This document shows, piece by piece, positions 1-64,000 of a stretch of DNA of 64,000 bases. This DNA comes from Pyrobaculum sp. 3827-6 (GTDB taxonomy: Archaea > Thermoproteota > Thermoprotei > Thermoproteales > Thermoproteaceae): contig NZ_JAOTQN010000001.1 of assembly GCF_025641885.1 (NCBI RefSeq), forward strand, positions 682,001 through 746,000, read 5' to 3'. The notes beneath the pieces were generated by a model. The model saw nothing but the letters and a program-made list of their open reading frames with translations. It was not told the origin of the DNA and did no database searches. Both the position numbers and the translations under genes were made by a program. Position 1 is the first letter of the stretch, and every line of letters begins with the position of its first letter.

Positions 1-20
1 GCGCCGGCCCTCAGCATCAT
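1..20 (-). CDS. Start of a second ABC permease (partial)
   Basis: Only the first codons are inside the window. An ATG on the minus strand (20..18, or 17..15) overlaps the stop codon of the preceding permease gene. In peptide-type ABC operons a DppC-like permease normally follows the DppB-like one, so that is the expected product. This rests on position only, because too little sequence is present to recognise the protein. Confidence 0.35.
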
Positions 21-1063
21 AGCCCCCTCCTCACCCTGGGGTCGAGCAGGGCGTTGACCACGTCCACCAAGACGTTCAGCAACACGACGATGACGACGAA
101 CACCACCACTGTGCCCTGGACGGTGGTGTAGTCCAGGTACTGGATGCGCTCCAGGAGGAGAGTCCCCAGGCCCGGCCAGGAGAAGGTGGTCTCCGTCAAC
201 ACGGCGCCTTGGAGGAGTAGAGCCAGCTGAAGCCCCATCATGGTGACCGTCGGCACGATGGCCACCCTATACGCCCTCCACAACACGGAAAGCTCCCCAA
301 AACCCATCGCCCTGTACGCCGAGACGAAGTCCTCCCCCAAGGTCTTAACCATGTTATTCCTAATAAGCCTCGTGAAGACCCCAGAGAGGACCAGCCCCAG
401 GGTGAAAGACGGCAGAGCCAGGTGCCACAGGGCGTCGGCAAAGGAGTCCAGGCGGCCAGCCAAGAGGGAGTCCACTAGGTAGAGGCCGGTCACCCTCGGC
501 GGCTCGAGGCCGGGGGTGATTCTACCAGCCACGGGGAACCACCCCAGCCACACCGAAAACACCAGCTGGAGAGCCAACCCGACGAATGGTATAAACAAGA
601 CGTAGGAAACCATGGCGTAGAGCCTAGCCCCGAGATCCACCCTCCCCCCAAACCTAGCCGCCAAGAAGCCGAAGACGTGCCCCAGCAACACGCTGACGGC
701 GAAGGCGGACACAGCCAGCTCCACCGTCGCCGGGAGCCTATCCATAATCTCCGCCGCCACCTCCCTACGGCCAAAGACAAGGCTCCTCCCCAAATTACCA
801 GTAAAAACCTGCGCCAAGTAGTCAAAGTACTGGACATACAGCGGCTTATCCAGCCCCGCCTCTCTAATCAACTGCTCCACGTAACCAGGAGGCGCCTTCA
901 TGCCGACCATAGCCACAATGGGGTTCCCAGGAATCACCCGCAAAACAAAAAACACCACCGTCAGCAGAATTAGGAGAGTCGGCACCGCCAGCGCCACCCT
1001 ATAAGCCACATACCTCAAAAGCCCAGCCACAAGCCACACACCCAAGTAGTAAATAAACATCAC
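17..1063 (-). CDS. DppB-like ABC transporter permease
   Basis: Membrane permease (348 aa) of a peptide/nickel-type ABC importer. The N-terminal segment (about residues 20-45) reads as the usual DppB entry helix followed by the IPGNP motif. A central block of hydrophobic helices follows. The EAA-type loop AYRAMGFGE, which contacts the ATPase, is near residue 250. Length and order match the DppB/OppB family. The gene is transcribed toward the left edge, where its stop overlaps the start of a further gene, so it is an inner member of an operon that continues outside the window. The substrate cannot be told from sequence; in hyperthermophilic archaea such systems may import peptides or oligosaccharides. 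The upstream start codons sit close together (MMF), so the exact start may be one codon later. Confidence 0.88.
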   Translation of the reverse strand: MMFIYYLGVWLVAGLLRYVAYRVALAVPTLLILLTVVFFVLRVIPGNPIVAMVGMKAPPGYVEQLIREAGLDKPLYVQYFDYLAQVFTGNLGRSLVFGRREVAAEIMDRLPATVELAVSAFAVSVLLGHVFGFLAARFGGRVDLGARLYAMVSYVLFIPFVGLALQLVFSVWLGWFPVAGRITPGLEPPRVTGLYLVDSLLAGRLDSFADALWHLALPSFTLGLVLSGVFTRLIRNNMVKTLGEDFVSAYRAMGFGELSVLWRAYRVAIVPTVTMMGLQLALLLQGAVLTETTFSWPGLGTLLLERIQYLDYTTVQGTVVVFVVIVVLLNVLVDVVNALLDPRVRRGL

Positions 1064-1181
1064 CCCAACAACAAGCCCAGCAAACGCCCCAAAAGCGGCG
1101 CATCACCTAATTCAAACCGACTCGCAACAAACCATGTTCATATGCGTAAAGCTTAAAAAGACGCTCTTTTTTTTTTGAGTC

Positions 1182-3251
1182 ATGTTGAGGGTAGTGCTTC
1201 CGTTAATCGCGCTGGCGATGCTTGTAATAGCTCAGGGGCCTCCTAGAGAGCTGTTCTGCGCAACCGCGGGCCAGCTCGGCCTCGCCGGGGAGAACCCCAA
1301 CATAATGTTCACAGTGTTCGAGAGAGGCTCTTGGAGGCCCGCAGCGGCCTACATAGAGTCGGAAAACGTAACCTTCGTACTAGTCCCCGCTGTGGCTAGA
1401 AACAACACAGACCCCGCCAAGGCCGTAGTCCGCGGCGCCCTACCGCCGCCCGTGTTGAGAAACGACACAGTGGTGTGTTTCGAGGCGGCCCCGGGGAGGC
1501 CGGCCGCGGTGCCCCCGGCCCCCGGCCTGCTTATCGCAGTCGAGAGGAGAGGCGCCGTGTACCACGTCTACGTGTCTAGAGCCGGAGACGTGGACAACCC
1601 CGCCAACTACACACTGGCGCAGCCCGGCAGGCCGGAGGGCAAGAGGCCAGACAAGATAGAGCTCGTTGACCGGCGGCCAGCGGCGCGCGGCCGCGGGAAG
1701 ACCCAGCCAGAGGCCGGTATCCAGCAGATTTCGACGCTCAGCTACTGGGCCGCCTTCAAGTTGTACAGACTGACAACCCAGTCGCTTCAGCCCGGGGGTT
1801 GCGTCTCCACGGTGTTTGACGTGCCTGACGGCACAAGCCAAGCCGCCGTGGTGCTGACAGGTGGGACAACCCCCGGCACCTACAGCTACTTAATATTCAA
1901 CAACTGGAATCCCTCACAGCGCTGGAGCGGCACGGTCTCTGTACTCTCCGGCCAGCCCCAGACTGTCGTGGCGTGGCTACCGGCGGGGAGGGCTCAGTAC
2001 ACTGTACAGATATGCAACCAAAACAGCCAGCCAGCCGCGATCTACGCATCGGCGCTGGTAAGCGCCTCCAACAGCCAGTACCTCAGAAACGACGTAGTTA
2101 GAATGACACCATCTTGGATTCCTCAATATATATGTACCACGGCTTGTATCCCATTTAATAACTGGCTTAAGAGTAGTAATAACTATCTAGCCGTGCCGGG
2201 TTTCTATGTCGATGCGGCAAGTAGCATAACAGTTAGTATAAATCTGCGCGTGCCAAAGAGCGCCACGACAGGTACAGTATACGTCTACTGGGGAGGTCTA
2301 TACATCGGCTCCCTGAGCGGGGGTACAGATCCCAGCAACCCCTCGTACATGGTGTTCTCAGGCACATTAACAGTCCCACAGTCTTTGTACACGGCGCTAC
2401 TGCCGACGTACGGCCTCGGCGGCGTAATTTCAATAGGCCCACTAAACCCACCCGATGGCTCTTACCTGGCCGTAACAGTGGCAGTTAGGCGGCCAGTCGA
2501 ACTGGCTCCCGCAGGTGACTCATTGTATAATATGCCAGTCAAAGTGGTCAAGGAGTCGCTGGTAGTGACTAATACAAAAGCCTTCATAACAGATTTAGAG
2601 GCAACAGCGAGCTACGGCATTGCATTAGCCATATCCACTAAGCCTTTTAACACACCAAGGGATAGTTCATACAGCTTCATTAGGATGACCGTAAATGCGC
2701 TGGATGCGAGCCTAAATCCCGTTCAGCTCTCGGGAGCTACTTCCGGCATTGTGGTGACAAGCGGCTCATCATGGCTACTAGAATCACTGCCTTTCCTATC
2801 CCTGGTGATGAGTATATATGACTTGGCTAAGTCCACCATTGATGCGCTGAAGAACGCGGTTCAATCATTTCCAATAATTGGCTTCGTTACTTTGGCAATA
2901 GATAATTTTGTACAAACTGCTTCCGCATCTATTAAGGTATGGACTTCGGGCAACTCGGTAACTGTTGAGTTGTACACTGGCTGGTATAACGATCCCCTAG
3001 TCGCCAACGTAACTGTCGCCGCAGCTACACGGCCAACCTATTTATACATATCAAGGGTTGAGTACACAACACCGTACTATCCATGGTATACAGTATACTC
3101 CGTAGACGGGCCAGCTCTGCCCAATACATCAATTGGGACAATACCACAAGGCGGGCAGATAAGCTACTTCCCCTATAGAACCTTGACATGTGGCGCCCAG
3201 GAATCTAGAATACCTAAATCTTGGAATTGTATAAATGACTACTTCAGGTAG
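1182..3251 (+). CDS. Large secreted protein of unknown function
   Basis: 689 aa beginning with a clear signal peptide (residues 1-18, a hydrophobic run ending in AQG). The rest is rich in Ser, Thr, Val, Tyr and Asn with few charged residues, as in archaeal surface or extracellular proteins. No catalytic motif was recognised. Cysteines near residues 28, 98, 207, 278 and a pair near 314-319 could form disulfides. The last third (from about 2100) is visibly more AT-rich than the first, which may mean a composite origin. A TATA-like box (gcttaaaaag, 1151-1160) lies about 25-30 nt before the ATG, so the mRNA is probably nearly leaderless. The gene overlaps the next one by 17 nt, implying co-expression with that membrane protein. 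Confidence 0.75.
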   Translation: MLRVVLPLIALAMLVIAQGPPRELFCATAGQLGLAGENPNIMFTVFERGSWRPAAAYIESENVTFVLVPAVARNNTDPAKAVVRGALPPPVLRNDTVVCFEAAPGRPAAVPPAPGLLIAVERRGAVYHVYVSRAGDVDNPANYTLAQPGRPEGKRPDKIELVDRRPAARGRGKTQPEAGIQQISTLSYWAAFKLYRLTTQSLQPGGCVSTVFDVPDGTSQAAVVLTGGTTPGTYSYLIFNNWNPSQRWSGTVSVLSGQPQTVVAWLPAGRAQYTVQICNQNSQPAAIYASALVSASNSQYLRNDVVRMTPSWIPQYICTTACIPFNNWLKSSNNYLAVPGFYVDAASSITVSINLRVPKSATTGTVYVYWGGLYIGSLSGGTDPSNPSYMVFSGTLTVPQSLYTALLPTYGLGGVISIGPLNPPDGSYLAVTVAVRRPVELAPAGDSLYNMPVKVVKESLVVTNTKAFITDLEATASYGIALAISTKPFNTPRDSSYSFIRMTVNALDASLNPVQLSGATSGIVVTSGSSWLLESLPFLSLVMSIYDLAKSTIDALKNAVQSFPIIGFVTLAIDNFVQTASASIKVWTSGNSVTVELYTGWYNDPLVANVTVAAATRPTYLYISRVEYTTPYYPWYTVYSVDGPALPNTSIGTIPQGGQISYFPYRTLTCGAQESRIPKSWNCINDYFR

Positions 3252-3798
3252 GTTTGGAATAAAGTCAATACTTTTTTTATATTTATATTCTTATATACTT
3301 TTCACTGGGGTTTTTCTCAACCTTTTTAAATTTCCCTATTTCATACTCACGGGATCGCTGGCATATATAGCGGCATACCATGCGGCGTGCGGCCGTCTGG
3401 CATTCCCATCGGCAGTTTACGGCGTAGGTTTGGGGGTTTTGGCCCTGGACAGCGTCTACCCCCCGAGCCGCGTCTTTGGCCCCCTACCCATTGACGTCGG
3501 CTGGACAATCCTCTACACGCCTCCTGCCTTGGCGATCTTGCTACTATACGCCGCCGCGTACGTCAAGGGGCCCGCCAAGCGCGTATTATCCGTGGCGTTG
3601 TTAACCGCGGCGCTACTCGCCGGGCACTTCTACATAGTCTACGCCGGCATGTTGTGGAGGGCTCTTGTGCCGGCGATAGGCTTGGCCCCCGTATTCCCAG
3701 AGCCCCAAGACTTCCCACTCTACATACTCCTATACGAGCTCTGGAGAATAATCCACCAAAAACCACTAAAACTAAACTGCCAAAAACAAACAACATGA
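3235..3798 (+). CDS. Small integral membrane protein, unknown
   Basis: 187 aa, mostly hydrophobic, with about five predicted membrane segments (near residues 10-30, 35-50, 55-72, 88-110, 117-140). The C terminus is short and basic (KPLKLNCQKQ). No family was recognised. The ATG lies 17 nt inside the preceding secreted-protein gene, so the two are translationally close and may act together, for instance as a surface protein with its membrane partner. That link is an inference from the overlap only. Confidence 0.6.
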   Translation: MTTSGRFGIKSILFLYLYSYILFTGVFLNLFKFPYFILTGSLAYIAAYHAACGRLAFPSAVYGVGLGVLALDSVYPPSRVFGPLPIDVGWTILYTPPALAILLLYAAAYVKGPAKRVLSVALLTAALLAGHFYIVYAGMLWRALVPAIGLAPVFPEPQDFPLYILLYELWRIIHQKPLKLNCQKQTT

Positions 3799-4253
3799 AA
3801 AGCGGCCCAGGCGCGGCGGGGGACCGTGGAGCGATGCGCCCCAGATGGACTCAGCCTTGTAGCTGTACACCCCGGCTACACAGAGCGCCCAGGCCATAAT
3901 GCATATAGCAGGTGGCGTACCTACCTCCGGGGCCTTGACGCCACCGCCGGCGGCGTGGCGAAGAGCTGGAGGCGGCGTTCTTCACAATGTGTAGAAAGAG
4001 GTGGCCATATGGATAAGACCTACCGGAAACACGCCTGGCGCATTCTTACGCCTAAAAGCAGTACCGGGCATATGCCAAATTAAATAAGGTAGTCTTTACT
4101 GGGGTAAAGAATGGCGTCTGCGCATACCTTCTGGAATACTTCGGCGGACTCTAGCGCGTAGACACGTCCGCCGATCAATACTTCCGTGGGCAGTCGTCGA
4201 ACCTGTCCAACCTGCGCGTGTGGATGCATAAAAAACCGGTGTTGTGAATCTCC
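3799..4253. other. Gene-poor gap with degenerate-looking sequence
   Basis: 455 bp between a membrane-protein gene and an MBL-fold gene. Open frames occur on both strands, but none is convincing apart from the short minus-strand ORF at 4080..4229. A segment ending gggcatatgccaaatta (about 4067-4083) resembles one upstream of the tRNA-Thr at 10.8 kb (gggcatatgccaaaaag). This could be gene remnants or regulatory sequence. Confidence 0.3.
4080..4229 (-). CDS. Possible small ORF or gene remnant
   Basis: 49 codons on the minus strand from ATG 4229. The translation (LPTEVLIGGRVYALES near the middle) has a protein-like composition with an alternating hydrophobic pattern, unlike the surrounding shadow frames. 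The open frame continues upstream into the antisense of the MBL gene, so the true start is unknown. It could be the C-terminal remnant of a lost gene. No family was recognised. Confidence 0.22.
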   Translation of the reverse strand: MHPHAQVGQVRRLPTEVLIGGRVYALESAEVFQKVCADAILYPSKDYLI

Positions 4254-5198
4254 GTGAATATCTACTACGACAGAGGCATCTATGTGGAGGGGCGTAGGTC
4301 GAGGTTTGTGGTTGACCCCACGGGGCCTGTGAGGGGCCGTGTGGATTTCGTCTTGGTTACGCATGGGCACAGCGACCACGTGTCGAGGTATGTATACCGG
4401 CACCTTGTGGTGGCTACGAGGGAGACCTTCGCGGCCATGTCTGTGAGGTTTGGGGGTCTTCCTCCCCGCCGCGTCGTTACCGCGCCGGGGGCCGTCTTGG
4501 AACTCGGCGACGTGCAGATAGCCGTGCTGGAGGCGGGTCATATACTGGGCAGCGTTATGTACGTGGCCGAGGTGGACGGGCTACAGATCTTGATAACCGG
4601 CGACTTCAACACGTCGGGGTCTATCATTACAGACGGCGCCGAGCCGTTTGAGAAGCCTGACGTGCTCGTGATGGAGGCCACCTACGGCGACCCGGCCTAC
4701 GTCTTTCCCAACAGAGCTGAGGTGTACAACGAGCTTATGGACGTCGTGGAGAGGCTGGCAGGCGAGGGTGGCGTGGCTATTTCGGCGTACCCCCTCGGCA
4801 AGGCTCAGGAGGTCGCCGTGCTCTTCGGCAGGCGCGCTGGCGCCCACTCCTCCGTGGCGAGGTACAACAAGGCTCTCGGCGTCCCCACGGGCAGTGTGAG
4901 GGAGGTGTTGATAGTGCCAAGCCTCAGAATGGCGCCGCCCGGCTACTTTAAGGTAGAGGTAAGCGGCTGGTACGTCGACGAGGCCACTAGGAAAAACGCC
5001 GAGGCCGCCGGGGTGTACGGCATACCCCTCAGCGACCACAGCGACTTCCCAAGCCTCGTCGAGTTCGCCACCGAGGCCTCGCCCAGGCTGGTCTACACCG
5101 TGTACGGCTTCTCGGAGAGGCTCGCCGGCCGCCTGAGGAAGCTGGGCCTCAGGGCCTATACAATACCGACCTCCGCGGGCTTGTCGAAGTACCTATAG
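4254..5198 (+). CDS. MBL-fold protein, RNA-processing exonuclease type
   Basis: 314 aa, starting with GTG. The metallo-beta-lactamase metal-binding motif HGHSDH is at residues 37-42. Further conserved elements follow: GHILGS with a metal-ligand His near 106, and TGDFNTSG near 122 with the bridging Asp. The late segment PLSDHSDFPSL supplies another His/Asp pair typical of the beta-CASP/YSH1-like branch (COG1236) of predicted mRNA 3'-end-processing exonucleases. It probably acts in the cytoplasm with two zinc ions. It is shorter than full beta-CASP nucleases with KH domains, so the exact RNA role is an inference. It is a single gene with about 450 bp of non-coding sequence on each side. Confidence 0.75.
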   Translation: MNIYYDRGIYVEGRRSRFVVDPTGPVRGRVDFVLVTHGHSDHVSRYVYRHLVVATRETFAAMSVRFGGLPPRRVVTAPGAVLELGDVQIAVLEAGHILGSVMYVAEVDGLQILITGDFNTSGSIITDGAEPFEKPDVLVMEATYGDPAYVFPNRAEVYNELMDVVERLAGEGGVAISAYPLGKAQEVAVLFGRRAGAHSSVARYNKALGVPTGSVREVLIVPSLRMAPPGYFKVEVSGWYVDEATRKNAEAAGVYGIPLSDHSDFPSLVEFATEASPRLVYTVYGFSERLAGRLRKLGLRAYTIPTSAGLSKYL

Positions 5199-5552
5199 TC
5201 GCCGAATCTCTGCAAAAGCTGTCAATAGCATGCATCACCACAATTGACGATTACACGGCAAAGAAGAGGCGGCGCCGCCTGGTAATCCACAAAACACAAC
5301 AGCCTAACCGACCTCTTGAGACGTGATTTTCACTGTCTAGAACCAGCCGGGGGCGTCGCTACGAAGGCCGCGAAGGGGCATCCCACCTAGAGGGGGTTCA
5401 CAACGCCGGTATGCCTCACACCAGTCTGGAGTATTTTTTGGCGTAACACGCCGCCCCGGAGGTTGCGGTACTGGCTGGTAGCTAGACGCGCCGTCGATGT
5501 GGCGAGGCTGGTGGTTTTCATGGTCTAGAGTTAAATATTCGGATGAGAAGGC
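5199..5552. other. Non-coding gap
   Basis: About 350 bp with no convincing gene. It includes a perfect 14-bp palindrome aggcggcgccgcct (about 5267-5280) and the promoter of the candidate sRNA that follows. The minus-strand open frame across 5337-5570 has neither recognisable product nor promoter. Confidence 0.4.
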
Positions 5553-5610
5553 TGTTGTGATGAGAATCATGCCCGTGAGCTAGGTGCTCGGTCCTAGGGT
5601 AACTGACGTC
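5553..5610 (+). ncRNA. Candidate C/D box sRNA
   Basis: A perfect C box (gtgatga, 5557-5563) is followed 39 nt later by a perfect D box (ctga, 5603-5606). In between there is room for the standard layout: an 11-nt guide, a weak D' (gtga, 5575-5578), a weak C' (gtgctcg, 5584-5590) and a 12-nt guide (5591-5602). A TATA-like box (ttaaata, 5531-5537) lies about 25 nt before the expected 5' end. Archaeal C/D sRNAs of this size guide 2'-O-methylation of rRNA or tRNA with L7Ae, Nop5 and fibrillarin. The internal boxes are poor, so the call depends on the outer boxes, spacing and promoter. Confidence 0.45.
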
Positions 5611-5682
5611 GTTTAATACTTCACTTAAAACTTGCCGTGGGCGTAAGAGAAAATTATTTATTTGCTATTAACTGGGGACTTC

Positions 5683-6987
5683 ATGGCAACAACCAGGAGG
5701 GACTGGTTAAAAACTGTGGCTTCTTTCGCGGTGGGCGCGGCTCTGGGCGCCGGAGGCACATACGCCGCGTTGCAGAGTATAAAAACCGCGGTTGAGAAAA
5801 CCGCGGCGCAGACATCCCCGACGGCCGCCAGCCCCACAGAGGCGCCGAAGACGGCGGCGGGCCTCCCGGTGATGAAGATCCACTTCATCTACGTAGGCCC
5901 CATCGGCGACTACGGCTGGACGCACGCCCATGAACAGGGGAGGAGGTTTCTCCAGAAAACGCTCTGCCCAGACCCCAAGAAGTGGTGCATCGTGGAGACC
6001 TCCTACACGGAAAGCGTCCCCGAGGACCAGGCCTATACCTATATCAAAAGGGCGCTGTCCAACGGCGCGCATATGGTCTTCACCACGTCCTACGGCTTTA
6101 TGGACGGCACGAAGCAAGCCGCGTCTGAGTCACCAGACCGCTTCTTCGCCCACTGCTCAGGCTTCTTCAAGACTCCAGACGAGTGGGCCCGGCTGAGGAA
6201 CTTCGCCGAGTACTTCATAGACCTCTACGAGGCGTACTACCTCAACGGCCTAGTCGCCGGCAGGATGACCAAGACCAACAAACTGGGGTACGTAGCCGCG
6301 TTCCCCAGACTCCCGGAAATTATAAGACATATGAACGCCTTTCTGATAGGGGCCAGAGAGGTGAACCCAAACGTCTCAATGGAGGTGGTTGGGATTGGGG
6401 AGTGGTACAGCCCCGACAAGGCGAGGAAGGCGGCTACGTCGCTGATAGAGGCGGGGGCCGACGTCCTCGCGTTTACAGAAGACTCGCCCACCGTACTGCA
6501 GGTGGCCGAGGAGCAACAGAAGGCGGGGCGCAGGGTGTGGTCCTTCTCACACTACAGCGACATGTCTCAATACGGGCCCGACGCCCACCTCACCGGGCAG
6601 GTGGTTAACTGGGGCCCCCTGTATCTGGAGATGGCTATAAGGGCGTACCTATCGTGGATATCCGGCGACTTGTCCATCTGGTCTGAGTGGCCTCCCGAGA
6701 GGCCGAGGGACTACTGGTGGAGTATGAAAAACGCCTACGCCGGCTACGACTACAGGAAGAACCCCGCCGATATAATAACGCCGCTGAACCCCGCGGTGCC
6801 CGACGACGTGAAGACATACGTCGAGAAGAGGAGGAGGGAGGTGATCGAGGGGGTATGGGACCCCTTCACAGGCCCCGTCAAGGATATGAGGGGCAAGGTG
6901 AGGGTGCCAGACAGGGCGAGGCTCAGCAAAGACGACCTCTACAACATGGACTGGTACGTGGAGGGCTACGTAAAAGAGCCGACGTAA
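5683..6987 (+). CDS. BMP-family substrate-binding lipoprotein/protein of ABC importer
   Basis: Extracytoplasmic binding protein (434 aa from ATG 5683) of the basic-membrane-protein/PnrA family, which commonly binds nucleosides or related ligands. The N terminus has a twin-arginine type signal (TTRRDWLKTV) followed by an Ala/Gly-rich hydrophobic stretch, then a Thr/Ala/Pro linker to about residue 60. The mature part begins with the FIYVGPIGDYGWT segment characteristic of the family. It carries GRMTKTNKLGYVA and the TSLIEAGADVLAFTEDS ligand-lobe elements. I chose ATG 5683 rather than the TTG/ATG seven codons earlier because a TATA box (attatttatt, about 5653-5662) lies about 25 nt upstream. It is first in an operon with an ATPase and two permeases. 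Export as a folded protein is inferred from the RR motif. Confidence 0.85.
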   Translation: MATTRRDWLKTVASFAVGAALGAGGTYAALQSIKTAVEKTAAQTSPTAASPTEAPKTAAGLPVMKIHFIYVGPIGDYGWTHAHEQGRRFLQKTLCPDPKKWCIVETSYTESVPEDQAYTYIKRALSNGAHMVFTTSYGFMDGTKQAASESPDRFFAHCSGFFKTPDEWARLRNFAEYFIDLYEAYYLNGLVAGRMTKTNKLGYVAAFPRLPEIIRHMNAFLIGAREVNPNVSMEVVGIGEWYSPDKARKAATSLIEAGADVLAFTEDSPTVLQVAEEQQKAGRRVWSFSHYSDMSQYGPDAHLTGQVVNWGPLYLEMAIRAYLSWISGDLSIWSEWPPERPRDYWWSMKNAYAGYDYRKNPADIITPLNPAVPDDVKTYVEKRRREVIEGVWDPFTGPVKDMRGKVRVPDRARLSKDDLYNMDWYVEGYVKEPT

Positions 6988-8384
6988 TGGAACTTTTTCT
7001 ACGGGCCACAGGCCTGAGAAAGGCTTTTCCAGGTGTAGTCGCCCTTGACGGCGTCGACTTCGAAGTTAGACGCGGCGAGGTGCACGGGCTTCTGGGCGAG
7101 AACGGGGCCGGCAAGTCCACCCTCATCTCTATACTCTACGGCGTATACAGACCGGACGGGGGAGAGATTTTTGTAAACGGCCAAAAGACTGTTATACACT
7201 CGCCCAGCCACGCGGCGAGGCTGGGCATAGCGCTCATCTCCCAGCACTTCGCCCTCGTGGAGTCGCTGAGGGTTGAGGAGAATCTAAAACTGGCCGGGGT
7301 CGACGTGGCGAGGGCCGTGGAGGTGGGGAGGGGGCTTGGCGTGGAGATCCCCCTGGGTAGGTACGTCGGCGAGCTCACCGTGGGCGAGAGGCAGAGGGTG
7401 GAGATAGTCAAGGCCCTGGCCCGCAACAGCGAGCTACTCCTAATGGACGAGCCCACGGCGCTCCTCAGCCCGAGAGAGGTGAAGTCGCTACTCGGCATCG
7501 TGAGGAGGCTCGCCGACATGGGCAAGGCGGTTGTCTTCGTCACCCACAAGATTAGAGAGGTCGTGGAGGTGGCCGACAGGGTGACGGTGTTGAGAAGAGG
7601 TCGGCTGGTTGGGGTCTACGAAAAGCCCTTCGACGAGGTGGAGCTACTGAAGGCGATGTTTCAAGGCGTCTCCCCCCGCCGCGTCCACGGCGTCCGCGGC
7701 CCCCCGGGGGAGGTTATATACCGCGCGGAGGGGCTGAGGGGCGACCGCGTGGCCGACGTGGACATAGAGCTGAGGAGGGGGGAGGTGGTGGCGGTGCTGG
7801 GCGTGGCCGGGAACGGGCAGGAGGAGCTAATGGAGCTACTCTCCGGCTTCAAAAAGCCGAGGGGCGGGAGGATTTGTATAGACGGGGAGGAGGTCACGGG
7901 CAGGCCGTTTAGCTACTTTCTCAAGAGGGGGGTGGCGTACCTGCCGGAGGAGAGGGGGCGGGCCCTCGCCAAGGAGCTTTCTGTGCTAGACAACTTTAAG
8001 ATTAGGTGTTTCAACAACTGCGTGAACCTCCTAGAGGAGGCTAGGAAAATCCTCGACATCGACTTCCCCACGCCGGGCTCCAGAGCCGCGGCGCTGTCGG
8101 GCGGCAACCAGCAGAAGCTACTCCTCGCCAGGGAGGTGTGGCTGAGGAAGCCGCGCATACTGGTGGCGTCCTACCCCACCCGCGGGCTCGACGTGGAGAC
8201 GGCGGAGAAGTTTTACGACCTCGTCAGAGCCGCCGTGGCGGGCGGGGCGGTTTTGAGCGTCGAGGATATAGAGGAGGCCGTGGAGAGAGCCGATAGGATA
8301 TACACCATCTCCCAGGGCCGCATCACCGGCGTCTTCACCCCGCCCTTCGACACCGGCGAAATCGCCGAGGCGATGACGCAATGA
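6987..8384 (+). CDS. Double-domain ABC ATPase of BMP-type importer
   Basis: 465 aa with two fused nucleotide-binding domains, like RbsA/YufO. Domain 1 has Walker A GENGAGKST (near residue 37), signature region LTVGERQRVE and Walker B LLLMDEPTA. Domain 2 has the degenerate P-loop VAGNGQEEL and the signature LSGGNQQK. Its Walker B region (RILVASYPTRGLD) lacks the usual Asp-Glu pair, as is common for the second site of this subfamily. The ATG at 6987 overlaps the stop of the binding-protein gene by one base. A longer open frame upstream is out of frame with that gene and is not coding. It powers import through the two following permeases. Confidence 0.9.
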   Translation: MELFLRATGLRKAFPGVVALDGVDFEVRRGEVHGLLGENGAGKSTLISILYGVYRPDGGEIFVNGQKTVIHSPSHAARLGIALISQHFALVESLRVEENLKLAGVDVARAVEVGRGLGVEIPLGRYVGELTVGERQRVEIVKALARNSELLLMDEPTALLSPREVKSLLGIVRRLADMGKAVVFVTHKIREVVEVADRVTVLRRGRLVGVYEKPFDEVELLKAMFQGVSPRRVHGVRGPPGEVIYRAEGLRGDRVADVDIELRRGEVVAVLGVAGNGQEELMELLSGFKKPRGGRICIDGEEVTGRPFSYFLKRGVAYLPEERGRALAKELSVLDNFKIRCFNNCVNLLEEARKILDIDFPTPGSRAAALSGGNQQKLLLAREVWLRKPRILVASYPTRGLDVETAEKFYDLVRAAVAGGAVLSVEDIEEAVERADRIYTISQGRITGVFTPPFDTGEIAEAMTQ

Positions 8385-9343
8385 GGTTAATACAGAGGCC
8401 GACCCCCTCGCCGCTCCACTACCTATACGCCGCGCTGGGCTCCCTCGCGACGGTTACGGCCATAGTCCTCCTCTTCACCGGAGACGTGGAGAGAGCCGCC
8501 GCGGCCTTCACCTCAGTAGACATCCACTACCTCGCCAGAGTCTTCCTAGTCGTCGCGGTGATAAGCCTCTCGGGTGTCTTGTCCTACCGCTCGGGCCTGT
8601 GGAACATCGGCCAGGAGGGGCAGGCGGTGGTGGGCGCCCTGGCGGCCGTGGCGTCTAGAAACGCCCTGGAGGCCGTGGCGCTGGCGGCGCTTTTCTCAAC
8701 CCTCTGGATCCTCGCCCCCGCCGTGCTGAGGGCCACCGCCGAGGTCAACGAGGCCGTCACCACATTTCTACTCTCCCTAGTGGCCATCTACACCGCGCGC
8801 TACTTCATAGACGGGCCTCTGCGCGATCCCGCGAAAAAGGGATTCGTCGTCACCGCAGAGGCGCCCTACCTAGACATCCTCGCGGCCGCCGCGATGTACC
8901 TACTGTTGCTAGTAGGCGTAGTTGCGCTGTACAAGACGCGTACGGGGTTGACGCTACGTTTACTAGCCTCAGGCGAGGAGGTGGTACGCTACGCCGGCAA
9001 GTCGCCGAGGGTTTACATCGCCACCGCTCTGTTGCTCAGCGGCGCGGTGGCAGGCGTGGGCGGCGCCGTCGAGATCATGACGAGAGAAGCCGGTAGGTAC
9101 ATGACGCTTCAACAGGTTTCCACTGGTTTCGGCCTATTCGGCGTGTCGGCCGCGTGGCTAGGCGGCCTCCACCCCCTGGGCGCCGCCGCGGCGTCTCTCT
9201 ACATCGCCTGGCTCTACCAAGTCGCCACAAACCTCAAAGTCATGGGGCTACCCGCGCTTGTGGCCAACGCCCTGGTCGGAAGCGCAATGGCGTGGGGGCT
9301 CGCCGGATACGTAATGTACAAGTACAGAGTGGTATGGCGGTAG
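8381..9343 (+). CDS. ABC permease, BMP/ribose type (first)
   Basis: 320 aa membrane permease of the YufP/RbsC-like (BPD_transp_2) family, with about eight to ten hydrophobic segments. The conserved GLWNIGQEGQ segment near residue 70 is the family hallmark. The ATG overlaps the ATPase stop by 4 nt (ATGA), a typical translational coupling. With the next gene it forms the heterodimeric channel of the importer. A nucleoside or related ligand is likely from the family, but not proven here. Confidence 0.9.
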   Translation: MRLIQRPTPSPLHYLYAALGSLATVTAIVLLFTGDVERAAAAFTSVDIHYLARVFLVVAVISLSGVLSYRSGLWNIGQEGQAVVGALAAVASRNALEAVALAALFSTLWILAPAVLRATAEVNEAVTTFLLSLVAIYTARYFIDGPLRDPAKKGFVVTAEAPYLDILAAAAMYLLLLVGVVALYKTRTGLTLRLLASGEEVVRYAGKSPRVYIATALLLSGAVAGVGGAVEIMTREAGRYMTLQQVSTGFGLFGVSAAWLGGLHPLGAAAASLYIAWLYQVATNLKVMGLPALVANALVGSAMAWGLAGYVMYKYRVVWR

Positions 9344-10194
9344 ACATAGGCGTTGTACAAGAGGCGCTTAAAGGCGCCGCGCCCATACTCCTCGCAACCC
9401 TCGGAGCCGTCATAGGCCAGAGAGCCGGGGTCCTCAACCTAGGCCTCGAAGGCGTGGTGTACCTATCAGCCGCCGTCGCCGCCGCCGCAGGCCCCCCCTG
9501 GGGATACCCACTCGCCGTGGCCGTCGGAACCCTCTACAACCTCCTGTACTACCTCCTGGTCAACGACCTCGCGCTCAACCAGATACTGATGGGATTCGCC
9601 TTCACCATGATGGCGTATGGAGTGGGATCGCAGATTGCACGGCCGGCCGTGGGAAAACCCATAGAGAAGCCGTTAGTCCAGGGGGTGGAGATTTACCTAG
9701 CCGCGGTGCTCGTCGCCGTGGCTCTACACCTCCTGCTGAGGACCAGGCTAGGCGTGGCGATAAAGGCCTCCGGAGACGATCCCGCCTCCCTCGACTTAAT
9801 GGGCGTCGACGTGTACAGAATTAGGAAAATCGCAGGCGCGCTGGAGGGCGCGCTAGCCTCATCCGCCGGGGCCTACCTCGTGTTGATCTACTACGGAAGC
9901 TGGTCAGATCAGCTCGTGATGGGCTGGGGCACACTCGCAGTAGTCACAGCCATGATATCGCTCTGGAGCCCCCTACTAGCCGCGGGCGCCTCCATAATCC
10001 CCTCGCTCTTCATATCACTAGCCTACACCCTACAGAGACTAACAGAGGCATCTCCACACCTCCTCAACACCGTCCCATACCTAGCCTCGATAGCCGTGCT
10101 GGTGCTAGCCCAGCTGGCGGTGAGAAAGACGCGGCTAAGAGCCCTGGCGCCCAGATGGCTCGCCCGGCCCTACATCCGCGAAGAAAGAACGTAG
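9334..10194 (+). CDS. ABC permease, BMP/ribose type (second)
   Basis: 286 aa permease of the YufQ type, with the family motif GVLNLGLEG near residue 33 and a run of hydrophobic helices. I used ATG 9334 (MAVDIGVVQ), which overlaps the previous gene by 10 nt. The open frame extends further upstream in an unrelated, arginine/proline-rich translation that is a shadow of the first permease. It is the last gene of the BMP operon. A 21-bp stretch at its 3' end (gacgcggctaagagccctgg, about 10130) is repeated with two changes just after the stop (about 10219). Confidence 0.88.
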   Translation: MAVDIGVVQEALKGAAPILLATLGAVIGQRAGVLNLGLEGVVYLSAAVAAAAGPPWGYPLAVAVGTLYNLLYYLLVNDLALNQILMGFAFTMMAYGVGSQIARPAVGKPIEKPLVQGVEIYLAAVLVAVALHLLLRTRLGVAIKASGDDPASLDLMGVDVYRIRKIAGALEGALASSAGAYLVLIYYGSWSDQLVMGWGTLAVVTAMISLWSPLLAAGASIIPSLFISLAYTLQRLTEASPHLLNTVPYLASIAVLVLAQLAVRKTRLRALAPRWLARPYIREERT

Positions 10195-10785
10195 CCCCCA
10201 CAGCTGAGCTAATGCCAGACGCGGCTAAGGGCCCTGGGCACACGCAACCCACAGACTTAGCAACACCATACAAAACTATCTGCGGCTTCAACCCCGACTT
10301 GATCCGCTCTGCAGATGCGGCACTAACGACGCCAGCCCACATGCCCCCCACGGAGGCCGAAGCCGCCAGCCACACCTGCTCCCGGCGCGGCGCGTCGCCA
10401 GGGGGTTCAACGCGGCTTTTACATCAGCCTGGGGCGTGGTATATCGGCCATGCTCAGCATCACCGTCTCGACACGTCCCACAGCCTCTCCACAAATTCCT
10501 ACCACCACATCTATACGTGAAGACTAGACATGTCAAGGTGATAGGCGGGGCTGGACCGACGAGGCGCCGCGCCACCTCATCTACGCGGATCCGCTCTACG
10601 GTGTACAACGCCGGTAGAAAGGTCGACACCACCACCACGAAGGTATACATCTACGAGAGGTGCCTAACCCTTCCCGGCTGAAGCTGAGCTGATTCGTAAC
10701 AAGAATCATTTATAATTGAGCCAAGCGCGGTTGAGAGACGTTGAAGAGGCTAGAGCTTGTGTGCGCCGCGCTGGGCATATGCCAA
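10195..10785. other. Long non-coding gap before tRNA-Thr
   Basis: About 590 bp with no gene I can support. Open frames on both strands are arginine/threonine-rich and lack a promoter at the right spacing. A near-duplicate of the 3' end of the preceding permease gene is present near 10219. CTGA motifs near 10678-10692 have no matching C box. A hairpin gattc-gtaacaa-gaatc is near 10691-10707. It may contain the remains of a decayed gene. Confidence 0.35.
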
Positions 10786-10819
10786 AAAGCTTAAAAAGTC
10801 GTGGGAGATTTCTGGGGAG

Positions 10820-10914
10820 GCCCCGGTAGCTCAGCCCGGTTGGAGCGCCCAGGGGCGTAGCCCCGTGGAAGCCTCGTAAGCGGGAGGTCCCGGGTTCGAA
10901 TCCCGGCCGGGGCT
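10820..10914 (+). tRNA. tRNA-Thr(CGT) with intron in anticodon stem
   Basis: The acceptor arms GCCCCGG/CCGGGGC, D stem GCTC/GAGC and T arm CCGGG-TTCGAAT-CCCGG are all perfect. The anticodon loop is ctcgtaa, giving anticodon CGT (Thr, ACG codons). The 5' anticodon-stem strand is split: positions 27-29 (ccc) and 30-31 (gc) are separated by a 20-nt intron at 10851-10870, a non-canonical place. Removing it gives a 75-nt tRNA. The intron can fold (GGGGC/GCCCC) into part of a bulge-helix-bulge for the splicing endonuclease. CCA is not encoded. A TATA box (gcttaaaaag, about 10788-10797) lies about 28 nt upstream. Confidence 0.95.
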
Positions 10915-11011
10915 CTAGTAGTTTAACTGGTGGCGTCGGGCACGGCGCCGCGCTTCTCCGTTGGGGCGTACGTGCGTAGTGGGGTGTCTGGTGGCTGTGG
11001 GATGGAAAATG

Positions 11012-11019
11012 TTTTTATA
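11012..11019 (+). promoter_or_regulatory. TATA box of the S8 operon
   Basis: tttttata is centred about 25 nt before the ATG of the S8 gene. This supports a leaderless mRNA and the choice of ATG 11041 over an upstream in-frame GTG at 10930. Confidence 0.55.
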
Positions 11020-11040
11020 GCTGGTCCTTCGTCGGGGACT

Positions 11041-11433
11041 ATGGTGATGCTGGATATCCTGTCTAACGCCTTGATTGAGATAAAGAACGCCGAGGTGGTT
11101 GGCAGGAGGCAGGTGGTGATTTGGCCTGTAAATAAGCTGACGTACTACACCCTCCGTGTTTTGCAGAGGTACGGCTACGTTGGGGAGATTGAGTACATAG
11201 ACGACGGCAGGGGCGGCAAGTACATCGTCCAGCTACTCGGCAAGATAAACGACATCGGCCCCATCAAGCCGAGGTACCCTGTGAAGTACCGCGAGATTGT
11301 GCAGTGGGAGCAGAAGTTCCTCCCGGCGAGGCAGATAGGTCTGCTGATCCTCTCCACGAGCCAGGGCGTTGTGTCTCACGTAGAGGCTAAGGAGAGGAAA
11401 ATCGGGGGTGTCCTCCTGGCGTACGTCTACTAA
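11041..11433 (+). CDS. rps8p: Ribosomal protein S8 (uS8)
   Basis: 130 aa small-subunit protein that binds the central domain of 16S rRNA. The start [18 protein letters not shown] is the archaeal S8 N terminus. The C-terminal [11 protein letters not shown] segment corresponds to the conserved rRNA-binding STS-xG motif. The open frame extends 37 codons upstream, but that part spans the promoter. It opens a short operon S8-L32e-L19e-L18. In most archaea an L6 gene follows S8 directly; here L32e follows. Confidence 0.95.
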
Positions 11434-11464
11434 AGTTTTAATACTCGGGTAGTCCTGCCTCTTC

Positions 11465-11923
11465 GTGTCTAGGCCAAGGAGAGAGCTTCCCCAGCCTCTT
11501 AGGAGGTTGCTTAGGCTGAGGCAGTTGTTGAAGAGGAAGAAGCCTGACTTCGTTAGAATTGACCAGTGGCGGTACAAGAGGATTGAGGACAGCGGCTGGA
11601 GGAATCAGCGCACACTCGACAACAAGATAAGGAGGAAGTGGAAGGGCTGGCCGAGGCCTGTGGAGGCTGGGTATAGAAAACCGGCGGCCGTCAGGGGGCT
11701 CCACCCCAGCGGCTTTGTGGAGGTACTTGTTCACAACGTGGAGGAGCTGTCTAGGCTCGACCCGAAGATACACGCCGTCAGGATCGGGGGGACTGTGGGG
11801 TTGCGGAAGAGGATCGAGATTGTGAAGAAGGCGCGGGAGCTCGGCTTCTACGTGCTTAACCCCGGCAAGAGGGTGGAGGAGGCGCTTAGGAAAGAGTTAA
11901 ATACCGCACAGTCTGGGCAGTAG
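11465..11923 (+). CDS. rpl32e: Ribosomal protein L32e (eL32)
   Basis: 152 aa, GTG start, very basic N terminus. The L32e core is present: KPDFVRIDQWRYKRI, then GWRNQRTLDNKIRRKWKG and HPSGFVEVLVHN. The C-terminal part (AVRIGGTVGLRKRIEIVKKA) fits the family fold. It is a large-subunit protein found in archaea and eukaryotes. It lies 31 nt after S8 and 2 nt before L19e, so it is operonic. Confidence 0.95.
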   Translation: MSRPRRELPQPLRRLLRLRQLLKRKKPDFVRIDQWRYKRIEDSGWRNQRTLDNKIRRKWKGWPRPVEAGYRKPAAVRGLHPSGFVEVLVHNVEELSRLDPKIHAVRIGGTVGLRKRIEIVKKARELGFYVLNPGKRVEEALRKELNTAQSGQ

Positions 11924-11925
11924 CT

Positions 11926-12369
11926 ATGGTCGACGTCAAGAGGCTGGCCGCAGACATCTTGGGCGTGGGGGTCAGCCGGGTGAAGATCTCGCCTGAGGCC
12001 GCGGAGAAGGTCGAAGAGGTGGTGACCAAGGACGACGTGAGGGCTTTGATAGACCAGGGGCTTGTCTGGGCGGAGCACGAAAAGGGCGTCTCTAGGGGGA
12101 GGTGGCGCGTTAGGCATCTAAAAAAGAAGAAGGGCAGGAGGAGGGGGCACGGCAGCCGCAAGGGGAGGAGGACAGATGAGGAGGAGGTTTGGAAGAACAA
12201 GGTGAGGGCTATGAGGAGGTTTCTCAATACCCTCAAGCGGAGGGGGAAGCTGGAGCCAGCCGTGTGGCGCCAGCTGTACAAGATGGTGAAGGGCAACTAC
12301 TTCCGCGACCTTGACCACTTGAAGACATACATAAACGAGCACAAGTTGACAAAAGAGCCTGTGAGGTAG
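11926..12369 (+). CDS. rpl19e: Ribosomal protein L19e (eL19)
   Basis: 147 aa. The N-terminal domain ([18 protein letters not shown]) is followed by the basic RNA-binding linker with the [17 protein letters not shown] segment and a C-terminal helical region, all diagnostic for L19e. It starts 2 nt after L32e and ends 1 nt before L18. Confidence 0.95.
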
Positions 12370-12370
12370 T

Positions 12371-12988
12371 ATGGCGCGGGGCGGCAGATACAAGGTGCCC
12401 TTTAGGCGGAGGAGGGAGGGCATCACAAACTACAGGAAGAGGAGGAGGTACCTCCTCTCCAGGAAGCCGAGGCTCGTCGTGAGGAAGACTAATAGACACA
12501 TAATCGCGCAGGTGGTGGTGGCGAAGCCGCAGGGCGACGTCACGGTGGCCGGCGCAGATACGAAAATCCTCACGAAGTTCGGATGGAAAGGCGATGAGAA
12601 CAACACCGCGGCGGCCTACCTCCTCGGGCTCGTCGTGGGCTACAAGGCGAGGGCCCGCGGGGTGAAGGAGGCAATCCTCGACATAGGTCTCCACAGGCCT
12701 ACCCCCGGGGCGAGGGTATTCGCAGTTCTGAAGGGGGCTCTCGACGCGGGGCTTGAAATCCCCCACGGCGAGGACGTGCTACCGGACGAGGAGAGGATAA
12801 AGGGAGAACACGTGGCGCAGTACGCAGAGAAGCTAAAGGAGGAGAACCCCGAGGCGTACAAGGCTAGGTTCAGCAGATACCTCCAGAGAGGGCTGGAGCC
12901 GGAGAGGCTCCCGGAGCACTTCGACGAGGTAAAGAAGAAAATAGTAGAACACTACGAGAAGAAGCTCGCCAAGGCCGCCGCACAATAG
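12371..12988 (+). CDS. rpl18p: Ribosomal protein L18 (uL18)
   Basis: 205 aa, the longer archaeal/eukaryotic form (L18/L5e) that binds 5S rRNA. The N-terminal [16 protein letters not shown] and [21 protein letters not shown] segments and the mid-protein [12 protein letters not shown] are characteristic. It is the last gene of this r-protein cluster. S5, L30 and L15, which usually follow, are not here; a tRNA gene comes next. Confidence 0.94.
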
Positions 12989-13018
12989 TTTTAACCCCAA
13001 CACCCTCATCCATCTGAG

Positions 13019-13072
13019 TGCCGCCGGAGAGCCGCTCCCAGCGGCCCCATGAGAGGCGGTTCCCCGGCCTCT
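13019..13072 (+). ncRNA. Candidate structured small RNA or terminator structure
   Basis: GC-rich segment able to form ccgct-ccc-agcgg (13032-13044) inside an outer stem ccgcc/ggcgg (13021-13025 with 13055-13059), with GA-rich internal-loop strands. An alternative 3' hairpin is agaggc/gcctct (13052-13057 with 13067-13072), followed by Ts. A TATA-like agttttaac (about 12987-12995) sits about 25-30 nt before the stem. It could be a small RNA or the end of the ribosomal transcript; nothing identifies a family. Confidence 0.25.
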
Positions 13073-13115
13073 TTAAATAGAAAGACTTAAAAACACGGTG
13101 TAAACACTAGGCGAG

Positions 13116-13210
13116 GCCCCGGTAGCTCAGCTCGGTCGGAGCGCCCAGGGGCAAAGCCCCGCGTCTGCCTTGTAAGCGGGAGGTCCCGGGTTCGAATCCC
13201 GGCCGGGGCT
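13116..13210 (+). tRNA. tRNA-Thr(TGT) with intron in anticodon stem
   Basis: Nearly the same body as the tRNA-Thr at 10.8 kb, with identical acceptor, D-stem and T-arm pairs. The anticodon loop cttgtaa gives anticodon TGT (Thr). A 20-nt intron (13147-13166) interrupts the 5' strand of the anticodon stem at the same 29/30 position, and removing it restores CCCGC/GCGGG and a 75-nt tRNA. A TATA-like cttaaaaac (13085-13093) lies about 27 nt upstream. CCA is not encoded. Confidence 0.95.
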
Positions 13211-13248
13211 CTTACGGAACTTTACACATGGCGCTTCGCTTCTCTACA

Positions 13249-13800
13249 TGCCTTTAGAGAGGGGGGTATACAGGCTGGCGCGGCAACCTGCCCTACTATT
13301 AAGATTGAAGTTAGCGGTGAGGCTGGGTCGCCGCGTGCGGCTTCTGGAGTTGAGGAACGAGGTGGAGTCCCTCAGCCAGCCTCCCTTCCCGCTCTCCCGT
13401 GACCTGTAGGGGGGCTTCTGGCGGTGTGGAGGGAGGTGGTGCTGGCGTACGACAGATTCGGCACACCAGTCTCCGTGGACCTAGACACTGCTCGCAATCC
13501 ACGGGGTGGTTAATGGCGCATCTGGCTTGGGCAATTCCTGGACTGCGGGTAGCTGGACGGGGGTGCTGACGGGGGCTGACCTAGACGCTGGCTTCGTGGT
13601 GGAACCTGGGGCGAGATCCACATGTCCCTCGCGAGGCGCTACCTGGAGCTCTGCGGCATGTGTCGCCTTGACTGCCGCCTTTCTGAGCGGAAGCCGGCGG
13701 AGCTGTACGCCGCTGAGCCTTGCGAGGCTGGGTGCGGAGCGGGGTGCGCCGTGGTGACCGGGGACTGCGACGCGGCAGGTGCTATTAAAGACTGCGCCGT
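13249..13800 (+). pseudogene. Decayed protein-coding remnant
   Basis: Protein-like stretches appear in different frames in sequence: one from ATG 13249 (YRLARQPALLLRLKLAVRL, to a stop at about 13408), one just after it in another frame (AVWREVVLAYDRFGTPVSVD), and one from about 13622 with several Cys residues (RYLELCGMCRLDCRLSERK). No single frame runs through. This pattern fits one or two genes broken by frameshifts. The family was not recognised. The remnant lies between a tRNA-Thr gene and a degenerate tRNA-Thr 3' piece, so it may belong to an old insertion. Confidence 0.35.
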
Positions 13801-14009
13801 CCTTCTGTTTAGAGGTGGGAGGTTTTGGTGTGCTCATAGCAGTACAACTTAAAGAAAAGTGGGTTCTAGTGGACGTGCGGTGGGTTGGGTTGGTGTTCGC
13901 GGCTGTTGCTATGGGGCAGGAAACAGGCGACGTGGTTAATTACCTATTCGCCACATTCTCGCTGATAACGTCCCCGACGTACTGCATTCGTGGAATCTTC
14001 AATGGCTAG
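13779..14009 (+). CDS. Possible small hydrophobic protein
   Basis: 76 codons with one hydrophobic stretch (VLVDVRWVGLVFAAVAM). The stop overlaps the start region of the next membrane-protein gene by 8 nt (ATG at 14002, TAG at 14007-14009). Such an overlap is common for real gene pairs, but the N-terminal part lies in the decayed region and the start is uncertain. No homology was recognised. Confidence 0.25.
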   Translation: MLLKTAPSFCLEVGGFGVLIAVQLKEKWVLVDVRWVGLVFAAVAMGQETGDVVNYLFATFSLITSPTYCIRGIFNG

Positions 14010-14337
14010 GGTTTTTTCGCCTCCCCTCCTCGCTCTTATACTTGGAATAGCGGTATCAATAATTTTCTTGCGGAGTAGGGGGGTGCCGCTTTATGTTTAT
14101 CTATTTAATCTTGCGGTATTTTTAGCAATATACATAATTGCTTGGTACATAGCCACTGTGAAGCAACTAAGTGATTGGCCTCTTGTTATGTTGACATTAT
14201 TCTATCTTCTTGTATATGACAAAGATCCTTTTGAGGACTTTTTGTTTATTGTGGGCGTGTATGCGTCAGCCTTAATATTCCTCCTATTGGATTGGCTGGA
14301 GAGGAGGGCGAAGAGCTCTGCCCAGCTATCTAGCTGA
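14002..14337 (+). CDS. Small four-helix membrane protein, unknown
   Basis: 111 aa from ATG 14002 (an in-frame GTG at 13990 is the alternative). It has about four membrane segments (near residues 5-25, 32-55, 62-75, 80-98) and a short basic C terminus. Base composition is clearly more AT-rich than in the neighbours (many ttt, tat and ata codons), which suggests foreign origin. It sits between a tRNA-Thr gene and a decayed tRNA-Thr fragment and may be the last intact gene of an eroded insertion. Confidence 0.45.
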   Translation: MARVFSPPLLALILGIAVSIIFLRSRGVPLYVYLFNLAVFLAIYIIAWYIATVKQLSDWPLVMLTLFYLLVYDKDPFEDFLFIVGVYASALIFLLLDWLERRAKSSAQLSS

Positions 14338-14393
14338 TTGACGCTGTGGGCTTGCTTGGACTTGGTTTGGGAGGAGATTTGAGTTTGGTAGTC

Positions 14394-14434
14394 TAATAAG
14401 CAGGAGTCTGGGGTTTGAATCTGGCTGTGGCTCT
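14394..14434 (+). pseudogene. Degenerate tRNA-Thr 3' fragment
   Basis: The sequence aagcaggagtctggggtttg and the bases after it line up with the 3' half of both tRNA-Thr genes, from the anticodon stem through the T arm and acceptor to ggctct, at roughly three-quarters identity. Most changes are C-to-T or G-to-A like, plus one single-base indel. The T arm no longer pairs, so it is not functional. It is best explained as an old attachment-site copy left by an element that integrated into tRNA-Thr. Confidence 0.6.
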
Positions 14435-15215
14435 AGTCTCTGTAGTGTTCTTTTGATGGGAATTTCCCGGTCTTTACGTCTTCTACGTACTGCCTCACTG
14501 CGTTGCGGATAGCCTCTGCCACATCTGCGTATTTTTTCGCAAATGAGGGGGGCCTCTCAGAGAGCCCCACGACGTCGTGTAATACAAGTATCTGGCCGTC
14601 GCAGTGGGGCCCCGCCCCGATGCATATAGTGGGCACGTCTACCTTCTCCGTGATTTCCTTTGCGAGGGAGGCAGGTACGAATTCAATCACAATGGCGAAG
14701 GCCCCGGCGTCTCTGAGTGCTTTTGCGTCTTCAAGCACCTTGCGCCTCTGCTCCTCCGTCTTCCCGATGAGCCTAAAGCCGCCTAGTGCCAGCACCCGCT
14801 GTGGGTTGAGGCCGATGTGGCCCATCACAGGTATGCCGGCCTTGACTAGTTTCTGGACGATGTGGGCGTATTCGGACCCTCCTTCTAGCTTCACGGCGTC
14901 GGCGCCGGCTTTTATGAGCTTCGCCGCGTTTTTCAACGCGTCTCTTGGCCCGGTTTCGTAGGTCATGAAGGGCATGTCGGCGACCACCAAGGCCCTCGGC
15001 TTCGCCCTGGCGACGGCTTGCGTGTGTCTCACCATGTCGGCGAGGGTGACTCCGAGTGTGTTGGGTAGCCCCAGCACGACCATGCCGAGGGAGTCCCCTA
15101 CCAGAATCCCGTCGACGCCGGCCTCGTCCACCAGCTTGGCTGTGGGGTAGTCGTACGCCGTGATCCAGACGTAGGGGCCTCCCCCCTTTGTGAAGTCGGA
15201 GATCCGCCTCCTCAC
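14433..15215 (-). CDS. panB: Ketopantoate hydroxymethyltransferase
   Basis: Converts 2-oxoisovalerate and methylene-tetrahydro(methano)pterin to ketopantoate, the first step toward CoA. 260 aa from GTG 15215. The N-terminal region WITAYDYPTAKLVDEAGVDG and VGDSLGMVVLG carry Mg-binding residues. KLEGG, PVMGHIGLNPQ and the C-terminal ICIGAGPHCDGQILVLHD are all PanB signatures. I set the start at GTG 15215 because the open frame beyond it runs into the divergent promoter, and a TATA box on this strand is about 22 nt away. It is divergent from the panE-like gene. Confidence 0.93.
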   Translation of the reverse strand: MRRRISDFTKGGGPYVWITAYDYPTAKLVDEAGVDGILVGDSLGMVVLGLPNTLGVTLADMVRHTQAVARAKPRALVVADMPFMTYETGPRDALKNAAKLIKAGADAVKLEGGSEYAHIVQKLVKAGIPVMGHIGLNPQRVLALGGFRLIGKTEEQRRKVLEDAKALRDAGAFAIVIEFVPASLAKEITEKVDVPTICIGAGPHCDGQILVLHDVVGLSERPPSFAKKYADVAEAIRNAVRQYVEDVKTGKFPSKEHYRD

Positions 15216-15246
15216 AGTGTAATATACCCCCAGGTTTATATCATTC
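15216..15246. promoter_or_regulatory. Overlapping divergent promoters of panB and panE
   Basis: Only 31 bp separate the two start codons. On the plus strand taatata (15220-15226) is about 24 nt before the panE GTG. On the minus strand tataaa (complement of 15235-15240) is about 22 nt before the panB GTG. Each gene's TATA box therefore lies next to the other gene's start, both mRNAs are expected to be leaderless, and the two polymerases would compete. Confidence 0.55.
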
Positions 15247-16083
15247 GTGTTTCGCGTTGTGGGGCTCGGCGCGGTGGGGTCGCTGTTTACGTACTTCCTC
15301 AACCGCGCCGGCTACGTGCCAGCCGCGGTCCAGAGGCGGCCCTGTGGCGAGTATCTCTTCTGCGTGGACGGCGGGTGCGAGAGGCTGAGGTTCGCCGCGG
15401 CGGGGGCGGAGGAGGCGAGGTACACCGTGGTGGCGGTCAAGGCCTACGACTCGGCCTCCGCTGTCCCGCATCTGCGGGGTGTCGCCGTCGTGGCGCAGAA
15501 CGGCGTGGGGGGCTTCGAGGCGATTAGGGAGGCGTATCCCAACAGCGTCGCCGCCGTGGTGACTTACGGCGTCTACAGAGAGGGGTGTAGGTCGGAGCTG
15601 AGGGGGGTGGGGGAGATATACCTGCCGCGCGACGCGGCGGAGCTGGGGGATGTGCTGAGGGGCGGCGGGGCGAGGGTTGTCTTGGTGGATGACGTGGAGC
15701 CTTACCGCTGGCTTAAGCTGGCTGTCAACGCTGCTATTAATGCCATAACTGCGATACTGCAGGTTCCAAACGGCGTGGTGGCTGAGGTGGGGCACGCCCG
15801 CGACTTGGCGCGGGCCGTGGTGGCGGAAGTGGTGCGTGTGGCCGATGCACTGGGAGTGAAGATGCCCGCCGACCCCTTTGAGGAGGTGCTCCGCGTGGCC
15901 GCGGCGACTGCGGGGAATATTTCGTCTACCGCGCGGGATCTGGCCAGGTGCGTCAGGACCGAGGTGGATTTTATCAACGGCGCTGTTGTTAAGTACGGAG
16001 AGGCGCTGGGGGTGGCCACGCCGGTCAACGCCGCGTTGCTCCAGCTGATCAAGACGAGGGAGGCGCTGTGCGGCCGTGGGTAG
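15247..16083 (+). CDS. panE: Ketopantoate reductase (PanE/ApbA-like)
   Basis: Reduces ketopantoate to pantoate using NAD(P)H. 278 aa. The N-terminal Rossmann motif GLGAVGSLF is at about residues 6-14. The conserved AQNGVGG segment contains the active-site Asn. WLKLAVNAAINAITAI in the C-terminal domain contains the catalytic Lys and substrate-binding Asn residues. Its placement between panB and pantoate kinase confirms the role. GTG start, and it overlaps the next gene by 8 nt. Confidence 0.92.
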   Translation: MFRVVGLGAVGSLFTYFLNRAGYVPAAVQRRPCGEYLFCVDGGCERLRFAAAGAEEARYTVVAVKAYDSASAVPHLRGVAVVAQNGVGGFEAIREAYPNSVAAVVTYGVYREGCRSELRGVGEIYLPRDAAELGDVLRGGGARVVLVDDVEPYRWLKLAVNAAINAITAILQVPNGVVAEVGHARDLARAVVAEVVRVADALGVKMPADPFEEVLRVAAATAGNISSTARDLARCVRTEVDFINGAVVKYGEALGVATPVNAALLQLIKTREALCGRG

Positions 16084-16849
16084 GAGGCTCTTCATCCCCC
16101 ACCACGTGACGGGGTTCTGGGTCCCGGTGTACACGGATAACCCAATTACCACGGGGTCCCTCGGCGTGGGGGTTCTAGTCGGCGGGGCGGTCGCCAGCTA
16201 CGTGCCTGGGGGCGTCTGGTACAACGACACTCCGCTTGAGGGGGGCCTGGGCGTGAGAATATCGTCGCAGTTCCCCCTGGGGTACGGCTACGCCGCCTCG
16301 GCGGTGGTCTCCATAGCCAAGGCAGTTGGGGAGCTGGGCCTCTCCCGCGAGGCCTTCGCAAAGGCGCACGTAGAGGAAGTGTCCAGGAGGACTGGTCTGG
16401 GGGATGTTCTGGCAATATACACCGGCGGGTGTCTGGTGGTGAGGGTGAGGCCCGGCGCGCCGGGGGTCGGGGAGGCCTACTCCCTGCCCTGTCCAGCTGT
16501 GTACGTGGTGACTCTGGATCTCGCGAGGGTGGACACCGGGGTGGTGCTCCAGACCCGGCACGAGGCGCTGGTGAAGGCCGGCGGCGAGGCTTATAGAGCG
16601 TTTATGAAGAACCCCTCCTTCCAGACGTTTCTGCACCTCGCCGCCGAGTTCTCTAGGAGGGTTGGATTTCTGGACGAGCGGTTGGAGGCTTTGGAGAGGC
16701 ATAGGGGGGTCTTGGGGCTTTTTGTTAAAAAGGGGGTGGCCGCGGTCTTCGTCGAGAGGGAGTGGGCGCTGGACGTGGCCCGGATCGCCGAGAGGCTTGG
16801 CCGGGTTCACCTAGAGCCTCTGAGGGAGCTACGCGTTGCGTGGATCTAG
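16076..16849 (+). CDS. Pantoate kinase (GHMP family)
   Basis: Archaeal pantoate kinase (PoK) phosphorylates pantoate to 4-phosphopantoate, replacing the bacterial order of steps. 257 aa, GTG start overlapping panE. The early segment [20 protein letters not shown] is typical of archaeal PoK. The GHMP ATP-binding loop is at [14 protein letters not shown]. The substrate-loop region [11 protein letters not shown] follows. Its 3' end overlaps that of the convergent phosphopantothenate synthetase gene by 21 nt. The context of three other pathway genes makes the assignment strong. Confidence 0.9.
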
Positions 16850-17602
16850 GCCGCCGGCCAGCTCGTCGAGTCTTTTTGAAATGTGGCGAAGCGCAGCGGC
16901 GAGGGTCTTCCCGTTGTCGTAGCTCCGCACCAGGTCTTCCAACTCCTGGCGTCTGTAGCTCTTCATGGCCTTTACTGCCTCTACCAGCTTCGGCATGGCT
17001 CTTGTCAAGTTGTCGACTATGGTTATGCTGGCGGCGCGGGCGGTGCGGCTCATTGGGTTTAGATCTATGGCTATGACAGTCTTGCCCATTCTGCGGAGGG
17101 CCTCGGTTCTGTCGCCGTCTTCCAGCGGCACCAGAACCACGTCGGCTTTGTAAATCCCCTCGCAACTTACCCTCCTCCTCTCGCTGAACAGCTCCGGTAT
17201 TGTACAAGAGGCGTCTTCTCCCACTCCCAGCACGCGCCTGGCGCCGTGCCTCTTCAGAACCTCGGCTATCTTCTCCTCCCTCTCCCTGGTGCGGTAGAAG
17301 AGGTTGACCTCGATGAAGGCGGGGACCGCCTCTGCCAGCTCTACGACCTCCCTTGGGGTCAGCGCCGCGACGTTGCCGTTGACGCTGATCACCGGGTGCT
17401 TCGCAAGCAATAAAGCCGCGGCGGCCGCCTTGATGGCCTCCAAGGCGAAGGGCTGCGTCTCCTCTCCTATTAGGTAGTCGAAGCACTCTCCCCTGCCATG
17501 GGCTATCAAACCCTGTGCGGCTACATAACCCTCTCTAAAACCCTCTACTACCCTTTCCCTCTCCAGCAAGCTCCTGTAGCGGGGGTGCGTGGGCGGGATC
17601 AC
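16829..17602 (-). CDS. 4-phosphopantoate--beta-alanine ligase
   Basis: Phosphopantothenate synthetase (PPS, formerly DUF137), the second archaeal-specific enzyme, joins 4-phosphopantoate and beta-alanine with ATP. 257 aa. Recognisable elements are [15 protein letters not shown] at the N terminus, the [11 protein letters not shown] loop, a central [17 protein letters not shown] stretch, and [14 protein letters not shown], all typical of this family. It is convergent with pantoate kinase, with a 21-nt 3' overlap. Confidence 0.92.
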
Positions 17603-17646
17603 ATGTGTGGACTTAACACCTTATATAAACATGGAGCTGGAGGGGT

Positions 17647-18591
17647 ATGCACGTCTCTGAAACACTGGTCGAGACTACGAGGCTGGTGTCTCAGAGACAT
17701 GTCAACCCCCTGTCGACGCTGTACGGCGGCTACATGTTGCAGTGGGTTGCAGATACCGGCACCATCGCCGCGATGAACTTCGCGGAGGGGGACGTGGTGC
17801 TGGGGTTTCTCGACAAGATGCACTTCCTCTCTCCGGTGAGGCTGGGCGACTTGGTTGTTTTCAGGGGGTGGGTGGTGGGGGTCAGGAGGACTAGCATGAG
17901 CGTGCTCGTAGAGGCGTATGTCAAGAGGGGGGATTCCCTCAGCCTAGCCACGGTGGGCAGGATGATATTTGTACATATTGACCAATCGGGTAGGCCCCAC
18001 CCCGTTGGGAGAGTAGTGGAGTGCGACCCCGGCTGGGAGGGGCTTTGTAGATATTTCAACGAGTGGAGGACCTCCGCCGATGCTGTGTTCGCCAAGGAGG
18101 AGCCCTCTGCGGGCGCCGGCTGGCACTCCACCAGCCGGTTCCTAGCCATGCCGGAGGACTCCCTCGACGGCGTGCTTATGTACGGGGGGAGGCTGTTGTT
18201 CAGACTCGATGAGGCGACCTTTGTCGAGGCTTTTAACCACTACCCCACTGTTTACGTAACTGCCAGCGTTAATAGTATTGTGTTTAGGCGGCCTATATAC
18301 GTGGGAGACATAGTGGAGGTTAAGACGGGGGTGACCCACGTGGGCTATACAAGCATAGAGGTGGGTTTTGTGGTAGAGGCGTATGGATTTAGAGGAAGAA
18401 GGAGAGTTGCCGACGGTTACTTCACTTTTGTAAATATGGAGGGGGGCAGGCCCAGCGAGATTAAGGCGCCGCCGAGAGGCGACGAATCCTCCCGGCTTAG
18501 GAAAGAGGAGAATGTAAAAGAGGCGAGGAGGCTCAGGTCGCTGAAGCCCCTTCCGGGGAAGGCGCCTTGGCTCCTACAGCTATTCGCCTAG
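17647..18591 (+). CDS. Double-hotdog acyl-CoA thioesterase
   Basis: 314 aa with two hotdog domains. The first (about residues 5-130) has HVNPLSTLYGGYMLQW, with the active-site region at the start of the hotdog helix and DKMHFLSPVRLGDLV. The second (about 165-275) begins VLMYGGRLLFRLDEA and continues with SIVFRRPIYVGDIVE. Such proteins hydrolyse acyl-CoA thioesters in the cytoplasm. The chain-length preference cannot be read from sequence. It overlaps the convergent GTPase gene by 4 nt at the 3' end. Confidence 0.85.
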   Translation: MHVSETLVETTRLVSQRHVNPLSTLYGGYMLQWVADTGTIAAMNFAEGDVVLGFLDKMHFLSPVRLGDLVVFRGWVVGVRRTSMSVLVEAYVKRGDSLSLATVGRMIFVHIDQSGRPHPVGRVVECDPGWEGLCRYFNEWRTSADAVFAKEEPSAGAGWHSTSRFLAMPEDSLDGVLMYGGRLLFRLDEATFVEAFNHYPTVYVTASVNSIVFRRPIYVGDIVEVKTGVTHVGYTSIEVGFVVEAYGFRGRRRVADGYFTFVNMEGGRPSEIKAPPRGDESSRLRKEENVKEARRLRSLKPLPGKAPWLLQLFA

Positions 18592-19088
18592 AGGTTCTCC
18601 ACTATTTTGTGTAGCAGATCGGGCGGGTCGTCCCTCAACGCGGAGGTGTAGTACAACGCCTTGGCGCCCAGCATCTTAGCCGCGTCGTCGCCTTCCGTGA
18701 CGTACCCCAGCTCCTCGGCTAAGTCCCGCTTGTTGCCTATCAGTATTACGTTGTGCTGTGGATACCGCGAGGCCCACTGATCTATTTCAAACAAAGCCTC
18801 CAGGGTCTGGGGCTCCACTAGGCTGTACATGTAGACTATTAGGTCAATACGTGTGCCAAAGGTCTTTACCGCCTCGTAGTACCTCTGCGCCACCTCAATC
18901 GCGTACTGACCCGGCGTGTCGACAAGATAAAGCTCCCAATCGCCGTAGGGCATCTGGTAGACCCCGGGTCTCCTCGTGACTCTAGGAGTCTTAGCCATAC
19001 CCAACACTCTGTATATATACGTCGTCTTCCCCACGCCGCCAACGCCGAGAAACACAACGGTTTTCACCACTCTCTTCCTAGGAAACAT
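18588..19088 (-). CDS. Ras/MglA-like small GTPase
   Basis: 166 aa from ATG 19088. P-loop GVGGVGKT (residues 15-22), switch-II VDTPGQ and base-recognition NKRD are all intact, so it is a functional-looking GTP-binding protein of the small-GTPase class without membrane segments. I used this ATG, not the longer open frame, because the extra 29 codons overlap the upstream gene in another frame. The ATG overlaps the upstream gene's stop by 11 nt, so the two are co-translated. Similar archaeal and bacterial GTPases (MglA type) set cell polarity or transport, but that role is not shown here. Confidence 0.8.
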   Translation of the reverse strand: MFPRKRVVKTVVFLGVGGVGKTTYIYRVLGMAKTPRVTRRPGVYQMPYGDWELYLVDTPGQYAIEVAQRYYEAVKTFGTRIDLIVYMYSLVEPQTLEALFEIDQWASRYPQHNVILIGNKRDLAEELGYVTEGDDAAKMLGAKALYYTSALRDDPPDLLHKIVENL

Positions 19089-19857
19089 GGGTAATACAGA
19101 TATCACCGTCCTTGTATGTGATATTGCCGCCGCGGCCGCATTCTTCACCCCTCCCAAGCCCCAGAGCCTCTGCAATTAAGTCGGCGAAAATCCCCAACGC
19201 ACCTGTGAAATTAACTCTGTAAATCTTATCTGCTATTTCGCGCGCCTTTCTCGTATCGATAGATCTGTGGCAAACGACGGCGAAGGAAAATCTCCCGTAC
19301 TTGTCAACAGGTAGATCCTCCAGATGCCCCACCTCGAAACTTATAAAAACAGATGGGGCCAGAGACTCCCCAACCCGCTCAAGCTCCAGGGGGAGGATCG
19401 ACACCCTCTCCTCCTCAAGGACAAGAGCCTCCCAGTGCTCGTCTAGTATGACCAAGTCGGCCCCTGTAGCCGCCGATATTTCAGTAGAGAATCCGCAGGG
19501 TAGCCACCCGGCGACCAGCGCCAGCGATCCCCTGCCGAATTTATCTGCCACCCTCACTCTGTAAGGCTGGAAAACGGCGGTGGCGGCGAAGACGGCTTCG
19601 TAATTTGGCTTGGCAGACTCGCCTATCAGGTAGGGGATGATTATATCATCGAATACGGAGCCCAAGAGGCGGCTTGAAGCAGGGGGAGGGATCTTGTTAG
19701 TTCTCTTGTATCTATCGCCCCTCTTTGCGAAATAGCCCATCTCTGCCAGTAAGTGGAATAACCTGCCCAGCGTGTCGTCTGCCTTTACCTCGCTCTGTTT
19801 TAGTAACATGCGAATAAAACGGCTACCGGCGATGCCCGCATCTAACGCTGTAGACAC
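19078..19857 (-). CDS. Unknown protein coupled to the small GTPase
   Basis: 259 aa, no recognised family. The N-terminal 75 residues look like a helical winged-helix region (TLGRLFHLLAEMGYFAKRGD). The remainder has the alternating pattern of an alpha/beta domain (DLVILDEHWEALVL; FSFAVVCHRSID), possibly a degenerate methyltransferase-like or Rossmann fold. The last codons overlap the GTPase start. A TATA-like ttaatata (about 19879-19886 region, minus strand) is about 25 nt before the ATG. It may be the regulator or effector of the GTPase; that is inference from the overlap. Confidence 0.65.
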   Translation of the reverse strand: MSTALDAGIAGSRFIRMLLKQSEVKADDTLGRLFHLLAEMGYFAKRGDRYKRTNKIPPPASSRLLGSVFDDIIIPYLIGESAKPNYEAVFAATAVFQPYRVRVADKFGRGSLALVAGWLPCGFSTEISAATGADLVILDEHWEALVLEEERVSILPLELERVGESLAPSVFISFEVGHLEDLPVDKYGRFSFAVVCHRSIDTRKAREIADKIYRVNFTGALGIFADLIAEALGLGRGEECGRGGNITYKDGDICITHVS

Positions 19858-19961
19858 AGAAGTTAATGTAAACCGTTTTTTAATATATGATTTAAAATCC
19901 CGGAGTTAAATAGAGGCGCGCTGTCTAAACCGTGCATATTTTAAGCCGCCGCGGCGGCGTG

Positions 19962-21698
19962 ATGAGCCTTAGGCTTGGAGAGCAGAGTGTGTCAGTTGTA
20001 GAGACTCCGCTGATGCGCGAGTTGAAGAAGCGGGTGGAAAGCGGCGTCTCGGTGCTGGTAACCGGCCCGCACGGCGTGGGAAAGTCCGTGCTTGTCTACT
20101 TGACGGCGTATTTAGCTTTGGAGGGAGGCGCCGTAGTGATAGACCTAGCCTCGGACACCTCTACATTCGCCGAGTATGTAAGACTTGCTAAAAAGGCGAA
20201 GACCGCGCTCGCCGTTTTCGACGCGGTGCCGCCTCAGTTCTACGCAGAGCCTGAGGTGTGGTCCGAGCAAGCGGCTCTTTGGAGAGACAGCTGTAGCAAG
20301 ATTACGAATAGGGCTGACTACGTGAGGAGAATCGGCTACCCCGTAATTCTCGTACTGCCCACAGACCTGACGGTTAGGTGTAGAAAAGAGCTGGCCCAAT
20401 ACGAGAAAATCGTAGTAAGACCTGAGGTCGAGACCGCCCAGGAGATTTTCTTAAAAAACAGCGAGGTCTTCTGCGGCGAGGACTACGCAAAGGAGGTCGC
20501 CAGGCTGGCGGCGAAGTGGGGCGAGGGCACGTACTACATGGCATACCACGCAGCCAGGTCCCTACGATACTGCGACGAAGACCCAGTGTCGCTGGTAGAG
20601 GGGGCCAAGGCTACATACGTGGAGAGGCTCTCTACACTAGCCCAGGCTATCTACGCCCCCACCTGCAGAAAAGCCAGAGCATTTGTGCACACACTTAATA
20701 GCAAAAACCTACCCCCCGTCCTAGCCAGCCAGGCGGTTCACCACGACTTGGTAGAGGCGAAGGTAAGGACTTTGGAAAGACTAATGGCCTTAATCGATAA
20801 GGTATCGGGCCCCCATAGAGAGTACGTGAAGATCCTCGCCTTACAAGCCTCAGAGGATTTAAAACGGATCATGCGCCCGCGCTGGTACGTCAAGGCGTTG
20901 CTGAGGAAGGCGGATCCCCTATACGGCGAGGCTTTGGGAAAGGCGGCGGACGAAGCTGTAAAAAAGTGTGGATTAAGGCTGGGGGAGATTAGACTAAGGA
21001 CTTTAGTCAAGGCGTATGTAATAGCCTACGAGGCCAGCGACGACCTCGCCAAGGCCATAGCCGCAGTCGCCACTGGGGGGAACCCATGTGTAGGGAAGAT
21101 GAAGGCTTTGTGCCGCCGCGGGGCGCTACAAGAGGAGGTGCTAGATGCTATTTTAAACCCCCAGCGGCTCAGCATAGAGCTACCGCCCTCCGCGGCGGAG
21201 GGCCTAGAGCGCTACGCGGGGCTGAGGGCGGAGGACGTGGGGGAGCGGGGGTGGATAGAGGTGTTAAATATTTTATACGAGTCTTCGGAGCGGGGGAGGG
21301 TAGACTTGAGGCCATTTAGAGACTACGTCGATATGGCCCTCCGCCTTGGCGGCTCAATTACAAAAAAGCTGGCCCTCGCCACTGTGCAGAACGCCAGCGT
21401 CGTGCCGGGGGACTTGCTGGCCCAGGCTCTCGTAACCGCCATTGAGATTGGCGAAAGTTACGAATACCTACTGGATAGGTACGTAGAGGTGGTGGGGGAC
21501 GCCTCGCTGATCTACGAGAGGTGCGGCGCCGGGTGCGGAGAGGTGGTTGTCACGGCCGCGGTGGCCTCAGCGGCTAAAGCCGCTGGCGAGGCTCCGTGCC
21601 GCGCCATAAGGCAACTGGAAATCGCCCTGGCGGGCGCCGGCTACGGCGATGTGGTCGAGAAATACAGCCCGCACAAGGCATGTCTCCAACCTATTTAA
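19962..21698 (+). CDS. P-loop ATPase of unknown role
   Basis: 578 aa from ATG 19962 (TATA-like atatttta at 19936-19943, about 22-26 nt before it). Walker A GPHGVGKS is at residues 35-42. A possible Walker B is KTALAVFDAV near 87-96. The rest is largely helical, with many Cys residues in the second half. The AAA+-like N terminus resembles STAND/ORC-type ATPases, but no clear sensor motifs are seen. It is followed by a series of small genes in the same direction, each with its own TATA box, so it belongs to a functional block but not to one strict operon. Confidence 0.65.
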   Translation: MSLRLGEQSVSVVETPLMRELKKRVESGVSVLVTGPHGVGKSVLVYLTAYLALEGGAVVIDLASDTSTFAEYVRLAKKAKTALAVFDAVPPQFYAEPEVWSEQAALWRDSCSKITNRADYVRRIGYPVILVLPTDLTVRCRKELAQYEKIVVRPEVETAQEIFLKNSEVFCGEDYAKEVARLAAKWGEGTYYMAYHAARSLRYCDEDPVSLVEGAKATYVERLSTLAQAIYAPTCRKARAFVHTLNSKNLPPVLASQAVHHDLVEAKVRTLERLMALIDKVSGPHREYVKILALQASEDLKRIMRPRWYVKALLRKADPLYGEALGKAADEAVKKCGLRLGEIRLRTLVKAYVIAYEASDDLAKAIAAVATGGNPCVGKMKALCRRGALQEEVLDAILNPQRLSIELPPSAAEGLERYAGLRAEDVGERGWIEVLNILYESSERGRVDLRPFRDYVDMALRLGGSITKKLALATVQNASVVPGDLLAQALVTAIEIGESYEYLLDRYVEVVGDASLIYERCGAGCGEVVVTAAVASAAKAAGEAPCRAIRQLEIALAGAGYGDVVEKYSPHKACLQPI

Positions 21699-21718
21699 AC
21701 AAACTGTAACATGCCTAC

Positions 21719-22180
21719 GTGGAGAGATATATTAGAAAGTACGGCGACGCAGTCTTTATTGAAGAATTAGTAAAACTCTCAGAGCTACACACATCGTCAA
21801 GACAGGAGTTTAACACAACTGTTTACGAGGCGTTAAGCAAAATAGTGGAGTCAGCCGAGAACTACATAAAAAACGAAGGCGAGAGGCTTCTCAACGTAGT
21901 GGAGAGGCTGGGGGGGAGGGTCCCCGAGATGGAGCATTTAGGCCTGAACGAGATCAGGGAGAGGCTGTTAACCATCTTACGAGAGTCAGAAATCATTATC
22001 GAAAAACTCAGAGCCAGGCTGTTGGACATAAAGGAGGGGCGAGACACCTATCTCACCCTGGACGAGGTATTCGACGCAGTTCGAGAGTTGAATAATCTGT
22101 GGGACACAGCGGCGAAGCTAGTAAAGTTTTACAGACAACTTTATTCAGACTTGTCGCCGTTGTTTCTTATTACCGCGTGA
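21719..22180 (+). CDS. Helical coiled-coil protein, unknown
   Basis: 153 aa, GTG start. It is almost entirely charged helix with heptad-like repeats (ESAENYIKNEGERLLNVVER; IIIEKLRARLLDIKEG). A TATA-like ctatttaaac (21691-21700) is about 24 nt upstream. An ATG eight bases before the GTG opens a different, 19-codon frame and is not used. It probably is a structural or scaffold protein of the neighbouring ATPase cluster; function unknown. Confidence 0.6.
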   Translation: MERYIRKYGDAVFIEELVKLSELHTSSRQEFNTTVYEALSKIVESAENYIKNEGERLLNVVERLGGRVPEMEHLGLNEIRERLLTILRESEIIIEKLRARLLDIKEGRDTYLTLDEVFDAVRELNNLWDTAAKLVKFYRQLYSDLSPLFLITA

Positions 22181-22219
22181 TCTACACAATGTTTAAAAAC
22201 TAAGTCAAAACACTAAGGC

Positions 22220-22651
22220 ATGGAGAAGTTTAGGACTATAGTGGGTGAGAAAAAGGAGGAGCCTAGACAGGAAGTTGCCCAAGCTGTCCAGGAGCCAAGG
22301 CCGAAGCCAGAGACAACTGCCATCCAGGAAATCGCGGCGGTGGCCAGGGAGAGTACAGATGTGGGACAGTTCATGCGCTACGTGGCATCGACAATAGCAA
22401 AGCTTCCGCCAGAGGAGAGGACCTTCGTGAGGTTCCTAATCGCGCCTAAGGCGACGCCTCTGGTGATAAACGACAGGATGATAGACGTGATTTTTAAAAA
22501 CATAGACCTGCTGGAGGAGCCGCACATAGAGGCTCTAAGCAAGTCCATGTCGCCGGAGGACTTGGTGAAGCTGGCGGATAGGTTTAATAATAAGCTGGCC
22601 GCGCTAGTTGCAATATTCGCGGAGAAGTGCCGCCCGGCTCCACAACCGTGA
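22220..22651 (+). CDS. Small acidic/helical protein, unknown
   Basis: 143 aa. The N-terminal third is a Glu/Pro/Lys-rich, probably disordered tail (to about residue 40). The rest is a compact helical domain (TIAKLPPEERTFVRFLIA; MSPEDLVKLADRFNNKLAAL). A TATA-like gtttaaaaac (22191-22200) lies about 24 nt before the ATG. The ParA-like gene starts 4 nt after its stop, so the two are probably co-transcribed. No family was recognised. Confidence 0.6.
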   Translation: MEKFRTIVGEKKEEPRQEVAQAVQEPRPKPETTAIQEIAAVARESTDVGQFMRYVASTIAKLPPEERTFVRFLIAPKATPLVINDRMIDVIFKNIDLLEEPHIEALSKSMSPEDLVKLADRFNNKLAALVAIFAEKCRPAPQP

Positions 22652-22654
22652 TAA

Positions 22655-23319
22655 ATGATAAAGACTGGGACAGTCGCCTTTACCAGCTGTAAAGGAGGCG
22701 CCGGAAAGACCACTCTCTCTGTCAACGTATCGGCCGCTCTTCCATTAAACGTACTACTTATCGACCTCGGAGGGGGGCTTCGAGGTTCTTCCCCGCCCCG
22801 CCGATTGACATAGAGAGTGTTAATCCAAATATAGAGGCTTATAGAGATACAAGAGCTAAGAATATCTACGTAATTCCAATTGCAATAGACCCAGCCACCG
22901 TGTGGAGAGTAGAGAACTGGGAACGCGTATTTCAAGACTTAAGCGAGGCAGTTAGGAAAAATATCATGAAGAACTCGATAGACGTCGTCGTGCTTGATAT
23001 GTACCAGCTGTCGCGCATAACGCCAATCGAGGTTTTCGGACTTGATAAATCCGACATAGTTGTCTTAGTTGTGGAGGGGTATGAAGACTGCACAAAGCCC
23101 GTGGCACTACTAAAAAAGTTTTTTGACGCAAAGCTCATAACCGTGTTAAATAAACACGAGCGGGGAATCGAGTACCCCGGAGCCGTCGTGAAGATACCCT
23201 TCTCCGCAACTCTAGACTACTACAATAGGAGGGGCCAGTTCTATACCAAACCTGTGACTAAACTCGCCGAATTCATACTACAGGAACTAAAGAAAATACC
23301 AAGCTCTAAGTGGTTTTGA
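22655..23319 (+). CDS. ParA/MinD-like ATPase broken by a frameshift
   Basis: ATG 22655 opens a frame with the deviant Walker A KGGAGKTT (residues 13-20) and then VLLIDLGG, but it ends at TAG 22811. The rest of a normal ParA/MinD protein (VVVLDMYQL, then VVLVVEGYEDCTKPVALLKK and ITVLNKHE) is open in another frame to 23319, with protein-like sequence (FFPAPPIDIESVNPNIEAY) right after the break. The shift is at a run of six Gs (22772-22777). Adding one G, or a -1 ribosomal shift, joins the halves into about 221 aa. It could be a recent mutation, a sequencing error or programmed frameshifting. Confidence 0.75.
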
Positions 23320-23367
23320 TTTTGTATAACTACCGGAGGGTTTATATAACAGACACATTTAGTACGT

Positions 23368-23709
23368 GTGGATATTAAACAGCTGGTAGCTACCGTCGCC
23401 TCCGTCGCCACAAACACAGACCTCAACACGATATACGCCCTAGTCATGTTAGCCGTCGAAGAGCTAAAGCTTAAATTAGATGTGTCAATTACATTAGTAG
23501 AGGAGGCTCTGCGTCAGCTCGTTGAAGAGGGATACTTAATAGAATACGAAGAGGCCACACTAGATCTCTCCAAAAGAACCAGGAAGTACATAGCAACTGA
23601 AAAATTGTCCCAAGTAGCAGGCAAGCCACCACCTAAAACAGCCCAGGTGGCAAAAATGAGATATGTAACACCCACATTCTATTATCTTCTAAATTATGCA
23701 AAGAAGTAG
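23368..23709 (+). CDS. Small winged-helix-like protein
   Basis: 113 aa, GTG start. A TATA-like gtttatata (about 23340-23348) is about 24 nt upstream. The region SITLVEEALRQLVEEGYLIE resembles the recognition-helix and wing part of a winged-helix domain. The C-terminal tail is basic. It follows the ParA-like gene, so a DNA-binding partner role (as ParB-like proteins have for ParA) is possible, but is inference only. Confidence 0.55.
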   Translation: MDIKQLVATVASVATNTDLNTIYALVMLAVEELKLKLDVSITLVEEALRQLVEEGYLIEYEEATLDLSKRTRKYIATEKLSQVAGKPPPKTAQVAKMRYVTPTFYYLLNYAKK

Positions 23710-23747
23710 ACACCACAAAAAATAAATTAGAACACAATACCTAGTAT

Positions 23748-24419
23748 GTGAACTTCACTATACTCCTATTTCTAGTTCCACTTTCTATATGGGTATTCAC
23801 AATACCTGTGCCCCCCAACGCAACAGTTACTATATACTCGTCGCTACCTCCCCTCTGCAACTCAACCCCAACTACCCCAGTGCAAGATCCAGCCACAGTG
23901 GACATAGTATGCGTTAACCCATATCTACACGGTGTACGTATAGCTGGGTGGATAAATCTTGAGCCGGCACCTCCAACACCACCGACCCCGATACAAACCC
24001 CCGAGGTGCCTGCGGTGGCGATAGCAACCGGCGTGGCGGCTGTAGCCGGTCTAAGCCACCTAGTGAGCAACAGGAGAGAGCTACTACTAGTGCCCATCGC
24101 ACCCATCATTTCGAGAATAAAAACAGCCTCAGCAGACGACCCAGTAAGGAAAGAAATTCTACGTGTAGTTGAGCAGATGGGCGCGGTAACACTTTCACAA
24201 ATAGTGAAACTTACTAAGAAGAGCTGGGGAGCCGTGCAGTGGCACGTCTACGTACTAGAAAGAGAAGGAAGGCTAAAGAGCGTCAAGATAGGACCATTTA
24301 CCTACTACTTCACAAATCCGAGAACAGCCGCCGAGATAATACTCTCCTCTGTGGACCCTGGAAGCTTAAGCCTCGAAGACAGAGAGAAACTAGACATAAT
24401 GGTCAGCGCCGTATCATAA
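23748..24419 (+). CDS. Membrane-anchored winged-helix protein
   Basis: 223 aa, GTG start with TATA-like aataaatta (about 23720-23728) upstream. The order seen is: a hydrophobic signal segment (residues 2-20), a Pro/Thr-rich outside region with four Cys, a membrane segment (VPAVAIATGVAAVAGL, about residues 86-102), a short linker, and a C-terminal winged helix (GAVTLSQIVKLTKKSWGAVQ plus a basic wing). This layout fits a one-component sensor with an outside domain and an inside DNA-binding domain. Ligand and target are unknown. Confidence 0.65.
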   Translation: MNFTILLFLVPLSIWVFTIPVPPNATVTIYSSLPPLCNSTPTTPVQDPATVDIVCVNPYLHGVRIAGWINLEPAPPTPPTPIQTPEVPAVAIATGVAAVAGLSHLVSNRRELLLVPIAPIISRIKTASADDPVRKEILRVVEQMGAVTLSQIVKLTKKSWGAVQWHVYVLEREGRLKSVKIGPFTYYFTNPRTAAEIILSSVDPGSLSLEDREKLDIMVSAVS

Positions 24420-24460
24420 CCAGTCCCACGCCGACGGTTGCAGTAACTCGGTGCGCTGTG

Positions 24461-24649
24461 TTAGCCAGGGCGGGGGGCGATTAGGTCGAGATAAACCCAG
24501 CGCTGACGGCGCAATCCGGGATTAAGCAACATTGCTTCAGGCACGTTCACGTCGACCACACCGCCATAAACTTCGACATCTCTAACAGCAACAAAAGAGA
24601 AACGTGGCACTAAGGGCGAGCAGGTGAGAACACAAAAGAAGACAAGCAA
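24461..24649 (-). CDS. Possible short exported peptide or remnant
   Basis: 62 codons on the minus strand. The start is hydrophobic (LVFFCVLTCSPLV) like a signal peptide, followed by DVEVYGGVVDVNVPEAMLL, a beta-rich pattern seen in archaeal surface proteins. No promoter at the usual spacing was seen and no family was recognised. It may be a remnant of a larger secreted protein. Apart from this, the gap 24420-24736 holds only the tRNA-Cys promoter (gcttaaaaatatta, about 24706-24719). Confidence 0.25.
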   Translation of the reverse strand: MLVFFCVLTCSPLVPRFSFVAVRDVEVYGGVVDVNVPEAMLLNPGLRRQRWVYLDLIAPRPG

Positions 24650-24736
24650 AACGACTAGATCCCATCCCCCTCTGTCGTAAGCGCCCCTTAGTGAACAGGC
24701 AGGTAAGCTTAAAAATATTACACAGAATTGGAAATA

Positions 24737-24874
24737 GCCCCGGTAGCTCAGTTCGGTAAAGAGGAAATCTCCGGAGGAGCGGCGGGCTGCAGACCCGTAG
24801 GCTAGCAGTAGGCGGACGTCCCGTCAAGCCCCCGCGAGGGGGCTTGGGGCAAGGTTCAAATCCCGGCCGGGGCT
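24737..24874 (+). tRNA. tRNA-Cys(GCA) with three introns
   Basis: 138-nt gene. Exons give GCCCCGG/CCGGGGC acceptor, GCTC/GAGC D stem, GCGGG-ctgcaga-CCCGT anticodon arm (anticodon GCA, 24889-24891 minus 100, i.e. 24789-24791) and CCGGG-ttcaaat-CCCGG T arm. Three insertions must be removed: 18 nt at the D-loop end (24759-24776), 17 nt in the variable loop (24801-24817) and 29 nt inside the 5' T-stem strand (24824-24852). The product is then exactly 74 nt with all stems paired. No intron is at the canonical 37/38 site. Boundaries may shift by a base or two because of repeated bases at the junctions. Confidence 0.92.
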
Positions 24875-24936
24875 CCACGTCCTCATAGAACCTCTCCTTG
24901 TCTGTAACCTGTTGGTGTAACGTGAACCAGCTTCGT

Positions 24937-25218
24937 CTATGGCTTTTCGTTTTTTAGTTGCTGTATTAACCGCTCTACGTATGCTATGGCGTCTAGGGAA
25001 TTTTTCAGCTCTATCTCGTCTTCTTTTACTTTGCCGGAGCTTTTAACGAGGTAGGCTAGGCGTCTCGTCTTTGGGAACCACAAGAGATAGATCTCGTATC
25101 TGCCCACACGTCCGTTTATCCACTCCAGGTAGCCGTTGGCCTCGCCTGCGTTGTCTACTGAGTCTAGCATCTTGGCTACCTCGGTGTGGAAGGATCCGAT
25201 GAAGTGGAGGAGGTTCAC
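24937..25218 (-). CDS. Small conserved-looking protein, unknown
   Basis: 93 aa, GTG start. The sequence is a compact mix: an N-terminal amphipathic helix (LLHFIGSFHTEVAKMLDSV), two beta-like strands (RYEIYLLWFPKTRRLAYLV) and a C-terminal helix (IAYVERLIQQLKN). No motif or family was recognised. It lies alone between tRNA-Cys and the PPDK gene, whose 3' end is about 180 bp away. It is probably a real gene because of its protein-like composition. Confidence 0.5.
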   Translation of the reverse strand: MNLLHFIGSFHTEVAKMLDSVDNAGEANGYLEWINGRVGRYEIYLLWFPKTRRLAYLVKSSGKVKEDEIELKNSLDAIAYVERLIQQLKNEKP

Positions 25219-25396
25219 GGGGATTCTGAAAAAATTACTTTATTTTTGTACACCTCTCGCTTCTCACTTCGGTTTTCTGGCTTTTTTCCGTGGGGGCGCC
25301 GAATCTGCAGACGTCTATATACGGCGCTAGTATCAGACACATGCTGGTTATGAAATTCTTTAGCCTAGTCCACATGTATGTACAGTGTGTATTATT

Positions 25397-28159
25397 TTAA
25401 ATTGGTTTTTGATGGTGCTTATTTTGCCGGTTTAACACCGCGGCTTGGGCGGCGGCTAGCCTGGCTAGGGGTACTCTGAACGGGGACGCGCTGACGTAAT
25501 CCACTTTTGTTTTGTGGAAGAAGTGTATAGATCTGGGATCGCCGCCGTGTTCCCCACATACGCCGACTTCTATAGATGGGTTTGCCTCTTTAGCTGTCGC
25601 TGCTGTGTATTCCACTAGTTTACCTACGCCCTTTACGTCGATTGTTTCGAATGGATTGGCGTCTATTATCTTCAGGTCTAGGTACTGCGGTATGAATTTG
25701 TTCTCTGCGTCGTCGCGGCTAAAGCTAAACACGGCTTGCGTCAAGTCGTTTGTCCCGAAGCTTATAAAGTCTACGTGTCTAGCTATTTCGTCTATGGTGA
25801 GGCACGCCCTCACCGTCTCAACCATGGTGCCAATCTTTACGTTTAACTTGACGCCGAAGCTCTCCTCCACGTCTCTAAGCGCCGGCATAATCGCCTTGTC
25901 CTTAACATAAACTATCTCCCGGACCTCGGAGACTTGCGGTATCATGATCTCCACCACCGGGCTATGTCCCTCTTTTTTAAGCTCGGCGGCGGCCTCAAGT
26001 ATAGCTCTGTTTAGGTAGTAGTAGAAGTCGGGATGAGTAACGCCAACTCTTACTCCCCTGTGGCCTAGCATTGGGTTAGCCTCTTGCAACGCCTTGATGC
26101 GTCTATACAACTTCTCGAGCTCCGCCGTGTCTTCTCCACGCATCTTCTTCTGATATATCTGCTCCAGCACCTCCTCAGGCTTGGGCAGAAATTCGTGTAG
26201 CGGCGGGTCGATTAGCCTCACGATGACGGGAAGCCCATCCATTATCTTAAACACCTCCTTGAAATCTGCCTTCAACATTTTGTAGAGTCTTTCTAGGTGT
26301 GGCCTCCTCTCCTCAGGCGTCTCGGCGAGTATGATTTTTCTAAGCAACTCCAAACGCTCGGGCTTTCTAAACATCCTCTCAATCCTCAACAGACCAATGC
26401 CCTGGGCGCCGAATTTCTTGGCAATGGCGGCGTCCTCCGGCAGATCTGCGTTTGCCCTCACGCCGAGGCGTCTAAACTCGTCAGCCCACCTAAGCAACTC
26501 CTCCAGCTCAGGTATTAACTCAGCCTCTATCGTGGGCACGACGCCGATGTACACACTGCCGGTGTGGCCGTCGATAGTTATCCAGTCGCCTTCGCGCACC
26601 ACGTGGCTCCCCACTTTGAAGTACTTCTCCTCTTCGTGAATTTCAATAGCCTCAGCGCCAACCACCGCGGGTTTTCCAATAGCCCTAGCCACCACCGCCG
26701 CGTGGCTAGTCATGCCGCCCCTACTGGTCAAGACGCCCACTGCCGAGTAGAAGCCGTGCACATCGTCGGGCTTTGTCTCAACTCTAACTAGTATAACTCT
26801 CCTGCCCTGGGCGGCCCACCTCACCGCGTCGTCGGGGTGGAAAACCACCTGTCCAGACACCGCGCCGGGGCTCGCCGGGAGGCCTTGGGCCACTGGCTGC
26901 GCCTTGGCCTTGGGATCGATACGTGGATACAACAACTGAAGCACGTGCTCTGGGCTTACGTAGAGCAAGGCCTCCTCCCTCGTGATGATGCCCTCCTTCG
27001 CCATATCCACAGCTGTCTTTATCCTGGCAAGAGCAGTCATCTTCGCGTTTCTAGACTGGAGGAAGTAGAGACGGCCCCTCTCAACAGTGAACTCCACGTC
27101 TTGGACGTCTTTATTCACCTTCTCAAGTAGCTTAACGCCGTTGTATAACTCGTCGTAGAGGTGGGGGAACCTCTTTCTAAACTCTTCAATATCCATCGGC
27201 GTCCTGATGCCCGCAACCACGTCCTCTCCCTGCGCCACTGGCAGAAACTCGCCATAGAGCCTATTCTCACCCGTCGCCACGTCTCGGCTGAACACCACGC
27301 CGGTGCCCGAGTCCCAGCCCACGTTGCCAAAGACCATAGTCACCACGTTTACAGCCGTGCAGTCCGCGATATCTGGGGTAATTTTCTCAATAATGCGGTA
27401 AAAAATGGCGCGTGGAGACATCCACGACTTAAACACTGCCTTAACCGCAAGTTTTAACTGCTCCCAGGGATCCTGCGGGAAGCCTCTCCTCTCCCTCTTT
27501 ATAATATCTTTGAAACGCTCAACGGCCTCCCTCAAACCCTCCAGCGGGACATCGGGATCGTCCTTCACTCCGTACTTCTTTTTAACCTCCTCCCAAGCCG
27601 CTGAAAACAACTTCTCGTCTATGGAAAGTACTATTTTGCCAAACATCTGTAAAAACCTTCTATAGGCGTCGTAGGCAAACCACTCGTTACCAGTCTGCTT
27701 CGCAAGCCCTTTGACTGTTTCGTCGTTTAGACCCAGGTTTAGAACTGTATCCATCATCCCGGGCATAGACACAGCGGCGCCGCTTCTCACAGACACAAGG
27801 AGGGGGTTGTCCCTATCCCCAAACCTCTTCCCCGTCTCCATCTCCAACTCCTTCATGTAGCTGACCACCTGATCCCATATCTCACCTGGGAGATCCAAGC
27901 TGTCTATGACCGAGTGTAGCTTCTTGATAGCCTCGTCCCTCACCTCCGGGGGCGGGTTCTTCAAAAGGATGCCCTCTAGCTCAGAAATCTCGCCCCTCTT
28001 GGGCTCGTAGAACTTCTTACACGCCTCTGTCGTTATTATAAAGCCGGGCGGGACCCGGAGGCCCAGCTTCGTCATCTGAATAAGGCTGGCGCCCTTCCCC
28101 CCAAACAACTTCTTGTTTTTATAATCAGCCTCTTTAAAACTGAACACATATTTCTGCAT
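25397..28159 (-). CDS. ppdK: Pyruvate, phosphate dikinase
   Basis: 920 aa, full family length. It interconverts pyruvate + ATP + Pi with phosphoenolpyruvate + AMP + PPi, in glycolysis or gluconeogenesis. The N-terminal ATP-grasp domain starts KLFGGKGASLIQMTKLG. The swivelling phosphohistidine domain has GGMTSHAAVVARAIGKPA, with the catalytic His. The C-terminal PEP/pyruvate barrel has GTNDLTQ and VCGEHGGDP, with the active-site Cys. It stands alone, with an AT-rich promoter region upstream (tttaaaaatgg on this strand about 20 nt before the ATG). Confidence 0.96.
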   Translation of the reverse strand: MQKYVFSFKEADYKNKKLFGGKGASLIQMTKLGLRVPPGFIITTEACKKFYEPKRGEISELEGILLKNPPPEVRDEAIKKLHSVIDSLDLPGEIWDQVVSYMKELEMETGKRFGDRDNPLLVSVRSGAAVSMPGMMDTVLNLGLNDETVKGLAKQTGNEWFAYDAYRRFLQMFGKIVLSIDEKLFSAAWEEVKKKYGVKDDPDVPLEGLREAVERFKDIIKRERRGFPQDPWEQLKLAVKAVFKSWMSPRAIFYRIIEKITPDIADCTAVNVVTMVFGNVGWDSGTGVVFSRDVATGENRLYGEFLPVAQGEDVVAGIRTPMDIEEFRKRFPHLYDELYNGVKLLEKVNKDVQDVEFTVERGRLYFLQSRNAKMTALARIKTAVDMAKEGIITREEALLYVSPEHVLQLLYPRIDPKAKAQPVAQGLPASPGAVSGQVVFHPDDAVRWAAQGRRVILVRVETKPDDVHGFYSAVGVLTSRGGMTSHAAVVARAIGKPAVVGAEAIEIHEEEKYFKVGSHVVREGDWITIDGHTGSVYIGVVPTIEAELIPELEELLRWADEFRRLGVRANADLPEDAAIAKKFGAQGIGLLRIERMFRKPERLELLRKIILAETPEERRPHLERLYKMLKADFKEVFKIMDGLPVIVRLIDPPLHEFLPKPEEVLEQIYQKKMRGEDTAELEKLYRRIKALQEANPMLGHRGVRVGVTHPDFYYYLNRAILEAAAELKKEGHSPVVEIMIPQVSEVREIVYVKDKAIMPALRDVEESFGVKLNVKIGTMVETVRACLTIDEIARHVDFISFGTNDLTQAVFSFSRDDAENKFIPQYLDLKIIDANPFETIDVKGVGKLVEYTAATAKEANPSIEVGVCGEHGGDPRSIHFFHKTKVDYVSASPFRVPLARLAAAQAAVLNRQNKHHQKPI

Positions 28160-28275
28160 ATATTACAGTTTTATTCCATTTTTAAATTTTTCTTTGCACT
28201 AGATAAATAACTAGTTTTATATTAAAGTGATATATAATTTATTTAGATCTACCGAATTAAGATAATTATCTATAA
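28160..28275. promoter_or_regulatory. AT-rich intergenic promoter/terminator region
   Basis: 116 bp, strongly AT-rich. It holds the end of the upstream MBL gene and the promoter of ppdK, both on the minus strand. Short inverted repeats are seen (ctag-ataaataa-ctag near 28200-28215; gataattatc near 28261-28270). These may be regulator sites or only the result of composition. Confidence 0.35.
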
Positions 28276-29085
28276 TTATATTTTTCTCTCCCACTTACCT
28301 TCTTCGTCAATATAGACTAAACCCTCCCTTGACAACTTGGAGAGAACTGCACGCACCGTGGTCATGGTAAGCAACACGTTCTCCCACCCCCTCTCCCCAC
28401 CTGTCTCCTTCAAGACCTTCACAGCCAACGTGGTCAAGTCACCCGGCAACGCTGACTCCACAAGCCTAACGGCCCTCTCCGCCGCCGACTTGTTGATATC
28501 TAGAAGCTCCCCAATCCGCTTTCTACTCCCCAAGACGGGGCCGTGCCCCATCACCAGCGTCTCTGGGTCTATTTCTCTAATCTTGTCCAGCGACGCTATG
28601 AATAAATCCACGTCCATGAGGTACGGCACGCCGTACTTCTCTAGAACCTTCTCCCCGAAGACGGCGTCGCCGGCGTAAAGCAAGCCGTCTATGTAGTACC
28701 CCACGTGGCCAAAGGTGTGGCCTGGCAGAGGCACCACTTCGAAAGGCCCGACTCTGTCGCCGGGCTTAACCACTGCGCTTACCTTTATATCCTCCCCCTT
28801 GTAAACTGCCCCCTCTGTATACACGCCGTGGGTAAAGAACAGCCGCGCCTTGACGCTGGCTACGAAAAGCTCCTCGCCCCACGGCGCGTAGACCTCCGCC
28901 CCCTCCGGCACGGCAGTTAGGTGATCTGCATGGAAGTGCGTCAGCAGGATCCGGGGCGTCCTCCCCACCGCCGAGAGTATCTCCGCGGCCCTCTCCCTCG
29001 GCTGACCTGGATCGACCACGTACTCCCCCACGATTAGAGTATTAGGCGAGCCTCTCAACAGCCTCACCCCCCTCCTAATCTCCAT
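28276..29085 (-). CDS. MBL-fold metallohydrolase
   Basis: 269 aa. The zinc-binding motif HFHADH is at residues 50-55, and further ligands follow in PLPGHTFGHVGYY, YAGDAVFG and MGHGP. The C-terminal 70 residues resemble a short winged-helix (LTTLAVKVLKETGG; LSKLSREGLVYIDEEGKW), as in LACTB2-like and some glyoxalase-II-like proteins. It probably hydrolyses a thioester or phosphoester; the substrate cannot be named. It is divergent from the DUF1028 gene, with under 50 bp between starts. Confidence 0.82.
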   Translation of the reverse strand: MEIRRGVRLLRGSPNTLIVGEYVVDPGQPRERAAEILSAVGRTPRILLTHFHADHLTAVPEGAEVYAPWGEELFVASVKARLFFTHGVYTEGAVYKGEDIKVSAVVKPGDRVGPFEVVPLPGHTFGHVGYYIDGLLYAGDAVFGEKVLEKYGVPYLMDVDLFIASLDKIREIDPETLVMGHGPVLGSRKRIGELLDINKSAAERAVRLVESALPGDLTTLAVKVLKETGGERGWENVLLTMTTVRAVLSKLSREGLVYIDEEGKWERKI

Positions 29086-29132
29086 ATTTATGGAATCCGG
29101 TAATGTATTTATTTATGTGGCTGTAGCCGCGT

Positions 29133-29987
29133 GTGACCTTCTCTATAGTGGCTACAGACGGCGTCGACGTAGGCGTCGCCGTGTCTTCAAAATTTGTCGC
29201 CGTAGGCGCGTTTGTACCCCACGTCGAGGCTTCTGTGGGTGCCGTGGCTACGCAGTGCTACGCTAATCCGCGGCTGGGCAAGTTAATACTGGCGCTGATG
29301 AGGCAAGGCGTCCACGCAAAAGAGGCGGTGGAGAGGGCGGTGGCCCAGGACTCTGAGAGGGAGCTTAGACAGATAGGGGCTGTCGACGCCAGAGGCAACG
29401 CCTACGGCTTTACCGGCCGGCAGTGCCCCGAGTACGCTGGTCATGTCGTTGGTAGCGGCTACGTGGCTCTAGGCAACATCTTGGCGGGGCCGCAGGTAGT
29501 TGAAGCCATGGCTAAGGCCTTTGAGACGCAGAGAGGGGAGCTGGTGGATAAGCTAATAGCCGCCTTAGAAGCCGGGGAGAGGGCGGGCGGAGACAGAAGG
29601 GGCAAGCAGTCGGCGGCGGTTGTTGTACTAAGACCGGGAGGCGGCTACCTCGGCCTCACCGACGTGTACGTCGACATTAGGGTAGACGACCACCCGGAGC
29701 CCATGGCGGAGCTCAAAAGGATATTCAAGATATGGGAGCTGACTCTACTCCAGAGAGACGACCCGAGAGACGTGGTGTTGAAAAAAGACGTGGCGCGGGA
29801 GGTACAGGAAGCCTTGAGGCGGCTTGGGTTCTACAAAAAAGAGCCGACGGGGGTGTGGGATGAGGAGACTGAGAAAGCCTTCAGAGACTGGGCTGGCTAC
29901 GAAAACTTTGAGAACAAGATAAGAGGCGACGACAAGATCTGGGGCTCCCTCTACCGATACCTCATAGAGGCGTCAAGAAGGAGTTAA
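29133..29987 (+). CDS. DUF1028 protein with C-terminal peptidoglycan-binding-like domain
   Basis: 284 aa. Residues 1-210 match DUF1028, an Ntn-hydrolase-like family: [19 protein letters not shown] at the start, then [14 protein letters not shown] and [20 protein letters not shown] linker leads to a short helical domain ([20 protein letters not shown], then [15 protein letters not shown]) that looks like a peptidoglycan-binding domain (PG_binding_1). Archaea lack peptidoglycan, so that domain must bind something else. The GTG start fixes the second residue Thr as a possible nucleophile. There is no signal peptide. Its 3' end overlaps the convergent SfsA gene by 15 nt. Confidence 0.78.
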
Positions 29988-30668
29988 AACCACAGGCAAC
30001 TCGCCCACGTATCTAAGCCCCCACTTGTACATCTCTAGCTTAACGGCGTGGATCTCCACCCCAGCGCCACGTGCCCTTACGAGGCTCTCGGCGAACCTCC
30101 TATCCATGCGCCAGTTTGGGGACATCACCTCAGCCCTCTTTCTAAAGACGAGGAAGACGACGTGCGCCTCGTAACCCTCGGCGACTGCCTTAGCCAGCTC
30201 CTCCATGTGCCTAGCCCCCCTCGCGGTCGGCGCGTCTGGGAACAAGGCCCTCCCAGACTCCTCCAGCGTCACCCCCTTCACCTCCACCAACGCGGGCCTG
30301 CCGCCGGGCGACCTAAGCAACAGGTCGAAGCGGCCACCCCCGAAGACCGGCTCCCTCTTCTCCACCACGTAGCCTCTGAAAAGAAGCCCGTTTTCGACCA
30401 GCCACGCCGCCACTTTGTTATGTATCGAAGAGTCTACGAGCACCAGCTCGTCGTCCAGCTCCACAGCCGTCAGATAGTAGTCGGTCTTCCCCCCGCTCTT
30501 CCTCCTCGCCCATATCTTCGCGCCTGGGAACAGCAACCCCCTCAATCTGCCGGGGTCGTGTATGTGGATCAACGCCTCCCTCCCCTCGATAAGCGTGACC
30601 CCGGCGAATCTGTTCAACCTCTTGACGAAAATCCCCCACGAGTCGGGCGCCGGGAGGGGAAAATCCAT
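29973..30668 (-). CDS. sfsA: SfsA family protein
   Basis: 231 aa from ATG 30668. Family segments present are [20 protein letters not shown], then [20 protein letters not shown] and [12 protein letters not shown], the conserved nuclease-like core with the Glu-Val-Lys motif. SfsA proteins are predicted nucleic-acid-binding proteins with a PD-(D/E)XK-like core; their biological role is unclear despite the name (sugar fermentation stimulation). I prefer ATG 30668 over an upstream ATG (30689), because MDFPLP matches the usual family start and a TATA-like ttaaaat on this strand is about 23 nt away. Confidence 0.85.
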
Positions 30669-30694
30669 AAAAATAGACACACGATCCATTTTAA
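30667..30694. promoter_or_regulatory. Back-to-back TATA boxes for sfsA and MBL gene
   Basis: The starts of sfsA (30668, minus) and the MBL gene (30694, plus) are 26 bp apart. The plus-strand TATA-like ataaaaata (30667-30675) overlaps the sfsA start codon, and the minus-strand ttaaaat (complement of 30688-30694) abuts the MBL ATG. Both spacings fit leaderless transcripts. Confidence 0.5.
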
Positions 30695-31674
30695 TGTCAT
30701 TCACCAGACTGAGGCTCCCCCTGCCGGGGATGGAGCTCGGCCACGTCAACGTCTACCTCGTCAAATGCAGTGACGGATACGGCTTGGTGGACGTGGGGCT
30801 CGCCACCTACGACTCCGCACTGGCTTTGTTAAGAGGGCTAAAGCAACTCGGCGTAAGGCCTGGAGAGATAACCAAGGTATTCGTCACCCACTTCCACGCC
30901 GACCATATAACACTGGCGCAGTTCCTCGCCGAGGTCTCGTCGCCGGATTTCCACATCGGCAAAGGCGAGATAACCCGCATAGCCTCCAGCTTCGACGACT
31001 TAGCGAAGATGTACGCAGAGGAGTACAAGAGACACGGCGCGCCTGCAGAAGTCGCCGAGGCGTTCCTAAAAGTACACCCAATGTCCCGATTTAGAAAGTC
31101 GTTTGAAGACGTGTGGAGACTCCAGTGGAGACCTGTAAGAGACGGCGAAGACCTCGACTGCGGCCTAAGAGCCATCTCCACGCCGGGCCACACCCCCGGA
31201 CACACGGTCTACGCCGCAGAGCACGGAATCTTCACCGGCGACCACGTCCTGCCCAAGATAACGCCCAACATATCGTGGTACCCAATTCCGGGGTTCAACC
31301 CGCTGAAAGAGTACCTAAAAAGCCTGAAGAAAGTAGCTACAAACAAAAGGGGCTACCCAGCCCACGGAGACGAGATAGGCAACCTCGCCTTGCGGACTGA
31401 GGAGCTGGTTAGACACCACGAAGAGAGGCTAAGAGAAGTCATGGCTGTGCTGAGGGAGCCCATGACCACCTACCAAGTAGCTCAGAAAATCAGCTGGGAC
31501 GCCGGACCATTCGAACAGTTCGACGTATATAACAAAATCTTCGCAATAGGCGAGGCATACAGCCACCTACTCTACCTAGAAGAGGCGGGTCTTGTGAGGC
31601 GCGTTGAGAAAGACCAGGTGTATTGGCTACCCGCCGAACGGCGGGATAATCTGCAAAACATCCCCCTCCCTTAG
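30694..31674 (+). CDS. MBL-fold hydrolase, LACTB2-like with C-terminal wHTH
   Basis: 326 aa from ATG 30694. The metal motif HFHADH is at residues 66-71, and later ligands lie in [19 protein letters not shown] and YPAHGDEI. The last 90 residues form a winged-helix ([28 protein letters not shown]), the LACTB2/MBLAC-like architecture. Eukaryotic LACTB2 is an RNA endonuclease, while bacterial relatives act on thioesters, so the substrate is open. The open frame extends upstream antisense to sfsA and was cut at the ATG with a matching promoter. Its 3' end overlaps the convergent MoaD-like gene by 48 nt. Confidence 0.82.
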
Positions 31675-31911
31675 AGGAGTTTTTAAACCATTTAAAAAAT
31701 CTATTGAGCGTCCGTTAATCCATATATCGTGCATCGGTACAATCTCCTCACCCCTCAGCAACCTCCCCTTCAGACCTGGAAACCTCCGCTCCAGCTCGTC
31801 AAGCGCCTCCCCCACTGTGGCGCCCTCACCCAGCTCAAGCTCCAGCGTAATAACGTCATAACTCTTAAGGCCAAAATACGCCGGGCCAAAAATCTTGACA
31901 ACAACCCTCAT
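31627..31911 (-). CDS. MoaD/ThiS-like ubiquitin-fold sulfur carrier
   Basis: 94 aa from ATG 31911. It has the beta-grasp pattern of MoaD/ThiS and archaeal SAMP proteins: VVVKIFGPAYFGLK, TVGEALDELERRFPGL, and the C terminus [10 protein letters not shown] ending in the essential Gly-Gly. E1-like enzymes activate the terminal glycine to carry sulfur for molybdopterin (here probably the tungsten/molybdenum cofactor) or thiamine, or to tag proteins. A longer open frame adds six residues. The 48-nt 3' overlap with the MBL gene is long. Confidence 0.82.
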   Translation of the reverse strand: MRVVVKIFGPAYFGLKSYDVITLELELGEGATVGEALDELERRFPGLKGRLLRGEEIVPMHDIWINGRSIDFLNGLKTPLREGDVLQIIPPFGG

Positions 31912-31969
31912 AAAGTACACACAAATCAAGGCTCCTAATATCTGTTAACTCACATAGAGAGCAGAAAGG

Positions 31970-32054
31970 TGCGGGGGGTGGGATTTGAACCCACGCAGGC
32001 CTACGCCACAGGGTCTTAAGCCCTGCCCCTTTGACCTGGCTCGGGCACCCCCGC
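31970..32054 (-). tRNA. tRNA-Leu(TAA)
   Basis: Minus-strand 85-nt class II tRNA with a long variable arm. Acceptor GCGGGGG/CCCCCGC with discriminator A, anticodon arm CAGGG-cttaaga-CCCTG (anticodon TAA), T arm GTGGG-ttcaaat-CCCAC. No intron and no encoded CCA. A TATA-like cttaaaatt on the same strand (about 32077-32086) is about 26 nt upstream. Confidence 0.95.
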
Positions 32055-32252
32055 CCAATGCCGAATGGACACAGAATTTTAAGTTTTTCACTAGTGGGAT
32101 CGCAGTTGATCTCTTCGAGACGCCCAGAGCACGCCCCGTCCTAATCTTTAATGGTAAGGAACGTCTCTAATATCCCTAGCAGAGTTTATTGAGAAGAGGA
32201 TTGTTAAATGGAAATAGGGAAGACTTCGCCGATTTGTTAATACTCTTCTACC

Positions 32253-32420
32253 CTATCCACATGCACATCCCCCACCTGTGCTACCCATTACGATTTTGTT
32301 CTCGGCCATGAGTTTTGACCAGCATTCTGGACATACCAGAGCGGGGCCTCTGTCTTTTATATTGGCTTCTAGAAGTGGGGTGTCCTCCCTGCCGCAGATC
32401 GCGCATCTATAGACGGCCAT
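32253..32420 (-). CDS. Small zinc-ribbon-like protein
   Basis: 55 aa. CAIC near the N terminus and CPEC about 20 residues later can bind one zinc ion. The C terminus is Gly/Cys-rich (STGGGCACG). The open frame extends further upstream, but only as the antisense-frame shadow of the GGT gene, and ATG 32420 gives a compact domain. Such small proteins in archaea often bind nucleic acid or act in protein assemblies; no specific role can be given. Confidence 0.6.
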   Translation of the reverse strand: MAVYRCAICGREDTPLLEANIKDRGPALVCPECWSKLMAENKIVMGSTGGGCACG

Positions 32421-32455
32421 GTGTGTATATGGGTGTGGGAATAAATTTTTTCCCG

Positions 32456-33844
32456 CTAGAGTCCCAGAGCCAGCCCGTCTCCTCTTATGTCTGCCACCGC
32501 GGCGACGCCGCCGTGCCTCTTTGCCACAAGCGCCGCGACGCCCAATCTGCTGGGGTATTTCACCACTGTGACCCCGGGGCCCTTTTCCCACCCCTCCTCC
32601 GCCTGGGCCTCCCACCCGCCTGTCCATATGAAGCGCGGGGCCCAGACGGCGGCGCGGAGGTCCATGCCGTACCAGACGATGTTTTGTATCAGCTGGGCGT
32701 ATATAGCCGGTCTGTAGTGGCCCGCGCTCGCCCCAAGTGCGTAGACCTCTCCTCCGCGCTCCATGACCACTGCCGAGAGCGTGTGGGCGGGACGCCTCCA
32801 CGGGGCGGCTTTATTCAGCCCCTTCGTGAAGTCGCTTGACCTGTTGTTGAAAGTTACGCCCCACTTCGGATCTGTAAAGCCCGACCCAAAGGGGTAGTAG
32901 AGGGACTGGATGGCGGAGACCACGAGCTCCCCGTCCCCCGCGGCTAGGTACGTGGTTCCGGGCGTCGGCTCGGGGGCTTCTGCTTCCCCCAGCTCGAGGC
33001 GCCCCGCCAGTATGTCGCCTAGCGGCACCTCGCCGTCGTGTAGATAGGCGTCTCTCGCCCAGTGGGCCTTTCTCAAAGCCGCGATGGTGTTTCTCAGCCT
33101 GGCGTAGCTAAAGGCCCCCTCCGCCCTCTCCGCCAGCTTAACTGTCAGCAGTACGGCGAACCCCAGGGAGGGGGGCGGAGCCTCGTATATAGTCCAGTCG
33201 CCGTATGTTATATACAGCGGCGGCTTGACCTCCGGCCTATATCTAGCAAAATCCTCAACCTCGAAATACCCGTGTAGCAGATCCTTGGCGATTTCCTCGT
33301 AGAAGACGTGGAGGCCCTCTCTAACTGCCCTCCACAGCCTGAGCAGAGGCTCAATTCTGTAGGGCGCGCCGGGCGCCGCGGGGAGGCTTAGGTAGACGCC
33401 TCCGCCCGGATCGGCCTCCAGCACATCTCTATACTTCACCACCGCGGAGGCTAGGGAGGGGTGCAGGGTGGCCTCCTCCATGAAGCTGACCGCGATGTCC
33501 ACCACCCTCTCCCACGACAACACACCGTATCTCCTATGAAATTCGTGAAGCCCAGCCAGGTAGCCGGGCACAACCGCAGACGTTAGGCCTCTGCGCGGCG
33601 GGACTTCTGACACCCGGCGCGGGGCCCAGCCAAGCCCAAGCACGGCCTCTGTCTTCCCCCCGTCGTGCACAAGGGCTAGGAAGTCGCCTCCGACGCCGCC
33701 TAGATGGGGCAGTGTGTATGTCAAAACCGCGGAGGCCGCCGCGACGGCGTCTGCGGCGTTTCCGCCAGCCTTATAGGCCTCGTAGCCGGCTCTAGTTGCT
33801 AGGTAGCTTTCGGTGGCTATGGCGAAGCGCCTTCCGAGATACAT
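32456..33844 (-). CDS. ggt: Gamma-glutamyltransferase family protein
   Basis: 462 aa Ntn-hydrolase. The N-terminal part ATRAGYEAYKAGGNAADAVA and LGGVGGDFLAL are family hallmarks. The self-cleavage and nucleophile Thr is in the segment GTTYLAAGDGELV near residue 300, where the small subunit begins. FGSGFTDPKWGVTFNNR follows as expected. It cleaves or transfers gamma-glutamyl groups, or processes related amides. It lacks a signal peptide, so it acts inside the cell, unlike many bacterial enzymes. Shorter than bacterial GGT (about 550-580 aa), as in other archaea. Confidence 0.88.
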   Translation of the reverse strand: MYLGRRFAIATESYLATRAGYEAYKAGGNAADAVAAASAVLTYTLPHLGGVGGDFLALVHDGGKTEAVLGLGWAPRRVSEVPPRRGLTSAVVPGYLAGLHEFHRRYGVLSWERVVDIAVSFMEEATLHPSLASAVVKYRDVLEADPGGGVYLSLPAAPGAPYRIEPLLRLWRAVREGLHVFYEEIAKDLLHGYFEVEDFARYRPEVKPPLYITYGDWTIYEAPPPSLGFAVLLTVKLAERAEGAFSYARLRNTIAALRKAHWARDAYLHDGEVPLGDILAGRLELGEAEAPEPTPGTTYLAAGDGELVVSAIQSLYYPFGSGFTDPKWGVTFNNRSSDFTKGLNKAAPWRRPAHTLSAVVMERGGEVYALGASAGHYRPAIYAQLIQNIVWYGMDLRAAVWAPRFIWTGGWEAQAEEGWEKGPGVTVVKYPSRLGVAALVAKRHGGVAAVADIRGDGLALGL

Positions 33845-33877
33845 TAACTATTTAAAACTGTGCCGTATATCAACTTG

Positions 33878-33958
33878 AACCCCCGGTTCCCCGCCCGCCT
33901 GACGCACCCGCGTCACGGGTGTGGGCGTGAGGGCGGAGCCGGTAGGGCCGACCGCACA
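33878..33958 (+). ncRNA. Candidate K-turn RNA, H/ACA-like guide
   Basis: A hairpin with stem CCGGTT/AGCCGG (33883-33888 with 33937-33942), then CCGCCC/GGGCGG (33891-33896 with 33931-33936), a 3-nt bulge GCC (33897-33899), facing TGA/TGA (33900-33902, 33928-33930), and an upper stem CACCCG/CGGGTG closing a 5-nt loop. The bulge plus tandem G-A pairs is a kink-turn, the L7Ae-binding fold. ACA is at 33956-33958, 14 nt after the stem, the spacing used by H/ACA pseudouridine guides. A TATA-like tttaaaa (33851-33857) is about 25 nt before the expected 5' end, on this strand. There is no lower stem, as in the H/ACA-like RNAs known from Pyrobaculum. Confidence 0.5.
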
Positions 33959-33960
33959 TC

Positions 33961-35478
33961 TCAACATGGCTCTATAGTCGAGGGGGGTTTAGACGTAATG
34001 GCGTAGGTCACCATAGTCACCTCCGGGATTTCTGAAGTTATCCTGCTGGATATCCTCTCGAGGACTTCGTAAGGCACTCTCGACCAGTCGGCCGTCATGG
34101 CGTCTTCGCTTTCTACAATTCTTACCGTCACCACGTACCCCTCGGCGCGTCTATCTCCCTTTACCCCCACCCACTTGTCGTCGCCGACTACGGCAAAGGC
34201 CTGCCACACCTTTCTCAAGACGCCGGCCCTCGCCAGCTCCTCCTCCACAATCTTTGTGGCTTTTCTCACAATTGCCAGCTTTTCTCTGGTAAAGGGGCCT
34301 ACTATCCTCACCGCGAGGCCGGGGCCAGGGAAGGGCTGTCTATAAACCACCTCGTCGGGCAGTCCTAGTGCCTTCGCAATTTTTCTAACCTCGTCTTTGT
34401 AAAATTCCCTAAGCGGCTCTATCAGCTCTAGTTTAAACCATGGAGGCAGGCCGGCGACGTTGTGGTGGCTTTTTATCCTGTCCGCTCCCTTTACTGCCCC
34501 GCTTTCCACAACGTCGGGGTAAAGGGTGCCCTGTGCTAGATACCTGGCGTCTTTGATGCCAGAGACGACTTCGGTAAAGATCTGAGCAAACGTCTCGCCG
34601 ACGACGCGCCTCTTTTCTTCACAGTCGGCTACCCCAACCAGCTTTTCTAGAAAGCGCTCCTTCGCGTCGACGTATATCACGTCTATGCCTATGGATCTCA
34701 GCAGAGCCACGGCCTGCTCCGGCTCCCCCTCTCTAAAGAGACCGTGGTCTACGAAGACCGCCTTGGCCCGACTCCCCACGGCCTTGTGCACCAGCACTGC
34801 GGTGACTGTGCTGTCTACCCCACCGCTGACGGCTACAATCACCTGCCCTTCCCTTACTCTTTCTCTTATCTCCTCGACAATCCGGGTAATGTGGTCCTCG
34901 GGCCTCCAGCTCTCCTTAACTCCGGCTATTCTTCTGGCGAAGTTTTCCAGCAACAAGGCGCCTTTAGCCGTGTGGTTTACCTCTGGGTGGAACTGCACCC
35001 CGTATATATGCCCTTTCCTCATCGCCGCTACGTAGCCGTTTTCGCTTACAGCCAAGATTTCAAAACCAGGCGGCGGCTCCTCTACGTAGTCGCCGTGGCT
35101 CATCCAGACAACCTCCTCGTCGCCCCACCCCTCAAGCAGGGGGTCTCTGGCCACCACCTTCACGAGGGTTCTGCCGTATTCGCCCTTGCCGCGCGCCACC
35201 CTCCCCCCCATTTTCTTGGCTATCAGCTGGTGGCCGTAGCATATGCCAAGGACGGGTTTGCCTAGCTCAAATATCTCCATGGGGACATCTGGCGACGGCG
35301 ACTCGTAGACGGAGCTCGGCCCGCCGGATAGTATCACCGCCTTTACTTCCCCCTCCCTTGCCTTTTCCACCGCGTTTTCCGGCGTTGTTATTTCCGCGTA
35401 TACCCCGGCGTCCCTCACCCTCCTTGCGATTAAGTGCGCGTACTGGCCGCCGAAGTTAACCACCAGGATCTTCTCCAC
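33961..35478 (-). CDS. guaA: GMP synthase (glutamine-hydrolysing)
   Basis: 505 aa, both halves fused. The class I glutamine amidotransferase has GICYGHQ with the catalytic Cys and FHPEVNHT with the His. The ATP-pyrophosphatase domain has the P-loop AVSGGVDSTVTA, and the C-terminal dimerisation domain has RQPFPGPGLAVRI. It converts XMP to GMP in purine synthesis. In many euryarchaea the two activities are separate genes, so the fused form is worth noting. It starts about 30 nt from the end of pus10. Confidence 0.96.
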   Translation of the reverse strand: MEKILVVNFGGQYAHLIARRVRDAGVYAEITTPENAVEKAREGEVKAVILSGGPSSVYESPSPDVPMEIFELGKPVLGICYGHQLIAKKMGGRVARGKGEYGRTLVKVVARDPLLEGWGDEEVVWMSHGDYVEEPPPGFEILAVSENGYVAAMRKGHIYGVQFHPEVNHTAKGALLLENFARRIAGVKESWRPEDHITRIVEEIRERVREGQVIVAVSGGVDSTVTAVLVHKAVGSRAKAVFVDHGLFREGEPEQAVALLRSIGIDVIYVDAKERFLEKLVGVADCEEKRRVVGETFAQIFTEVVSGIKDARYLAQGTLYPDVVESGAVKGADRIKSHHNVAGLPPWFKLELIEPLREFYKDEVRKIAKALGLPDEVVYRQPFPGPGLAVRIVGPFTREKLAIVRKATKIVEEELARAGVLRKVWQAFAVVGDDKWVGVKGDRRAEGYVVTVRIVESEDAMTADWSRVPYEVLERISSRITSEIPEVTMVTYAITSKPPSTIEPC

Positions 35479-35505
35479 TGGCTCATAAATGTGGCTGTTA
35501 AAAAA

Positions 35506-36750
35506 CTATTCAACTGCCAAGACGTCAAGTTCCAGGACTTCTAAGTATGTGTTTAAAAATTCCGAGACGCTGGGTTTCGTCCTGCCGCCGTCTCCGTGGA
35601 TGAACTCCTTGACGTAGAGGCCGCCTTGGCACCTGACGTATAGCTCAAACACGTGGGGGGACACGAGCCTCCACGCAACCTCGTAGACCATCCTCACCCT
35701 CTTCTTCCTTGGGCTCAACCTCTTTATTCTCCTGGGCGTGAGCTGGGTTACCGTCTTCCCAGACAGCTCGCTCAGCTTGTTGAGCTCCTCGGCTGATAGC
35801 TCCCTCTCTGAGAGTACAAGCGCCCGGTAAAGCTTTACGTCTGTCTTCGCCTTTTCCTTCAGCCGCCTCACCTCCTCTCTGTTGGTAAAGGAGCCAGGTA
35901 TGAATATGACGTCGTCGTCTCTAAGCGGAGGCACGGAGCCGCGGTACTTTACCGGCTGCTTTACCTCCACCACGAGCTGTCTGCCGGTGCCCAGCATCCT
36001 GGCATCGCTGTCCTCCCTACCCGAGACGTGGACGACGTGCTCGCCTCCGCCAAATACGTCTTTTACATATGCAAGCTTCTCGGTAAGGGTCGTCTTTACA
36101 TCTCCAAATTTCTTTGCCTGCGACACGCGGCGGCTAAGCTTTAGATAGACGCCCCCTATCAACACCGGGTTTCTCTCGACCGAGGCTTTGCCAGTGACGA
36201 GGTCGATTCTTACCACGACATTTGGCCTAAGTTTATCTACACGCTTACCGGTAAGATGTCTCAAAAGCTCTTTACCAATCCGCCTATTTATCTCGTGCTT
36301 AATTGACTCGCCGGTCGTGATTAGAAACTTCTTAACCACCTGGGACTCCCGGTCAAGCACATCCCTCGGAATTGTTGTACCAACCGCGAAGCTGTTGAAA
36401 TCAACTTCCGACAGTAGGGGGAGCACCGCGTCTGCATATTTCTCCACCCCCGTGAGGAGGCCGCCGCATATGTAGCAACTCTCCTCCTCCACCTCAATCC
36501 CTACGCTTGCCAGAAACCTTCTTGTCGGCTTGTGTACCTTAGCCAGCGCCGTGAGGTCCCTTACGACGTCTTTTCCCTTTCTGTAATCGTTGACAAGCGT
36601 CATGTGGAGTATTGTCTTAATCGCGATCCCCCTCTCCGCGTTCTCCACGCCGTGGCCAAGCTGGGCGAAGAGCCGGCCTAGGCACGAGTCGCAGAGCGGG
36701 TACTCTCTAATAACCTCTAGAGCTTTGTCAAGTATCTCCACGGAGGCCAA
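35506..36750 (-). CDS. pus10: tRNA pseudouridine synthase Pus10
   Basis: 414 aa. It makes pseudouridine 54 and 55 in archaeal tRNAs. The N-terminal part has CDSCLGRLFAQLGHG and CYICGG, which form the zinc site, followed by a THUMP-like region (KRVDKLRPNVVVRIDLVTGK). The catalytic domain has HVSGREDSDARMLGTGRQ, with the active-site Asp. The following gene on the same strand encodes the enzyme that methylates N1 of pseudouridine 54, so the two steps are encoded side by side. Confidence 0.93.
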   Translation of the reverse strand: MASVEILDKALEVIREYPLCDSCLGRLFAQLGHGVENAERGIAIKTILHMTLVNDYRKGKDVVRDLTALAKVHKPTRRFLASVGIEVEEESCYICGGLLTGVEKYADAVLPLLSEVDFNSFAVGTTIPRDVLDRESQVVKKFLITTGESIKHEINRRIGKELLRHLTGKRVDKLRPNVVVRIDLVTGKASVERNPVLIGGVYLKLSRRVSQAKKFGDVKTTLTEKLAYVKDVFGGGEHVVHVSGREDSDARMLGTGRQLVVEVKQPVKYRGSVPPLRDDDVIFIPGSFTNREEVRRLKEKAKTDVKLYRALVLSERELSAEELNKLSELSGKTVTQLTPRRIKRLSPRKKRVRMVYEVAWRLVSPHVFELYVRCQGGLYVKEFIHGDGGRTKPSVSEFLNTYLEVLELDVLAVE

Positions 36751-36759
36751 ACCTAGTGG

Positions 36760-37239
36760 CTATATAACTATTTGCATACCTCTTAGCAATCTGTCCGTCG
36801 TTATGTTAACAACCACGACTTGGTGATGGGGCGGCAGCGCTCCGATATTCAAGCCGCAGTCGGGCTTTATCCCCGCCGCCTCCAGCTCTATTACGTAGGT
36901 ATAGGGCGGCTTGGGGAGGCAACTAGTGACTTGAGAAGGGCCCACCACGACGCCAGCTGTAAGGTCTCTACTGCCCTTCTTAACCACGACGCCCTCTTGA
37001 CGCCCTTGAGAAAAGGCCTTCTTTAGGAAGCCTATTGCCGACTCTTCGTCTGGGAATAGTCTCTTTACCCTCTCGCCTACTATCTTTACCGCCTTATCAA
37101 CATCCCTTAGGTAGAAGACAGCCTCTGCGTCTTTCCTGACGCCGTTTGACACCAGCAACGCGGCAACGAGTATTTTGGCGTGTAGGTGAGGCTCCGCTTG
37201 GAACTTCGACGTGGAGGTAGTGACTAGGAATCTCCTCAC
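36760..37239 (-). CDS. trmY: Probable tRNA pseudouridine-54 N1-methyltransferase (TrmY-like)
   Basis: 159 aa SPOUT-like protein. The N terminus RRFLVTTSTSKFQ and the segments LVSNGVRKDAEAVFYLRD and LFPDEESAIGFLKKAF align by eye with TrmY (FLV..; HGIRRD; L.PDE.S....L.KAL). The C terminus (GALPPHHQVVVVNITTDRLL) resembles the cofactor-binding knot end. It is shorter than usual TrmY (about 190-200 aa), so it may be divergent. Its neighbour Pus10 makes the substrate, pseudouridine 54. Its start overlaps the SRP54 gene's stop by 4 nt. Confidence 0.6.
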   Translation of the reverse strand: MRRFLVTTSTSKFQAEPHLHAKILVAALLVSNGVRKDAEAVFYLRDVDKAVKIVGERVKRLFPDEESAIGFLKKAFSQGRQEGVVVKKGSRDLTAGVVVGPSQVTSCLPKPPYTYVIELEAAGIKPDCGLNIGALPPHHQVVVVNITTDRLLRGMQIVI

Positions 37240-38537
37240 CTGGGCATCCTAAGGCGGAGCTGGCGCTTCAGGGTTTTAGACATCTTCCTCAAATTTTCGT
37301 ATACTGTGAGCATCTCTTTTACGTCCTTCGGCGTCACGCCGGCGCCCAGCGCGATGCGGCGGATGCGGGAGGCGTTTAGAATATCGGGGTTTTTCAACTC
37401 CTCCCTAGTCATTGAGCTGAGGATGGCGCGCCACTTCTTCAAATTTTTCTGGGATAGCTCTATCTGCTCCTCAGATATCTTGGCGGCTATGCCGCCGGGC
37501 AGTAGCTGGAAAACTTTACTCAGCGGCCCGAGTTTTAGTAAGCTGTCAATCTGCTTTTTGAAAGTAAGCAGGTCTAGCTTTCCCGACTCTATCTCCTCTA
37601 GAACCTCCTCTTCTTCAAACACCGCCTTTATCTTCTCCACGAGGGCGTCGAGGTCGCCCATACCCAGCACCCTTGCCACGAACTTCCTTGGGTGGAACAG
37701 CTCAAACTCGTCAACGTCCTCCCCCACGCCTATGAACTTCACCCTGGCCCCGGTCTTGGCCACCGCCGCCAGGGCGCCGCCGCCGCGGGCCGTGCTGTCC
37801 ATCTTAGTGATGATTACGGAGTGTATGGGGAGGTATTTCATAAAGGCCTCTGCCTGGGCCGCCGCCAGTTTGCCCACCGTGGCGTCTATAACTAACATAA
37901 CCTCGTCGGGGCCCACCGCGTCGTATATAGCCTTGACCTCCTGTAGCAATGCCTCCTCGTTTCTGTGGCGGCCCGCCGTGTCTACAATAACCACGTCCAT
38001 ATTCCTGAAGTTCTGTACACCTCTCTTTGCTATCTCCACCGCGTCCTTCCCATCCCTCTCGCCGTAGAAAGGCACCCCTATCCTCTCCGCCAGCTGCCTC
38101 AGCTGGTCAAACGCCGCGGGCCTTATGGTGTCCGTCTCCACGAGACCCACCTTGTAGCCCCTCTTGGCGAGGTACTTGGCGAGCTTAGCCGCAGTCGTGG
38201 TTTTGCCGCTACCCTCGACCCCGAGTAGTAAAACCACGTAGGGCCTCTTTACTGGTTTAAACTCCGGCGTCTGCTCGCCGCCGAGTAGCTTTACCAACTC
38301 GTCGTAAAGCACGTATATGAGGTATTCCCTGGGCGGGATGCCGGCCGGCGGCTTCTCCTCTTTTATTCTCTTTACCGCATTTTCGGTAAAGGACTTTACC
38401 AAGTCGAGGGGCACGTCGGCTTTTAATAGAGTGCGCTGAATCTCGCGGGAGAGCTCTTGTAGAGTTGCCTCGTCTATATACTCAACGCCTCTTATCTTCT
38501 CGATTAGCTTGCTGAATATCTCTGAGAGGGCCTTCAC
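37236..38537 (-). CDS. srp54: Signal recognition particle protein SRP54
   Basis: 433 aa GTPase that recognises signal sequences and binds 7S RNA. N domain (about 1-90), G domain with LLGVEGSGKTTTAAKLAKYL (P-loop), VDTAGRH and TKMDSTARGGGAL, then the helical M domain (from about 300) with the RRIALGAGVTPKDVKEML RNA-binding helices. It heads a short minus-strand series with the TrmY-like and pus10 genes. Confidence 0.96.
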   Translation of the reverse strand: MKALSEIFSKLIEKIRGVEYIDEATLQELSREIQRTLLKADVPLDLVKSFTENAVKRIKEEKPPAGIPPREYLIYVLYDELVKLLGGEQTPEFKPVKRPYVVLLLGVEGSGKTTTAAKLAKYLAKRGYKVGLVETDTIRPAAFDQLRQLAERIGVPFYGERDGKDAVEIAKRGVQNFRNMDVVIVDTAGRHRNEEALLQEVKAIYDAVGPDEVMLVIDATVGKLAAAQAEAFMKYLPIHSVIITKMDSTARGGGALAAVAKTGARVKFIGVGEDVDEFELFHPRKFVARVLGMGDLDALVEKIKAVFEEEEVLEEIESGKLDLLTFKKQIDSLLKLGPLSKVFQLLPGGIAAKISEEQIELSQKNLKKWRAILSSMTREELKNPDILNASRIRRIALGAGVTPKDVKEMLTVYENLRKMSKTLKRQLRLRMPR

Positions 38538-38573
38538 ACAAGTAGGCGTGTCTGAGTATTAATAATTTCCGTG

Positions 38574-39419
38574 TTATGTAGCCGGCGGGGCTTGTGGCTG
38601 TTGGTTAAGCGTGGCGTACCAGATATCTACCTGTTTCATGAAGTTTTCAAGTCTGTCAAGCACATATATGCCGTAGTGTGGATATATTTCAAACACAAGC
38701 TTCTGGGGCCTCACCGCCGTCCACCTCATCTTTCTAATGAACATCACTCTGAAGACGAAGCCGCGGTACTCCATCAGTTCTAGCTTAATGACGCCGCTTG
38801 CGAGGTACTCCTCCACGCCGAATCTGCTAATTTTGTTCTCCCCCGTCGGTATTTCGGAAGTCATAAGCGTGGTTATGTCCTTCATTTTTCTAAGCTGAAA
38901 CACCAGTTCTCTCATGTACTCCCTCACCCATAGGACGTCTGTGTGGGAGGTTATAATGAGAGGCGCTATCGGGTCTATTACCAGTCTCTTTATGCCGAAT
39001 TTCTTGACGTACTCAGTTATTATCTTGGCTATTTCCCTGGGATCCGCAGTCACCTTCTCCTCCTTGGCGTATGTCCGGAAATGCGTTCTGAGGTCTAGGA
39101 AGACTAGCTTGTTCTGGCTCTCCAACGCCTCTAAGTCCCAGCCCAGAGACTCCCTCACGCCCCGCTTCACGTCTTCCGACGGCTCGTCTATTGTGATGTA
39201 TAGCCCCGGCTCGTCGTAGAGCTCGGCGCCCGTTTTGAGGAACTGGAGGCTGAATATGGTCTTGCCCTGGCCCGCCTCCCCAGCCACTAGGTATATCTCG
39301 CCCTTGCGGAAGCCTCCCTGCAGGAGCTGGTCTACATACCAAACCCCAGTCGGCGCTCTGTTGTCGTAGACAGGGTAATAATCCTGGTAGTCATAGCTAT
39401 ACTGCTCCTGATAAGCCAT
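38574..39419 (-). CDS. KaiC/RadA-like ATPase
   Basis: 281 aa, one RecA-like domain. The N-terminal tail is Tyr/Gln-rich and disordered (residues 2-22). Walker A is GEAGQGKT (about residues 48-55), preceded by the KaiC-type VDQLLQGGFRKGEIYLV. Walker B is RLVIDPIAPLII. The C-terminal part carries MTSEIPTGENKISRFGVEEY, as in archaeal KaiC-like (GvpD/ATPase RadA-superfamily) proteins. Such proteins act in signalling or regulation in archaea; the specific role is unknown. Single gene. Confidence 0.8.
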   Translation of the reverse strand: MAYQEQYSYDYQDYYPVYDNRAPTGVWYVDQLLQGGFRKGEIYLVAGEAGQGKTIFSLQFLKTGAELYDEPGLYITIDEPSEDVKRGVRESLGWDLEALESQNKLVFLDLRTHFRTYAKEEKVTADPREIAKIITEYVKKFGIKRLVIDPIAPLIITSHTDVLWVREYMRELVFQLRKMKDITTLMTSEIPTGENKISRFGVEEYLASGVIKLELMEYRGFVFRVMFIRKMRWTAVRPQKLVFEIYPHYGIYVLDRLENFMKQVDIWYATLNQQPQAPPAT

Positions 39420-39493
39420 ACGCCTCAGGCGGTGGATACAAATATATTTGTTTTGTTCACATATCTATATCTATTGGGGGCCGTGTACTTATC

Positions 39494-39913
39494 TCAGTTA
39501 CGTTGCTCCACTATCCGCCACTGCCCCCTAAACTCTAGGTACACCCTCTCCGCTATCCCCAGCCACAGAGACGCCACTTCGTCGTAAGAGGCGGGCTCCA
39601 CCGAGGAGAGGAAGAGAGCCGAGTCAAAGGCGCCGCGGCGGAACGGGGGGAGGCGGTAGTCCGCGAGGACGAGCTCGCCGCGATCCCCCCTCCTCTGCAC
39701 AGCGCGTCTCAACATGTCCAGCGATATGTCGAGGCAGACTACGTACCCCTCCAACACGTCGAAGGCGACGCCCACTCCGCACCCGGCGTCGACTACCCTA
39801 GAGCCCACCTGAGAAGCTACTCGCCAATACTTTGCCCTCTGCTCCTCTCCATAAACCTCCTCGTATACGGGGGCTAGGTGTTTATAAAGCTCTAGGATGT
39901 GACTAATCTCCAT
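39494..39913 (-). CDS. SAM-dependent methyltransferase
   Basis: 139 aa from ATG 39913. Class I methyltransferase motif I VVDAGCGVGVAFDVL is followed by the acidic end of strand 2 (VCLDIS) and motif II-like RGELVLADYRLPPFR. It is short for the family, with the C-terminal strands reduced. It overlaps the upstream MFS gene by 22 nt, so it belongs to that operon. A longer open frame upstream is a shadow. The substrate is unknown. Confidence 0.72.
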   Translation of the reverse strand: MEISHILELYKHLAPVYEEVYGEEQRAKYWRVASQVGSRVVDAGCGVGVAFDVLEGYVVCLDISLDMLRRAVQRRGDRGELVLADYRLPPFRRGAFDSALFLSSVEPASYDEVASLWLGIAERVYLEFRGQWRIVEQRN

Positions 39914-40986
39914 ATCAAGACGAGCGAGGCTATTGAGGAGGACGCCGCCGTGAAGACAATCGCCAGGTAGTTGCCCACGTCTGTGAAGTACCCGTAGAGG
40001 ACGCCGCTTACCAAGAGCCCCAGTCCCCACATGGCGTTAACCACCCCGAGCGACGTGGCGGCGCCTAGCTTAGCCGCCTCGGCCTTGGCAACCACGTCTG
40101 CGTACGAAGTAACTACGGCGTACAGCACGGCGCCGGCAAATAGATAGACACCGCCGGTCATAAAAGATGTCGCCAGCAGTATCGTGAAGAGGGGGGCTAT
40201 CAACAGTGTTTTGTGACTTCTGTCGTATATAAAGCCCAGCGCGAGCGACGCTGGGATTTCGGCCACCATCGCGACTAAGTAGAGAAGCGACGCCAGCCAC
40301 GGCACCTCGGCTAGTCTATACATAGAGAGAGATATGTGTATTATCGAAAGCCCGAGGAGGAACTGCGCCGCGCCGAAGAAAAACACGCCTCTCCCAACCG
40401 CAACCCCACCACCTCTCCCAACCGGCTTGACTTTGCCCACTCTATACGCCACGTAGAGGATTAGGAGAGCGACCAGCCCGGGAACGAGGGCGGCTGTGAA
40501 GACGGCTTGTGCCGCGTAGCTCATGTACAGCATCGCGGTGGCCATGGCGACCCCCGCAATCGCCCCCACTTGATCCAGCGCCGCATGTATCCCAAACGCC
40601 TTGCCGCCGGATCCCCTGCCCCCCGCCCCGGAGATAATAGCGTCGCGCGCAGGCGTGCGCAGGGCTTTGCTAAACCTCTCTAGGAACACGAGGCTGGCGA
40701 CTTGCCACACGTCTCTGGCGAATACCAGGCCCGCCACGGCGGCTACCTGCAGTCCGTATCCTAGGAAGGTCTCCAGCCAGTAACCGCCCCTCCTGTCGGC
40801 CAGCGGCCCTGTGGCGAACCGGGCTACGTAGCCCAAGGCGTCTCCCAGGCCGAAGACAAAGCCAACAAACGCCGCCGTCGCGCCCAGCTGGTATAGATAC
40901 TGGGGGACCACGGCGCGCATGCTTTCATAAAGCCAATCAGCGAAGAGAGATACGAGACCTAGTAGAAGGATTAGCTTGAGATTCAC
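39892..40986 (-). CDS. MFS transporter (12-TM type)
   Basis: 364 aa, about 12 hydrophobic segments. The MFS motif A region is at GPLADRRGGYW, after helix 2, and a repeated one after helix 8 (LGFIYDRSHKTLLI). The sequence RFSKALRTPARDAIISGAG resembles the archaeal/bacterial MFS_1 group with unknown solutes. It follows the larger MFS gene by 9 nt and overlaps the methyltransferase gene, forming an operon with both. Confidence 0.8.
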   Translation of the reverse strand: MNLKLILLLGLVSLFADWLYESMRAVVPQYLYQLGATAAFVGFVFGLGDALGYVARFATGPLADRRGGYWLETFLGYGLQVAAVAGLVFARDVWQVASLVFLERFSKALRTPARDAIISGAGGRGSGGKAFGIHAALDQVGAIAGVAMATAMLYMSYAAQAVFTAALVPGLVALLILYVAYRVGKVKPVGRGGGVAVGRGVFFFGAAQFLLGLSIIHISLSMYRLAEVPWLASLLYLVAMVAEIPASLALGFIYDRSHKTLLIAPLFTILLATSFMTGGVYLFAGAVLYAVVTSYADVVAKAEAAKLGAATSLGVVNAMWGLGLLVSGVLYGYFTDVGNYLAIVFTAASSSIASLVLIWRLVTS

Positions 40987-40995
40987 GCAGGTTGT

Positions 40996-42423
40996 TTAAT
41001 TTGGTGTATTAACGTTTTGCCCCAGCACCTCTCTGGCGACGGCGATGGGGATCAAAGTCGCAAGGAACATTGCGGTGGCGATATCTATGTTTATTACGTA
41101 CGCCTCTTTCGAAGGCACTGAAAAGTAAATGGGTCCTAGAGGGGTTTTGTAGTATACATAGGTGCTGAAGTTTGTGAGTACCGTTCCCGCCACAGTGGGG
41201 GCTATGGCCGATCCAAAATTGCGAAACACGGTGTTGATACCAGTGGCGGCGCCCAGTCTCTGCCTAGGTACCGAGAACGTGAGGAGGTTGATGAGCGACA
41301 CGTTCAGAAAGGTGAGTCCTATGAAGCCCAGTGTCATGTATGTAATTAGGGTCCACAGACCGCTGTATAGATGCGCGGCAGATAGCTGATAGCCGGCCAC
41401 TGCGAAGGCGACGCCCATCGCCGCTATTTTCCTGGCGCCTAGCCTCCACATAAACCTACCGGCTAGGGGGGCAACAATTATCTGCGCCGCGGCTGGCGGC
41501 AACATGTACAGACCAGTCTGTAGTATAGTAAGCCCGTAGCCGTAAGGCGGCGGCATCTGAAAGAGGTACGACATATTTTGCGAATTCATTTGAAATGCAT
41601 ATGCCACGATGAATATGGCAAGGGTGGCTGCAATTACATTTCGATTAAAGATATCTCGAGGGATGAAGGGATCGTTGGTAGTTAATTCGTGTAAAACAAA
41701 TACGACTGCCGACACAGCCGATAGGATAAACAGAGACAGCACCCTAGGGGAGTACCAGCCCCAGTCAGGTCCCTTTGATATTGCTAGGAGAAGAGAAACC
41801 GCCATAGATGCGAATAGTCCTATCCCCAGGAGGTCTATTCTCCGCGGCGTTTTATATCTACTTTCCCTTACGAACATTACTATGGAGAAGGTGAGTAGGG
41901 CGGCTATTGGAGTTGCTGTGTGGTAAGTTGCTCTCCACCCGTAGTTCTGGGCAATATAGCCGCCTACGGGCAACGCTATGATTATCCCAACGCCAAACAT
42001 GGCACTGACAATCCCCTGGGCCGTGGGCACCATATTAGGCGGAAACTCCTCCCGGATGAGGGAGAAGGCTAGGGGGAACATCGCCATTCCAAGGCCTTGA
42101 ATTGCGCGGGCTAGTAGCAACAACTCGAAACTAGGCGCATATCCCGTGAAGGTAACCGCAAATACGTACGCCACCATAATTATTGACAACATCTTCTTCT
42201 TGCCGTACATATCGCCGAGGCTTCCGAAAACCGCGGCGCTGATTGTGCCCGAGATTAGGTAGATAGTTAAAATCCAGGAAGCGTCAGCTGGCGTGATGTT
42301 GAACTCCGCCTGTATCCTGGGGAGGCTGGGCATCAACATAGCCTCGGTGTACATCACAAGCAATGCTACGGAGCCGAGAAGCGGCGTTATCCTCCAGGCG
42401 TATTTAACGTCGTAGCTATCCAC
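40996..42423 (-). CDS. MFS transporter, 14-TM drug:H+ antiporter type
   Basis: 475 aa, 14 predicted helices as in the DHA2/EmrB-QacA family. Motif A GSLGDMYGKKKML follows helix 2, and motif C-like GVGIIIALPVGGYIAQNYG is in helix 5. Late segment RQRLGAATGINTVFRNFGSA is typical of this family. It probably exports hydrophobic compounds with proton exchange. It starts 8 nt before the end of the large surface-protein gene, so both are made together. Confidence 0.86.
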   Translation of the reverse strand: MDSYDVKYAWRITPLLGSVALLVMYTEAMLMPSLPRIQAEFNITPADASWILTIYLISGTISAAVFGSLGDMYGKKKMLSIIMVAYVFAVTFTGYAPSFELLLLARAIQGLGMAMFPLAFSLIREEFPPNMVPTAQGIVSAMFGVGIIIALPVGGYIAQNYGWRATYHTATPIAALLTFSIVMFVRESRYKTPRRIDLLGIGLFASMAVSLLLAISKGPDWGWYSPRVLSLFILSAVSAVVFVLHELTTNDPFIPRDIFNRNVIAATLAIFIVAYAFQMNSQNMSYLFQMPPPYGYGLTILQTGLYMLPPAAAQIIVAPLAGRFMWRLGARKIAAMGVAFAVAGYQLSAAHLYSGLWTLITYMTLGFIGLTFLNVSLINLLTFSVPRQRLGAATGINTVFRNFGSAIAPTVAGTVLTNFSTYVYYKTPLGPIYFSVPSKEAYVINIDIATAMFLATLIPIAVAREVLGQNVNTPN

Positions 42424-44497
42424 GGCGCCTTCTGCGCAAAGCCATAGCTATCCCCGCCAAGACTAGCACTATAGTCAGCACCAGTGGTACAACTACGAAC
42501 ATATCCAAGCCGCCTCGCACTTCGATAGGTATGTTAACATACTGCAGAGCCGGCGTAAAGACTCCAGTTTGGTTCCAAGTCAGCACCAGCGTTAAGGTGT
42601 AGATGCCGCTAACCGCCTTGTCGGAAACATCAAGTAGAAACGCGGTGCTGACGGTGGCGCCGGGAGACACATCGCCTAATATTCTCACTCCAGCCGTAGC
42701 GGCGTCAGCTATGTTTGATGCATGTAGTTCAAATACCTGCGATGGCGTGAGGGAAATCCTTACGTTCCTCGCCTCCTCTGGACCCAGGTTTGTGACGTTT
42801 ATCATTAAAACAGCCGTGGAGCCGGGGGCGACGTTGTAAACCCTATAAGTTATTCTTAGAGGGTCTTTTCTGCCGATCTCTAACAGTCCCCGCGCCGTGG
42901 AGCCGCCTCCCTCCCAGCTGGCTAGTGCAACAACATTGTAGTTTCCCGGGCTCAACTTGGACGCGTCGATATAGAAGGTGAGTGCTACTGGAGAGCCGGG
43001 GGGTAGGTAATCGAGAGTGTAGCTCTGCCGGCCTATCGTGGAGTTAAGTAGAGTAACCGTGACGTTGCGCGCAACGACCGGCCCTGTGTTAATTACCTGG
43101 ACGTTTACCTGGGCCACCGGTGTCCCCTCTAAAATCTTTGGCGGCGTCACTAAGACGTTTTGAATTACTACATTTGGTTGGCTGACTGTGTAGTGGAATG
43201 TGTAGAGAGTCCCGGCCACAGATATGTTGATTGGGTATACACCCGGCTTAGCATCTCTAGGTATTTCAAAAATAATGTTAAACGTTGCGGGGGACTGCGG
43301 TGTGATAAATGGAATAGCAGATGAGGTGCTTGTGATTGCTTTAAAAGGCGAGTAAACCTCCACGCCTACGTTTGACATGGTGTAGTTCGTGGCAATTACA
43401 AATGTGGCTTGTATAAGCGATCCGGGATAACCCTGCGGTGGGTTAAAAACCGCGTTGATGAACAGCCCACTCCGCGGTATGTACAAGTCTGCGTATTTAA
43501 TAATACATGTGCCAGAAAAATAGCAAATCTCAACTGGAATTCTTACCTCTCCCTGTTTAGTTATCAATAGCTGGACAGGCAACTGAAGTTGTGTAAGTAC
43601 TGGAACAGCTACCACTCCACCGGCTAGAACTTTCACACCATCGCCGTCTAGCACCTGTACTGTGACGTTTTGCAACGGCGCGGGGCCACCTTGCGAAATT
43701 GCCAGAGTTACTAGAGTAGGAGATCCCGGGATCGGCTGCTGGCTGGGAGTTGCTAACACGTTGACCTCGGCGCCGCTCACTACGGGCAACTGCACTGTTT
43801 TACTAAAAACAACAGAGCCAGCGTACCCCGACAAGCTACTTAAGGCGATCTCCAGCGTAGCATTATAGAAACCCGGTCTTAAGTCCTTAGATAGTGCAAA
43901 GTTTAGGAGACAGGTGGAGTTCGACTTTGGAGGCACCACGGCGTCGCATGAAAGCGACGAATTAAGGAACCGAGACACGACACTTCCATTTATTGAAACG
44001 CGGACCTTTAAGAAATCCGCAGTTGGGTTGAAAAGCAATACCGGCAACTGCACCGCTTGACCCGCTAAATAAGACGTCGGCCTAGGCACCACGAGGGTGG
44101 AAAAATCAAACGGGAGAACTTCAATGTCTACACTCGACTCCGCTGAGCGGGTAAGTGTGTAAGCCGTAACTCGAATTCTGTAGTAGCCGGGGCGGGCATC
44201 TAAAGGTACTTGAACCAAAGAGACGAAAGTCGCCGGGACGCCGGCAGAGATTTGCTGTACCTGAATAGTTGACCCCGTCAAGACCTTAAACGGAGAGTCC
44301 ACATCTATATAGACATTGGACAGCGGCTGGGCAGAGACAAGGGTGATGTAGAGCTGGACCACGGAGCCAGGGTAGATATATGGCGGGGAGTATGACAACG
44401 CCAGATTAAACTGTGGCTGTTGTAAAGCGGGATTTGTCTGGGCCAACACAAACGCTGTGAGAAAAACCATCAGCATTATCCGATATATCGGAAGCAT
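42416..44497 (-). CDS. Membrane-anchored extracellular multi-domain protein (COG1361-like)
   Basis: 693 aa from ATG 44497. Signal peptide (residues 5-20, ending VLAQ), followed by repeated Ig-like/CARDB/NEW3-type beta domains, each with patterns like PGYYRIRVTAYTL, PGFYNATLEIAL, PGVYPINISVAG and SGIYTLTLVL. One C-terminal membrane helix (about residues 665-685) ends in RRRRRG. So the protein sits outside, anchored in the membrane. COG1361-like proteins are often next to exporters in archaea. The open frame beyond ATG 44497 is antisense to the element and was not used; a TATA-like tttttatag (minus strand, about 44519-44527) is at the right distance. Confidence 0.78.
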   Translation of the reverse strand: MLPIYRIMLMVFLTAFVLAQTNPALQQPQFNLALSYSPPYIYPGSVVQLYITLVSAQPLSNVYIDVDSPFKVLTGSTIQVQQISAGVPATFVSLVQVPLDARPGYYRIRVTAYTLTRSAESSVDIEVLPFDFSTLVVPRPTSYLAGQAVQLPVLLFNPTADFLKVRVSINGSVVSRFLNSSLSCDAVVPPKSNSTCLLNFALSKDLRPGFYNATLEIALSSLSGYAGSVVFSKTVQLPVVSGAEVNVLATPSQQPIPGSPTLVTLAISQGGPAPLQNVTVQVLDGDGVKVLAGGVVAVPVLTQLQLPVQLLITKQGEVRIPVEICYFSGTCIIKYADLYIPRSGLFINAVFNPPQGYPGSLIQATFVIATNYTMSNVGVEVYSPFKAITSTSSAIPFITPQSPATFNIIFEIPRDAKPGVYPINISVAGTLYTFHYTVSQPNVVIQNVLVTPPKILEGTPVAQVNVQVINTGPVVARNVTVTLLNSTIGRQSYTLDYLPPGSPVALTFYIDASKLSPGNYNVVALASWEGGGSTARGLLEIGRKDPLRITYRVYNVAPGSTAVLMINVTNLGPEEARNVRISLTPSQVFELHASNIADAATAGVRILGDVSPGATVSTAFLLDVSDKAVSGIYTLTLVLTWNQTGVFTPALQYVNIPIEVRGGLDMFVVVPLVLTIVLVLAGIAMALRRRRRG

Positions 44498-44567
44498 AAA
44501 GCCAACACTGATACCGCTATAAAAATTTTGAAAGTGCGCAATACCGCCACAAGCTTTCTCATCGAAT

Positions 44568-44631
44568 AGAAAGGCGCCGGGGGTGGGATTTGAACCCACG
44601 CCCCCGAACGGAGACGGGCTTAGCAGGCTCG
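44568..44631. repeat. attL: partial tRNA-Ser(GCT), direct repeat copy 1
   Basis: 64-bp copy of the tRNA-Ser(GCT) 3' part plus 7 bp beyond its 3' end, matching 52691-52754 with only two mismatches (44612 a for g; 44629 t for c). It spans anticodon stem, anticodon, variable arm, T arm and acceptor 3' strand but stops there, so it is not a functional tRNA. Together with the other copy it marks the ends of the integrated element. Confidence 0.9.
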
Positions 44632-44644
44632 TAGAGTTAAGAAA

Positions 44645-45916
44645 ATGGGCGCAATACTTAAAAACGTACATCAATCTGGATCTATGTTTGTCAACCCGTA
44701 TTGGGGGAAGCTTACAGATGAGCAGAGGATCGGCGTGGTTAGGTGCCTCCGCGAGACCGTCGGCCTCGCGGTGTCTGACATTGCCAAGATGGCGGGGGTC
44801 TCCCCGGCGGCGGTGGTCCAGTGGCTGAGCGGCAGGTCCACGCCTACCCCCGAGAAGCTCCAGAGAATGCACGAGGCGGACCCCGCCACTGTTGAGAAGT
44901 GCCTCCCAGCGCCCCCCATATCTAGGCTTGAGGTCGATCTGGCTCTTGAGACCTTGGCGAGGGCTGTGAGGGACAAGGCTCTGCGTGAATACATCGCGGC
45001 GCGGCTCTCCCAGCTCTTCCCCGGCCTCAAGCCGGAGGTGGCCTACAGCGTCTCCGCCGAGGATCTAAACCTCTTCAAGGAGAAGCTCCTGGCTGAGGGC
45101 GTCACGAAAGACACGGTCCACAAATACCTGCGCTACCTGTCCAAATTCCTGCAACACGTCGGCTGGGTGCTGACGCCGGAGACGCTCCAGCACGCCTACA
45201 CCTACGTGGAGAGCAGGAGGATTAAGCGCGACACTATACTGGCGCTGAAGCGGTTCATCAACACCGTGGTGAAGGTGAAGGAGCCGCAGATTGCCCCAAT
45301 CCTCTACGACGCCATAAAGACTATCCAGGACAGGCCGGCAAAGCGGAACGGGCGCCTACCCACAATTGAAGAGGTTAGGCGCGTCTGGGAGGAGGCTAAC
45401 CGGATATCTCCATGCGCCGCCGCCGTGTGGGGAATAATGGCGGAGACCGGCGTGAGGTTCGACCACCTCCACCGGGCAAGCATAACAGGCCTCCAACTGG
45501 ACAGGCGGAGGCTTCTGCTGGGAGAAATTGAGGGGCCAAAGCGGCAACCTCTCCTCTTCTTGACTGAGGGCGCTGTTAGGTACCTCAAAGAGGCGTACCT
45601 GCCGTGGCGCGAGAAGTTTCTACACAGGCTCCAGATGAACACCGATAAGCTGTTTCCGTGTACCGAGGAGAAGCTGTATGAACACCTCAAGCGGGCGAGG
45701 GAGGCGGCCGGTTTGCCGTGGCTTGAGCCCCGGCTCCTGCGGAAGTTCCACGCCCAGTGGCTGTTAGACAGGAGCGTCGACGTCTCGGACATCGCCGCCC
45801 TGCAGGGCAGAGCCCTGCCGTCAAGCCTCACCGTCACGATAGAGCACTACGTATACGACTATGAGAGGCGTCTACGCGCCGTCTTTGACCAACACACGCC
45901 CAGGGTTTTTCCATAA
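44645..45916 (+). CDS. Tyrosine recombinase / integrase with N-terminal HTH
   Basis: 423 aa. Residues 40-65 form a helix-turn-helix (VSDIAKMAGVSPAAVVQWL), then a SAM-like core-binding domain (about 135-230), then the catalytic domain: box I Arg271 in ETGVRFDHLH, Arg366 and His369 in LLRKFHAQWL, and nucleophile Tyr402 (EHYVYDYE). All expected residues are present, so it looks active. It recombines the tRNA-Ser attachment sites. The gene is intact and starts only 14 bp from attL. It is not split by integration, unlike SSV-type integrases, so the element keeps a whole gene, as in the pNOB8-type arrangement. An internal ATG at 44684 is another possible start. Confidence 0.9.
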   Translation: MGAILKNVHQSGSMFVNPYWGKLTDEQRIGVVRCLRETVGLAVSDIAKMAGVSPAAVVQWLSGRSTPTPEKLQRMHEADPATVEKCLPAPPISRLEVDLALETLARAVRDKALREYIAARLSQLFPGLKPEVAYSVSAEDLNLFKEKLLAEGVTKDTVHKYLRYLSKFLQHVGWVLTPETLQHAYTYVESRRIKRDTILALKRFINTVVKVKEPQIAPILYDAIKTIQDRPAKRNGRLPTIEEVRRVWEEANRISPCAAAVWGIMAETGVRFDHLHRASITGLQLDRRRLLLGEIEGPKRQPLLFLTEGAVRYLKEAYLPWREKFLHRLQMNTDKLFPCTEEKLYEHLKRAREAAGLPWLEPRLLRKFHAQWLLDRSVDVSDIAALQGRALPSSLTVTIEHYVYDYERRLRAVFDQHTPRVFP

Positions 45917-46229
45917 CCACGTTTCTAATTCAAAAATATTGGAGCGTACCCCCTACACGCTTTCTGCACCAAAGCGTTGCACTTGGATATGCACCAAGCG
46001 TAGTAGTCGTAGTGCACCATATATGCACCTGTATCTGCACCGTCAAAGAGACCATTGAAACATATACAGGTAAAGCTTTATACAAATCTAAACAACCCGG
46101 CGCAGATTATATATTTGACAAAGGCTAGGTGCCGCGGCTGTACCAATCACGCCGTAGTATCCCGTAACACAAACTGATCAGCGCATGTACGTCGGGTAAA
46201 GATTAAATTTTGACGCATCACACGTCAGC
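45917..46229. other. Non-coding region with repeats
   Basis: 313 bp after the integrase with no gene. It contains the TGCACC repeat cluster (see separate entry), then AT-rich sequence with TATA-like stretches (agctttatac near 46074-46083; gattatatatttg near 46106-46118). It is a natural place for a replication origin or for the promoter of the next gene. Confidence 0.5.
45965..46041 (+). repeat. Iteron-like TGCACC cluster, left
   Basis: Six copies of tgcacc (one is tgcact) start at 45965, 45978, 45990, 46013, 46024 and 46036. The steps are 13, 12, 23, 11 and 12 bp, so the copies lie on about the same face of the helix with one position skipped. Such phased repeats are typical of origins and operators bound by a replication or repressor protein. 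Confidence 0.65.
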
Positions 46230-46652
46230 ATGTACCACGCAACCCACCCACCCAATCATACATCGTCAGTGAGAGAAAAAACACCCCCGAATAAAAACAT
46301 TACAGCCGGACACGACGCCGCCCACCTGTTTGCGCTACCCGGCGTAACGGTCGTGCCGATCTACAGACTTACCAAGAGTAGTAACAGCTACTACGTCCCA
46401 GTAAGGCGGGAACGGGTTGAGGGGCCGGTTGAGAGGGGGGACGTTGTCCAGTTGCTAGTTATGGCGCCGCATGGGGGCTATCCAGTTACTGTGGACGGGC
46501 GTGTATTGAGAATATACAAGAACGTGGTGCAGGTATATATCCAGTACAGGCAGTACAAGCCGCTCATTGACCAAGCCATCGCTGGGGGCGGCTACCTCTA
46601 TCTGATAAAAGTAATAAGAATACCGAGGCTGGCGGCGGAGGGAGGCGTCTAA
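46230..46652 (+). CDS. Unknown element protein (140 aa)
   Basis: 140 aa. The first 40 residues are Pro/Asn/His-rich and look disordered. A beta-rich domain follows (VTVVPIYRLTKSSNSYYVPV; GDVVQLLVMAPHGGYPVTVD), with a basic-aromatic strand (VLRIYKNVVQVYIQYRQYK) and a short helical end. It resembles a small OB- or SH3-like nucleic-acid-binding fold, but no family was recognised. An internal start is possible. It ends 9 nt before the replication-like gene, so the two are probably one operon. Confidence 0.55.
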   Translation: MYHATHPPNHTSSVREKTPPNKNITAGHDAAHLFALPGVTVVPIYRLTKSSNSYYVPVRRERVEGPVERGDVVQLLVMAPHGGYPVTVDGRVLRIYKNVVQVYIQYRQYKPLIDQAIAGGGYLYLIKVIRIPRLAAEGGV

Positions 46653-46661
46653 CTGGCGCCT

Positions 46662-48803
46662 ATGGCTGGGGTCCCGGCGGCGCCTCCCCCCAGTGGTAGT
46701 GCTGCGGGGGATAAAAAACTTTGCAGATGTGAGAGGTTGGGCGACTTCCCCCTCCAGATTAGATGCGTGTCTGGCGACGGCGTTGAGTTAGTGCTTGAGC
46801 GGATCAACAAGTGGCCGAGCCGGTGGCTGGCGAGGGCTGGGGACGACGTGAGGTACTTTACCGACGTCTACACCAACGCTTTCCTAGAATACGCCGCTCA
46901 CCGCGGCTTTGACAAGTGGTGTATCGCAAGGGAGCTCGACAAGATTGTGTCGCCCCCCATGAGGCATGTGTCAAGCCGCCAGCCAGGACGTAAGTACCAC
47001 CCAGTCCGGGATTATCTGCCAGGAGTTGGCCCAGTTCTACTAGCGGGCTACGTCGATGACATGGGGACTCCGCGCTTCGCCGTGCTTGTAAAACAAGGTG
47101 GGCGGCTCCGCGCGTTGGACCCCTCGACGCCCCTACAAGACGAGGTGGGTGAGGTGATCTACCCAGCCAAGAGGATACCGGAGCGGCTTGACGAAATGAT
47201 GGCTTACTTTCCCCACCTCCCGTTGTTAAAGTCTTTGTACCACAGCGGCGAGGTAAATATTCCAAGGCTTATCAGAGAGGTTGAGCAGGTCCTCAAGAGC
47301 CACATCACGCTCCCCGCCGATAAATACTACACCGCCGTGGCCACGTACATCGTCGCCTCCCACTTTTTCCCTATATTCAAACACTTCACTGTATTACGGA
47401 TCGGTAAGCCGGGTTTCAACGCTGGTGGGACAACAACACTAAAGTTAATTTGCGCCCTCTTGCCCGGCGGGTTGCTGGTCGTCGATCCCAGTGACGCCAC
47501 TTACTACAACTTCGCCGACAAGTTTAGACTCTCTTTGTGTATTGATGAAGTGAAGTCTGAGTGGGGCCGTGAGAAAGTCCAGAAGCTCGCCTACTACATC
47601 GACGCCAGCTTTGACAGAGATCCGATAATCCCCAGGATGATGAGGGGTGGTGAACGCCCCGAGTTGTTCAAGCCATTTGGACCCCGTGTGATTGTTGACC
47701 CCCAAGCCTTGGTCACCAGTTATTCAAACACGCGGCGTCAGCTCGTAATACCTGTATTCCCGGCGAAACACCGCAAAGAAATACCATCGATAGAGGAGTA
47801 CCGCGAGCGGTATTTTGAACTCTGGCACAAACTACATGTAGCGTTCATGCTTTACGCCGACGAGGTGAGGGAGCGGTACGCGAATCTAGACAAGCTATAC
47901 GCCGATCTCGACGGCTCGGTTCTCCAGGTATACGGGCCCATATTGGCGGTTGCAAGCTTTGACGCTGAGATCAGCGCGGCGGTGCTTCACGTGATTAAGG
48001 AGTCTGTTGAAGCCAGTGAGACACTTAAACTCCAAGCGGATCCGACGAAACTCGTTTTACACAAAATATACACGCTCCTCTACGACGAAGCTGAAAAGGT
48101 GTGCCGCCTTGAGACTGAGGCGGAGGACCCACGCAAGCACATCGCCGCGTGGCGCCTTGACAAGCTTAGGGACGAGCTCCGTGAGGAGCTTACCGAGATT
48201 CATCAAATTGATGTGAGAGGCCGCGAGAAGAGACAGTGGCGGCGTTTGAAGGAGGACAACTTAGACGCAATACTGGGGCGGCAGACGTTCCCCGCTTTGC
48301 TGAGACAATACTTAGCGGACTACGTCAAGCCAGATAGCAGGCGCTACCTCTGGCTGGAATTTCACAATGTAGAGGAGCTGTGGGGCGCCTTGAGGAGGTT
48401 GGCGGAGGCCCTCGGCATCGACTTCGTCGCACCGTGTCAGCTTGAGTCACTGATTACAAGAGAGGAGTTGCGTAAATGCGCAAACGAGCTTGCAGAGGAG
48501 ACCCACGAAGATCCCTCCAAGGTGTATGAGGAGCTTCGGAGCGATCCAGGGCGCAGAGTGAAATTGTGTATACAGAGGACGGAGAAGCCTAAAGAGCCCC
48601 CCGCAGAGTCTGTGCAAGACGCTTCTGAGTCTGAGCAAGTCGTTGAGCAGGGACAACGGGGCGAGCTCCCGGGAGCTGTGCATGTTGATATCAAAGTTAA
48701 CGTGGGGAGCGGTGAAGGGGTGGAGGCGCAGAGGCGTGGAGGCGGCTGTCCCCCCGGCTGGGTCTTTGAGGAGAACGTGAAGCGTTGTGTGAGGTCATGG
48801 TAG
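46662..48803 (+). CDS. Putative replication protein/helicase with degenerate P-loop
   Basis: 713 aa. N-terminal domain (about 20-95) with CRC (residues 21-23) and Cys35, a possible zinc site. Central ATPase-like region (about 200-440): loop GKPGFNAGGTTTL (248-260) has the Gly-rich shape of Walker A but no Lys before Thr; Walker B-like LSLCIDE ends with Asp295-Glu296; SYSNTRRQ (353-360) looks like a sensor plus arginine finger, as in SF3/primase-associated helicases. The C-terminal helical domain (about 457-605) ends in a low-complexity tail and a CPPGW-like Cys motif. It precedes the primase gene in the same direction, so a replication role is likely. ATP binding is doubtful without Lys. Confidence 0.6.
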   Translation: MAGVPAAPPPSGSAAGDKKLCRCERLGDFPLQIRCVSGDGVELVLERINKWPSRWLARAGDDVRYFTDVYTNAFLEYAAHRGFDKWCIARELDKIVSPPMRHVSSRQPGRKYHPVRDYLPGVGPVLLAGYVDDMGTPRFAVLVKQGGRLRALDPSTPLQDEVGEVIYPAKRIPERLDEMMAYFPHLPLLKSLYHSGEVNIPRLIREVEQVLKSHITLPADKYYTAVATYIVASHFFPIFKHFTVLRIGKPGFNAGGTTTLKLICALLPGGLLVVDPSDATYYNFADKFRLSLCIDEVKSEWGREKVQKLAYYIDASFDRDPIIPRMMRGGERPELFKPFGPRVIVDPQALVTSYSNTRRQLVIPVFPAKHRKEIPSIEEYRERYFELWHKLHVAFMLYADEVRERYANLDKLYADLDGSVLQVYGPILAVASFDAEISAAVLHVIKESVEASETLKLQADPTKLVLHKIYTLLYDEAEKVCRLETEAEDPRKHIAAWRLDKLRDELREELTEIHQIDVRGREKRQWRRLKEDNLDAILGRQTFPALLRQYLADYVKPDSRRYLWLEFHNVEELWGALRRLAEALGIDFVAPCQLESLITREELRKCANELAEETHEDPSKVYEELRSDPGRRVKLCIQRTEKPKEPPAESVQDASESEQVVEQGQRGELPGAVHVDIKVNVGSGEGVEAQRRGGGCPPGWVFEENVKRCVRSW

Positions 48804-49222
48804 TGGACGTGGAGAAGTTCAAGACGTGGCTCAAGCGCTACGCTTGTCATGTGGTGAGGAGCGGCGCAGGCGTGTTTTCGGCCGGCTTCCTGCGGCTCGC
48901 CCTCGACTTTGCACACATCAGCGGCGTCGACTACACCACGCCGGAGTTTCAGAGATTTCTGCGGGAGCTTTGGGAAGCTGTGCAGAGGCTGGAGGCCGAG
49001 GGGTATTTGGCGCTCACAAACGCCACCTGCGCCCCAAGGTACCTAGAGAAGGTTGAGGGTCTCGCCGGTGTGGACTGCGGTCTGCCGCCCAGCGGGCCCT
49101 ACTCCGCGGTTGTCGTCATACCGGCGGCGGCGCTGAGGTGTGAGGAGGCCCAGGAGGCGGCTGTAGGCGGGAGAAAGGCGGAGAGGCGCGTCGGCAGGAC
49201 AAAGCTCACCGAGTACATGTGA
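48797..49222 (+). CDS. Small wHTH-like element protein
   Basis: 141 aa from ATG 48797, overlapping the previous gene's stop by 7 nt. The mid part (FLRLALDFAHISGVDYTTPE; LWEAVQRLEAEGYLALTN) reads as a helical winged-helix domain with a recognition helix. The C-terminal 30 residues are basic and Glu-rich, perhaps a flexible tail. Its place between replication protein and primase suggests a replication or copy-control factor. No family was recognised. Confidence 0.5.
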   Translation: MVVDVEKFKTWLKRYACHVVRSGAGVFSAGFLRLALDFAHISGVDYTTPEFQRFLRELWEAVQRLEAEGYLALTNATCAPRYLEKVEGLAGVDCGLPPSGPYSAVVVIPAAALRCEEAQEAAVGGRKAERRVGRTKLTEYM

Positions 49223-50433
49223 TGTCTGAGTTCTACACCAGGTACATCCGCGGCCACCTAGAGGAGGAGTTTGTGAAGACGTACGCCGCCGCGCCGTGCC
49301 GGGAGGTGGGCGTGCCCCACAGAGCGGGCCACGTCTGCGCCGGCTCCGAGCTCCTCGACTACGTGAGGCGTTACAACAGGGGGAGGAGCCCAAAGCCGGT
49401 GTTCGTCTCCCTGGCGGCCACGGACGGCTCCAGCTACCGGGCCCTTGACAGGGTGTGTATAGACGTGGACATCGCCCCGGAGGAGGAGAGGTTGAGGAGG
49501 TTCCTCGCGGAGCTGAGGCCCAGGGCGGCTAAGCTGAAGGACTACCTTTGGCTTGAGTTCACCGGCTACAAGGGCTACCGCATCTGCGTCTTTCTACAAC
49601 AGCTAATCGGGCTGGGCGACTCCGCGGCTCCCGCATACCTCCGGGGCTACCAGAGGTGGCTTGCCGAGAAGCTGAGGGTCCCCCAGGACCCCCAGACGGT
49701 GGGCGACGTGAAGAGGCTCTTCAGAGCGCCGTATACGATAAACGAGAAGAGCGGCAGGCAGGCCGTTCCCCTCCACCCAGAGACGTTTAAGAGGCTCAGC
49801 CCCTCCGAGGCTCTCGAAATCTTCCTCGACAGAAAACTCCTGTGGCTCGGCTACAGAGCGCTTGCGTACGCGGAGGAGGTCAAGGTGGAGGGGGCGCCCA
49901 CACGCCGGGTGCGGCGGGGGAGGGGCACCGCTCCCACAGCTGTGGGAGACGCGTGTCTCCACAACGAGGCGCTTGGCAGGGTCTGCGCCCCTGCGGAGCT
50001 CGCTGGGTATGGGTGGGTCAAGTACCTGGTGGGCAGGGGGGTGTACCTCCAAGACGCGAGGCACACGGCGATATGGACCGCGGTGGGCTGGGCTGTGGCC
50101 AACGGCTTAATCACGCTGGGGGAGGCCGAGGCGTGGCTGAGGGCCGCGCTTGAGAGGCACCCAGATCCGGAGGGCGAGCCCCCCGAGAGCTACCTCAAGA
50201 TGCTACGCTACTTTGTACAGTACAGGCAGAGGCGCGCCGTGCCGCCCCCCACCTGGCGGACCATCGCCACCTTCAAGACAGGCGAGGGCAGAGACGCGGC
50301 TCCCTGGACAAGACACCTAGCTGTCAACGTCCTCTACGCCTTGTACAAGGCGGGGGTTGTTAAGGTGGAGAGGGCGGAGGCGCTTGAGGAGATGTGGCGG
50401 GAGGAGCTGGGCTACAAGCCGGGAAATGTTTAA
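49222..50433 (+). CDS. Archaeo-eukaryotic primase (AEP) family protein
   Basis: 403 aa from ATG 49222 (a GTG one codon earlier is possible). Motif I is VCIDVDIAP with the metal-binding DxD; motif II region is EFTGYKGYRICVF; motif III is DVKRLFRAPYTINEKSG, where RLxRxPYTxNxKSG is typical of AEP primases from archaeal plasmids. The C-terminal third (about 240-400) is helical and may be a PriCT-like or DNA-binding domain. The enzyme makes primers or short DNA, and probably starts element replication. It carries the first of two palindromes inside the gene. Confidence 0.82.
   Translation: MSEFYTRYIRGHLEEEFVKTYAAAPCREVGVPHRAGHVCAGSELLDYVRRYNRGRSPKPVFVSLAATDGSSYRALDRVCIDVDIAPEEERLRRFLAELRPRAAKLKDYLWLEFTGYKGYRICVFLQQLIGLGDSAAPAYLRGYQRWLAEKLRVPQDPQTVGDVKRLFRAPYTINEKSGRQAVPLHPETFKRLSPSEALEIFLDRKLLWLGYRALAYAEEVKVEGAPTRRVRRGRGTAPTAVGDACLHNEALGRVCAPAELAGYGWVKYLVGRGVYLQDARHTAIWTAVGWAVANGLITLGEAEAWLRAALERHPDPEGEPPESYLKMLRYFVQYRQRRAVPPPTWRTIATFKTGEGRDAAPWTRHLAVNVLYALYKAGVVKVERAEALEEMWREELGYKPGNV
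49924..49946. repeat. Palindrome/inverted repeat copy 1
   Basis: Contains the perfect 18-bp palindrome ctcccacagctgtgggag (49931-49948) inside the primase gene. The 23-bp segment 49924-49946 (ggcaccgctcccacagctgt plus three Gs) is repeated exactly, in inverted orientation, at 50535-50557. Confidence 0.75.
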
Positions 50434-50657
50434 CTTAGGCGGCATCTACAAGCGGGAGAAGGGCCTCTACTGCATACAGCCGAAATAACCCCCGGCGCGC
50501 AGACGCCGCCAGCCGGGGCGGGGCACCCGCCGTCCCCACAGCTGTGGGAGCGGTGCCGGGCGTGGCCGGGCGTGGAGCGTGCGCCGGAAGGGGGCCTTTT
50601 GCGCCAAATGCGCCTTTATCCCGATAGGCTTAAATAGCCGGTGGCCGGGTTTTCGGC
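50434..50657. other. Non-coding region between primase and serine recombinase
   Basis: 224 bp, GC-rich, with an extended imperfect palindrome around the second 23-bp copy (about 50522-50557). There is also a short tandem repeat ggccgggcgtggccgggcgt (about 50558-50577), and gcgccaaatgcgcc near 50600. TATA-like ttaaata (about 50630-50636) lies about 25 nt before the recombinase ATG. A possible origin, recombination site (res) or regulatory site. Confidence 0.45.
50535..50557. repeat. Palindrome/inverted repeat copy 2
   Basis: Exact inverse copy of 49924-49946, centred on cccacagctgtggg (50535-50548). Here the flanks ggcacc and ggtgcc make the palindrome longer (about 50522-50557), which could form a cruciform. 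It lies about 100 bp before the serine recombinase gene. Confidence 0.7.
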
Positions 50658-51308
50658 ATGGACGTCGTGGCTTATGTAAGAGTCTCCCAGGAGGAGGAGC
50701 GGCCGGAGAACCAAGAGTTTGCCATCTACCAATGGGCCGCTAAACAAGGCCACCGGATTGTGGAGGTGTACCGAGACGTGGGCGTCTCCGGCGCCACATC
50801 TCCGCAGGAGAGGCCGGGGTGGAGGCAGGTCTTGGAGAGCTTGGCAAACGGCAGGGCCCAGGGGGTTGTTGTGTACGCCTTGGACAGAGTTGCGAGGTCT
50901 CTGTGGGAGCTGGCGGCGGTGTACAAGCAATTTAGTGAAAAGGGGTGGGCGCTGTACTCTGTGCGCGAGGAGTGGCTCACCTCAGTTGATCCAAAGGTAC
51001 GCGATCTCCTGGTAGCCGTCTTGGGCTGGGCCGGGGAGATGGAGCGTGAATTCATTAGAGAGAGGACCAGGGAGGCGCTGAGGAGGCTTAGGGCTGAGGG
51101 GAAGAGGCTGGGGAGGCCGCCTAAGTGGAGCCCGCAGGTCAAGGCGAGGATTGTGGACCTGGTGAGGCGGGGGTTAACGCTTAGGGAGGCTGTGAAGCTT
51201 GTAGGCATTGGGTATAGAACCGCGGTTAGGTACCTGTCGAGGGATCCGGACTATCTGGAGGCGGTGAGGGTGGCTAGGCTGACTGGGGCGAGGCGTGCAA
51301 CAAAATAA
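50658..51308 (+). CDS. Serine recombinase (resolvase/invertase type)
   Basis: 216 aa. The catalytic domain (about 1-140) starts VVAYVRVSQEEE with nucleophile Ser10. The conserved YALDRVARSLWEL supplies the active-site Asp/Arg pair, and EMEREFIRERTREAL is the long E helix. The C-terminal HTH is GLTLREAVKLVGIGYRTAVR, preceded by the family's GRPPKWS linker. It is complete and looks active. A role in dimer resolution, inversion or transposition of the element is likely. Having both a tyrosine integrase and a serine recombinase in one small element is notable. Confidence 0.88.
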   Translation: MDVVAYVRVSQEEERPENQEFAIYQWAAKQGHRIVEVYRDVGVSGATSPQERPGWRQVLESLANGRAQGVVVYALDRVARSLWELAAVYKQFSEKGWALYSVREEWLTSVDPKVRDLLVAVLGWAGEMEREFIRERTREALRRLRAEGKRLGRPPKWSPQVKARIVDLVRRGLTLREAVKLVGIGYRTAVRYLSRDPDYLEAVRVARLTGARRATK

Positions 51309-51313
51309 CTCTT

Positions 51314-52228
51314 TCAAGAGCGGCGTAGCTCGCCCAGCGACTCCACGGAGCACGGCGGCTTGAATTCAACTCCGAGTGCCGCCGCCAGCCTCTCAAGCCC
51401 CCGCCACAGCTCCTCGGCATTTCTAAATTCGAGATACAGGCGGCGGCTTGAGTCGCTCCTAATAAACTCCGGCAGGTGTCTGCGCATCAAGTCGGCGAAG
51501 CCGAGGCGCCCAAGGAAAGGCCCCAAATCCGCCTCCAGGCCGCGGAGGGCCTCCCCGGCCCTTCTGCCGACGTCTCTCCTCAGCTTCTCAAAGCTCCTTG
51601 TGTAGACGGCCCCCCTCGGGTCCTCAAACCCCCCGCCTCTGCAACGCCGCTCAGCCTCTTCGTAGAGCAGTGAGTACAACAGCCTAAGGACTACGCGGGA
51701 GGGGTCGGCTCTTGCGAATACCAGGAGGCGGCTCAGCTCCGCCGCTATACACGACGCGCTGAAGCCGCGGGCCTCGGCGTAGTCCAGAAACACATTGCTA
51801 CGGAGATCTCTAAAAAACCTAACAGAGCCCCCGGCCTCGGCCAGCCACCTGCCAGAGCCGCCGTAGATCTTCTCCAGCAGAAGCTCAGCCCCTCCCTCGG
51901 CGACGCAACGCACCTTCAGCGGCACCTCCTGCAACACTTCACATCTGCAGCTGCCCCCAGTTGTAAACATATTCTTGAAGAGGCTGTAGAGCTCGTAGAC
52001 ATCTACCGTGAGCTCGTCAAACTCTAGACTCTCCAATTTTTTCGCGATTATTCTGACTAAGCCAATGGGTGGGGGCCAGCGCGGCGTCTCAAAGACGTCG
52101 TTGCCGACCCGTATCAAGTAGCGGTTGCCATCTCTTTCAACTCTGACGTATCTCCAGTACCAGGGGGCGCACCGCCCCTCCGCGTCTCGGTACGGGCAGT
52201 CAAACGTCTCGGTGTTCACCTCCCACAC
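51314..52228 (-). CDS. Core-less relative of the element replication protein
   Basis: 304 aa. Residues about 94-170 align with residues 21-95 of the 713-aa protein: CRCEVLQEVPLKVRCV against CRCERLGDFPLQIRCV, and FLDYAEARGF against FLEYAAHRGF. Residues about 174-298 align with about 459-595: LLYSLLYEEAERRC against KIYTLLYDEAEKVC, and LEFRNAEELWRGLERLAAAL against LEFHNVEELWGALRRLAEAL. The roughly 360 residues in between, including the ATPase core, are absent and the two ends join directly. The N-terminal 90 residues are unrelated. It is convergent with the recombinase gene. It might bind the same DNA or partner as the longer protein and act as regulator. Confidence 0.75.
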   Translation of the reverse strand: MWEVNTETFDCPYRDAEGRCAPWYWRYVRVERDGNRYLIRVGNDVFETPRWPPPIGLVRIIAKKLESLEFDELTVDVYELYSLFKNMFTTGGSCRCEVLQEVPLKVRCVAEGGAELLLEKIYGGSGRWLAEAGGSVRFFRDLRSNVFLDYAEARGFSASCIAAELSRLLVFARADPSRVVLRLLYSLLYEEAERRCRGGGFEDPRGAVYTRSFEKLRRDVGRRAGEALRGLEADLGPFLGRLGFADLMRRHLPEFIRSDSSRRLYLEFRNAEELWRGLERLAAALGVEFKPPCSVESLGELRRS

Positions 52229-52690
52229 AATATGTAGTAGAGACGTGGTAATTTAAACCTGCGCCGCATGCGCACAGCAATGCACCGCCGGATCCACCCA
52301 TTTACAGATATAAAACCGCTTGGCTCTGGTATAGATGATTCTCCAGGGTGATGTCAACATTTCTCAAAATATGCAGAGACATGTACATATGTTGTGCATG
52401 ACAGGTGCAATGCCGAGATACCCAAGGTGCAACGCCGAGGTGCAAACGGCGAAGTGTTCGGGGGAACGCGCAAGCACCACTTTTTTACACCGTAAAGCGC
52501 GGGATCAAAGCGGGGAGTTGATTAAAAACAATTCCGAGTGGACTGACAATTTTAGTGAAAATAGGGCGGGGTTGAAAGCCGTAGAGGTAATTGATTTACA
52601 TTGATGTGTTTGATTCTCGGTTTTAAGCAAGGCTGATTTTCAGTTAAGTAGAGCGCGGCGTCTTGTTAAAAGCGGCGCTTTGCGGAGGGG
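52229..52690. other. Non-coding region with second repeat cluster
   Basis: About 460 bp. It holds the promoter of the core-less gene (aatttaaac at about 52250-52258 is too close on this strand, so the exact box is unsure), a tgcacc at 52281 and three inverse copies (see separate entry). An open frame from 52335 to 52604 has no protein-like features. The rest shows nothing clear. Confidence 0.4.
52404..52444 (-). repeat. Iteron-like TGCACC cluster, right (inverted)
   Basis: Three copies of ggtgca (inverse complement of tgcacc) start at 52404, 52426 and 52439. Each is followed by a (ggtgcaa, i.e. ttgcacc on the minus strand), with steps of 22 and 13 bp. Orientation is opposite to the cluster near the integrase. 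It lies upstream of the core-less gene, whereas the other lies upstream of the operon with the full-length protein. Confidence 0.5.
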
Positions 52691-52754
52691 AGAAAGGCGC
52701 CGGGGGTGGGATTTGAACCCACGCCCCCGAACGGGGACGGGCTTAGCAGGCCCG
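52691..52754. repeat. attR: direct repeat copy 2, inside intact tRNA-Ser(GCT)
   Basis: 64 bp matching attL with two mismatches. The repeat runs from 7 bp outside the tRNA 3' end to position 29 of the tRNA (anticodon stem), so crossover took place within the anticodon-arm-to-3'-end region, usual for archaeal tyrosine integrases. Confidence 0.9.
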
Positions 52755-52782
52755 CGCCTTGGACCAACTCGGCCACCCCGGC
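52698..52782 (-). tRNA. tRNA-Ser(GCT)
   Basis: Minus-strand 85-nt class II tRNA. Acceptor GCCGGGG/CCCCGGC with discriminator G, anticodon arm CGGGC-ctgctaa-GCCCG (anticodon GCT), a long variable arm (tccccgttcgggggc region), T arm GTGGG-ttcaaat-CCCAC. No intron and no encoded CCA. Its 3' part was rebuilt by the integrated element. Confidence 0.95.
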
Positions 52783-52870
52783 TGTACACACCCAACATCA
52801 CGGTTTTAAATTTTCCCCCCCCCCCCCACGACAATCCCTCGTTACGTATTAAACCATGTGGTTTGTTTTA

Positions 52871-52926
52871 GGCCGTGATGACAATGTTTCCGGATATACG
52901 TGTCCGAAGTGGCCAGGGCTGACGTA
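52871..52926 (+). ncRNA. Candidate C/D box sRNA
   Basis: A perfect C box (gtgatga, 52875-52881) and a perfect D box (ctga, 52919-52922), with 37 nt between. Possible D' cgga (52891-52894) and weak C' gtgtccg (52900-52906) leave a 12-nt guide aagtggccaggg (52907-52918) before D. TATA-like attaaa (52847-52852) is about 25 nt before the expected 5' end. It lies in host DNA just outside the integrated element, between two tRNA-Ser genes. Confidence 0.45.
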
Positions 52927-53004
52927 CGAAACTAAGGGATCCTACTTATCTAGACGTAATCTTGTACAAGAACATGCGTCTGGCGCAACCGCTGAAAATC
53001 AAGG

Positions 53005-53103
53005 CGCCGGGGCCGGGATTTGAACCCGGGCCCCCTTGACGGGGACGGGATGTCTAGCGCGGCGTCTCCAGTCCCGCGCCTTGGGCCGCTCGGCCACCCC
53101 GGC
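53005..53103 (-). tRNA. tRNA-Ser(GGA) with canonical intron
   Basis: Minus strand, 99 nt. Acceptor GCCGGGG/CCCCGGC with discriminator G, T arm CCGGG-ttcaaat-CCCGG. The anticodon stem CGGGA pairs with TCCCG only after removal of a 14-nt intron (53052-53065) between positions 37 and 38. The loop then reads ctggaga, anticodon GGA. The spliced length of 85 nt equals the neighbouring tRNA-Ser. Confidence 0.93.
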
Positions 53104-53133
53104 TGTGCTTCTCTTGCCGTATATATTTAAGTT

Positions 53134-53904
53134 TTACCCCCCGATGTAGACCTCCCTGACCTTGGGGTCGTTGGCGACTTCTTCTGGCAACCCCTTTGAA
53201 ATTACGCGGCCGCTGGCCATTGCGTATACGTAGTCGACGTATTTGAAGGCTATGTCTATGCGGTGTTCTATTACTAGGAAGGTGACTGCTTGTTGCTGGT
53301 TTATGTCCCTGACGATATTGAAGACCTCGTGGGCTTGGTCTATAGGGACGCCGGCAATGGGCTCGTCAAGTATTATTAAATCGGCCCCCGCCATGAGGGC
53401 CCTGGCTAGTTCCAGGAGCTTCATCTCGCCAGCCGAGAGGAGGTTGGCGGGCGTGTTCCACTTGTCCACGAGCCTAACAGCCTTCAGTATGCTAAACGCC
53501 TTTTTCGCAAGCTCCTCCTCTTCTTTAACCCAGTTTTTTACTAAGGCGGAAATCACGCCCTCGCCCCTCTGCCCCCTTGCCACTGCAAGGAGGTTTTCTA
53601 AAACTGTCAGTTTCTGAAATACCTGCGGTATCTGAAACGTCCTTACGATGCCCACTGCGAAGATTTTATGCGGGGGCCACCCAGTTATGTCAATAGTCCT
53701 GCCGTCCCTCTTCATGTAAAATACCTTGCCAGACTCCGGCTTGTAGATCCCAGTTATTACATTTACCAGAGTTGTTTTGCCAGAGCCGTTGGGGCCTATT
53801 ATTAACGTGATTTTCTGCCTCTCGACAGATATATCAACTCCATCTAGAGCCCTAAAGGCGCCGAACTGCTTCACAATACCCTGAGTAGAGAGGATAGAGG
53901 CCAT
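53134..53904 (-). CDS. livG: ABC transporter ATPase, LivG type
   Basis: 256 aa. Walker A GPNGSGKTT (about residues 37-45), signature LLSAGEMKLLELARAL and Walker B LIILDEPIAGVP. The LivG-specific insertion is present (GIVRTFQIPQVFQKL). It energises uptake with the LivH/LivM permeases encoded just to the right. LivF, the usual second ATPase, is not in this window, so either LivG works alone here or LivF lies elsewhere. It is 29 nt downstream of the binding-protein gene. Confidence 0.9.
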   Translation of the reverse strand: MASILSTQGIVKQFGAFRALDGVDISVERQKITLIIGPNGSGKTTLVNVITGIYKPESGKVFYMKRDGRTIDITGWPPHKIFAVGIVRTFQIPQVFQKLTVLENLLAVARGQRGEGVISALVKNWVKEEEELAKKAFSILKAVRLVDKWNTPANLLSAGEMKLLELARALMAGADLIILDEPIAGVPIDQAHEVFNIVRDINQQQAVTFLVIEHRIDIAFKYVDYVYAMASGRVISKGLPEEVANDPKVREVYIGG

Positions 53905-53933
53905 TTTAGAAAAAATTCTAGGTAGTTATAAAG

Positions 53934-55283
53934 TTACTGAAACAGCGGCTTGCCTTGGTCAAATATAACTATCTTTCTTTCTGTGCCGTAGTAGTAGGCG
54001 GCGTCTACGTATTTTGGCTGTCCGGCTTCGGTGACTACGCCCCATATGACGTAGTTGGGGTATGCTCTGTCGCCGGCGGCGTCGAGGTATACTCTTCCGG
54101 TGACGCCTTGGTAGGTGCCTTCCTTGCCCCACTGCTCGAGGGTGGCCCTCACCTTGTCGGGGTCGTCTGTGCCTAGCTTACAGACAATCTGCATAAGCAT
54201 CATAGCCGCGTCGTAGCCATACGGGTCGTAGGCAACGGGATCCTTGCCGTACTTCGCCTTGTACCTCTGCTTAAACTCCTGGAACTTGGGGTCGTTGGGG
54301 TCGGGCGCCGCGATCGTGCCGAGCATCCTGGCCGCCGCCATCTCTCTGCCCACCTGTTTAATTAAAGCCTCGCTGTAGGCAATGCCGTCTGTGCCGATCC
54401 ACCTAACCTTACCCAACACGGGGTCGGAGGCGGCTGACTGGATGGCAATGACGCCGTCGTCTTCAAAAGTGACAAACACCACGGCGGCGTCGGAGCCGGG
54501 CTGGCCCAGGGCGCTTGACAGCTTTCTAACCGCCTCGGGAACCGCCGTGGGGAAGGCCTTGGGGTCTGGGTCGTAGCCGGCTGTGGCCGCTATGTCTATC
54601 CCCAGCTTCTTGCTTTCGTTGGCTATGGCGTTTTTGAGGCCGAGGCCCCAGGCGTCGTTTCTATAGAGAATCACCGCCTTCTTAACGCCGAGTTTGTTGA
54701 GTAGGTCGGCTATGGCTACGGCTTGGGCGAAGTCTGTGGGGACTATTCTATACACCCAGTCGTTGGGTATGGCTAGCAGGGGGGAGGTGGAGGAGGGGCT
54801 GAAGATAATTATCTTGTTCTGGTCGGCGAAGGACTTAACTGCGCTGACCTCGCCGCTGGCCATGGGGCCTACAATTAGCCGAGCGCCCTTGGCGTAGAGC
54901 GTCTGCACCTTCTGCAAAGCCTGTTGCGGGTTTGTGCCGGTGTCCTCAACCAAAAGCTCAAACTTCACCCCGGGACACATCTTATTCGCATCTTCGACAG
55001 CCAGCTCGACGGCATTCCTCACACCAATACCATAAGACTGCAAACCTCCAGTCAGAGGCAGGGCGGCCCCGATGTAGACTGTCTTCTTCTGTTGCGTCGG
55101 GCTTGGCGTGGTGGTTGTCGGCGTCTGGGTTGGGGTTGTCGGTGTAGTGGTTGGCGTCGGCGTCGGGGTGGTTGGTTTACTGGTTGGAGTTTGTTGGCCT
55201 CCTCCTGTGGCTAGAAGCGCGGCAATAGCTAGTATTGCCACTACCGCGACTATTATACCTATATAGAGATTTTTGGATGCCAT
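53934..55283 (-). CDS. LivJ/K-type substrate-binding protein
   Basis: 449 aa from ATG 55283. Hydrophobic N-terminal anchor (IGIIVAVVAILAIAALLA, residues 8-25), then a Thr/Pro-rich linker of repeated TPTPT units (about 30-70), probably glycosylated, then the two-lobed periplasmic-binding domain (YIGAALPLTGGLQSYGIGVR at its start; RLIVGPMASGEVSAV; YDPYGYDAAMMLMQ). It belongs to the branched-chain amino acid/amide binding family. It is divergent from livH, with about 110 bp of AT-rich promoter between them. Confidence 0.9.
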   Translation of the reverse strand: MASKNLYIGIIVAVVAILAIAALLATGGGQQTPTSKPTTPTPTPTTTPTTPTQTPTTTTPSPTQQKKTVYIGAALPLTGGLQSYGIGVRNAVELAVEDANKMCPGVKFELLVEDTGTNPQQALQKVQTLYAKGARLIVGPMASGEVSAVKSFADQNKIIIFSPSSTSPLLAIPNDWVYRIVPTDFAQAVAIADLLNKLGVKKAVILYRNDAWGLGLKNAIANESKKLGIDIAATAGYDPDPKAFPTAVPEAVRKLSSALGQPGSDAAVVFVTFEDDGVIAIQSAASDPVLGKVRWIGTDGIAYSEALIKQVGREMAAARMLGTIAAPDPNDPKFQEFKQRYKAKYGKDPVAYDPYGYDAAMMLMQIVCKLGTDDPDKVRATLEQWGKEGTYQGVTGRVYLDAAGDRAYPNYVIWGVVTEAGQPKYVDAAYYYGTERKIVIFDQGKPLFQ

Positions 55284-55394
55284 GTGATGTGGATGCAATG
55301 CATATAAATATTTTGGCTATGTATATATAAATACATATAGTATATAGTTCGGCCGTGCGATAAAGCTTATTTATAATTCCTTTACCAGGGCTGT
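55284..55394. promoter_or_regulatory. Divergent promoter region of the Liv cluster
   Basis: 111 bp, AT-rich, with several TATA-like stretches: tatataaata (about 55322-55331) and ttatttataa (about 55368-55377). The latter is about 22-25 nt before the livH ATG. On the minus strand tttatatg (near 55302-55309) is about 22 nt before the binding-protein ATG. Confidence 0.45.
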
Positions 55395-56354
55395 ATGGAG
55401 TTATTTGTTAACATTGACTACCCGACACTTGCGAGGGCTGTGATATTTTCCAATATCTATGTGTTGCTGGCGCTTGGGCTGAATTTAACCTACATCACAA
55501 CGAAAATCCCGTCTTTTGCACACGGCGACTTGGCCACAATAGGCGCCTACGTCAGCTACCTCTCTATTGTTTTTCTATTTACACAACTCGGAATACCCGC
55601 TAATGTGTACCTAACTATTCCAATTGTTGCTCTAGCTACTGGCGCCGTCGCGGTGCTGTCGTACGTGGCTGTGTTTAGACCTATGATTAGGAGGGGGGCG
55701 GGTATCACGCCTTTGATGATCGCGTCGTTTGGGCTACACTTTGTGTTATTTGCCTCGGTTGCCATAGTCGCCGATTATGTACAGAACACGTTTAAGGTGC
55801 TGAGTAGAAACGTCCTACTTGCGAGGTGGGAGTTTGTGTGGCCTGGCACAGATCTCCTAACCTCTGTAATGATCAACTCGACTATCATGGTGGTCGTGGT
55901 AACGGCGTTGCTCTACATACTGCTCTATAAGACTCGCTATGGTATAGTCATGAGGGCTAGTATTGATAATCTCTACCTAGCTAGGGCTGTTGGGATAAAT
56001 GTGGAGAGAGTGTTTGTAGTGGCTTGGCTCCTAATCGGCGCGGTGACCGGCATCGCCGGTATCTACATGGCGATGTTCTTCCCAATGACCGAGGAGCTGG
56101 GGTGGCTTAGGCTCGCCGTTGTGTTCGTCGCCTCCGTGGTTGGGGGGTTGTCTAACATCTACGGGGCGGTACTAGGCGGCTATGTCGTCGGTCTAAGTCT
56201 CGTCCTCGGCGCGGCGTATATTCTGACTCCCCTGGGGGTGCCCACCGAGTTCCAGCTCGCCATACCGTTCGCCTTCGTGATAGTAATACTGCTATTCGCG
56301 CCTCAGGGCTTGGCCGGAGTAGTTTCAAAAATCATGGAGAGGGGGAGGGGATGA
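55395..56354 (+). CDS. livH: ABC permease LivH type
   Basis: 319 aa, about eight membrane helices. LALGLNLTYITTKIPSFAHGD near the start and RAVGINVERV with SVVGGLSNIYGAVLGGYVVG near the end are LivH signatures. It forms the channel with the LivM-type permease, whose ATG overlaps its stop by 4 nt (ATGA). Confidence 0.9.
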   Translation: MELFVNIDYPTLARAVIFSNIYVLLALGLNLTYITTKIPSFAHGDLATIGAYVSYLSIVFLFTQLGIPANVYLTIPIVALATGAVAVLSYVAVFRPMIRRGAGITPLMIASFGLHFVLFASVAIVADYVQNTFKVLSRNVLLARWEFVWPGTDLLTSVMINSTIMVVVVTALLYILLYKTRYGIVMRASIDNLYLARAVGINVERVFVVAWLLIGAVTGIAGIYMAMFFPMTEELGWLRLAVVFVASVVGGLSNIYGAVLGGYVVGLSLVLGAAYILTPLGVPTEFQLAIPFAFVIVILLFAPQGLAGVVSKIMERGRG

Positions 56355-57445
56355 TTCTCCAACTGGAGCTGGGATCTCTTGAAGTGCTTCTTAGAGAGAC
56401 TGCAGTATTCATCGCGATTTACGGCATATATGTATTGAGCCTAAATCTAGAGGTTGGATACCTCGGCCTTCCCCAGTTCGGCAAGGTGATGTTCATGGCG
56501 CTGGGGGCGCTTGCTGTTGGGGGAATTGCGACAAAAATTGCGCTGTTAATCTACGGGGGGACTATATCCGCCCAGCTTAACATATCTCCCTTATCAGATC
56601 TAGACACGTACTGCTCTGCTTATCAGTACCAAACCATAGATATAATCAACAATATATTTACGTCTACGCCGCTACAAGGCGTGGGGTTTTTCCTGTTGTC
56701 GTTAATCCTAGCCGCGTTGCTAGGAGGGGTATTCGGGATTTTAATGGCAGGACCCGCCTTGAGGCTACGCGAGGATTATCTAGGCATTTTGCTTCTAGTA
56801 AGCGCGGAGATGGTTAGGGTGGTTGCCACATATACCCCGCAGGTGGCTTGCGGAGTCTTCGGAGCCGTGGTGCCCGATCCCTTTGCCTGGGTGGGCACCA
56901 ACCGCCGGCCGTGGGTGTATCTAGCCGTTACGATTCTATTTCTACTAATTGCGATGTTTATACTTGAGAGGTTGGCCAACTCGCCGTTTGGCCGCGCTCT
57001 GAGGGCAATCCGCGACGCCGAGACCGCGGCTAGGGTGTTCGGAAAGGACGTGGTGAGGTACAGGATAAGAGTTTTGAGCACCGCCTCTGCGCTGGCCGGA
57101 ATCGCCGGGGCGCTTTTCGCCTTTTACAACGACTTCATTAACATGAACATGTTTGTGCCGTACTATACGTTTATTGCCTGGACTATGCTTATCATAGGGG
57201 GGATGGGTAATAACTACGGCGCACTTTCGGGCGTCGTCGTTTACTATATCATTGATAGAGTTCTTAGTATCTACAAAGAGGGTATTAGGCAGATTGTCAA
57301 CGTCGATCCAGTATTCTTCCAGTACATAATACTAGGCGTTATAATAATACTTGTGCTTATGTTTAGGCCTCAGGGCCTCGTTGGTGAGAAGCCGGCAAAG
57401 ACATTAAAGAGGCGTGTTTTAGAGAAGTTGCGCGGGGAGGCGTAA
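56351..57445 (+). CDS. livM: ABC permease LivM type
   Basis: 364 aa, about ten membrane helices. [18 protein letters not shown] near the start, [16 protein letters not shown] and [20 protein letters not shown] (EAA-like loop) are LivM signatures. There is a long extracytoplasmic insertion with two Cys near residues 85-105. Ends shortly before the L7Ae gene, which has its own promoter. Confidence 0.9.
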
Positions 57446-57476
57446 ATATTTATATAGCCGGTTCTTTGTGGCACCC

Positions 57477-57938
57477 ATGGCAGTGACGATAGACCCAAAG
57501 ACGTTCTATGCAAATCCGCCGCCTGGGAAGCCTTTCTATGTGAGATTCGAGGTGCCTGGCGACGTGGCTGAAAAAGCCCTCGAGATACTATCCATAGCGA
57601 AGCAGACTGGGAAGATTAAGAAGGGCACTAACGAGGCTACGAAGGCCGTCGAGAGGGGGCTGGCGAAGCTGGTGCTGATAGCTGAGGATGTGGATCCCCC
57701 GGAGGTGGTGGCTCACTTACCGCTGTTGTGTGAGGAGAAGAAGGTGCCTTACGTATATGTGCCTTCTAAAGAGAAGTTGGGGAAGGCCGCTGGCATCAAC
57801 GTGTCCGCGGCTGCAGCGGTGGTGATAGAGCCCGGTCAAGCCGCGGGAGATTTAGAGGCCTTAGTATCGAAAATTAACGAGATTAGAGCCAAACACGGTC
57901 TAAACGCGATACCTGTACCGGCTGGCGGTAGGAGGTAA
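57477..57938 (+). CDS. rpl7ae: Ribosomal protein L7Ae
   Basis: 153 aa from ATG 57477 (an in-frame ATG is three codons earlier). It binds kink-turns in 23S rRNA, C/D and H/ACA guide RNAs and RNase P. The conserved [20 protein letters not shown] and [20 protein letters not shown] are typical. The N terminus is about 20 residues longer than in other archaea. TATA-like aaatatttatat (about 57444-57455) lies about 25 nt before the start. It would be the partner of the guide RNA candidates in this window. Confidence 0.95.
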
Positions 57939-57948
57939 ATAGGCGTTT

Positions 57949-58134
57949 TTAGGACTGTCTCTTCTGTTGTTTTCTTACCCAGGCTAGCTTTCTGGGGTTT
58001 CTCTTAAACCTCGTTGCGCTTACGAAGCACTTTCTGCTACAGTATCTCACCACTGTGCCGTCTGTCCTAACGTACATTATGCCGTAGCCGGGCGGTATGT
58101 CGGCCCCACAGAAGGCGCATTTGTGGATTTTCAT
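57949..58134 (-). CDS. rpl24e: Ribosomal protein L24e
   Basis: 61 aa. Zinc-ribbon CAFCG and CSRKC with the L24e pattern ([20 protein letters not shown]). A large-subunit protein. Its start overlaps the stop of the S28e gene by 4 nt, so the two are one operon, as in many archaea. Confidence 0.95.
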
Positions 58135-58364
58135 CTTGCCGTTATTCTACGGGCTTCTCTTTCAGTCTCCCTAAGCATTACAATATCGCCGAGCCTCACG
58201 GGCCCCTTTACGTTTCTGGTTAACACCCTTCCCTTGTCGCGCCCTTCGAGGATTTTTATCTTGACTTGCGTAACCTCTCCTGCCACCCCCGTCCTCCCGA
58301 GTATCTGCACCACCAGCCCGGCGACCGCGTCTTCATACGGCGAGAACTTTACCTCCTCCGTCAT
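58131..58364 (-). CDS. rps28e: Ribosomal protein S28e
   Basis: 77 aa, complete. Diagnostic segments are [20 protein letters not shown], then [15 protein letters not shown] and the C-terminal [11 protein letters not shown]-fold protein of the small subunit. First gene of the S28e-L24e pair; divergent from argS. Confidence 0.95.
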
Positions 58365-58430
58365 GGCTTTGTTGTGTAGGTGCCTTATTTAAAGTTTTCT
58401 AAGTATTTATAGCTTGGAATTAATTAGCCC

Positions 58431-60323
58431 GTGGATCCTCTTAAGCCACCTAGAGAGGAGTTCACGAGGATGCTCGGAGAGCTGGCGCGTGAACTCGGCC
58501 TTGGGGATGTGCCGGAGGTGGAGAGGACTAGGCGTTTCGGCTTCTTCTCGGCTAGGTTTCACAAATATAGAGTAGACCCACGCCGCCTTGCAGAGGCCGT
58601 CGAGGTCTTCAAGGGCCGCCGCTTTGACTACCTCACGGGGCTCTCAGTGGAGGGGCTCTACGTCAACGTCGATGTCGATGTGGGTAAGGTCGGCGAGCTT
58701 GTTTTCGACGCCGTGGCGAAGATGGGGAGGAAGTACGGCTTTTCTGAGGAGTGCTCCGGGGGCTCTTTCCTTGTGGAGCACACATCTGCAAACCCCATAC
58801 ATCCACTGCACATTGGACATGGAAGAAATGCCATACTCGGAGACTCTCTTGCACGTCTATTGAAGTTCTGCGGCAACAAGGTGGAGACCCATTTCTATGT
58901 AGATGACTGCGGCGTGCAGGTCATGTATGCGGCGATTGGCTACGAGGCCGTCAGAGAGGGGGTTGGGAAGTTGGCGGAGAGGACGAAGCCCGACTTAATA
59001 ATTGGGCAGATATACTCAGCCACAAACGCCGTCGCCGAGGTGGGGAGGCTTAAGAGAGAGCTGGAAAAAGCCAGCGATGACGAGAAGAAGAGGGAGATCT
59101 TGGCGCAGATAGATGAGTGGATGGCTGTGCTGAAGCGGTTGCTTGACGGCGAGAGGGAGGTTATTTCAAAAATCGTAGAGCGGCTGGGGCAGAGGGATGT
59201 GGCTGGGGAGGCCGTGGAGCTGAATAGACGTTACGAGCTGGGCGAGCCCGACGCGAGGAGGGTCGTGAGGGAGGTGGTTGACTTAGTCCTCAGGGGGCAG
59301 AGGGAGACCCTCGCCCGGCTGGGTATCGAGATTGACAAGTGGGATTACGAGAGCGAGATAGCTGTGTGGTCCGGCGAGGCGGCTAGGGTGGTTTCGGAGC
59401 TCCAGAGGAGGTGGCCTCAGTACGTGGAGAATAAGGGAGGCGCCGTGGTCTTCCGCGCCGATAAGTTCGTCGAAGACTTCCAACTGTGGGACGTGTTGGA
59501 TCTGCCTAAGTTTATCCCGCCGGTTACGTTGACTAGGTCCGACGGGACCACGTTGTACGTGACGAGAGACGTGGCCTACGCCTTGTGGCAGACTAGACAG
59601 GGCTTTGATAAAGTTATAAGAGTGGTGTCTACGGAGCAGACGCATGAACAGGCACATGTGCGCATCATCCTCTACGCCCTCGGCTACGAAGACGCCGCCA
59701 GGAGGGTGATCCACTACGCGTATGAGATGGTGAATTTACCAGGTGCAAAAATGTCGGCACGTAGGGGGCAGTACATATCCCTCGACGAGATTCTTGACGA
59801 AGCTGCGGAGCGGTCGGCGAGTCTCGTAAAGGAGAGGAATCCAGAGGTCAGCGGAATAATCGCCGAGAGAGTGGGCGTCGGCTCTGTGAGATACGCATTC
59901 CTCTCCACCGGGCCGCGTAAGCCTATTGAGTTTAGGTGGGACGCGGTTCTGAACCTCAGGCAGAACTCCGGAACCTTCCTCCAGTATACATACGTCAGGG
60001 CCTACTCCATACTTGAAAAAGCCCAGGTGATCGGCGTGGCCCCCGTGCCGGGGGATATGCTACCCGAAGAGCGCGACTTAATTCTAAAAGTCGCCGAGTG
60101 GCCCAGCGTAGTTAGAGAGTCAGCCCGGTCGCTGAGGCCGGACTACGTGGCGGAGTTTCTCGACGGCCTAGCCCTCGTGTTTAACAGCTACTACGAGAAA
60201 GCTCCCGTGCTCAAGGCTGAGGAGCCTGTGAGGAGTTTCAGACTGGCCCTGGTGAACGCAGTGAAGACTGTGCTGGAGGCCGGCTTCTACATCTTAGGCA
60301 TCCCAATACTCACAAAGATGTGA
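58431..60323 (+). CDS. argS: Arginyl-tRNA synthetase
   Basis: 630 aa, class I enzyme. N-terminal add-1 domain for tRNA contact (about 1-110), HIGH motif in HPLHIGHGRNAI (about residue 125), catalytic segment SDGTTLYVTRDVAYAL. The KMSKS-like site is reduced to KMSARRG, as often in ArgS. The C-terminal DALR anticodon-binding domain begins about residue 510. GTG start, with TATA-like tatttatag about 25 nt before it. The stop overlaps the next gene by 4 nt. Confidence 0.96.
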   Translation: MDPLKPPREEFTRMLGELARELGLGDVPEVERTRRFGFFSARFHKYRVDPRRLAEAVEVFKGRRFDYLTGLSVEGLYVNVDVDVGKVGELVFDAVAKMGRKYGFSEECSGGSFLVEHTSANPIHPLHIGHGRNAILGDSLARLLKFCGNKVETHFYVDDCGVQVMYAAIGYEAVREGVGKLAERTKPDLIIGQIYSATNAVAEVGRLKRELEKASDDEKKREILAQIDEWMAVLKRLLDGEREVISKIVERLGQRDVAGEAVELNRRYELGEPDARRVVREVVDLVLRGQRETLARLGIEIDKWDYESEIAVWSGEAARVVSELQRRWPQYVENKGGAVVFRADKFVEDFQLWDVLDLPKFIPPVTLTRSDGTTLYVTRDVAYALWQTRQGFDKVIRVVSTEQTHEQAHVRIILYALGYEDAARRVIHYAYEMVNLPGAKMSARRGQYISLDEILDEAAERSASLVKERNPEVSGIIAERVGVGSVRYAFLSTGPRKPIEFRWDAVLNLRQNSGTFLQYTYVRAYSILEKAQVIGVAPVPGDMLPEERDLILKVAEWPSVVRESARSLRPDYVAEFLDGLALVFNSYYEKAPVLKAEEPVRSFRLALVNAVKTVLEAGFYILGIPILTKM

Positions 60324-60874
60324 ACAGCATAATAGGGAGGGCAGGAGAGTGCGTAGCTGAGGAATACCTCAAGACGAGGGGGTTCATCGTCTGGAGGCCG
60401 GGGGATTTCATACGCCTATTGGAGGTGGTTCTGGCATATAGCGTAGCCTCCGGCGAGTGTAGAGAAGAGCCTAAAGAGCCGATTACGTTGGCTATACCCA
60501 CGCCTGTTGGCTACGTGTCTGTCACCTACTGGAGGGGTAGGTGTCTTTCAGAAGGCGCGAGACCAGCCACGCCGCTGGAGGCCGGCCTCTACGTCCCCTG
60601 TCTAAGGAAGTGTGTCGAGGAAGCAGTGGACAAACCTCTTCTCCACGCCTTGTCCAGCGCTGCCGCTGAGTTGTTGCAGTACAGAGCCGCCTTGAGAACT
60701 GTAGATCTCTTCGCGTTCAAAGACGACGTTCTCTACGCAGTCGAGGTGAAGACGAACTCCGGCAAACTCAGGGAGAGCCAGGTGGAAAAAGCCTCTGTTT
60801 TGAGGAGGTGGCTTAAGCCGCTGGTCGTCCGCGTATATCTCCAAAATCCTCTTGTTGAGATAAGGCCCCAATAA
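60320..60874 (+). CDS. PD-(D/E)XK nuclease-like protein
   Basis: 184 aa, GTG start overlapping argS (GTGA). GRAGECVAEEYLKTRGF at the N terminus and VDLFAFKDDVLYAVEVKTN later form the usual Glu...Asp...Glu-x-Lys core of UPF0102/Hjc-like endonucleases; the Gln/Glu-containing helix is LRESQVEKA. An insertion of about 70 residues with two Cys pairs lies between helix 1 and the core, which is unusual. A DNA-repair or RNA role is possible. Its 3' end overlaps a convergent gene by 62 nt. Confidence 0.68.
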   Translation: MNSIIGRAGECVAEEYLKTRGFIVWRPGDFIRLLEVVLAYSVASGECREEPKEPITLAIPTPVGYVSVTYWRGRCLSEGARPATPLEAGLYVPCLRKCVEEAVDKPLLHALSSAAAELLQYRAALRTVDLFAFKDDVLYAVEVKTNSGKLRESQVEKASVLRRWLKPLVVRVYLQNPLVEIRPQ

Positions 60875-61154
60875 CCTGCGCCGTCTTTTCTAGACAGACG
60901 ACGACGTCCCGCGCCATGAACTCCCGGGTGGCGTTTGACAACGCGCTGTATATCTCGTCGCGGGATAGGGCGTAGGCCAAGGCTAGAAACTTCGCAAGCA
61001 CGTACTCCCCGCTCCTCTCCACAATCTCCTCCATCTTTCTCCACCCCTCCGCCCAGCTGTCAACGCCTAGGAGCTCTAGGCAGAGCTGCGCCAGGGCTTG
61101 GTAGTCCTCTTGCTCTAGTGCCTGCTTGATTTTATGTCTCGGTAACTCCTTCAT
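60813..61154 (-). CDS. Small helical protein downstream of aIF1
   Basis: 113 aa, entirely helical by appearance ([40 protein letters not shown]). The start overlaps the aIF1 gene's stop region by 23 nt, suggesting co-expression with aIF1. The last 20 codons overlap the convergent nuclease gene. No family was recognised; it might be a TPR/HEAT-like fragment. Confidence 0.55.
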
Positions 61155-61494
61155 CTATGAGTATGTTCTCCTCTTTGAAGCCCATTTCTATTAGAAGCTT
61201 CTTGATCTTCTGCCGGTGATCTCCCTGTATTTCAATCCAGCTATCTCTAATAGTACCCCCAGCGGCGAGTCTTTTCTTAAGCTCCCTAGCCATATCCTTT
61301 ATGCCTAGCTGCTTCGCGTCTTCTGAATTCCCGAAGTCTACAATTGTTACGTAGTGCCCCCTTCTATTTTCAAGCCTAATTCTCACCAGAGCCTTCTCCT
61401 TGGTTATTGTCTGCATCAGCGCGTCCTCATCAGAGCCGCCTAGCAATTGGTCAATAATGTCTTCCGCATCTTGACCTGGGAGTTTTATCTCCAT
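61132..61494 (-). CDS. Translation initiation factor aIF1 (SUI1)-like
   Basis: 120 aa from ATG 61494. The SUI1 domain is visible: [20 protein letters not shown], then [19 protein letters not shown] and [20 protein letters not shown]. It helps select the start codon on the small ribosomal subunit. The N-terminal acidic extension (about 30 residues) is longer than in the minimal protein. The open frame further upstream is antisense/other-frame to the neighbouring gene. Archaea may have a second SUI1-like protein, so this may be the paralogue. Confidence 0.82.
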
Positions 61495-61520
61495 TCTGCC
61501 CCTACTCTTCTCACTGGTAT

Positions 61521-62012
61521 TTAAACGTTTTCCTTGACTAAGGGGCTTAGCTCCACACGTACCCTCCTCACCACGGCCACCGGCGCATTTATAAAAACCG
61601 CCAGGTACCGGGCTCTGAAGGGCTTGTCCACACACTCCACTACGTTCTCCCGATCTGTCAACTGAAGCTCCACCGGTTTTATCAACACGTAGGGAGCCAG
61701 CTGCGTGTCTATCGGCTTGGCATAGCTCTTGTATATACACGAAAACATCCGGCGGCGTCTAGCCACCACAAAGCCGGCGCCGAAGTCGCCGCCTGCCTCC
61801 ACAAGAGCCACGTAGGCCTCCCAGGGAGGCGCCAGGCCCTCTATCTTAACCCCCTCTATAACATACCTAGAGCCGGGGGCAACCGCCAAGTCGACCTCAC
61901 GCTTTACGACCCACGGGGCGTTTATGGCCTGTATCTCGTATTTATCGTCTGGAGTTTTCCTGGCCCCGTATGTTTTGACGAGCTCGGCCAGCGTTGGGGC
62001 GAAGACTTCCAC
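61521..62012 (-). CDS. Unknown protein
   Basis: 163 aa from GTG 62012, chosen because a TATA-like aaataag on this strand (about 62031-62037) is about 22 nt upstream; longer starts run into the divergent MTAP gene. The sequence is mixed alpha/beta ([40 protein letters not shown]) with a basic RRRRMFSC stretch. No family was recognised. Perhaps an RNA-related protein from its place before aIF1, but that is a guess by position only. Confidence 0.55.
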
Positions 62013-62043
62013 AACTGTTAAAATTCTCGGCTTATTTACCTTT

Positions 62044-62883
62044 ATGGTTAAGCTAACCACCCCGCCGAAGAGCCCCAAGGAACTTGGATTTGACGAATTC
62101 CCCACCATCGGCATAATCGGCGGGAGCGGCTTGTACGACCCCGGCATTTTTGAAAACGCTGTGGAGGTGCAGATACACACCCCCTACGGCCTCCCCTCAG
62201 ACAACGTCGTCGTGGGCCGCGTATCGGGGCGCGTCGTGGCGTTTCTCCCGAGACACGGCAGGGGGCATAAATACCCGCCTCATAAGATACCGTACAGGGC
62301 AAACATATATGCGCTACACGCCCTGGGCGTTAAGTCGATCATCGCCGTCAGCGCAGTAGGCTCGCTGAGGCCGGACTACGCCCCCGGCGACTTCGTAGTG
62401 CCGGACCAGTTCGTGGACATGACTAAGGGGAGGGAGTACACCTTCTACGACGGGCCTAGGACTTGCCACGTGCAGATAGGGCTGGAGCCCTTTACGCAAG
62501 AAATTAGACAGGTACTGATAGAGACGGCGCGTAAGTACAACAAGACGCACGACGGGGGGTGCTACGTCTGTATAGAGGGGCCTAGGTTCAGTACAAAAGC
62601 CGAGTCGAGGATTTGGAGAGAGGTGTTTGGCTGCGACATCATTGGCATGACGCTGGTGCCTGAGATTAACCTAGCCCGCGAGCTTGGGATGTGCTACGGC
62701 TTAATCGCCCTAGTCACCGACTACGACATATGGGTGCCGCACCAGCCGGTGACCGCAGAGGCTGTGGAGAAGATGATGATAGAGAAGCTCGGCATCATTA
62801 AGAAAGTGGTTGCAGAGGCTGTTCCAAAGCTACCCGCCGAGATGCCTAAATGCGGCGAGGTGCTGAAATACGCCTGTGTCTAA
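62044..62883 (+). CDS. mtnP: S-methyl-5'-thioadenosine phosphorylase
   Basis: 279 aa from ATG 62044. It splits methylthioadenosine (a polyamine and SAM by-product) into adenine and methylthioribose-1-phosphate. [34 protein letters not shown] and [16 protein letters not shown] are family motifs, with MTxxPE replaced by [13 protein letters not shown]. Several Cys residues near the end (CGEV, YACV) may form stabilising disulfides, as known in crenarchaeal MTAP. The longer open frame upstream overlaps the divergent gene and was not used. Confidence 0.94.
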
Positions 62884-62913
62884 AATTTATATATCTCAGC
62901 CTTAGAGTGCCCT

Positions 62914-63312
62914 ATGTCGACTAAATACGTCGAGGCGGGCGAGCTTAAAGAGGGGTCCTACGTCGTCATCGACGGCGAGCCTTGCCGCGTCGTGGAGATC
63001 GAGAAGTCGAAGACCGGGAAGCACGGTAGCGCCAAGGCGCGTATAGTGGCTGTGGGGGTGTTCGACGGGGGGAAGAGGGCCTTGAGCCTTCCCGTTGATG
63101 CACAGGTGGAAGTCCCCATCATCGAAAAATTCACCGCACAGGTCTTATCGATGTCCGGCGACGTAATTCAGCTGATGGATATGCGCGACTACAAGACCAT
63201 CGAAGTACCTATGAAGTACGTCGAGGAGGAGGCTAAGGGGAGGCTCGCCCCCGGCGCGGAGGTAGAGGTCTGGCAGATACTGGATCGCTACAAGATAACT
63301 AGAGTTAAGTAG
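62914..63312 (+). CDS. eif5a: Translation initiation factor aIF5A
   Basis: 132 aa. The hypusine-site loop is [12 protein letters not shown] with Lys36 as the modified residue, followed by the OB-fold C-terminal domain ([20 protein letters not shown]). It assists translation elongation at difficult sequences. TATA-like atttatata (about 62883-62891) is about 25 nt before the ATG. Confidence 0.96.
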
Positions 63313-63315
63313 TTT

Positions 63316-63909
63316 TTACTGCTCGGCGTGTTGTTGCGGTGGGGGCAGGGCAAAGAGGTAGTAGCTATCCTCACCAGCTATTTCTCTCAATATCCTCTCG
63401 GTGATGAGCTCCACTATGTCAATCCCGGCTCTCTGCCTCACGTCTTCGTAAGACGTGAATGGGCGCTTCTTCCGCTCCTCTAGTATCTCCTGGACCTTCT
63501 TCTTTCCTATGCCTTTCAACAGCTCTAGGCTGTGAAGTTTGAGTGTTATTGGACCCGCCTCGTTTAGCCACTTCACAAATCTGCTTTCCTGTTGTTCCAC
63601 TATTTTCCTCACCACGGCGTTGAGGTTCTCCCGGCCCTGCGGCTGGAGGTCGTCGTACCTAATCCTCCTAACAATTTTATCTACTTTGTCTCTCTGGCCC
63701 TGCCCCACGTACACCCTCTCGCCTATCTCAACCACGACCCCCTTCTTAAGCGTCACTTCTAACAACGTGAAGTGATCCTCGCCGACGAGGTGGGCGTAGG
63801 ATACGTCGTGTGGAAACTCTCTCCTAATTTTAGGAGGTAGTTTATACACCGCCACCTCCGGCGGCAGTATGTCAACTACATATGCGTACTCTTCTCTCCG
63901 GCCTCTCAT
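63316..63909 (-). CDS. DUF655 RNA-binding-like protein
   Basis: 197 aa. Conserved DUF655 features are EEYAYVVDILPP at the start, HLVGEDHFTLLEV, and the helix-hairpin-helix LELLKGIGKKKVQEILEERK with KRPFTSYEDVRQR. It is predicted to bind nucleic acid. In archaea it follows the RNA polymerase subunit F gene (rpoF), as here, with the ATG overlapping that stop (ATGA). Confidence 0.9.
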   Translation of the reverse strand: MRGRREEYAYVVDILPPEVAVYKLPPKIRREFPHDVSYAHLVGEDHFTLLEVTLKKGVVVEIGERVYVGQGQRDKVDKIVRRIRYDDLQPQGRENLNAVVRKIVEQQESRFVKWLNEAGPITLKLHSLELLKGIGKKKVQEILEERKKRPFTSYEDVRQRAGIDIVELITERILREIAGEDSYYLFALPPPQQHAEQ

Positions 63910-64000
63910 TGCCCAGTTAGTAACTTGAAGATTTCTCTCAACTCGCTGTCTGAGTACTCCCTCCTCTCGAGGTGCGTCAACACGGTTCTCAGCTCCTCTA
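63906..64000 (-). CDS. rpoF: RNA polymerase subunit F (Rpo4), C-terminal part
   Basis: Only the last 30 or so codons are in the window; the gene continues past the right edge. The translation ends HLERREYSDSELREIFKLL followed by TGQ, helical and with the register of the Rpo4/RpoF C terminus. The call rests mainly on its place directly before DUF655, the common archaeal order (L21e-rpoF-DUF655). Confidence 0.65.
   Translation of the reverse strand, partial: EELRTVLTHLERREYSDSELREIFKLLTGQ

Follow-up and report, generated by a model that had tools for sequence, protein, structure and literature searches.

A motorless paralogue of the replication helicase in an integrated Pyrobaculum element and its possible role as a replication brake

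An 8.2-kb plasmid-like element integrated in a tRNA-Ser gene of Pyrobaculum sp. 3827-6 contains the genes for two related proteins, a replication helicase of 713 residues (P0001) and a paralogue of 304 residues (P0002) that has lost the motor. On alignment, P0002 retains the two domains that border the ATPase, one on its N-terminal side and the winged helix on its C-terminal side, and these are joined directly. An original prediction, made from the letters of the 64-kb window (the whole stretch of DNA analysed here), had proposed two proteins with common end domains in one mobile element, of which only one has the motor, and this is supported; the coordinates and frames of both open reading frames (ORFs) are also as described there. 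The component parts are of known kinds, and the separate motorless Rep paralogue would be new, as a single instance. It is a reasonable possibility, if short of probable, that P0002 occupies the origin or the primase without unwinding DNA.

The element is bounded by a 64-nt direct repeat that corresponds to the 3′ part of the tRNA-Ser gene (table 1). An integrase with a helix-turn-helix (HTH), a 140-aa gene, P0001, a 145-aa gene, a primase and a serine recombinase point in one direction, and P0002 faces them. A second such element, termed E2, lies about 52 kb away in the same genome at a tRNA-Gln gene (C1, about 666.8-675.0 kb); its helicase (P0004), primase and integrase are 57%, 71% and about 73% identical to those of the present element. 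A third related element is found in a Thermoproteaceae MAG (G008 C115, JAJHRB010000040), where the helicase (P0005) has 976 aa and the counterpart of the 140-aa protein, by position, is g129. The P0002 gene is absent from E2 and from this G008 element. The primase of E2 matches PF01896 (0.0016) and the G008 homologue matches PF04104 (6.9e-07); this PriL match suggests that the primase of the element is of the PolpTN2 type. Two sister elements (G014; G008 C17) combine the same integrase with an SF1-like helicase and a primase, and have a separate ATPase-less protein (341/386 aa) in the operon.

Table 1. Features of the element, with positions in the window.
Feature	Position	Strand	Evidence or remark
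Left end, 64-nt direct repeat of tRNA-Ser 3′ part	44568-44631	.	97% identical to 52691-52754
Tyrosine recombinase (integrase), N-terminal HTH	44645-45916	+	PF01381 4.9e-08, PF16795 2e-05; phrog_5127 1e-20
Array A, six TGCAC at 11-13 bp (one gap of 23), 76 bp	45965-46040	+	0/200 shuffles reach six
TATA-like TTAAAT, 27 nt before replication-operon ATG	46203-46208	+	
140-aa protein, operon gene 1	46230-46652	+	E2 homologue by tblastn, 31%, E 8e-7
713-aa replication helicase (P0001)	46662-48803	+	
P0001 N-domain (aa 20-96), common to P0002	46719-46949	+	BLASTP
P0001 motor region (aa 97-457), missing in P0002	46950-48032	+	BLASTP, alignment
P0001 C-terminal winged-helix domain (aa 458-600), common to P0002	48033-48461	+	BLASTP, alignment
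145-aa protein	48785-49222	+	68% identical in E2
Archaeo-eukaryotic primase, PriS-like with PriL-like C-terminal part	49219-50433	+	PF01896 0.0079
Serine recombinase	50658-51308	+	PF00239 8.6e-34
304-aa motorless paralogue (P0002), GTG start	51314-52228	-	ORF, BLASTP, model, codon analysis
P0002 winged-helix domain (aa 174-298), homologous to P0001 458-597	51335-51709	-	BLASTP, model, alignment
P0002 N2 domain (aa 94-171), homologous to P0001 N-domain	51716-51949	-	BLASTP, model
P0002 N1 part (about aa 14-90), predicted beta-beta-beta-alpha-alpha	51959-52189	-	AlphaFold2 model; no P0001 sequence match
TATA-like TTTAAAT, 29 nt before P0002 GTG; predicted leaderless-type promoter	52251-52257	-	
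Array B, four TGCAC in 51 bp	52394-52444	-	4/200 shuffles reach four
Right end, inside tRNA-Ser (52696-52782, -)	52691-52754	.	

Two collinear BLASTP matches connect the proteins: P0001 20-96 with P0002 94-169 (51% identity, E 1e-22) and P0001 458-597 with P0002 173-298 (41% identity, E 9e-28). The intervening motor of about 361 residues (P0001 97-457) has no counterpart in P0002, where the two parts are joined in frame with 3-4 residues between them, as had been foreseen from a gap of roughly 360 residues. The similarity does not extend to the very end of the helicase; P0002 stops at about P0001 residue 604, so that the helicase tail (605-713, about 110 residues) is missing as well. P0002 also begins with 92 residues that have no sequence match in P0001. 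The description of the short protein as the long one without its core therefore holds for the motor, but not for the added N-terminal part, the lost tail or the descent, which is probably that of an older lineage. In a small tree P0002 branches outside P0001 and P0004 (bootstrap 62), about equidistant from both and on a longer branch (0.66 versus 0.37). A simple duplication of P0001 followed by removal of the core is not favoured by this equidistance and outside position, which point, if weakly, to P0002 being an older lineage and not a recent copy of P0001.

An AlphaFold2 model of P0002, built from four sequences (mean pLDDT 73), has a beta-beta-beta-alpha-alpha arrangement at residues 28-87, a beta hairpin followed by the same order at 94-171, and a winged helix at 176-285; the C-terminal part is modelled as helix-strand-three helices-two strands-helix. 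The idea that N1 is a sequence repeat of N2 was set aside: a score of 17.6 is not convincing where shuffles reach 17.0, and the agreement is one of predicted topology only. Foldseek with the P0002 model returned no match at E <0.001.

The P0001 core is related to the Rep protein of the Sulfolobus islandicus plasmid pXZ1 (WP_012289543; 24% identity, E 8e-21) and, via pXZ1, also matches ATPases of other archaea. The C-terminal domain common to P0001 and P0002 corresponds, by alignment, to the winged helix behind the ATPase in pXZ1 Rep and in archaeal relatives. The P-loop of P0001 at 47403-47432, GKPGFNAGGTTT (GKPGFNAGGT), has glycine in place of the Walker A lysine; this holds for P0001, P0004, P0005 and pXZ1 Rep alike (4/4, GG[ST]), whereas eight other aligned relatives have GK[ST]. 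In the same alignment the acidic Walker B stretch is retained. The original prediction had named a P-loop and Walker B, but not this glycine. By alignment, the P0001 motor belongs with pXZ1 Rep in a helicase group having a P-loop glycine for lysine. The conservation of this loss from Sulfolobus to Pyrobaculum raises the question of whether ATP hydrolysis by these motors follows the usual mode. Searches of Pfam, PHROGs and NCBIfam gave no match for P0001 or P0002, a PDB sequence search with P0001 gave none, and the AlphaFold2 model of P0001 was unusable (pLDDT 42). A 720-aa helicase relative with a normal GK[ST] P-loop is found in a genome of the same order (G073, L021 7266-9428), where its neighbours are a small protein and a DNA polymerase that is probably of family B.

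Known replication proteins share parts of this arrangement. pXZ1 Rep resembles P0001 in its core, its P-loop and its C-terminal domain, but is one chain of 1077 aa with the primase fused in front, and no short version of Rep is annotated on the 6970-bp plasmid, unlike in the present element. ORF904 of pRN1 has the domain order primase, SF3 helicase, winged helix (PMC4158269, PMC4234260), and its winged-helix domain is credited with the initial binding to DNA (PMC4234260). A C-terminal winged helix thus follows the ATPase in ORF904 as it does in P0001 by alignment, the P0002 copy being modelled. ORF904 is a single chain that acts with an origin stem-loop, whereas the present element encodes primase and helicase separately. 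A motorless paralogue is not known to us from pRN1. PolpTN2 of the Thermococcus plasmid pTN2 is a PriS-PriL type primase without a fused helicase (PMC3973330). The present primase is probably of this type; the helicase set-up of pTN2 differs, and no counterpart of P0002 has been described there.

From its sequence, the P0002 gene looks like an intact, working gene that is separately promoted by a predicted TATA element. Its 304 codons contain no stop or frameshift, where 0.10 neutral substitutions per site would yield about three stops, and codon positions are of the coding type along the whole length. The layout from TATA to start is also seen at the operon start and at the recombinase gene; TTTAAA occurs 22 times in the 64 kb, so that chance would place it in a given 11-nt slot in about 0.4% of cases. 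No remnants of the core, the tail, g140, g145 or the primase were found beside the gene. In a codon model of selection (three taxa, 207 codons, synonymous sites saturated), omega on the P0002 branch (0.045) did not differ from that of the full-length genes (0.053), and an omega of 1 was worse by 13.8 lnL. This argues against a long neutral phase of P0002, but not against a recent loss of the core; with synonymous sites saturated, the selection signal may mostly predate that loss. The winged helices of P0001, P0005 and pXZ1 agree at 14 positions; P0004 keeps 13 of these and P0002 seven, and four such comparisons gave Fisher p values of 0.007 to 0.15. The changed positions would fit lost motor contacts or lost function alike.

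Occurrence elsewhere is a different matter. Among the collections searched, P0002 is known from one genome only. A search of 19 genomes of the family gave no instance besides its own genome, a core-less profile search of 398 genomes of the phylum gave no second core-less copy, and neither did viral contigs, plasmids and species genomes; the hope of meeting the pair in other genomes was thus disappointed. The ATPase-less 341/386-aa proteins of the sister elements were set aside as homologues of P0002, no homology being detectable at a score of 17.6 where shuffles reach 25.3. The suspicion of a damaged remnant confined to this element is therefore borne out in so far as no second instance was found, and contradicted by the intact ORF. 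That no such system had been described agrees with a literature search, in which no helicase/motorless pair was found for archaeal elements.

How might a motorless paralogue act? P0002 keeps the N-terminal and DNA-binding domains and the motor is gone. If the protein is made, it could occupy a site or a partner that the helicase needs, binding either the DNA recognised by the helicase winged helix or, via its N-domains, the primase. P0002 could not unwind, so origins would fire less and replication would be limited, both for its own element and perhaps for related ones in the same cell, such as E2. As P0002 lacks the ATPase domain through which rings form, it would then be a competitor or a copy-number brake and not a component of the ring. 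The homology of both ends, the winged helix in the retained C-terminal part (alignment and model), the intact ORF with its well-placed TATA, the lack of debris and purifying selection like that on full-length genes all speak for such a brake, and more change at winged-helix positions than in the sister helicases is expected if motor contacts are gone. Against it stand the single genome, the E2 and G008 elements that do without P0002, winged-helix changes that equally fit loss of function, and TGCAC arrays that need no P0002. The origin regulator of the original prediction accordingly gains an intact gene and a predicted promoter, while the regulation would be conjectural and has no second instance.

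In papillomavirus E8^E2 and in the short Rep/Trf forms of bacterial plasmids, a DNA-binding part that lacks the active one is produced alongside the complete protein; these short forms come out of one gene, through splicing or internal starts. P0002 differs in being a separate, diverged gene, and any regulatory function of it would be putative. With more reserve, we suggest that an integrated archaeal plasmid might carry its own brake in this form, as a separate diverged motorless Rep paralogue with doubled N-domains that would control its own and related origins. To our knowledge, self-imposed limits on replication are barely understood for small archaeal plasmids. Here, a pair with and without helicase, with the same end domains and one promoter each, sits in one 8-kb element, and E2 provides a natural control without the short form.

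The most serious competitor, although on balance unlikely, is that P0002 is a functionless relic. On this view the att end of the element would once have housed an additional helicase gene, full-length and from another lineage; a chance deletion that kept the frame would then have left P0002, which has not yet decayed. Its restriction to one genome, the longer tree branch and the changed conserved winged-helix residues agree with this, as do the loss of the C-terminal tail, which falls where P0002 abuts the recombinase gene (5 bp between them), and the position of the E2 helicase operon, which is found to that side of the att-array end where the present element has P0002. Conversely, the ORF is intact with coding-type codon positions throughout, its predicted promoter is well placed, the deletion falls at domain borders, and there is no debris on either side. 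It is less probable still that P0002 is a helper, an adaptor whose two N-domains engage two partners and which ties the separate primase to the element DNA or loads the helicase. Such a bridge is plausible where primase and helicase are separate, these being fused in pRN1 (PMC4158269) and pXZ1, and gains a little from the separate ATPase-less operon proteins of the sister elements (G014, G008 C17); yet those proteins have no detectable homology to P0002, and E2 and the G008 element manage without it. Ring formation in SF3/AAA+ helicases is by the ATPase domain, and its absence from P0002 makes a mixed complex, as suggested in the original prediction, very improbable, whether P0002 is pictured inside the helicase ring or assembled onto it; a mixed hexamer is unlikely for the same reason. 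The common N-domain speaks for such a complex.

The TGCACC repeats that had been proposed for binding tests are real, as six and four copies of TGCAC (table 1). The two arrays flank the att-integrase module and both point outward from it. E2 also has both arrays, placed likewise on either side of its own att-integrase module; since E2 has no P0002, the arrays do not depend on P0002 and were rejected as evidence of its binding. In the whole 2.3-Mb genome the pattern is confined to these two elements with one exception elsewhere, and no such array stands behind the integrase at four further loci of this integrase family. Candidates for the array binder are the integrase HTH, the helicase or another protein.

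Further repeats precede other replication operons and are candidate origin sites: GCGCCGTCAAAAAGCGGCGCC in the G008 element (L014 7800-7920) and TGCAAAACATTTTGCAAAA in E2 (L013 3160-3320, 8260-8300). A perfect 23-nt inverted repeat, GGCACCGCTCCCACAGCTGTGGG, is found at 49924-49946 inside the primase gene and at 50535-50557 behind it, beside the serine recombinase; these are its sole copies in the genome, and no such pair was seen in E2. Inversion between the repeats would shorten the primase to 275 aa without the PriL-like part, a possible switch. In G008, two different replication proteins (L076 5191-5367; P0005 885-943) have a common C-terminal tail (85% over 59 aa), which would represent a tail exchange between otherwise different helicases. 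The displaced 3′ half of tRNA-Gln at E2 (L013 about 9935-10009) carries a 26-nt hairpin insert, CGAGCCCCTCAGGGGCTCG, which the intact tRNA-Gln (L013 1778-1853) does not have, and the integration of E2 seems to have replaced an intron-bearing tRNA-Gln half with an intronless one.
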